Source of the DNA: Parvularia atlantis
Taxonomy: Eukaryota; Opisthokonta; Rotosphaerida
Direction of reading: 5' to 3'
DNA length: 38,909 nucleotides
NCBI GenBank assembly: GCA_943704415.1
Contig: CALSCO010000418.1
Span: 1-38,909, forward strand
Shown piece after piece: positions 1 to 38,909 of this stretch (the first letter of the stretch is position 1; every line of letters starts with the position of its first letter). The position numbers and the translations under genes were made by a program. Under the pieces are notes generated by a model. The model did not search any database. It was not told the DNA's origin and was given only the letters and a program-made list of their open reading frames with translations.

Positions 1-172
1 GGTTCGGAACTACTCCTTCCAGTTTTCTCTGTGTGTGGAACGACCCGGATGGCTGGGAGCCATGCCGAAGAATAAAGGACAACTCTCTCCCTGGTGTCTG
101 GCCAGACCGCCGGAGGGCGAAACAGCAGATAAGTAGCGTCAATAGTCAAGGCACAAAGTGCTGCGCATACAC
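1..172. other. Non-coding left edge
   Basis: No convincing gene is seen here. The stretch is visibly richer in A and T than the rest of the window and holds an AATAAA at 71-76 on the plus strand, which could be the polyadenylation signal of a gene lying to the left. The rest is probably the 5' leader of the first plus-strand gene. The short open frames across it have no ATG or no recognisable content. Confidence 0.4.
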
Positions 173-1035
173 ATGTCGGCGTCCGTCTCGGCTGCGCTCT
201 ACGCGGTCGGCTCGTGCTTCTTCATGACGGCGTCGGCGTGCATCCTGCCGGCGCTGCCCGCGGGCGTGGCCGAGGCCGGCAAGCTGCTCTATGTCGCCGG
301 TTCCCTCGCCTTCCTCGCCGCGGCGCTGATGGACCTCCTCGCGGCGCTGCGGCGGCGCTGGGTGGCGGGCGGCGGCGCATCGACTGCGGGCGGCGCGCCG
401 TCGGGCCATCTGCAGCGCGACGACGACGACGAGGGCGACGCGAACGAGGGCGCGGCCGACGCGCTCATCCGCGACAGCAGCGGCGTCAACGCGAGCCCGA
501 TCGCGCCCAAAGCGCCGGCGCCACCGTCGTCGCTGCCGCGCCTCGCCGGCACGACCGAGGCGCTCGTCGTCAGCGCGCTGTTCGCGCTCGGCAGCGCGCT
601 GTTTGTGCTTGGATCGGTCGTGTTCCTTCCCGCCTTCGCCGCGCTCGACCCGCCCGCGCTGCTCACGGGTACGGCCATCTTCAGCTACGGCTGCGGCTGC
701 TACGTCCTCGGCGCCGCCATCGCCGTCGTGCAGCTGCTCTGGCCCTCGACCACGGCGCCCGTCGAGGCGCCGACCGTGCCCAGTGCGCCGCGCGCGCGAT
801 TGGCGCGCCGACGACTGATGATCACTGATCGCGCGCAGACGCCGGGCGGCACAACACCGTCATCCTCACGCTCGTCACGCTCGCGCTGTACGCGGCCGGG
901 TCGCTGCTGTTCATCGTCGGCGGCGTGCTGTACGACAGCGGCATCGACGACGAGGGCGCGGCCGCGCTGTACATCGTGGGCTCGGCGACCTTCCTCGTTG
1001 GCTCCATCTGCGCCATGGCCCTATCGCGGCGGTGA
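173..1035 (+). CDS. Membrane protein with three YrhK-like hairpins
   Basis: This looks like a small integral membrane protein of unknown function. The translation has three similar units, each a pair of hydrophobic segments built on small-residue signatures such as ALYAVGSCFF, LFALGSALFVLGSVVF and LYAAGSLLFIVGGVLY, followed by LLYVAGSLAF or LYIVGSATFLVGS. That pattern recalls the YrhK-like domain, best known as a single hairpin in short bacterial proteins. A charged Asp/Glu-rich loop separates unit one from unit two. One intron (783-838, GTGCGC...GCGCAG, phase 1) must be removed to read the third hairpin; it joins cleanly to AGRHNTVILTLV and the stop is at 1033-1035. I chose the ATG at 173; an upstream in-frame GTG at 158 is an unlikely start. 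The intron argues against bacterial contamination. The family call is moderate and the function is open. Confidence 0.75.
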
Positions 1036-1071
1036 CCTCTGTACAGCACAGGCACAAAGCTCACGTTTCCT

Positions 1072-4000
1072 CTAGCTGGCGCGACGCGCGAAGAAGCCGT
1101 CGATGCGCGCAAGCACGTCCGCGAACGGCACGCCCGCCGCGAACGACTCGGCGATCCAGCCCGGCAGCCGCGCGCGCTTGTGGCTGAAGCGGCGGTCCAA
1201 CAGCACGATCACGGCGTAGTCGTCCCTGTGGCGGATCGCGCGGCCTGCACATGTGCGCAAGCGTGTGAGAAGTGCGCGGCCCTGCGCACCTGCGCGCGAC
1301 ACGCACCGATCGACTGGTTCACGGCCTTCATGCACAGGTTCTCGTAGTACTCGTCGCCCTGCGGTCAACGTGTACCGTCGTCAGCGCGCGGCACCGCCCG
1401 TCATACGCGCACCTGCTGAGGCCGCAGCCAGTTGAGAAAGTCGATCTTGGCGCGCAGCGCCGACGCGAAGCGGTTGGCGTACGGCAGGCCCACGACCACA
1501 ACGCCGCGCCCCATTCGGTCCTTGAAGTTGATGCCCTCGCTCATCTTGCCGTTGACCACGCACAGCAGCATTGCACCGCGCGCCGTCTCCTGTGCGCATC
1601 GCAGTGAGCACGAGATCTTGCACAGCCGAGACGGACGCAACGATGCTCTCGGCGTACGCCGCTAGCGTCGACTCGACCGCCGCGGTCGTGCGAGGCTCAA
1701 CGTAGATCTGGCGGCGCAGTCAGGGCGGGCGCGATCATGGACGTCGCACGCACATGCTTGACCGCCTGCAGCCGCCCGTACAGGCCAGTCGCGCGCCAGC
1801 GCTCGCACAGCTGCTCGACGTAGTCAAACTTCTGGAAGAACACGATGAGACCGTCTGCGCACAGGCATGAGCGAGCGCGTGAAGCTGGGTGGCACGCTGC
1901 AGCGCACCGGGGATGCGCTGCGCCAGCTGCACGAGGCTCTCGCCGACCTCGTCCATCAGGCGCACGTCGCCGCGGCGCTCGAGCACGAGCTTCGCGGCTT
2001 GCGCGGTCAGCAGCAGACGGTCCAGCTATGCGGCGAACCTCAAGGCCGTGGCCGCTGGGCCCCGCATCGACGGCGAGGCACATGACCGACGTCGGCGGCA
2101 CGACGTGGCCACACTCGAAGGCCGTGAAGCGGTCGCTGGGCACCTTTGTGGCGCACGCGTGAGGCCAGGGCCACTGCAAGGCGGAATGCGCGCGCCTTGG
2201 GGAAGAGTAGGTTGCGGAACTCGCTCAGGGGCTTCATCGTGCCGCCGAGGAGCAGCACCGCGCGGGCGCGGCTCACGACGTCCTCGAACGCGCGCGCCGG
2301 GTTGAGCAGGATGAAGCGCATGAGGTCGCCCTGGATCATCACGCGCCCGTCCTGGTCGCTGTGCGCGCACACGCCCACATCAGCCTTGCGCATGGCAGCG
2401 GGCGCGCACACCTGTTGGTCAGTGCCGTCAGGAACGCCTCGACCGCGTGCATCGGCGACGTCGGGCGCACGCCGTCGTGTTCGTCGGCGCCAGTGTGCAT
2501 GGCCACGCCGCGCCCGTCTGCGTGCTCGACAAAGCCGTGCAGCTTGCGCGCGAGCTTGCTCTCATCGAGGAAGCGGCACATCTGAGCGCCGCCGCTGGTG
2601 TCAGCCAATGGCAGCAGCGCAGGGCAGCGGGCGCGAGCCTTGAACAGGTTGATCGTGTCCACATTCGACGAGAAGCCGGTCCAGAAGTCGGCCAGAGTCA
2701 CCACCTGATCGCCCGACGAACCTGGTGCCGCCTTTGCCCGCGCCTGCATGCGCGTCACGAACGCGCCCAGCAGCCGCTCGAGCATCTTGAGCGACACCTG
2801 CCCGACAGCGTTCGCGTCAGCTGCGCACACAGACACGCACGCTGTGCGCACCAGGTTGGCCGACAGCAGCCGCGCGCGGTACCGCTGGATGTAGCGCCGC
2901 AGGTGCGTCAGCGCCTCGTCCGCCTGCGGCAGGGTGAGCGTCGCGCTGTACAGCTCGGCGACCTGCGCGGTTGTGTGCGCGTGTTGGTGACGGCAGCGCA
3001 GGCGTTGTGCATGGGCACACGGTGTCGATGAGGTTGTGCGCCTCGTCGATGACGACAACTTGCTCGTCAAGCTTGATGCCGAGCGACTCGCGCGTGCGCC
3101 GGTGCAGCAGCATCTGGTAGCTGCGCCGTGCGTCTCAGCCGCGCTCCCAGCACAACAATGTGACTGCGCAGCACGCACGGCAGCGTCACCAGCTGCGCCA
3201 CTGGCACCGATGCACGCGTCGCGTAGTACGGACACGACCCGTGGCGGCGGCCAAGCGCAGCAGCCTCCTCGACGTCGGCCTGCATCGCCGTGAGCGCACG
3301 TGCTGCGTGCTACGTCGCGGCCGCACCGGTGCCGTGCGCAGCGCGTAGACTAGCGGCGGCTGGCGCGTCTTGTCGATGTACGGGCAGCGATGCTTGGACG
3401 TGGCGCTCTGCGCATCACTCGGTTGCCGCCAGCATGACGCGACACACACAGGCGCACCTTGGTCTGCATGTCGACGCAGATCTCGTTCACGCGCGTCGCC
3501 GAGCGGTTCAGCTTGTTGACACTGTCGTTGACGCACAGGCTGGCTCGCGAGCCGCGCGTCAGCCGCGTCTCCAAGTGCATGCAAGACGCACTTCTTGCGC
3601 GAGCCGAGCGACACGACAGCGATCTCGGCCGCGAAGCGCGTGCGCTTGAGCTCGCCCAGGAACTGCGCCAGCTGCGAGTGCGTGCGGCTGCAGTAGTAGA
3701 TCTTCTGCACGTGCGGCGCGTCGTCCTCTGCCGCGACGCCGGCGTGAGCAGATGGCTGCTCCCACCCATCAAGCGCACCGTCCGCCGCCAGCACTGCGCT
3801 GTTCAGGCTGCTGCTGTTGTCCTCGTCGACCTCGTCGAGCAGGAACTCTTCGTCGTCGCCCGCAGCGCCGTCGTCGTCGCCCGCTGCCGTCTCGACGCGA
3901 GCGCGTTTCATCGACTGCGCAACCTGTCAGCAGGCGCGTGCACCGCAATCATCGCACGAACGCGCTCGGGCAGCGACGGCGCCGGCGGTGGCGGGCCAAG

Positions 4001-4424
4001 CGGCGGCGGCAGCAGCGCCACGGTGGGCGTCGCGCCGTCGTCTTTGGGCACGAACGCGCGCATCCAGTCCGGATCATCGCCGTTGCCCGCGTCTGCCGCT
4101 GGCGCTGCCGGTCGCCGCGCGTTGTCCAGCAGCCACTGCACGGCGCTGCACAGCAGGCTGAGCGACTTGCCCTGCGGCCCACGCGATCAGAGCCGCGATG
4201 TGGCGCCACAGCGCAATCGGCGCACGGTGCCGGTCGGGCTCTCGAGCACGGCGACCTTGCGCGTCTCGATGGCCTCGTACACGGCCCTCATCAGCGCGAT
4301 CTACGCGGCATCCATCCATCATGAGCCAGAGCGACGCACACGACGCAGAGCACACGACCTGGATCGCGTACGGCGCCGCGTACGGGAAGGCTTCGAATGC
4401 GCTTGGCGCCTCCAACGCAGCCAT
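1072..4424 (-). CDS. DDX11: DDX11/CHL1-type Fe-S DNA helicase
   Basis: This is a superfamily 2 Fe-S helicase of the XPD/FANCJ/DDX11 group, expected to act in the nucleus in sister-chromatid cohesion and replication-fork repair. From the ATG at 4424 it reads [10 protein letters not shown] (Q motif), then ESPTGT-GKS (Walker A), [15 protein letters not shown] (motif Ia), four spaced cysteines (LCVNDSV, ICVDMQ, RCPYI, SCPYY) that would hold the 4Fe-4S cluster, and [13 protein letters not shown] (DEAH box). The helicase C-terminal half has [33 protein letters not shown] and AIGRAIRH-like motif VI, followed by [17 protein letters not shown] and the insert lengths favour DDX11 over XPD or FANCJ. Introns are short and numerous: 4358-4301, and 4225-4172 which cuts the Walker A loop between GT and GK. 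The stop TAG is at 1072-1074. No defect is visible, but some internal exon borders around 3900 and 2400 are approximate. Confidence 0.93.
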
Positions 4425-4513
4425 GTGACAGACGTGGCCGCTTGTCACACTTCCACTGTTACAAATCATCAGCGGCCGAGTCTCTGACGCCACTTATCAA
4501 ATTTACGATAAAT
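4425..4513. promoter_or_regulatory. Bidirectional promoter, DDX11 / UBXN6
   Basis: These 89 bp separate two divergent start codons and must hold both core promoters. The half next to UBXN6 is AT-rich compared with the neighbouring exons and contains an inverted pair TTATC...GATAA (4496-4511). No TATA box at a standard distance is obvious. The role is inferred from position only. Confidence 0.5.
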
Positions 4514-6085
4514 ATGTTCGACGCAGTGCGCAAGCTCTTCACAGGTGATCGCTTCGTTGGTGCGTCGTGCTGCGCGTCGTGCTGCGCGTCGTGCTGCGCG
4601 TCGTTTGGCGCTGAGGCGTGCGTGCTGCAAGGCGCCGACGAGGGCAGGCGACTCGACCAGCCGCAGCCGCGCCCGCCCGCCCCACCCGGCGCCGCGCAGC
4701 CGCCGCAGCAATTGGCCGGCGCGAGCCGCGCGGGGCAGGCGGCGCTCGAGCGTTTTGAGAAGAAGCAGGCGCCGGCGGGCGGGCGCAAGCGGACAGCGAG
4801 CACAAGCGAGAGCGGTGGCGCGCGGTGCGTGGCGGCGGGTGGCGTGGAAGCCGTGACTGATCACGTGGCGCTCTTAGCGACCACAGCGCGGCCACGTCTT
4901 CGCCCGCACAGCCCGCGCAGCCACCTCTGAGTCGGCCGCCGCCGCAGCAGCAGAAGAGAGCAGAGGCGACATATGCGCAGACGCTGCCGGCCGAGCCGCT
5001 CGCCGCCGCCGTTCACAAGCTGCGCTTCCCTGCGACCGACGTGGACGACGCGGCCATCGATGTGCGCGCGCGCGCACGTGCCGCCCATCCGCACATCTGA
5101 ACGCGCGCTTGTGCACGGCAGGGCTGCGTGAAAGTGCTGCTCAAGTACCTCGAGAACGCGCTCACGCATGCCGACGACGACAAGTACCGCCGCATCCGCC
5201 TCGGTAACGCCGTCTTTGTCGACAAGGTCGCGCCCGTGCCCGGTGCACGCGGTGCGCGCCTCTTCGCCCTCTGTTCGCACGGTGGCTTGACGCGTTCGCG
5301 ACGGCAGCGCTGCTCAAGTTTGTCGGCTTCGCCGAGACGCAGGCCAGCCAGGACGAGGGCGGCGCGACCGAGGCGTTCCTGGTCCTGCCCGCGGGCTTCG
5401 ACGCGGCCAAGCTTGAGCGCGCGCGCGAGCTGCTCATGCGCGAGCCCGAGTTCAACCGCGACGTGCACGTGCGTACGGACGCTTTGCGATCAGCGGTGGC
5501 GCTGAGCAGGCGCTGCAGGTGTTTGCGCCGTCTGCCGGGTCCGTCAACACGTTCGCGGATCTGCCGGACTCGTTCTACCAGCTCACGCGCGAGGAGGCCA
5601 TGTATGACATCAAGGCGCGGCGTGCCAAGTGCGTTCGTGCCCGTGGCGTAGCAGCAGACTGACGGGTGCGAGCAGGGCCGAGCTTGAGGCGACGCTGCGA
5701 ACGCGCGAGATGCGCGAGCGCGACGTGCAGAAGAACGCGAGCGCGCCGTCGCCCGTCGCGTGCATCCGCGTGCGTCTGCCGGACGGGTACACCCTGCAGG
5801 GCCGCTTTGCGTCGCGTGAGACCGTTCAGGACGTCTTCACGTTTGTGCGCCAGTGCCTGAGCGACCCCAGCTGGTGCGTCGAGTGTGCCATGCGTTTCCT
5901 GATGCGCTGACATGCGCGCGCACAGCGACTTTGTGCTGATGGCGCCGCCGTCGACGCGTCTGGACGCGGCCAGCACGCTGACGCTGCACGCGGCACAGCT
6001 CACGCCGGCCGTGCTGCTGCACCTGACCGTGCCGAGCGGCGGCGCGGCGCGGCTGTCAGAAGCGCTGCTGGCCATCGTGCAATGA
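4514..6085 (+). CDS. UBXN6: UBXN6/UBXD1-like p97 cofactor (PUB + UBX)
   Basis: This should be a cofactor of the AAA ATPase p97/Cdc48, which binds its C-terminal tail through a PUB domain and acts in endolysosomal and ER-linked degradation. The order of parts matches UBXD1: a short N-terminus (MFDAVRKLFTG), a basic segment with AALERFEKKQ, a PUB domain (VKVLLKYLENAL...KYRRIRLGNAVF...LLKFVGF), a linker with FADLPDSFYQLTREE, and a C-terminal UBX-like fold starting CIRVRLPDGYTLQGRF and ending with LTPAVLLHLTVP. At least six short introns are present; the last one has donor GTGCGTCG after AGCTG and acceptor CACAG before DFVLMAPP. Intron 1 contains a 12-bp tandem repeat. The start ATG at 4514 gives a conserved-looking N-terminus. 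It ends 42 bp before the convergent J-protein gene. Assignment rests on both domains and their order, so I am fairly sure. Confidence 0.88.
4562..4604 (+). repeat. 12-bp tandem repeat in UBXN6 intron 1
   Basis: The unit GCGTCGTGCTGC occurs three times without error, followed by half a copy. It lies inside the first intron of the UBXN6-like gene, in a stretch that is open in the coding frame (reading repeated ASCC). If the intron were retained, the protein would gain a cysteine-rich insert. Confidence 0.85.
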
Positions 6086-6127
6086 TGCATCTGTCTACAT
6101 GTGTGTCTGCTGCGCAGCTGCATCTGT

Positions 6128-7123
6128 TTAGCCTGCTGTGCTCGGCGATGGCAATGCTGCACTCGCCTCCATCGCCACGCTCGGCCCGCCTGCCTCCATC
6201 GCCACGCTCGCCCCGCCTGTGTCGCTCGCTCTTGCAGCGCGCCGTGCGGCACCGAGATCTACGACAACCTCGTCCAGCCCGCGGTCGACCGACGGCACCA
6301 GCTCCCACGGCGTAAAGTACTCGCCGCGCTTGAGCGCGCGTGGCTGCGGCACCTCCCGTGCACCCGCCGGCACGGCCGAAGACGTGTGTCGTCGCTCGAT
6401 CGGAGGCGCGTCGCGCGCAGCAGCCGCGGGCGAGGCGCGCCGCCGATCGAACGACGCCTGCGCCGACGCGGTCCGCGCGGCCGCGACGGGCGGGATGGGC
6501 GGCGGCGGAACCTTGTCCTCGGGCATGAGGAAGAGCAGCATCAGCACGGCGCAGCCCACGCCAGAGATCAGCAGCACGCGCGCCGTCGCGCCCCAGCTGG
6601 TCGAGTAGCGCAGGCTGCCGTGGATACCGTCGCCTGCGTCGTGGAACCTGTGCGCGCGCACGCTGATCGTCAGCACATCACGTGTGCCCACGAGGCAGCT
6701 CGGCGCACTGGTAGTGGTTGCGGTAGTGCGCCGACGCGCTGTTGAAGCCCGAGTACGCCGACGTGTACGGGTTGTAGCCGCGGCTCGTGTTCGCCGTCAC
6801 GCGCAGCGTCGCGTCGTACCTTGCGCGGTCCGCATCTGCCGCGCACGGTGCACTCAACACGGCGATCCGCGCAACCCGGCGGCAGCGGAGGGGGGCGCGC
6901 ACTGTTGGACAGGATCGCGTATGCCTCGCTGATGCGCTTGAACCGCACGGCGTCGCCGTCGGCGCGATCGGGATGCTGCGCGTACGCCATCATCGCCAGC
7001 CGCACAGCCAGTCGCGCGTCTTGCACACACCCATCGCTGCGCCAGCGCACGATACGCGCTGCGCACGTCCTCGGGCGACGCCGTCGGCGCCACGCCGAGC
7101 GTCTCGTAGTGGCACGGCGGCAT
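6128..7123 (-). CDS. J-domain protein with a C-terminal membrane segment
   Basis: This is a type III DnaJ/Hsp40-like co-chaperone that should stimulate an Hsp70 at a membrane. From the ATG at 7123 it begins MPPCHYETLGVAPTASPEDV, then RSAYRALAQRW, an intron, and HPDRADGDAVRFKRISEAYA, so the catalytic HPD tripeptide is intact. After SARYDATLRV there is a Tyr/Asn/Ser-rich stretch (YNPYTSAYSGFNS) and, near the middle of the last exon, a single hydrophobic segment VLLISGVGCAVLMLLFLMP. The Pro/Ala/Arg-rich tail ends with two copies of a nine-residue repeat (GGASVAMEA/GGPSVAMEA). There is no G/F region or zinc finger. DNAJC4-like proteins have a similar J-plus-one-TM layout, but I would not force orthology. 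A GTG codon upstream (7147) is open in frame but is not a likely start. Confidence 0.85.
6165..6218. repeat. 27-bp direct repeat, two copies
   Basis: Two adjacent 27-bp copies (6165-6191 and 6192-6218) differ by one base. On the minus strand they encode the duplicated nine-residue unit SVAMEA-GGP/GGA near the end of the J-domain protein, so the repeat is coding and recent. Confidence 0.85.
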
Positions 7124-7197
7124 GCGCGCAACAAGGTCGATCGGCACAGCACGTCGTCACGCAACCTCACCACTGTGACGCACACACTTCGCCCAGG
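7124..7197. promoter_or_regulatory. Bidirectional promoter, J-protein / CARMIL-gelsolin
   Basis: Only 74 bp lie between the two divergent ATGs. The piece is GC-rich with CAC-rich tracts and no TATA box. The promoter role is inferred from gene arrangement. Confidence 0.45.
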
Positions 7198-10100
7198 ATG
7201 GATGCGCGACGACCGTCGATCTTGCGCTCGCTCGAGGCCTTCGCGCCGCCGCCGGACGAGGCGTTTGCGCGCGAGCGCTGCGGTGTGGCGGGCTGCGATT
7301 CGCGGGTGATCGCTGACGGCGTGGTGATGCGCAGACGCCGTTGTGCAGCGGCTGAGCGCGGCGCGTGGCGCGCGTGTGCTATTCGCAGACGTCGTGGCCG
7401 TGCAGTGGCGCAAGGCGCCCAAGATGGTCGAGGTGCTGGCCGTGGTGGATGCGTATGGGCTACTCTTCGTGCACAATGAAAAGGTGGCGTGGCCGTGCTC
7501 CGCGCCACAACCGGCACAAGTTAACCGCGCGTGAGAAGCTGATGTTTACGATCCACCTGCTCGAGCTCATGAGCCTCGTCACGACCAGGCCGACCGAGGT
7601 GGCGTCGGCCGCGCGCTCGCTCGGCTCCGGACGCGTGACGCAGACGCGCGCCCCACCCGCCAGATCACCATCAGCGCGACCATCTCGGCCGTGCCGGCCA
7701 CGTTCTCGAACCATGCGCAGTCACAGAGCACGGCCGTAGGCGACGAGATCGCGGGCGCGGTCGTGCGCGCTTGGGCAGACAGCTTCCCGACCGCGCGCGA
7801 GTGCCCGTTCCAAATTCTCATCCCAGACTCGCGGTGAGAGCGCCAGCATGCCCGCTACTACAGCCGAACTGACAGCGCGTGCTTGCAGATCGGCCGCGAT
7901 CCAGGTCCCGCCATCGCAGCGGCTGCTCGTCTGCGGCGGCGTGATGGAGGCGTACAGCGCCGCGTGCCACTTCATCCCGGGCTTCATCTCGCCGCGCGAG
8001 GACTTTGCCGACATCTTTGAACTGCTGCACGCGCAAGTGCGCCACGCGGCTGCAGAGCGTGCGACGAGTCATCGCTGATCGATCGCCGCAGAGCGTCACA
8101 AGGTTGCGCATGACTAGCTTCCCAAACCTGGACTCGGCGCACCTCGCCGCGCTGCTCCACGCCGTCAAGTTCAACGTGCGCGGTCGCCTGCGTGTGCACT
8201 CATCGCTCACTCATGCAGCGCCGGCAGGCGTACTTCACCGAGCTGATGATGGAGCGCGCCGTCGACTCGATGCGCACGGGCGCGTCGCTGCTGGAGGACA
8301 AGACGTTCGTGCACGCGTACTTGCACAACGACGAAGCACAACTCACGCGGGCGCGCTACGACAGCGTCACCGGCGCCGTCACCGAGATGGCCGAGCTGAT
8401 CCAACCCAAGTACGCCGTCGACGGCGAGCCGGCCGTGCTCGACAGCGGTGCGTGTGCTGGGGCTAGGCTGCACGCTTCGCACCCTGAAGCATTGTGGCAG
8501 GCCTCGCGTTTGACGAGGTGGCCGAGGCGGCGTTCGTCGGCCTGCTCGGCTACAACCGTGCGATCACGAAGGTCGTTGCGCCATCGGTAAGCGCACTGCA
8601 CGGGCAGCTGGCGCCATCTGACACTGCGTGCACACGCGCAGATGGGGCTCACCGCCACGACGTTCCTGCAGCTGCGCGACGCGATGAACGAGCGTGCGTC
8701 GCGCGCCTCATTGTCTGTCAAGTGGCTGGACGTGTCGGACAACGCGATCGGCGACTGTGCGCGCGCACCTGCACGCCTGCGCGGCGCGCTGATGCCGCGT
8801 CGCAGCGGGCGTCGAGGCGCTGGCCGAGGTGCTGGCCGCGCTGCCATACATGCCCGCAGCGCTCGGACTCGCACGGCTCGGCATCACGCGGTGCGCGTCG
8901 TTGTGCGCAATGTACTGCACACGCTTACGCGTCGTCTGCACGCACACGCAGGAAGGGCCGTGCGATGGTCGGCCTGCTCAACGCATTCCGCCGCAACGTG
9001 TTCACGGGCAACTCGCTCAGCGCGCTCAACCTGAGCGACAACAAGTTCGACACCGAGGCGATGTCGGCGCTCGCGGCCTGGCTCGCGCTGCCCAACTGCC
9101 TGCAGGCGCTCGGGCTAGCCAACACGGGCGTGAACCTTGACAAGATCAGCGGTGTGCGCTGCTCGCGTCTGCTGCGATGAGCCGTTGAGCAGCCACTGCC
9201 GCCAGACGCGCTCTCTCGCGGCTGTGTGTCGCAGCTGCGGTGCCTCGACCTGTCGCGCAACGGCATCAAGTCGTGCGCGTCGCTGCTGCTGTTCATGAAG
9301 ACGTCGCAGTCGCTGCAGGCGCGTCCTGCCGTGCTGTTGCCGGGTGCGCTGCGCTGATCGGGCGTCTCCGCAGATCCTCGACCTGTCGCAGAACCCGCTC
9401 GTCGTCGACAGCCTGCAGGACCTGCTGCGCACGCTCATTGTCAACTTCTCGCTCTTTGACGTCGACCTGCGCCTGTGCAACATCGGGCTGGACGCCGACG
9501 GCGGTGCGGGACAGCGAAGCGTGCTCGGCGTTGCGCTCACGCTGCCGTCGCAGCCGAGGTCATCTTCGCGATGATCTCAAACAACATCCGCAAGCTCAAC
9601 GTAGGCGACAACCGGCTCGGCGCGCAGGGCCTCGAGGTCGTCGGCAGCGGCATGGCCGTCAACACGAGCCTGACGGAGCTGCGCGTGGACCGCTGCTTTT
9701 TTGTGCGCCTCGAGCCTGTGCCTAGCCATTGAACTGCTGACGCGCGACGTACCGCAGGCGCCGAAGAAGCAGCAGCGCTTTGTCGACAGCTTCTGCACGT
9801 TCCTGCGCAGCAACACGACGCTCAAGTATCTCTCGATGCGCGGCGACCCCGCGACGTGCCTGCGAGCAGAGCTGGTATGCTCACTGTATGCCGCTGTGCA
9901 CCGCCCGCTGACGCTGAAGGCGCGCAGATCCCGATCATCGAGGAGCTGGCAAAGAGCAAGCTCGTCGCGGTCGACATCACGGGCCACGAGGCCGGCGACG
10001 CGCTCGGCGTGACGATCGGGCGGTGCGCCTAGACCCGCCCGCGCCGGCCGCACTTACTCACCACCCGTCTCGCGCTGCCCAGCGTGCTCAAGGCCAACAA

Positions 10101-13100
10101 GACCCTGCGTGCGCTGGACTACGACTTCAACGGCGTGGGAGCGCACGGTCTCGAGTACATCCGCGAGGGCCTCGACAGCAACACGACGGTGCACGTCCTG
10201 TCGATCCCCGTGCACGACATCGCGACTATGACCAAGTCGAGCAAGAGCAACAAGTCGGCCATCACGGCGATCGTGCGCGCGATCGAGGCGCGCCTGGCCG
10301 CCAACGCCGCTGCCCTGGCCAACCCTGTGGCGGCGGCGTCTGCCGCACCTACGACCTCTGCGATGACCGCCGCCGCGTCGGCCGCCGCCCCCGACGGCGT
10401 GCGTGCGCGCAACCGCGCCTCGATGGGTGCGATCGTGTGCAGACGCGTTGCGGGTGCGCTGATGGCTGCATCCGCGCAGCTCGGCCGTCTCTCACGGGTG
10501 CGCTGCTGCCGGCGCCCGGCGGTGACGCGCGCCGGCTGACGATTTTCTCGGGCGGCGACCTGAAATACGTCGTGCGTGCACTGGGCGCCGCTCGGTGTGC
10601 GCTCGCCTCACCGCGCGCGGCGCAGAACACGGCGCGGCAGCGCGAGCTCGACAACATGGTGCACCGCATTCGGTGCACCGGCCGCACGCTCACGCCCGAG
10701 CAGGAGAAGGGTGCGGCTCGCAATGCATGAGCTTCCGTGGCCGCTGAGTCGCTGCGGCGCGGCAGTCTTCGGCGATGTCGCGTATCACACCGAGTCGCTC
10801 GGTGCGCTGCAGCTGCACCAGGAGGCCGTGCTCGACCAGCTCAACACGGACCTGCAAAAGCTGGCTGAGAAGCTGGCCAAGGTGAAACGGCGGAAGGGAG
10901 CGAATTTGGGTCGTGCTGACCTGCCGCCGCGAGCAGGACGCGTCCGAGCTGATCACCAAGGCGCACGCGGCGATCGAGAGCGAGGCGCTCGAGGCCGCGC
11001 GCTCCAAGTACAAGTCTGTCGGCTCCGACGCGCAGGGTGCGCCGGCCATGCCTGCCGTGGTCTATGAGTGTTCACCGCCTGGTGCACCAGCATCGCTCGC
11101 CAACACGCTGACGGCGACGTGCCCGCCGTACTCGAGCGACTTGATCGCTAAGGCGGCCGCCGACACGTGCCATCTCGGGTGCGCCTGAAGCCTGGCGCAG
11201 TCGTGCGCGCTCATCGACGGCGGCAGGTGGCGCCGGCTCGAGGCCGAGGCATCGCGCGTGCTGATGAGCGTCTACGCGAACTTCCTATACGACACGTTCC
11301 AGTCGGGCCTCGAGGTGCCGTCGCCCCTACTCGGCAGCCTGCGCCTCGTTGAGCCACCGACGCTGCGCCAAGGGCGTCCTGCAGGGCATCGTGGCCGAGG
11401 GGCGCGAGCGGCTCGAGTCGTCGGTCACGAGCGGCACCGCGCGGCCGGGCACGCAGTGCGCGCTTCGTCGCGTGCACCGCGCACGCGTGCATGACGCTGT
11501 GCGCAGAGGACGCGCGGCCGGGGCGGTCGGCGCATCGGCAGCAGGGTCTGTGCGCGGCGGGCCGACGGGGCCGGGCGGCCGCAAGCTGGTGTTGACGAAC
11601 GACCCGAGCGAGGACCAGCTGCTCGTGCTGCCGGACGAGGACTGGGTGCGTCTGGCCCCCCTCGCGCCCGGCACGCGATCGTGCGGCTCACGTACCTGAG
11701 CTCGGCCAGGACTCGAGCGGCGACGAGCTGGAGAAGATCATGGCCACGGGCGACATCGACCAGGATAAAGTGCGGCACCAGCTGCTGTTTGGTGCGGCGC
11801 GCGCGCTGGCCGGCGAGAGAGCGTGTCTCACGATGATGCACGCGGCCTAGGCTTCCCCGTGCGCGTGCACAACAACGATGGCACGCGCAAGAACACGGGC
11901 GCGCAGTGTCAGCTGTACTGCGACATCGAGCTCAAGAAGCTCATGTGGCGCAGGCCGTACCAGAAGCACGACAGCAAGGTACGCACGTGCGCTGCGCGAG
12001 GACAGCGGCTGACAGCGGTCGCAGGACACGGTGCTCGTGGGCGACATTGTCGGCATCCACGCCGGCAAGGACATGGGCAAGCACTTCCGCGACACGAAGA
12101 GTGCGTCGCCGCACGTGTCCAGCGGCTGGACCCACTGATGGCGTTGCCACTGCAGACCTGCCCGACAACCGCTGCTTCTCGATCCTCACGCCAACATTCA
12201 CGCTCGACCTCGAGGCGCCCACATCGAAGCAGCGCGCCAAGTGGGTCTTTGCGCTGCAGCTGCTGGTCGGTGGCCTGATCAAGACGGAGGAGGAGGAGGA
12301 CGGTGTGAGGCAAACTGCGCGCACCGCTGGCCGTGGGTCTCATGCACGTGCCCGCAGACGAGGACGACTACGAGTTTGTCTCCAGCAACGACCTCAAGTC
12401 ACCTACGAACGCCGCGCAAGAGGAAGAAGAGGAAGAGGAGGACGACGACGAGGACGAGTACGACGACAAGCCGCCCGCTCCGCAGCCGCCACCGCAGCAA
12501 GCCAAGCCTGCAGGTGCGCGCTCTGGCGGGCACGATCACACGTCTGACCTCGTCGCGCGGGCACAGCTGCGGCGTTTGTGCCGCGCCCGCTACCTGCCGT
12601 ACCGACGGTTGTCTCCAGCGCTGCGCAGGTCGTCCCGCACGCATCTGGCGCGATCGCCGGATGGGCCGCCGGTGCGCACTTTCTCGTTGCACGCGCGTGC
12701 GGTGCTGACAGGTGCACAGCGTACGCGTCGTCGGCAGCCACAGCAGCGCCGGCATCGGCAGCACCGCCGCCGCGCACGACCGTCTCGACCACGGGGACGA
12801 GTTCGCAGACGCAGATCGAGCTTGTGCGCGCTGCACTATCCTCGCCTGCGTACGCTTACTCGCACGCGCGCAGAGCCCGATCGTCCCGGCAGAGCGCCCG
12901 CAGGCCAACACGGTGTCTGCCGCGCTAAGCAAGTTTGGCACACCGGCACCGCGCCTGTCCAAGGGTGCACCCTGCTGCTGCTTTGTCTAGCCGATCTGAC
13001 CGGCACACTGTGTGCAGCACCGTCGCCGACCGCCGCATCGCAGACCGCCCTGACCGCGCCGGTGGCTCCGCTGCCCAGGGCGGGCGACTCGGGCCTCACA

Positions 13101-16100
13101 CACGTGCGCGCGCTTACCTGCGCCCGGGCCGCGCACTGACGATTCCGCGCGCCAGCTCAACCTCACACGGCCGAGCGGGCCCAAGCGCCGCAAGCCGATG
13201 CAGCAGGTGCACTACCGCGACGCCGTGGCCGCTTCGGATGCGCACGCGCCCGAGCAGACCGAGGAGGCGGGCGATGCCGACGGCGCCAAGGTGCCGCCAT
13301 CGTCATCTGCGCGCGCAATCGCGGCTGATGTGCTCGTGCGCCAGCCGCAGGCGCGCAAGGCCGACGGGGGTGCGATCCAGGTCAAGTACGGCAAGCCGCA
13401 GGCGGGCGGCGACCTCACGCAGGAGTTCCTCAGCCGCGTGCGCGTGCGCGAAGAGTCGGGCGCGGTGCGTTTGGTAAGCAGCGGACGGAGAGAGCGCTGA
13501 TCCGCGAGCACGCAGACGGCCGCGCGGCTGACCAAGAGCGGCGACATTGTCACGGACGCGCCCGCACATACGACGCGGCTGTACATCATCAAGGGCCGGC
13601 GCGCGATCCGGCCGCGCCTGGTGAGCGCACGCGCGTGTGCCGTGCCGTACGCGCTCTGACGGCACGGGGGCAGGTCGAGTGCACGCACAAGTCGCTCAAC
13701 GACGGCGACGCGTTTGTGCTCGACGCGCCCAAGACCGGTGCGCACTCGTGCTCGCACAACGGCACGCGCGACTGATGGGGCGTGTCGGCTGCAGTTTTCG
13801 TGTGGTACGGGCGCAACGCCAACAAGATCGAGCGCGGCGCGGCGGCCAAGTTCGGCACCGACTACAAGAACGAGACGCGCAAGGGCCTCGTGAACGTGGT
13901 CTACGTCGGTGCGCATAGCTGACGCGCTTGCGGAATCGGCAGCAGCGCGCCCACTGGCAGCCGCAGAGCCGCACGCGCTCCCGTCCGTGCACAAGGCGTT
14001 CTGGGAGGCGCTCGGCGGCGAGGGCGAGATCGCGTCGGAGGAGCAGGGCGGCAACGACATTGTCGTGGAGAACGCAGTCAGGGCGTCGCTCGTGCTCAAC
14101 AAGTACGCGCTGCGCTCGCACAAGCCGCTCGGCCTGACACCATCGCGCCCAGGTTTGCCGCGGGCGAGAGCGGCGCCATGCAAATGACGCGCGCCAACGT
14201 GGGCGGCGAAGAGCTGGGGCGTGGCATGATCGAGTACGGCTCAGCGTCGGTCATGGTGCTCGACGCGGTCACCGAGGTGTACGTCTGGGAGGGCAAGGGC
14301 ACAACCAAGGCGTGCCGTGACGCGGCCAAGGAGCACATCACGGTGCGCCGGGTGGTGGTGCCGCACTCGTGCGTGCCTGACCCGTCCGCGACCAGGCGCT
14401 CCGCAAGCAGCGCCCGGCGTGGACGCTGTTTGAGACGATGCGCGAGGGCCAGGAAGCGCTCACATTCCGGCTCAAGTTTGCCGACTGGCCCGAGCCCGGC
14501 AAAGAGGCCGAGCTGCGGCGGCGCTCGCAGGGTGCTGGCAATGCCCGCAACCGCAAGTCGCTCAAGAGCTTCGACATCGGTACCATGTTCGCCGCGGCCG
14601 CGGCCACCGACACGGCCGAGAAGAAGAAGAAGGCGCGGGCGGAGCGCACTGTGGGACGTCGCGCGGGTTCTGACTGTTGCCGCGCACCGCAGGCCGACGC
14701 GGGCTGGTTCGACACACACGAGCAGGTCACGGTCGACAAGTACGACGACGGCAAGGGCCAGCTGGAGGTGCGTGGCCCGTACGCGCCCGCTGCGTGAGCT
14801 GCTGATACGCCGCGCCGCAGATCTGGATCGTCAGCGACAAGTCCAAGCTCGTACCCGTGCCCGCAGGCGCCGGTGGCCAGTTCCACACGGCCGAGACGTA
14901 CGTGCTCTCGTACGTGTGGACGTACAAGGAGAAGAAGCGCTGCCAGTTGTACTGCTGGCAGGGGCACTCGTGCAACGGCGTGCGTGCGGCGCGCCTGATC
15001 TGCGCGTGTCGCGTGCTCACTGCGATTCGCGTGTGCTGCAGAACAAGAAGGGCAGCGGCATGCTGCTGATGCAGGAGATGCTCGAGACGCAGCGCCGGTC
15101 AAAGGAGTTTTACGAGGACCCGGTCTCGGTGTGTGCGCGCCTCGCCGGGTGCGGCGGTGGGCTGACGCTGTGTGCAGCGGCGCGTGCTGCAGTTTAAGGA
15201 GAATGAGCACTTCCGCAAGCTGTTTGCAGGCCGCATGGTGTACCTGCAGGTGCGGCCGTGCACACCGAGCGCGACGCGCGCCGACTGAGCGGCGAGGCAG
15301 GGGCCGGCGGGCGAGGCCACGGAGAACCACGCCGTGCAGCTGTTCCACCTCAAGCCACGCAGCGGCGCGCCCGCGCACGACGTTGTGGCGGTCCAGGTCG
15401 AGCTGGTACGCCGTGCCCGTACGTGCCATGCGCACGCGCTGACGAGCGGGTGGCGTGCGCAGTCGGCGGCGGGCCTCAACTCGCGCGACGTGTTTGTGCT
15501 GCACACGGCCGCGATGCAGTACGTCTGGTTCGGCAAGGGTGCGCGTGACGACGAGCGCAAGCGGGCACTGGCCGTCGCCGAGGCCATCAAGGTGCGCAGG
15601 CGCCGTAGCATACCGCTACCACCGCCAAAGCGTACGCGCGCAGGCAGGCCGCAAGCAGGAGGTGATGGACGAGGGCAAGGAGAAGAGCGCGTTCTGGGCG
15701 ACGCTCGGCGGGCAGGAGCACTACGCGAGCGCCGACTACCTGCGCGACGGCAACTGGACGCCGAAGCTGTTTGAGTGCACGCTCGCAACGGGCGAGTACA
15801 CGGTGCGGCACAAGAGCGGCGCCGGCCGCGTGGCTAAAGGGCGCAGGCCGAGCGCATTGCGCCGTTCACGCAGGACGACCTCTCGGTCGAGTACGTCTAC
15901 ATCCTCGACGTGTTTCACGAGATCTACGTGCGCTCCTTCCGCGCTGCTCGGCGGTGGTACTCACGGGACGCGCAGGTCTGGGTGGGCTCGTCGGCCGACA
16001 AGGAGCTGGTCAACATGACCATGCGCATCGCCGTCGACTACCAGCGCATGGCGTCTGACGGGCGCCCGAACGACGAGTCGTCCGTGCTGTTTGTGCAGCC

Positions 16101-16565
16101 CGTGCGTGGCCCGCGCCGCTCGACCGCGTCCGTGGACCGCCTCATGGTGCGCCGTCGCAGGGCGCCGAGCCGCTCATGTTCACGTGCCACTTCCTCGGCT
16201 GGATCGGCCTCGCGCGGCTACGCAACCGGCAGCAGCAGCGGCGGGCCGTGCGCGAGCTGCTTGAGTGCGTGCACCCGAGTGCCACACCGTGCGGCTGACG
16301 GCAGCGCGCGGCACAGGCTGCAGGAGAGCAAGTTTCCGTACAAGGAGCTGATCAAGCGCCCGCCGCCGCCCGGGCTGGACGTGTCGCGGCTCGAGGTGCG
16401 GCGTGCACGCCCGCTGCCCGTGCCGCTGACGCGCGCGGGCCGTCGCGCCAGACGTATCTGGACGACAAGGAGTTTGCTGAGGTGTTCCTGATGCCGCCGG
16501 CGCAGTTTGCCAAGCTGCCCGAGTGGATCCGCACCAACAAGAAGGTCGAGGTCGGCCTCTATTAA
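7198..16565 (+). CDS. CARMIL-type LRR / PH / gelsolin-repeat / villin-headpiece fusion protein
   Basis: This is a predicted actin regulator of roughly 2,300 residues. About 7198-7830 encodes a CARMIL-type N-terminal PH fold (VLFADVVAVQWRKAPKMVEV, FTIHLLELMSLVTTRPTE, ITISATISAVPATFS). 8100-10300 holds the leucine-rich repeats (LSALNLSDNKFDTEAMSAL, LRCLDLSRNGIKS, ILDLSQNPLVVDSL, IRKLNVGDNRLG), closing with a CARMIL-like HVLSIPVHDIATMTKS cap. 10550-11700 is helical, in the place of the CARMIL dimerisation region. 11840-12310 is a second PH domain (CQLYCDIELKKLMWRRPYQK, CFSILTPTFTLDLEAPTSK, WVFALQLL). An acidic then Ala/Pro/Ser-rich linker leads to five or six gelsolin repeats (RLYIIKGRRAIRPRLV, SLNDGDAFVLDAPKTVFVWY, VYVWEGKGTT, LNSRDVFVLHTA). 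The end is a villin headpiece (YLDDKEFAEVF...VGLY, stop 16563-16565). Dozens of introns occur; those I followed across every domain border keep frame. Two genes misjoined is the alternative, but no stop or promoter gap is seen. Confidence 0.85.
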
Positions 16566-16607
16566 GGATTTTGTTGGTTGTTCAGCATGCACGTACGGTA
16601 GAGTTGC

Positions 16608-17284
16608 TCACAGCAAGCCCTCCATCTCCTTCATGAACGCGTCGTACGTGTCGTCTTTCGCGTTTGACTTGGCGGGCGGCCCGGCGGGCTTCGCGGGCAC
16701 GCTGGCCGCCGCGGGGGCAGGCGCTGGTGCGGGCGCGGGCGCCGGTGCCTGTACGGGCGCAGGTGCTGGCACAGGCTGCGGTCGCTTGACGGGCGGCGCG
16801 GCTGTGGCAGCGTCGCCCTTGCGCTTGAGCAGCGACGAAGGCACGAGCGACGTCACGCGCATCGATGGCTTGATGGCGGCCTGCAAGAGCGACGCGCGGC
16901 GTCAGCGAGTGTAGTGCGCGCGACGCTCCCGCTGCGCACCGCGCTCTCCAGCGAGATGCCCGTCATGCTGCGCACGTCCACCTTGGGCATCTGCTTCCCG
17001 CACGCATCAGCAGCGGCGGTGCTAGCGGTGGACGGCGCGCACCGACTCCTCGCCGGGCGCGTCGGGGCCTGCATTGGTCGGCGGTGCGGCGGCTGGTAGC
17101 GATGGTGGCGGCGGCGGTGGCGGCATCGACATGGGCATCGGCAGCGGCGGGGGCGGCGGCATCATCCCTGCGGCGTGGCAGCGTGAGGAGGTGTGAGTCG
17201 CTCGCGACACTAGCGGTCGCACCCGGCACGTAGGTCAGCGGCATCATGCCCGGCGGCGCCCCGCCCATGTACGACAGCAACCCG

Positions 17285-17320
<36 letters not shown>

Positions 17321-18171
17321 AGCGGGTGCCCGTACGCGTACCCCATCTGCGCCTGGAAGCCCGGAACGAGCATTGGCAGCAGGCCCTGATGACCGGGCGG
17401 CACCATCGGCGGCGGCGGCGGCGGCACCAGGCCGTTCGGCAACGGTGGGGGCGGCGGCGCGCGTGACCCGGCCGCGGCCGGCAGCGGTGCCCTGTCCTTC
17501 TCTGCGGTCGTCTGCCGTCAGAAGCAGCGACAACGAGCACGGCCGCGCACCCTCGCCGCTCTCCTCGTCCGACTCGCCGTCGCCCGGCAGGTCCGGCAGG
17601 TCCGGCAGCTCCTCGTCGTCGTCGGGCAGGTCCGGCAGCTCCTCGTCTGGCGTTGTCGAGCGTGAGCGGCCTCGTTGGTAGCAGGCAGAAGAGCAGACCC
17701 TGGCCGAGCCGGAAGTCCTTGGCGGCCTGCCCCGACAGCCCGAGCCGGTGAGCCTCGGCCACGCGCTCGGCCTCGCGCTCGGCCTCACGGCGCGCCTTGA
17801 GCGCCTCAAAATCGACCTCCTCGCCGTGCTGGCGCTTGTGCTGCGCCGGCGCTCGCGATCAGGCGCACGTTGCGCTGCAGCTGTCGCTTGCACATACCGC
17901 GACGACCGAGCGCAGCTGGTCCTCGAGCACCTTGCGCTTGGTGCGGCCGTTGGCGTCGAGGCCGCCGACCATCTCTGCCGCCCGCGGGCGCGATCAGCCG
18001 CGCGCCGTCCGCGACGTGGCGCCGCGATCAGGCACCGAGCTGGTTGTAGTGGTCGATCTGCTCCTTCAGCTTGAGCGGGTCCTTGCGCTTGGCGGCGGCC
18101 TCGCGGCCCTGCGCGCGTGCCTGGCGGTTCTGCCTCGCGCATCGCACGTGAGCGCCCCGCGCGATCGCGGC

Positions 18172-18203
<32 letters not shown>

Positions 18204-18353
18204 CGCCTTCTCCTTCTCGCGCTCGCGCATCATCTTGCCTATCGTCGCGCGATCGCGCATCGGCGTCAGCGCACGATTCCGCGTCATGCGTGGCCAGCGT
18301 CGGCACGCACGGAACTTGTCCGTCGGGTTGCGCGTGCTGCTGGCCTTCCCCAT
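16608..18353 (-). CDS. WBP11: WBP11-like splicing factor
   Basis: This matches WW-domain-binding protein 11, a nuclear spliceosome-associated protein that works with PQBP1 and protein phosphatase 1. The N-terminus MGKASSTRNPTDKFR matches the family's MGRRS...NPTD start, followed by a basic helix and KDPLKLKEQIDHYNQLG. RTKRKVLEDQLRSVV and GEEVDFEALKARREAE form the middle. Then come acidic DLPDDDEELPDLPDLPG, very long proline tracts that would bind WW domains, and a C-terminus DDTYDAFMKEMEGLL that is nearly identical to human WBP11 (DDVYEAFMKEMEGLL). The length is shorter than in animals. A CGT-repeat tract near 18181-18202 is either a poly-Arg run or part of an intron; I could not settle this border. 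The first intron (donor GTGCGTGCC after AAGTTCC, acceptor GATAG) is clear. The stop is at 16608-16610, 42 bp from the stop of the convergent gene. Confidence 0.92.
17285..17320. repeat. GGC trinucleotide run (12 units)
   Basis: Twelve perfect GGC units lie in the WBP11-like gene and encode an unbroken proline tract on the minus strand. Such tracts are usual in WBP11, where they bind WW domains, but a perfect triplet run is prone to length change. Confidence 0.9.
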
Positions 18354-18511
18354 CCGCCTCGCTCGCTCACTCGCTCGCTCGCTGCTCGCGCGAGAGAGCG
18401 GTCACCCACTCCATCGCCATGCTGCGCGTCGCGCGGTCGCACCTAGGCCAAAAATCGCATCAGCGGGACCCGCACCTGTACGGGCATTGTGCGCTAGTTG
18501 ATGCTTTATAG
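18354..18511. promoter_or_regulatory. Bidirectional promoter, WBP11 / COQ3
   Basis: This is the longest divergent spacer in the window. The WBP11 side has a degenerate CTCG tandem repeat (18356-18386). The COQ3 side is less GC-rich, with CCAAAAATCGC near 18450 and TTGATGCTTTATAG near 18500. The ATG at 18501 is out of frame with COQ3 and meets a stop after a few codons, so it may act as an upstream ORF if it is transcribed. Confidence 0.45.
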
Positions 18512-19517
18512 ATGCGTACAGGCATGCTTCCACTGACTCGGCGCTGCTTCTCGTGCGTCTCTCCGTGCGGCTGCGCGGTGGGCTGAGCGCGCGTCGCCGC
18601 CGCAGCACGGTCGACGCGGCCGAGATCAGGCAGTTCAGCGCCAACAGCGCAAAGTGGTGGGACCGCGCCGGCGAGTTTGCGCTGCTGCACCGGATGAACC
18701 CGCTGCGCATGCGCTTCATTGCCGACGCCCGGCGCGACACGGCCGCCTCCGTCGAGACCACCAACTTCGACAGCGATGCGCGCCCGCTGCACGGATGCGC
18801 GCTGCTCGACGTCGGCTGCGGCGGCGGGCTTGTCGCCGAGGTGCGCGGCCGATCAGCGCGTGACGATCAGCGCGCGTAACGAGCAGAGCGCAGGCTGCGG
18901 CCAGGCTCGGCGCGAGCGTGACGGGCGTGGACGCGTCGGCCAGCAACGTCGCCGTGGCAGAGCAGCACGCGGCGCTCGATCCGTCGCTCGCCGGGCGCAT
19001 CGAGTACCGGGCGTGCGCCGCGGAAGACCTGGCGGCCGAGGGCAGGCGCTTCGACGTCGTCACGGCGCTCGAGGTGATCGAGCACGTGGCCGACGCGCCG
19101 CAGTTTGTGGCGACGCTCGCCAAGCTCGTGCGCGTGCGTCTGGGTGTGGCGCGGCCGTTCGTGCGGCTGAAAATCGCTGCAGCCGGGCGGCCTGGTCGTC
19201 GTGTCGACGATCAACCGCACGCCGCTCGCGTACGCGCTGACGATCGGCGCCGCCGAGCACCTGCTGCGCTGGGTCACGCCCGGGACCCACACGTACGCCA
19301 AATACGTGCGGCCGGACGAGCTGGACGCGTTGTTCAGCCGCAACGGACTGGTGCGCTCGCCATGTGCAGCCCGTTGTGTGCGCTGACAGCGCGTGCACGC
19401 GTGCAGCGGACCGTGCGCCGCAGCGGGCTCGCGTACGACCCGCTCAGGGGGCGGTGGAGCACGACACCGTCGCTGGCCGTGAACTTCATCTTGGCAGCTA
19501 CACGCGCGCAGGATTAG
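18512..19517 (+). CDS. COQ3: COQ3 ubiquinone O-methyltransferase
   Basis: This SAM-dependent enzyme carries out the two O-methylations of ubiquinone synthesis in the mitochondrial matrix. The start MRTG-MLPLTRRCFS is short, basic and free of acidic residues, as in a mitochondrial presequence; the ATG at 18524 is an equally good start. The first intron (18553-18605) joins to TVDAAEIRQFSANSAKWWD, the hallmark of UbiG/COQ3. Next come LLHRMNPLRMRFI, the SAM-binding LLDVGCGGGLVAE, VTGVDASASNV, FDVVTALEVIEHV and GGLVVVSTINRTPLAYAL. TYAKYVRPDEL and GLAYDPLRGRW close the domain. Four introns of about 50 nt keep the frame. The TAG stop at 19515-19517 overlaps the stop codon of the opposite MAP kinase gene. 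There are no missing motifs and the length is typical (about 265 residues). Confidence 0.95.
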
Positions 19518-21959
19518 TAGTTGCGTCTCAGCCCCGACAGCTCGCTTTCGAGCGACCGGAAGAAGCTGCCGCTGTCCGGGTCGTTGTTGAGCGTCGTGGC
19601 CACGCTCGCGTCGCCCCACATGACGAAGGCGCCGTTGACGCCGTCCATGCCGCCGCCCGACTGCGCGCGCCGCCGCGTGAGTGTTGCCCACACCGCGCAG
19701 GTGCGACGCTGCGTACGTTTGGCTCGATCGCGAGCGAAGGGCCGAGCATCTCGTCTGCGTGACGGACGCAGTGAGCGAAGAACGGCAACGTGTGGGCTGC
19801 GTACCGGCCTTGGGCGACGCGATCCACGCGAACGCGTCCTCGGGCGCTTTGGCCGGTGCGTCACTCGCAGCGAAGGTCGGCTCGGCCGCGGCGACGGCCG
19901 CGTCGAGGTTGAGCATGTTGCGCCACGACGCGGATGACGGCGCCGAGAACTGCCGCATGCCGCTGGGCGAGAAGAGGTCGGCCACGCCGGCGGCCGCAAA
20001 GTCCATGGCCGAGGCGCTGTCGATCGTCACGGTCGTCTCGAGGGGTTGGCCCACAGCGGGCACGGTGGCTGCTGCTGCTGCGGCGGCGGCGGCAGCGGCT
20101 GCTGCTGCTTCGGCAGCGGCGGCGGCGGCGGCGGCGGCTCTCCGCTGCTCGTCAACGAGGCGCCGTGCCGCATCCTGCTCGGCCTCGGCCGTGCGCTTGA
20201 GCTCCTGCTGGCGCTGCTCGTCCGCCTGCTCCAGTTGGCGCCGCTGCTCGGCCAGCTGCATCCAGCGGATGCGGTCAAAGTCGACCTCCTTCGTCACGAG
20301 CGCGCGCAGCGCAATCTCGTTCACGGCGTCGTTCTCGAAGCGCGGGTCGAACGGCGGACATGTCGGCTTTCGGCGCGCGCGTGTGAGCGCCGCAAGCACC
20401 GCACATGCGAGCGCACCTCTTCGGCCGGGTTGTGGTACCGCGCGAGGAACGGGTGCGCGAGCGCGTCGACGGCGGTGACGCGCTCCTCGGGCATCCACGC
20501 CAGCATGCGCTCTGCGTACCGTCAGTCTGGCTACCGCGGCCGGAAAACGCGAGGCGCGCGCACCGAGCAGGTCCAGCGCAACGTCGGATGCGTGCGGGAA
20601 CACCGAGCGCAGCGGCGCCTTGCGCACGAGCGGCAGTGAGCGCAGAAAGTTCTTTGTCTGCACGGCGCCATACTCAGCCACGAGCGGCGACAGCACGCGC
20701 GCTCCGGCGACGCACCGACTCGGACACGATGCGCTCAAAGTACTGCAGCGGCGGCGTGCCGCGCATGGCCAGGATGAGCTTGAGCTGGTGCACGTCTGTG
20801 CCGGTGCAGCGTGAGCCCAGTCATGCGCGCGTTTGCGCCCGCACAATCATTGCCGCGGAAGAGCGGCTTGCGCCAGAGCATCTCACCAAAGATGCAGCCG
20901 ACCGACCACATGTCGACTGCGCGCGGCGTGCGTGAGCGTGCTGCTTAGGGGAGCGAAGCGCACGCCTACCGGCTTTGGTGTACGCGTCCAGCGCGATCAT
21001 GATCTCGGGCGCGCGGTACCAGCGCGTGGCGACGTACTCGGACATGAACGGCGCCGCGGCTGAGTGCGGGCGAGCGTGAGCCCCGTGCGCGCCTGCCGCT
21101 GTCGCCACCTTGTGAAAACTCGTTTTCACCGATGCCGCGCGCCAGACCAAAGTCGCAGATCTGCGCACGCACGCACGCACGCGCGCACGTTTGTCACGTC
21201 GCCGTCCGGACAGCGGGCGCCCGGTGCGCGCCTTGAGGTCGCAGTTCTCGTTGATCAGGAGGTTGCTTGGCTTGAGGTCGCGGTGCATGATCCCAGCCGA
21301 GTGGACGAACTTGAGCCCGCGGAGAATCTGAGGGCCGTGCGCCGTGTGAGCCGCCGCGCGCGTGCTGCACAGCACGGCCCGCGACCTGGTACAGAAAGTA
21401 CTGGAAGTGCTCCTCAGTCAGCTCCTGCTTCGAGTGGATGATCTTGCTCAAGTCGCTCGGCATGAACTCCTGCACAATGTACCTGCGCACTGCGCTTGAG
21501 CGGCACCGGCGCGCGCACAGGCAGGGCGCACGCACACTTCCTGGTACAGCGGGTGGTTGGGCCGCAGCACCTCGTGCAGGAAGACGATCTGCGCGCCGAT
21601 GTTGTTGTTGATACGTCGTGCCATCCGTCGCCGCGAACGCACGTTCTCGTGCCCGCGCAGGTGCCGCAGCACCTTGATCTCGCGCAGCACGCGCCGCCCG
21701 ACGATCGGCATCGCGAAGACCGAGATGAGCCGCTTGAGCGCGAACGTCTGCCCCGTCGAGCGCTTGCGGACGGCGCTGCGCCCGCGATCGCCGTCAACAT
21801 CACACGAGACGCGCCCGCCCGCCGCCGCCGCCACATCGCCACGCACTAGACGACGCCGTAGCCGCCCTTGCCGACCTGGCGCAGGATCTGGTAGTCGCCG
21901 AACGCGCCCTCGAACGCCTCGGGCGAGAACTCGGCCGCGAGCCCGCCGGGTGCAGCCAT
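19514..21959 (-). CDS. MAP kinase, Slt2/ERK-like, with Ala/Gln-rich tail
   Basis: This Ser/Thr kinase begins [11 protein letters not shown] and has [15 protein letters not shown] (glycine loop), [10 protein letters not shown] (catalytic Lys), [47 protein letters not shown] (catalytic loop), ICDFGLARG and [13 protein letters not shown]. The last is the [15 protein letters not shown] type found in Slt2/Mpk1 and ERK1/2. The activation motif reads Ser-Glu-Tyr (codons 21034-21042) where most MAPKs have Thr-Glu-Tyr. [21 protein letters not shown] is followed by a helical Glu/Gln-rich segment ([19 protein letters not shown]), a long alanine run and a Ser/Pro-rich tail ending LSGLRRNY. A long Q-rich tail also occurs in fungal Slt2. 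The TAA stop (19514-19516) overlaps COQ3. The first intron lies directly after the glycine loop. Upstream is PEX16, 61 bp away in the opposite direction. Confidence 0.92.
20068..20139. repeat. GCN repeat coding poly-alanine
   Basis: A mixed GCT/GCG/GGC run encodes about 23 alanines on the minus strand, broken once by a glutamate. It is in the MAP kinase tail, after a charged coiled-coil-like helix. The mixed codons suggest it is not a fresh single-triplet expansion. Confidence 0.85.
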
Positions 21960-22020
21960 CTGCGTACGTCGCGGTAGGCAATTGACCATCAAGTTCACTG
22001 CGTCGGACCTGTACGTACCT
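21960..22020. promoter_or_regulatory. Bidirectional promoter, MAPK / PEX16
   Basis: Just 61 bp separate the divergent start codons. The piece contains two GTACGT sites and CAATTG. An open frame runs into PEX16 from the left but has no ATG. The promoter function is inferred. Confidence 0.45.
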
Positions 22021-23456
22021 ATGGAGGTGCTGCAGCAGCTGCGTGTCGCGTACGAGGCGTGGGTCGTGCGCAACGTGGCGACGGCGGGGACGCTCGAGAG
22101 CGCGACGCGGTCGCTGAGCTACGTGATGCCGAGTGCGTTTTTGCGCTGCGCCTTGTGTGCGTCGTTGCCCGCTCACGCACCGTCACGCACGCACCCAGGC
22201 TCTGTGCCCGACGCCGAGCTCGCGTCCGAGCTGGGTGTGTGCCAGCGCCGTGGGCGGCGCGCGGGCAACTGACGGCGCGTGGGCAGTGTACGCGCTCAGC
22301 CGGCTCGTCACCGTCTACAACGACGCGCTCATCGCCCGCGCGCACGTCGTCGGCCCGCACGCGTACAAGACGCTGCCCGACCGCTACGTCGCGGCGCAGC
22401 TGGGGCGCAGCGAGACGTTCCGCCGCGCGGCCTACACGCTCACCGTCGTGCAGGTGCGGGCGCGCGTCGGGATGCGCACGTGTGGCTGACGATGGGCGCG
22501 CACAAGGGCGCCGAGCTGCTCGTCGAGATGGTCGCGGTGCGGCTCGTCGGGCAGCAGCACAAGTGGCGCGTCGTGCTGCTGCTGGAGACGGTCAAGTGCG
22601 TGGCGCACATCGCGGCCGTGCGTGAGCTTACGTGCACGCGAGCAGGATGGTGTGCCGCCTGCTGCTGCTGCACGCTACGCGCCGCCGCATGAACCTGCAG
22701 AGCATGCTGCCCGAGGGCACGCGCAACGCCGTCCCGTCGGGTGCCACCGTCCCGCCCGCCGCTGCGCCCGTTTGGGCCGGCAAGCGCTCCGGGCGCAGTT
22801 TCCCGACGCTCGCGGCCATCCGCGCGTCGCCGTTCACGCGCCCCGGGAGCGTGCCCGGCGCGGCCAACACGGGCGTGCTCGACGAGCCCGACCCGACCAA
22901 CCAGGCCCAGGAGCACCTGTACCAGCAGTCGGGCGTGTTTGGCGCGAGCCCGGGCAACGTGCTCTTGCGCCTGGACCAGCTGCGGCTGCTGAGCGAGATC
23001 CTCTTTGCCGTGCGCCCGGTCGCCTACGGTGCGCGTGCGCTCGCTCCTCATCGACGCGGCTGACACGCGCACAGTGATCGCGATCGCCAAGTACGGCGCA
23101 GCGTCGTGGAAGCCGTGGCTGCTGTCGCTGGCCGTCGAGGCGCTCAGCCGCGGCCTCGCGATGTACAGCCCGCAGCACGTGCACCTGACCGCAGCCGAGC
23201 GCGAAGAGTACGGCAAGCGCAACATGCTCTTCCTCTACTACTTGCTGCGCCAGCCGCTGTTTGGCACGCTGACCAAGTGCGCCTTGCGCCTGTGCACCGC
23301 CTGCACGCCTGCTTACGCCTCCGTGCGTACAGGACCGTCATCTTCGACCTGGCCGACGCGCTCGAGAAGCTCCCGCTCGGCTCGTTTGTCGCCGGCGGCC
23401 TGCGCGAGTACACGGCCTACTGGGAGAACTACTACTTCTACTCGAACGCGTCGTGA
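22021..23456 (+). CDS. PEX16: PEX16 peroxisome biogenesis factor
   Basis: PEX16 is a peroxisomal/ER membrane protein needed to place PEX3 and build peroxisomal membranes. The start MEVLQQLRVAYEAWVVRN parallels the human N-terminus. After the first intron the text reads FPDAELASEL-VYALSRLVTVYNDAL, matching the conserved RFADSHELSELVYSASNLL block. LVEMVAVRLV and KWRVVLLLETVK form the middle hydrophobic part. A Pro/Gly linker follows, then LLSEILFAVRPVAY, ASWKPWLLSLAVEAL, AEREEYGKRNMLFLYYLLRQ, and the C-terminus GLREYTAYWENYYFYSNAS, which matches the family's PTWQKIYFYSW ending. Five or so short introns occur. The length is close to the usual 340-380 residues. The start is fixed by a lack of upstream in-frame ATG. 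Confidence 0.95.
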
Positions 23457-23591
23457 GCGGCCCTGTGACGAATGGGGGAGGGAGAAAAACCAACAAGAAG
23501 CGACACGTGTGGCGCGGTCAACGCGGGCGCGGACGGGGTGGGATAACGAGCGACAGGCGACATGCGCGAGGACAGTGGCGGTTGCGGGCGG

Positions 23592-25841
<2,250 letters not shown>

Positions 25842-25921
25842 GTGTGCGAAACATGAGCTGCGGGCGCACTCGGCGCCGCCGTTCACCGTGCACCCGGAGC
25901 CGTGTCGCACCCACAGCCATC
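25842..25921. promoter_or_regulatory. Bidirectional promoter, calcineurin A / DUF4050
   Basis: This is an 80-bp spacer between divergent genes if the plus-strand gene starts at 25922. Its sequence is GC-rich without a TATA box. Because the first exon of the plus-strand gene is uncertain, part of this stretch may be transcribed leader or coding. Confidence 0.35.
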
Positions 25922-26849
25922 ATGGACGGGTGGCATCGCTTTTGTGCTGCGATACCTAGCGCGACGTACTGATCACATCCTGGCACACAGCTGGCGACGC
26001 GACGCTCGTCTGGCGCCGTCGCGCGCGCCGCCGTCGCCCACAAGCCGCAGCAGCAGCCGCCGCAGCCGCCGGCGTACGCCCAGCTCTCCCTCAACCGCCC
26101 CGGCCAGCCCGTGCGCCCCGTCCACCCGCAGGCGGCGGCGCTGCTCGGCCTTGTCAAGCGCATCGACCGCACCGCCAAGGCGCTGCGCCCGGCCGCGCGC
26201 AGCGGGTGGGTGCCGCCGCCCCCGGTCTCTGGTGCGTGTGCCGTGCGCGGCTGCCGGTGTGCTCAACGACGCCACAGACACGATGAGCACCGCCGCCGCC
26301 AAGGAGGCCATCGCCGCCGCGGCACGGCAACACACGGCCGCGGGCAGCGCACCGCACCACCCGCCGGCCCAGGGCCACGCGCACGGCGGGGTGCGCCCTG
26401 CCGCACGTGCGCGCCACCACGCCGCCTGACGCGCCTACGTCAGGCGCGCGCGAGCTCGCCCGACTTTGCCGACGCGGGCGTGTACCGCTGGGACGAGTGG
26501 AACACGCGCAAGGGTGTGTGGCGCAGCACGGCACGGTCCGCAGCTCATGCCTGCGCATGCGCGTGCGTCCGCGCCCAGATCTCTCGCACTGGGACAAGCA
26601 GCGCCTCGAGTGGCTGCGCAAGCGCGTCAGCCGGCCACCCGCGCCGCCGGCCGACCACGACGCGATTTATGTCGCGCTGACTGTGCGCGCCCCGCCCTCT
26701 GTCGCGCACGGCGCTCACGCGCGACGGCCCGTGCGGCGCAGGAGTTTAACGGCGAGCTGCGGCGCCCCGTGCCGCTGACCGACTTTCTCAAGGTTCTGGT
26801 CGACGTCTGGTACGACGACGGCATTTTCAACCCGCCTGGGCCGATGTGA
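25922..26849 (+). CDS. Gag1-like clamp (DUF4050) protein
   Basis: The C-terminal exons read LSHWDKQRLEWLRKR, then DHDAIYVAL, EFNGELRRPVPLTDFLKVL and VDVWYDDGIFNPPGPM (stop 26847-26849). That matches the DUF4050/Gag1-like clamp pattern, in which a Trp-rich segment is followed by a PIPLxxMVxxLVDxWxxEG helix, known from plants, fungi and amoebae. The function of the family is poorly known. Upstream are QAAALLGLVKRIDRTAKAL and a Ser/Ala/His-rich linker; FADAGVYRWDEWNTRKGVW precedes the clamp. The first exon is a problem: the ATG at 25922 is in the same frame as the body but a TGA intervenes at 25970, and no GT/AG pair of matching phase removes it, so the true start may lie elsewhere. Four introns are likely. 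Confidence 0.65.
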
Positions 26850-26903
26850 CGTGTTGCTGTGCCCGGCCCGAGTACACAATGTCGTTCATGCACCGCTGAT
26901 CGT

Positions 26904-27211
26904 TCAGCGGGGAACACAGCGGTGGCAGGGGCGGTACTCGGGCGGCGGCGCGGCTCGTGTCGACTTGGAGCTGCGAGGTGAAATTGTGCGCGTGCCGCGG
27001 CTGTGCACTTGCTGACCGCTCGATGCTGCTGCATCGCAGGCGCGAGACGTGCGGTAATGCGTGCGGTCGGCGTGCTGGGGGCGCGATGGGCTGCGGTGCA
27101 TTGCGGCGCCGCGGCCCGGCGGGTGCACAACAGCGAGCGGACTGACGGTGTCATGATGTCCATCAGCCGCTCGAAGGTCGCGCTGTCACTTTCTCGACAC
27201 TCGACCATCAT
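26904..27211 (-). CDS. Possible small 72-aa protein
   Basis: I do not recognise this protein. The ATG at 27211 opens MMVECRESDSATFERLMDIM and TPSVRSLL. An intron with donor GTGCACCC (27128) and acceptor CCCCCAG (27075) joins in frame to FTPTARITARLAPAMQQHR. A second, rather short intron of 38 nt leads to KSTRAAPPPEYRPCHRCVPR and a TGA at 26904-26906. Support is indirect: the position and strand fill the only break in the strand-alternation pattern, the start lies 51 bp from the next start and the stop 54 bp from the previous one, as for other pairs here, and the first exon has helical, non-repetitive composition. A plain 5' leader for the next gene is the alternative. Confidence 0.3.
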
Positions 27212-27262
27212 CCGCTGCGCCGCCTCCGCAAGCCCAGCCGCTGCGCCTACCGCGCCGCGAGG
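27212..27262. promoter_or_regulatory. Upstream region of the BLTP3-like gene
   Basis: This 51-bp GC-rich, pyrimidine-biased stretch precedes the ATG at 27263. If the small minus-strand gene is real it is a shared promoter; if not, the whole of 26850-27262 is an intergenic region and leader of 413 bp. Confidence 0.3.
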
Positions 27263-30200
27263 ATGGAGGCGTTCGTCATGTCGTACCTGAAGGACACGTT
27301 CGACGTGTGGCTGAAGAACTTTGACCCGAAGCGCGACATGACCGTGCGCACGATCAAGGGCGAGGCGACGATCCACAACATGCGTTGCGTCGGGCGATGC
27401 CGTCACAGCGCCCGCGCGGCCCGCTGACGGCGGCGACGGCGGCAGAGCTCAACGACGAGGTCATCCGCGAGCTGGTCGGCTTCGAGTCGCTCGAGGTGAC
27501 GCGGCTGAACGTCTCCAGCTGCCTGATCAACGTGCGCGGGCCGCGATGCGCGCGACGTCGTTGATGCTGACACGCATCGCAGGTCAGCCCGACCAAGATC
27601 ATGACCGTGCCCACCGTGGTCGAGCTGGGCGACGTCGACATCGTGCTGACGGTGCGCCGGCCGGCGCGGCAGCAGGCATCGCGGCTGACGTGCGCGTCCG
27701 CGTGCGCAGGAGCTCGAGACGCCGCGCGCGCTGCCGCAGGTGTACGCGCAGCTGCTAGCGAAGCGGTGCGTGTCTGCGTGGGTGCGGTGGCGCGTGCGTG
27801 ACGTCGCGCGCGTAGGGAGCAGAACGCCAAGCCGGAGAAGGACGAGCAGTACGGCATGAGCGACAAGATCGGTGAGCGGCGCGCACTCGCCGCAGCACGG
27901 CTCACGGCGCGCGATGCGTTGCAGCCGACGGTGTGCGTCTCAGTGCCAAGCACATCCAGATCGTCGTGCGCACGCGGGTGTGCCGCGTGCGCGCCGTCGC
28001 TGTGTGCATGCTCACCCGCGCCTCCGTGCGCAGCCGCTGCGGTCGGCGTACGACACGTCCGAGTGGCCCGTGCCGCTGCTGGTGATCAGCGTGCGCGACT
28101 TTGTGCTGCAGCAGACCGACAGCGAGTGGAACGTGGTCGACCTCAAGAGCGCGCGGCGGCACAACAAGGGCACCGACGCAGTGCACGTCTTCCGCCAAGC
28201 CACGTGCGCGGTGTCGGTGCATCTCGTCCCGTTCCGCAACGACCCGAACGAAGCGGCCGCGGCGCTGCTGCGCGGCGTCAAGCTCGAGTCGTTTGTGTCG
28301 CGGCACGACGCGTCGGGCCAGGTGCGCACCGCGCGTCCGCGCGCGCGCGCGAGAGAGCGAGAGAGAGAGAGAGAGAGAGACGCCGCACTAATGCGCGCAC
28401 AGCCCGGCGCGGTGCTGGGCTCGACCGTGATCATCAAGGATCTGCCGCTCACGCTGCGCTCCATCCTGCACCGGCGCACGCGCGACAAGCTGTCGGTCAA
28501 CGCGCAGCTGGACCTGCTGCTGCCGAAAGTGCAGGTGCGGTCACGGCTGCTTGCACGCATGCTCTCGTGCTGTGCTCACAGCAATCTCGGTGTGCACAGC
28601 TCCGCTTCGCGCCACGAGACCAGGCACTGCTGCAAGACTTTCTCGCCGCGTGGACGCGCATCGCCAGCCGAGCCAACTTGATCGCCGACCAGGCCGCGGC
28701 TGCCAAGGCCAAGCAGGGTGCGTGCCACACCTGCGGTGGAGGCTTGCTGAGTACGCGCGCGCAGCCGCCGCCAGCAAGACCGGCGCCGCGCCAGCGAGCA
28801 AGCCGGTGCGGCCGGCCCCCGCACCGCCGTCGCCAGGACCGCAGGGCAAGTCGCCGCGCGGCGTCGCACCGAACAAGGCGCCAGCACGTCCGGCTCGCGG
28901 TGCGCGCGGCGTTTGCTGGCGTGTGCGGGCTTACTGAGGCGCGTACGCACAGGCGCTAAGCCAGTGCAGCCGCAGATGCTGCGACCGCCGACGCTGACCT
29001 CGACGCTGATTGTCTTCTTCGGCTCAGAGGACCCGAGCAAGGCAAAGCCCGGTGCGTGCGTCTGCGTACGCGCGCACGTCGCATTTTTGCTGAGCTTTAC
29101 GGCGCGCGCAGGTGTGGTGCTGCGCATCTTCATCGCAAAGGTCATCATTGACCTGCACGGCGTGCCGCCGGCGCCGAGCGCGGGGACGTCACGCAGCGAG
29201 CAGCGCCGGCACCCGCTCGTGACGCGCATGGTCGCGCGCGTCGAGCGTATTCACATCACAATGCAGCAGCAGATCTGCCCGCCGCCGCGCAACGACGAGC
29301 TCGGCATGCAGGTTCGTGTCGTTGCCGGGCTGTCTGTGCTGCTGGCTGACCGAGTTGTGCGCGGCGTGCGCAGGTCGACGTCGGGTGGTTCCAGTGCCTC
29401 ACCTACACGGCCGACAACAAGGCCCACCCAAAGGTGCGCGGTGCTGCGTTGCGGGTGTGACCGACACGCGCTACAGCCGCTTGCATTTCCCGCGGCGGAG
29501 CACGAGCCGATCTCGGGATTCCTATCGATCGCGCGCGACATCCACCCGTTCACAAGCAAGGAGGACAACTACGAGCGCTCGACCATGTTCCGTTGCAGCT
29601 ACATCGACCGGATGCCGTGCCCGCCGCCGCCGCTGTACGGCAAGGAGCTGCAGATCCGCCTGCGCCGGCTCGAGGTGTTCCTGCGCGAGGAAGACTTTGA
29701 CTTTCTCTGCGCGTTTGGTACGCCGGCGCTGTTGTGCGGGGTGTCTGCTGAGCTGGTGCGCGCGCAGCACTCACAGCCGAGCGCCTGCGCTACAAGCCTG
29801 CGCCGCCACCGTCCACGTCCGGGCCGGCGTCGCTCGCCGAGAGTCGCCGCGCGTCCAACTGTGCGTCGCGCTCGCACGCGCTTTGCGCACTGCTGAAACG
29901 GGCCTCAGCATCGCTCATTGGACTGCCGCCGTCCGCGCCCGAGGAGCCGCACGCAAGCGCCGCGCGTCCGGATAATGCCGACCCACACGCGGCGAGCGTG
30001 ACAGCGCCGCGCATCCCATCCGTCGCGGCCGTCGCGTCGCCGCCAACACTCGTGACTGCAAGTGCCGCCGCATCGTCGCCGGCTGCGGCCGCCATCGCCT
30101 CGCCAGCCGCCCCACCGCAGCTGCCGCCACGTCGCGAGACGCCGGCCGCCGCGACAGATGCGCCGCCTGCTCTCCCGCCGCGACAGGTGCGCGCGCCCGC

Positions 30201-33200
30201 TGGCGTCCATGGCTGGCGTCTGACACCATGTGCGCGCGCAGCCGCGCAAGCACGACGGTGCGAAGTCTGCATGCAAGGGGCGCGCGCGGTGGCTGACGCG
30301 GCTGCGCAGAGTCGGCCGCGATGTACTACGAGCTTGTGGCCATGGGCTTCGAGCCGGCCGCGTGCAAAAAGGCGCTGTATGAGACCGTCGACGTGGCCGT
30401 GCGCGCCCTGCGCGTGCTCTGTGTGCATTACGCTGACGGGCACGCGCACGCAGCCCCACCAGCGACTCGAGGCGGCCATCACGTGGATTCTCGACCACGA
30501 CGACGAGCCGCCCGCGCCCGAGGTGCTGCAGCCCCCGTCGCCGCGACGAGACGCTGGCGACAGCCGCGACGCAACCGTGACCACGCCTTCCGTCTCGCCG
30601 TCCGCTCGGGCGAGCGCTGCGCCGGCGTCTGCGCCCGTCGATGCGCCGTCGGCCGCGCCGGTCACGGCGCCCAGCCCGGCACCGATGTCCGCGACGCAGA
30701 CTGCCAGCCGCGCCGAGGGCGTGCATATTGCCCCGAGCCAGTCCAACGAGTCGCTGTCGTCCATATCGACCGTCGACAGCAGTGCGACGGCTGCGCGCAC
30801 GGCCGCGCTTGCAAGCGACGCAGGTGCGTGCGCCGGTGCATCGACACGCCTGCATCGCTGACAGAGCCGGACAGCGTCCGCGGCCGACCAGGTGACGCGC
30901 GACCAGGAGGAGGCCGAGTACGCCGCGATGCTGCTGCAGGCGGCCACCGCGCCGTACAACTCGTTCAGGTGCGTGCAGATGTACAAGCCTTGCCCCGCAG
31001 CTGAGCAGCGCGCAGTTGCATGGTCGACGTCAACGGGCCAACGGTGCACGTGTTCCCGCGCGCGTTCAACGCCCCCGTGTTTACGATCCGCCTGTCCAAG
31101 GCACGCACTGCTGCGCCCGCTGCAGGGCTGGCGCGCGCGCTGACTCTCCTTGCTCAGATTGTGTGCGCAGGCCACGGCGACCTGCCGCTGCCCGTCTTTG
31201 CGCTGCACACGTCGGGCACGCCCTCGTCCGCCGATCCGAACAACAAAGGCCAGAAGGGTGCGCGGGCCACGGCCGGCTGCGCTGCGGTGTGTGACACGAC
31301 GCGCGCGCCCGGCACAGAGTACTTCACAAAGGCGCCGCGGCCGACCGTGTTCCCGGACGTGCCGGCCGACTACGTGGGCGAGCGCATCCGCGTGGGCCTC
31401 GGGTGCGGTGGCCTGCGCGTCTGCATCGCGCGCTGACCAGCCGCATGTGCGCGCGCGAGCAGCAAGCAAGCGACGAAGCTGGAGGTGTTCATCCTGCCGT
31501 TCTCGATGCTCCTGCTGGGCGGGCTGCGCGTGTCTCCCGGTGACGACGACGAAGGCGCGGGCTACAACCCGACGGTGCGTCGTCGGCGAGCGTGCCCGGG
31601 CTGCTGCTGCTGACGCGCACGGCGCAGGAGGACACATCGCGCCCGAGTGTGGTGACCTCGTCGCACGCCACGCCGATCGCCAAGTTTGGCGAGACGCAGA
31701 TTGGTGCGGGGCAGCAGCCGAATCAGCAGGCCGGTGGCTGACGCGTGCACACACGCAGGGATCAGCTGGGACGACACGGCGTCGCCGCAGCTGATGGTGT
31801 CGGTCATGACCAACAAGATCGAGTGCGCGCATGCGGCTGCGCGCTCGGTGCCCCTCACGTCGGGTCGCGGCGCAGGATCCCGCTCGCGCAGGACATGCTG
31901 CACTTCCTGTACCTGATCGCGGAGGAGTACAGCACAAGCGGCGCGGCCGACTTTTACAACTCGCTCATGCAGATGGACAGCGACTTCCAGTGGACGGACC
32001 TGCTGCGGTATGTCTGTGCGCGCGCGTGCCTGTGAGCGGCAGCCAACCAGCTGGCTGCGGTGCAGGTACCTGCCGAACCCGACCGGTGAGCCGCTGCCGG
32101 ACCGCATCAGCGGCTACACGGTCATCCCGCTGCTGCCCACGTGTGTGCGGTCCTGGCGCGGGCAGTCAGGCGCTGACGCTGGCGCCCGCAGCTACGCTGT
32201 CGGCCTACTGTGGAAGAACCTGACGCTCACGCTCAACCAGAACGGCAGCGAGGTGGCCAAGGTGCATCATGCACTGCGCCGGCTCGTGTGTCTCGAGACT
32301 GATGTTTGCTGTCCGCGCAGGCTGTGCTGCTGGACACGTCGCTCGTGATGGAGCACCAGGTACGGACGACGCACATGGTCGTCGGCAAGTTTTTTGTGCG
32401 CGACGCGAGTGTGCGTGCAGGCGCTGCGCCGTGCGATGCGCGCAGGCCTGAGATGCGCGTACGTGCGCGCAGATGTCGGCCGTGCCGCGCGGCATGGTTG
32501 TCGAGCGGCGGCAGAGTGACGGCGGCCTGCTCATCGCGGCGCGCGTGGAGGACGAGGTGCGCGAGGCCATGAAGCTGTCGGAGCGCCGCATGCGCCTGCT
32601 CCAACAGCAGCAGCAGCAACAACAGCAGGGCGACGCGGTGTGCACGCAGCGAGCACGAATGCCTGCATGTCTGACGTGCAAGCGCGCACTCAGGCTGCTG
32701 CCGGGCCGGTCAACGCGACGGTGACGCGCGCCGTTGACCGCCTGGGCGACCTCGAGCGCGCCGCACAGGCCGCGCTGGATGCCGAGCGTGCCAACAGGGT
32801 CCGCTTGCGGCGTGCGTGCGACTGGGCGCTCGCTCACCAGCAGCCGCGCGCGCAGCTGTCGACCACCTTTGCGCTCCTGCGCGACTACGTCCAGAACCGG
32901 CAGCTCTTCCGCAAGAACGGCTTCCACGTGCAGCTGGGCGTGGTGGATCTGATCCTCAACATGTGCGTCGGCTGCGTGCGCGTATTTGTGCACTCCGCGC
33001 TAACGCGCGGCGGCGCAGCGAGCTGTTTGCAACCCTCGCGACGTTCTTCACAGCCGACGCCACGCCCGCCACACGGCGCAAGTTTGAGACGCTGCGGTGC
33101 GCGCCGGCGCGGTACAGCTTCAGCAGCACGCTGACTGACGTACACCGCCACGCACCTGGCAGGCTGTCGGGCGAGGCGAGCGCGCACGCGATGCAGCAGC

Positions 33201-34131
33201 TGGCGCTCCTCGCGCAGCGCGGGCGGTACTACACGAAAGCGTGCGTGGGCCGGTGTGCGCTACCGCCGCCGCGTGCCTGAACGTGCACGCAGCGAGACCG
33301 AGAGCGACGTCAAGCAAGGCCTGTACGGTGTGCCGCCTGCGCCGTCCGACGCGCTCGCCCGCAAGAGCGCCGACACGCCGACTGCTACCAGCGCGACCGC
33401 GGCGACGCCAGCAGCGACGTCGAGCAAGGTGCGCGCGCGCGTGTTGCGTTGCCGCAACTGACCCGCTCGTCAGCCGCGCGAGCCCGTGTACAGCGTGCCG
33501 GCCAAGGACGCACCACCGCCGCGTGACACGGCCGTGCCCGCGCACAAGGCCGCGCTGCAGGCGCTCGACCGGCTGTCGGCGATGCTCGCGGTGCTGCAGG
33601 ATGTCGGTGCGTGCACCTGCGCAGACTGCCACAGCAGGCTGAAACGGCGACTCAGCGCGCGACATGGACCGCGAGCAGATGGCCGTGGGCGAGCCAGTGC
33701 TGGCGACGACCGTGTACGGTGCCAAGGCGCCGCCCGGTGCGAGCGCGCGCGCGCACGGCTTTGGCGCAGTATGCTCATGTGTGCTCGCTTGCGCAGGCAA
33801 GATGATCGTGCCGATGTCGTCGCTGCCGAACGAGCTGCGGCGGCGCGGCAACGAGCGGCTGCTGGCGCAGTGGCAGGCGCTGCACCGGTCGCTCGCGGAT
33901 GCGCTGCGCGAGCAGGACCAGGTGCGCCCGTGCCGCACGCCGAGGCGCGCACATCGGCGGGCTGAACCGCGCGCGCAGCTCAAACGGCTCGTTGCGCTCG
34001 AGTGGCCGGGCGAGTTTTCGGCGCCGGCGGACGATGAGCAGTTTGACGACGCGGACGTGCCGCTGCAGGAGGCGCTGCCGGCCGTCGCGACGCTCGACAT
34101 CGCAAGCCTGTCTGCGCCGGGCAACAGTTAG
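27263..34131 (+). CDS. BLTP3/SHIP164-like chorein-N lipid-transfer protein with UBA domain
   Basis: This is probably a rod-shaped lipid-bridge protein at membrane contact sites, about 1,800 residues. The N-terminus (MSYLKDTFDVWLKNFDPKRD, TIKGEATIHNMQLNDEVIRE, LEVTRLNVSSCLIN, VVELGDVDIVLTV, EQYGMSDKI) aligns part by part with UHRF1BP1/SHIP164 (BLTP3). HIQIVVRTRV, SEWNVVDLKSAR and VIIKDLPLTLRSILHRRTRD follow, then RVERIHITMQQQI. After a Pro/Ala linker (29800-30190) comes a UBA domain, MYYELVAMGFEPAACKKALY, spliced to RLEAAITWILDHDD. C-terminal beta-rich blocks (VHVFPRAFNAPVFTIRLS, PMLLLGGLRV-like, FLYLIAEEYSTSGAADFYNS, LLWKNLTLTLNQNG) and a coiled coil (LLAQWQALHRSLADALREQD) end in LDIASLSAPGNS. 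Many introns occur. VPS13D also has a UBA, but the N-terminus is clearly not VPS13. Confidence 0.8.
28351..28380. repeat. GA microsatellite in BLTP3-like intron
   Basis: A GA run with one CGA interruption lies between donor GTGCGCACC (28322) and acceptor GCGCACAG before CCCGGCGCGGTG. It is intronic, like the GA run in calcineurin intron 1. Confidence 0.85.
32602..32628 (+). repeat. CAG/CAA run coding nine glutamines
   Basis: Mixed CAA and CAG codons encode Q9 after SERRMRLL in the BLTP3-like protein. The mixture of codons makes slippage less likely than in a pure CAG run. It probably lies in a loop or coiled coil. Confidence 0.9.
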
Positions 34132-34355
34132 ACATTTAACCGTGAGTGGTGCAGCGCGGTGGGTGACTCACAAACAGGGAACGTCTCACCGGGTGCGGCT
34201 CGGACGCGGCTCGGGCAACGCGCACGGCAGGATGCCAAACACGGGCGCAATCAGCCAGAGGCAGGCGTGGCTGCCGCTCGTCTAGCACAACGCCCAGGCA
34301 GGTTGCGCCGTTGAAGCAGTTGGCTGCGCAGGAGTGACGCGCGGAACTGTCTCCA
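34132..34355. other. Convergent 3' intergenic region
   Basis: These 224 bp between the stops of the BLTP3-like gene and the DNA glycosylase are the longest tail-to-tail gap here. I see no gene, tRNA or repeat. It presumably holds both 3' UTRs and poly(A) sites, but there is no AATAAA. Confidence 0.5.
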
Positions 34356-35351
34356 TCACACACGCGCGCGTTTGCTGCGCCGCAATGGCGTCACACCGTC
34401 GGCCGTGGCAGGGGCGGAGGCGGCAGCGGCGGGCGGGCCCGTGCTGGCTGCGCGTGCCGGGCGCTTGGCTGGCGGCGCGGGCGTCGTGTCCAAGTCGATG
34501 ATCGTCGTCGTCGCGGCCTTCTTAAGCTGGCGCGGCATGGCGGGCGCGGGCGCGACGAGCGCGGCGGTGGCGGGCCCGGGCGCGTCCTTGACCCGCCACA
34601 TCAGCCACGCGCCGACGGAGCGGTACGGGCGCCACGGCTCGGCCAGCTGGAGCATGTGCTCGCGCGAGGGCAGCTGGCGCAGGCCAAAGTGCTCCATCAT
34701 GCCCTTCTGCACACCCAGGTCGCCGAGTGGGAGGATGTCGGGCCGGTTGAGCTGGAAGATGAGAAACATGTCGACGGTCCACTGCAGCCAGCGCGCATCA
34801 GCAAGACGCGCGCTTGTTCGCGGTCTGCGCACCTGCCCGATGCCGCGCACGGCCACCAGCTGCGCCGCGATCTCCTCGTCGCTCATCTCCGCCAGCCGGT
34901 CCAGCGCCAGCCGCCCGTCGACCACGCGCGCCGCCAGGTCCTGCAGGTACGACGCCTGGGCGACGGCCGCGTTTCGCTCAGCGGGTGGCGCCACTCGTCG
35001 CGCGGCGCACCTTGCGCTCCGACAGCCCGGCCGAGCGCAGCCGCTCCATCGGCGCGGCGACGACGGCAGCGGGCGTGGGGAAGGCGCCGGTGCTGAAGAG
35101 CGCCACGAAGCGGTCAAAGATCGTCTGCGCGGCCTTGCCGGCGAGCTGCTGGAACACGATCGTGCGGCACAGGCTCTGGAAGAGCGTCCCGCGCTCGTCC
35201 CGCAGCGTCTGCGCGCACGCACATCGCCACAATCAGCACCGCGCCGAGCAGCCGCCCGCAGTGCGCGCACGCGAAAGTCGTCCGGCGGCGGGTGGGCGAG
35301 CAGCAGCCGCGCCATCCTCTGATCGCGCGCTAGATGCTTCGCAGCTGCCAT
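34356..35351 (-). CDS. MAG1: DNA-3-methyladenine glycosylase (AlkA/Mag1 type)
   Basis: This HhH-GPD glycosylase removes alkylated purines in base excision repair. From MAAAKHLARDQRMARLLL the first intron joins FRV to TLRDERGTLFQSLCRTIVFQQLAGKAA, the conserved RxIVxQQLxxKAA helix. Then come LSERKV, SYLQDLAARVVDGRL, LVAVRGIGQ (helix-hairpin-helix) and, after another intron, WTVDMFLIFQLNRPDILPLG-DLGVQKG. The catalytic Asp is the one in GDLG, and WTVDM is the usual lesion-pocket strand. EPWRPYRSVGAWLMWRVKD completes the domain. The C-terminal tail is extra: KKAATTTIIDLDTTPAPPAK, an Ala/Pro stretch and a basic end LRRSKRARV that could be a nuclear signal. IIDLD resembles a SUMO-interacting motif. 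The stop is TGA at 34356-34358. The start codon is only 20 bp from that of the divergent gene. Confidence 0.93.
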   Translation of the reverse strand: MAAAKHLARDQRMARLLLAHPPPDDFRVRALRAAARRGADCGDVRARRRCGTSAGRSSRACAARSCSSSSPARPRRRSLTASWRSSAPAPSPRPLPSSPRRWSGCARPGCRSARCAARRVAPPAERNAAVAQASYLQDLAARVVDGRLALDRLAEMSDEEIAAQLVAVRGIGQVRRPRTSARLADARWLQWTVDMFLIFQLNRPDILPLGDLGVQKGMMEHFGLRQLPSREHMLQLAEPWRPYRSVGAWLMWRVKDAPGPATAALVAPAPAMPRQLKKAATTTIIDLDTTPAPPAKRPARAASTGPPAAAASAPATADGVTPLRRSKRARV

Positions 35352-35371
35352 TCATCACTTATCTGCGACGT
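35352..35371. promoter_or_regulatory. 20-bp spacer between divergent ATGs
   Basis: Only 20 bp lie between the start codons of the glycosylase and the coiled-coil gene, so the two core promoters and leaders must overlap coding sequence on at least one side. The spacer contains CACTTATC, also seen in the DDX11/UBXN6 spacer. Confidence 0.5.
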
Positions 35372-37371
35372 ATGGATCCGCACGACGCCGCGGCGCTTCT
35401 GCAGCGGCTCGCGTTCGCCGAGGCGCGGCGTGACGCGCTGGCGCAGCAGCTGCAGGAGGCGTACGACCAGGTGCGGTGCATCCGTGCGGATGCGGCCGGA
35501 TCGCTGATCGCCGGGCCGCGGCGACCAGATCGAGCGGCAGAAGGGCGATCACGACCGGGCGCACGCGCGGCTGCAGCAGAACGAGGCGGACCTGGCCAAG
35601 CTGCGCAAGGCGCTCAACGAGCTCGCGCACGCATCGCAGCGCGCGCACGAGACTGAGCTCAGCACCGTGCGCGACGAGTTTACGCGCCAGCGCGCGTCGA
35701 TGGCCGATGACCTGGCCAGGCTCGAGCTCGCCCTGGACGACGCCGAGGCACGTCCGCGCGCTCTGTACCCCGCGGGGGACCTGATGCTGCGTGCCCGCGC
35801 GCGCAGATCCGCCTTGCCGACACCATCGCGCAGCGCGAGTGTGTGCTGCGCTGTCTGAACGCGCGCTCGTGCTGAACAGCAACACGCGCGACAGCGGCCT
35901 GCGCGACGAGCTCGACAGGCTCCGCGCCGACTACGCCGACGCGCTCGACGAGCTGCGAGAGACGCGCGCTGCCAACAAGCGGCTCGCGGGCGACCTGGGC
36001 GCGGTCGAGGTACGCGCTTCCTCCCGCGCATTGTCACCGCTGATCATGTCGCGCAGAACGAGCGACAGCGCCTCTCTGATGCGCTCGAGCACCTCACAAA
36101 GGAGCACGAGAAGCTGCAAGTGCGCGTGGAGTGGCCGCGCAGCGCCGCAGCAGCTGATGCGCGGCCAGCAGAAGTCGAACCGGCGGCTGCGGCACGACCT
36201 GAACGCGGCCGAGACCGACAACCGTGCGCTGCGCGAGGCCAACGCAGCCGCGGCCGAGGCGCAAGAGGCGATGCGGCTCGAGCGCGACCACCTCAAGCAG
36301 CGCACGGCCGAACAGCAGACGCAGCTGGAGCACTACCAGCAGACGGCCGAGAAGCTGCACGCGCAGCTGACGCGGGAGCGCGCAACGTGGACCGTCTCGA
36401 CGCAGACAACGGCGGTGCACGCTTGCCCAGCACTGCGCGCGCGCACGCTCGCTGACACGTCTGCACTCAGACCGCGCATCAGAAGAAGCTCACCGAGGTG
36501 CAGCAGGCGCTGGCCAACGCGTTGCGCGAGCTCGACCAGCTCAAGGCGACCGCGGGCAAGCGCGAGGCCGCCCTGTGCGTGCGTGTGTGCGTGCGCACTG
36601 CGACTGCCTGCTAACTGCGCCGCGCGCAAGGGTCGAGCAGAGCCAGACGTCGATGGAGCGCTTCAAGAACGCCGCGTCCGAGGAATACTCAACACTGATG
36701 CGGCGCTTGCACGAGCTCGAGCAGGCGCGCACGCAGGCGCAGCAGGAGCGGGACAAGGCGCAGCGCGAGCTGCAGGACGAGCGCACGCGGCTGCAGGCGG
36801 CTGCGGCGGACGAGGTGTGCTGCCACCCCCGTCTGCTGGCTCTCGCTGAGCGAAGGGCACAGACGCAGCGGCACCACGAAGATCTGGCGCATCTGCAGGC
36901 CGAACGCGACGAGGCACTGGCGCGGCTCGAGCAGCTGGCGCAGGTGTGTGCGCAGCAACCCGCAGCCGTCGACCGGGTGTGCTCAACGCCGCGCAGGAGT
37001 CACAGAAGCAGCAGCAGCGCCTCGCCAGGCAGGTCAAGGCGCTCAAGGGCGATCTACGCGACACGCGCGAGGGCGTGACGGACCGCGACCGCGAGGTCGA
37101 GGCCGAGCTGGCGGACGCGCAGCGCGCGCTGCAGCTCGAGCGCGAGCGCAACGTCGTGCACCTGCGCCACATGCAGCAGCTGCTGCACAAGGAGGAGGGC
37201 CTCATGAGCGACAACCGGCGGCTCGAGCGCGAGTGCGAGCAGCTGTGCTTGCGTCTGCGCGAGCTCGGCGTGCAGGACAAGGGCGTCGGGACCGAGGTCG
37301 ACGGCACGGGCACGTCGCCGCCACGCGCCAACGGCCACCACCGGCCGCGCAAGCGCGAGGGCGACGCGTGA
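35372..37371 (+). CDS. Long coiled-coil protein, unknown family
   Basis: I do not recognise a family. The start MDPHDAAALLQRLAFAEARR is followed by ALAQQLQEAYDQ, an intron, and then almost continuous heptad-rich helix: ADLAKLRKALNELAHASQR, LRDELDRLRADYADALDEL, RRLRHDLNAAETDNRALREA, LERDHLKQRTAEQQTQLEHY, STLMRRLHELEQARTQAQQE, QRLARQVKALKGDLRDTREG and LRHMQQLLHKEEGLMSDNRR. The end is Gly/Pro/Arg-rich (TSPPRANGHHRPRKREGDA, stop 37369-37371). About nine introns of 50-60 nt are needed; each exon stays in the Leu/Glu/Arg/Gln-rich frame. Total length is near 480-500 residues. Composition suits a centrosomal, basal-body or Golgi tether, but nothing in the sequence decides. HAP40 follows 31 bp downstream on the same strand. 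Confidence 0.75.
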
Positions 37372-37402
37372 GCAGTGCAATTTCTGTACGTACTCAGCGC
37401 AG

Positions 37403-38877
37403 ATGGACTCTCGCCTGTTCTGGGCGACGTACAGCGCGCTCACGGCCAAGTTGAAGAAGTGCGCGCGTCCACCGTCCAGCCGCCCCGATGCTCACGCGCC
37501 CCGCCACTACCAGGCGTTTCCTGCACCGGCCCAACCACGCCGAGGGCGCGCGCGACTACGAGGAGCTGAAGCGGCTGGTGCGGCGCGAGGGGCTGCCGCA
37601 CTACGCCGCCTTCTGCTGCCTGGCCGCGGCGCGCTGCCACCAGGCGCTGGGCGATGCGCAGGCCGAGGCGGCGCAGCTGGCCGAGGCGGGTGCGGCGCGC
37701 GCGTCGCGATCGCCCCCCGGTCGCGAGCTCACGGCGACGGGCACGATGCGGCAGCGTCGTTGTACGCGGCGGCAGAACGCGAACTGCAGCAGCACGTCTT
37801 CTCGGTCGACGGCAGCACGGTCGGCTTTGAGGAGAACTACGTCGAGGCGCTCGAGTGCTACCAGCTGGCGGTGCAGGTGCGCGCGATGTGCGCTGCGGCG
37901 CGGACGTGGCGCGTGACGCGGCTTGTCTGGCGCCAGCACTACCTCAAGCTCAACAACGCCGTGATGGCCATCGCGCTGTGCACGGAGCTGGCGGGGCTGG
38001 TCAAGGCGCGCTGTCTGTACCGTTGCGGCTGCTGTGCTGACTGACGCTTGTGGCGCCAGCTGCTCGGCAAGCACGACGAGGCCATCGCCTTCTACCAGAC
38101 GGCAATCGCGCTGCAGTGCCACTACGGCCTCGGGCTGCTGCACCGGCTGCACTGCTACGACGCCGTGCTTGACTGCCTCTACCGCCAGCGTGCGCTCGCC
38201 GGGCCCGCGCGGGAGGCGGCGCTGATGGCGGCCGCAGGGAGCTGGGGCCGCGCGGTGCAGACGCTGGAGGAGCTGATCAACGTGCTCGCGGCCGAGCGCG
38301 CGCGCCTGCTGCCCGCGGCGACCGCGCACGGCAGCGACGTGCTCGCGTGCAGACTGCTTGAGTGCGAGACAGATCGGCTGCTGCTCATGCTGATCGAGGC
38401 AGGCGCGCGGCTGACGTGCTTCACGTATGCTGAGGGCGCGAGAGCGCACACGCAGAACTGCACGCGCGACGAGCTCCTGCGCGAGCTCGCGCGGCTCACG
38501 GGCGACACCGCGCTCGACCCAACCTTCGCCGTCACGGTCGAGGGGCCCGGCGACTCAACTGGGCGCCTGCCGCTGGCCGGTGGGACGCGGACGTATTCGA
38601 GCGCGTCAGGGACGTCGACGTCTGCGCTTCGGCCGCCGCTCCTCAACACATCGCTGCTGCTGAGCGAGCACCTGGGCGACGCGCTCGAGGCACTGATTGT
38701 GCGCGCGCTGGCCGCCGCAGCGCAGGCTGGGCTCTTGACGCGCGACGGCAGGACGTGTCGCTGGCGTGCGACATCGAGGCCATGGTCGCGCTCGAGGCCA
38801 CGCTCGCGCCCGACCTCACCGCGACGCAGTGCACGCTCATGGGCGTGCTGGTTGAGACGCGGCAGAAGCTGTTGTGA
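37403..38877 (+). CDS. F8A1: HAP40 / F8A-like huntingtin-associated protein
   Basis: HAP40 is a TPR-like alpha-solenoid protein that binds and stabilises huntingtin and links it to early endosomes. The first exon and its splice read MDSRLFWATYSALTAKLKK-RFLHRPNHAEGARDYEELKRL, matching human [21 protein letters not shown]. It goes on with GLPHYAAFCCLAAARCHQAL (human CLPYAAWCQLAVARCQQAL), ASLYAAAERELQQHV, ALECYQLAVQ, LKLNNAVMAIALCTELAGLV, GKHDEAIAFYQTAIALQ and DAVLDCLYRQ. LLECETDRLLLMLIEA and LMGVLVETRQKLL are the C-terminal helices (stop 38875-38877). Four or five short introns occur. Length is about 400 residues, near the usual 370. The ATG is directly preceded by CAG, so a 5'-UTR intron or a splice acceptor at the start codon is possible. 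N-terminal identity makes this call firm. Confidence 0.9.
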
Positions 38878-38909
38878 CCGCTCGCGGGGCACACACGAAC
38901 GGGGGGGGG
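38878..38909. other. Right edge with terminal G run
   Basis: After the HAP40 stop there are 32 bp, ending in nine consecutive G residues at the very end of the window. This may be a contig end or a gap-flanking homopolymer. No gene is seen. Confidence 0.5.

Follow-up and report, generated by a model that had tools for sequence, protein, structure and literature searches.

A gene of Parvularia atlantis is predicted to encode a CARMIL joined to a villin-type module that lacks the first gelsolin repeat (G1), with a motif resembling the capping-protein-interaction (CPI) motif at the joint; this combination was found nowhere else within reach of the searches. If this reading is true, two barbed-end systems are placed on one chain: capping protein (CP), along with CARMIL as its regulator, and the gelsolin superfamily. 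The arrangement also suggests that a villin without G1 can leave capping to CP via a short motif.

Gene model and domain order

The window, which is the whole of one contig (C107; 38,909 nt, G+C 65-73% along its length), belongs to a draft assembly that totals 16.25 Mb over 616 contigs and is eukaryotic by its introns and gene content. The coding region spans 7198..16565 of the + strand (ATG 7198 to TAA 16565), where the splice model places 54 exons in one open frame of 2196 aa, in agreement with the phase-consistent exon chain of the original prediction. The codon usage and the intron signals (GTGCG ... CTGAY ... GCAG, median intron 53 nt) of the model were both self-trained. Intron signals scoring at least 8 occur 22 times in the first splice model; the reverse strand of this 9.4-kb stretch has none, and the antisense strands of predicted genes, 74.9 kb in total, have 8. 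Three changes were made by hand to this first model: (i) intron 7469-7538, now 7484-7535, (ii) the acceptor of the intron starting at 11315, moved from 11372 to 11384, and (iii) intron 12578-12628 (score 2.6, in frame), kept as coding. The refined model has 53 introns; several domain and homology searches were run with an earlier version of 2183 aa, whose residue numbers fall 13 short of the present ones in the C-terminal half. The neighbouring genes (window 173-7123 and 16608-38877) are named by reading alone and include a helicase, a DnaJ, a proline-rich protein, a methyltransferase, a MAP kinase, PEX16-like and calcineurin A-like proteins and two long proteins; the DnaJ model lies 74 nt upstream of the fusion gene and is divergent.

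By its sequence features the N-terminal half is assigned to the CARMILs proper. The CARMIL-type leucine-rich repeats (LRRs; 8569..10245, aa about 342-744, start approximate) match Pfam LRR_6 and the CARMIL1 structures 9ec0_A (E 9.5e-32) and 4k17_A (E 1.5e-31), which supports an LRR of CARMIL rather than canonical type, and they are preceded by the CARMIL linker or LRR N-cap (VCGGVMEAY...; 7929..8280, end approximate). Other parts of this half are assigned with less certainty. The N-terminal region (7198..7834, aa 1-168) occupies the place of the noncanonical PH of CARMIL by position only, as this domain is not detectable by sequence in aa 1-168 with Pfam or homology comparison. A region that reads as helical by composition (10626..11447) lies where CARMILs have their dimerisation domain, and its similarity to the CARMIL P0010 is no greater than that of a coiled-coil control. 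A second PH-like region (11853..12286, aa about 1093-1203) has weak matches to Pfam PH (E 0.014, below the cut-off) and to the structure 1mai (E 0.011). The CSI motif and MB domain are absent from invertebrate and protozoan CARMILs, as stated in an excerpt of PMC13208823. When the genome was searched with the CARMIL half, all of the 20 matches listed were the fusion gene's own exons; the search compares single exons and scored 12 candidates, so that another CARMIL, if diverged, may have escaped it.

The C-terminal half carries five gelsolin repeats, G2-G6 (13576..16202), found by Pfam as two plus three matching stretches, and a villin headpiece (16333..16562; Pfam core aa 2161-2196, VHP 41.7 bits versus a cut-off of 27). 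Villin 9jus aligns from its own residue 133, which corresponds to G2, through to its C-terminus, and G1 is missing from the fusion protein. Of the five or six repeats plus headpiece that had been predicted, five and the headpiece thus stand, while the six repeats of villin are not present. In villin, G1 is tied to capping and nucleation. Severing by the gelsolin part is unlikely, and this reading is rejected, because G1 is absent; the barbed-end severing or capping foreseen for this half is not upheld. The headpiece has an Ile next to the conserved Trp, where the three headpiece paralogues examined have a Lys. As the lysine beside this Trp takes part in filament binding, the headpiece's own binding to filaments may be weak.

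In a tree of ten gelsolin modules (P0005 left out), the fusion module groups with a villin (L032) and two other proteins of the same genome (L030 and L031) and with the LRR-villin P0001; the order inside this group is not resolved, and the branch of the fusion protein is among the long ones, which makes its place unsure. The group is separated from supervillin-type proteins by a 100/100 split. Supervillin membership, suggested by eye in some stretches, is rejected as the fusion protein falls on the other side of this split, subject to its long branch and unsure place. A class-4 coronin identity is likewise rejected, as no WD40 family is found in the fusion protein by Pfam, whereas L030 of the same genome does match, and a flightless-I identity is rejected on the basis of a CARMIL-type LRR with five repeats versus a canonical LRR with six.

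The linker and its CPI-like motif

The linker opens with an acidic stretch (12287..12473) and continues as a proline/alanine-rich sequence that includes RPLPAVP (12584..12604, aa 1267-1273), which fits the class I SH3-ligand pattern; this heptapeptide was spliced out with intron 12578-12628 in the first model and is kept in the refined one. The linker also contains the CPI-like motif LTHLNLTRPSGPKRRKP (13095..13197, aa 1387-1403), which is split by intron 13104-13155 and stands about 90 aa before G2. Compared to the CPI consensus, LXHXTXXRPK(6X)P (given in an excerpt of PMC2897767), LTHLNLTRPSGPKRRKP fits five of the seven fixed positions (L, H, R and both prolines), with N in place of T and S in place of K. 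A CPI motif had been sought in the linker, and a CPI-like one was found there; its place after the region that reads as helical, with R but not T and K, is a further feature of CARMIL membership.

A scan of 68 proteins (95,745 aa) for matches at five or more of the seven positions returned four: the fusion protein, L031, P0010, which as a CARMIL with 6/7 positions is the positive control, and P0008, where the match (residue 705) is far from the repeats. A scan of 21,187 positions, taken from every protein predicted in the window and in the fetched loci, returned only the fusion protein and L031. The motif in front of G2 is the sole match of the fusion protein at this threshold. Shuffling gives p = 0.021 for the fusion protein and 0.010 for L031, and p = 0.0046 for the linker of the fusion protein alone, a piece picked after the match was seen. 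The CPI peptide alone has no match among PDB chains.

The paralogue L031 (G000:C148, 2204-8326) carries a CPI-like motif, G2-G6 and a headpiece behind an N-terminus that reads as coiled-coil-like; it has no CARMIL part. Its motif, LTHLTVGRAKGPKRR, is at the same place, in front of G2, inside one exon (L031:4300-4344) and about 137 aa before the repeat. This motif (LTHLTVGRAKGPKRRAA) likewise fits 5/7 positions, here with T and K and without either P. Of the sequence that the two proteins have in front of G2, the CPI-like block is the longest conserved stretch, with identity at 11 of 18 residues, and the rest of the linker is poorly alignable.

The CP beta encoded on C52 aligns to CapZ beta (1izn_B) and keeps R15 and Y79, which are described as essential CPI contacts in an excerpt of PMC6249002; in this gene model the piece between the aligned stretches is doubtful. 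A family search of the genome for CP alpha gave no match and says little, since its controls gave none either. The repertoire of the genome comprises a villin, L032, and the severin-like proteins L033 and L035, all three named by reading and BLAST. The genome also encodes a class-4 coronin (villidin)-like protein with WD40, PH, gelsolin repeats and headpiece (L030; G000:C148, 1350-8651, - strand), and there are further matches to a headpiece on C378 and to gelsolin on C72.

One gene or two

A single gene across 7198-16565 is well supported by intron signals and frame, and one transcript is predicted. It is improbable that two tandem genes, a CARMIL ending in the second PH and an acidic tail and a G2-G6-headpiece protein, have been read as one. 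The best two-gene model (stop 11188, ATG 11264) scores only 6.1 nats lower (1063.3 versus 1069.5), a difference that does not decide the matter alone; the two-gene model carries no penalty for the extra gene, and its parameters were trained on the one-gene model. In favour of two genes, the genome is compact, and 108-1112 nt separate same-strand neighbours in the 7 pairs whose genes score at least 60, one of which spans the weaker DnaJ model. A further point against a single gene is the coding signal, which is weakest in the linker between the second PH and the CPI-like motif, where the codon scores of exons 12629-12671, 12720-12823 and 13018-13103 are near zero. Retention of intron 12965-13017 would lead to a stop at 12990 behind ...SKGAPCCCFV, with an ATG following at 13198. 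This split, however, scores 10.4 nats lower, loses two introns, each with a score of 8.3, and cuts the CPI-like motif away, which L031 carries before G2 in one open exon; the other split listed after the second PH (12547/12661) is 16.7 nats lower. Moreover, the 657 nt from 12514 (12514-13170) hold six intron signals of at least 7.5, five of which are introns of the model, compared to a mean of 0.125 and at most 2 in 200 shuffles; the antisense strands of predicted genes yield 10 over 74.9 kb, or 0.133 per kb. A separate CARMIL would also have no CPI motif, as the sole 5/7 match stands in front of G2.

An assembly chimera of two unlinked genes is very improbable: while the genome is a draft in 616 contigs, the introns and frame continue through the joint, and the window has no N run and no break in composition. 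The ...SKGAPCCCFV end (window 12965-12990) is CaaX-like and may mark a CARMIL-only isoform or be due to chance.

Proposed function and relation to known proteins

The single gene probably encodes a CARMIL whose C-terminal tail gave way to, or recombined with, a villin module without G1. The CPI motif would bind CP, and G2 through the headpiece would bind filaments. The CARMIL half may serve as a membrane-proximal scaffold. As in other CARMILs, the CPI motif would weaken the hold of CP on barbed ends and free CP from its inhibitor, while G2-G6 and the headpiece would bind the sides of filaments; a single chain would thus keep CP, together with its regulator, at actin filaments. The regulation of CP that had been predicted gains support from the motif in the linker, and a role that joins CP regulation to filament binding is supported at the level of sequence.

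That the fusion is real and its CPI-like motif does not bind CP, which would leave only a membrane-filament scaffold, is unlikely, although two of the seven fixed positions differ. One of these is a lysine whose importance is known from other proteins: in another CPI protein, CP binding was abolished when the marked R and K were both changed (excerpt of PMC10381072), and changing a conserved lysine cut binding by the twinfilin tail about 30-fold (excerpt of PMC6249002). The missing lysine thus counts against strong CP binding. The consensus by itself, moreover, binds CP weakly, and the flanks matter (excerpt of PMC2897767). By contrast, the same kind of motif is kept in L031 within an otherwise poorly alignable linker, the arginine is retained and the CPI site of CP beta is intact. 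In the CARMILs of Dictyostelium, one invariant arginine of the CPI motif is essential (excerpt of PMC9270954); we identify this residue with the consensus R, and both the fusion protein and L031 keep that R. A broader form of the proposed binding is tentative and rather doubtful: that the G1-less villins of this lineage (two genes) took up CPI motifs, with recruitment of CP replacing the lost G1, and that CARMIL survives only as such a fusion, both regulating CP and holding it on filaments.

Among known proteins, the class-4 coronins (villidin of Dictyostelium) share an actin-regulating N-terminus, a PH, gelsolin repeats without G1 and a headpiece, while a coronin propeller occupies the place of CARMIL. 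The original prediction, a CARMIL followed by a C-terminus like that of villidin, holds down to the missing G1, which class-4 coronins have also lost; according to an excerpt of PMC3203266, their gelsolin domains have no part in capping or nucleation. The villidin-like L030 has no CPI match at 5/7. CARMIL (LRRC16A) and the Dictyostelium CARMIL-GAP share the CARMIL LRR and CPI motif, and CARMIL-GAP is a precedent for a CARMIL with an added domain (excerpt of PMC9270954). Unlike the fusion protein, none of the CARMILs found in the protein and structure searches has gelsolin repeats or a headpiece. Supervillin resembles the fusion protein in its repeats from G2 onward and its headpiece and lacks the CARMIL part. 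Flightless-I and the LRR-villin P0001, which also has a headpiece, place LRRs before gelsolin repeats; their LRRs, however, are of the canonical families PF23598, PF12799 and PF13855. L031 is alike from the CPI-like motif onward and differs in its coiled-coil-like N-terminus without CARMIL.

No CARMIL-gelsolin or CARMIL-villin protein is named in the titles and abstracts of the literature searched. A protein database search with the CARMIL half returned one protein, which is NLRC3-like. A two-row profile search returned 54 matches, of which none combines CARMIL-type LRR families with gelsolin; the only one with gelsolin repeats is flightless-1, with canonical LRRs, and one bears a CARMIL_C domain while none is named CARMIL. 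The view that no described protein has exactly this order is thus uncontradicted within a limited reach, and the absence is weak evidence since these searches, which were word-seeded and scored about 8000 candidates each, missed most known CARMILs. Another apparent CARMIL fusion is the database protein P0014 (1821 aa), in which a RhoGEF domain (PF00621) precedes a CARMIL-type LRR.
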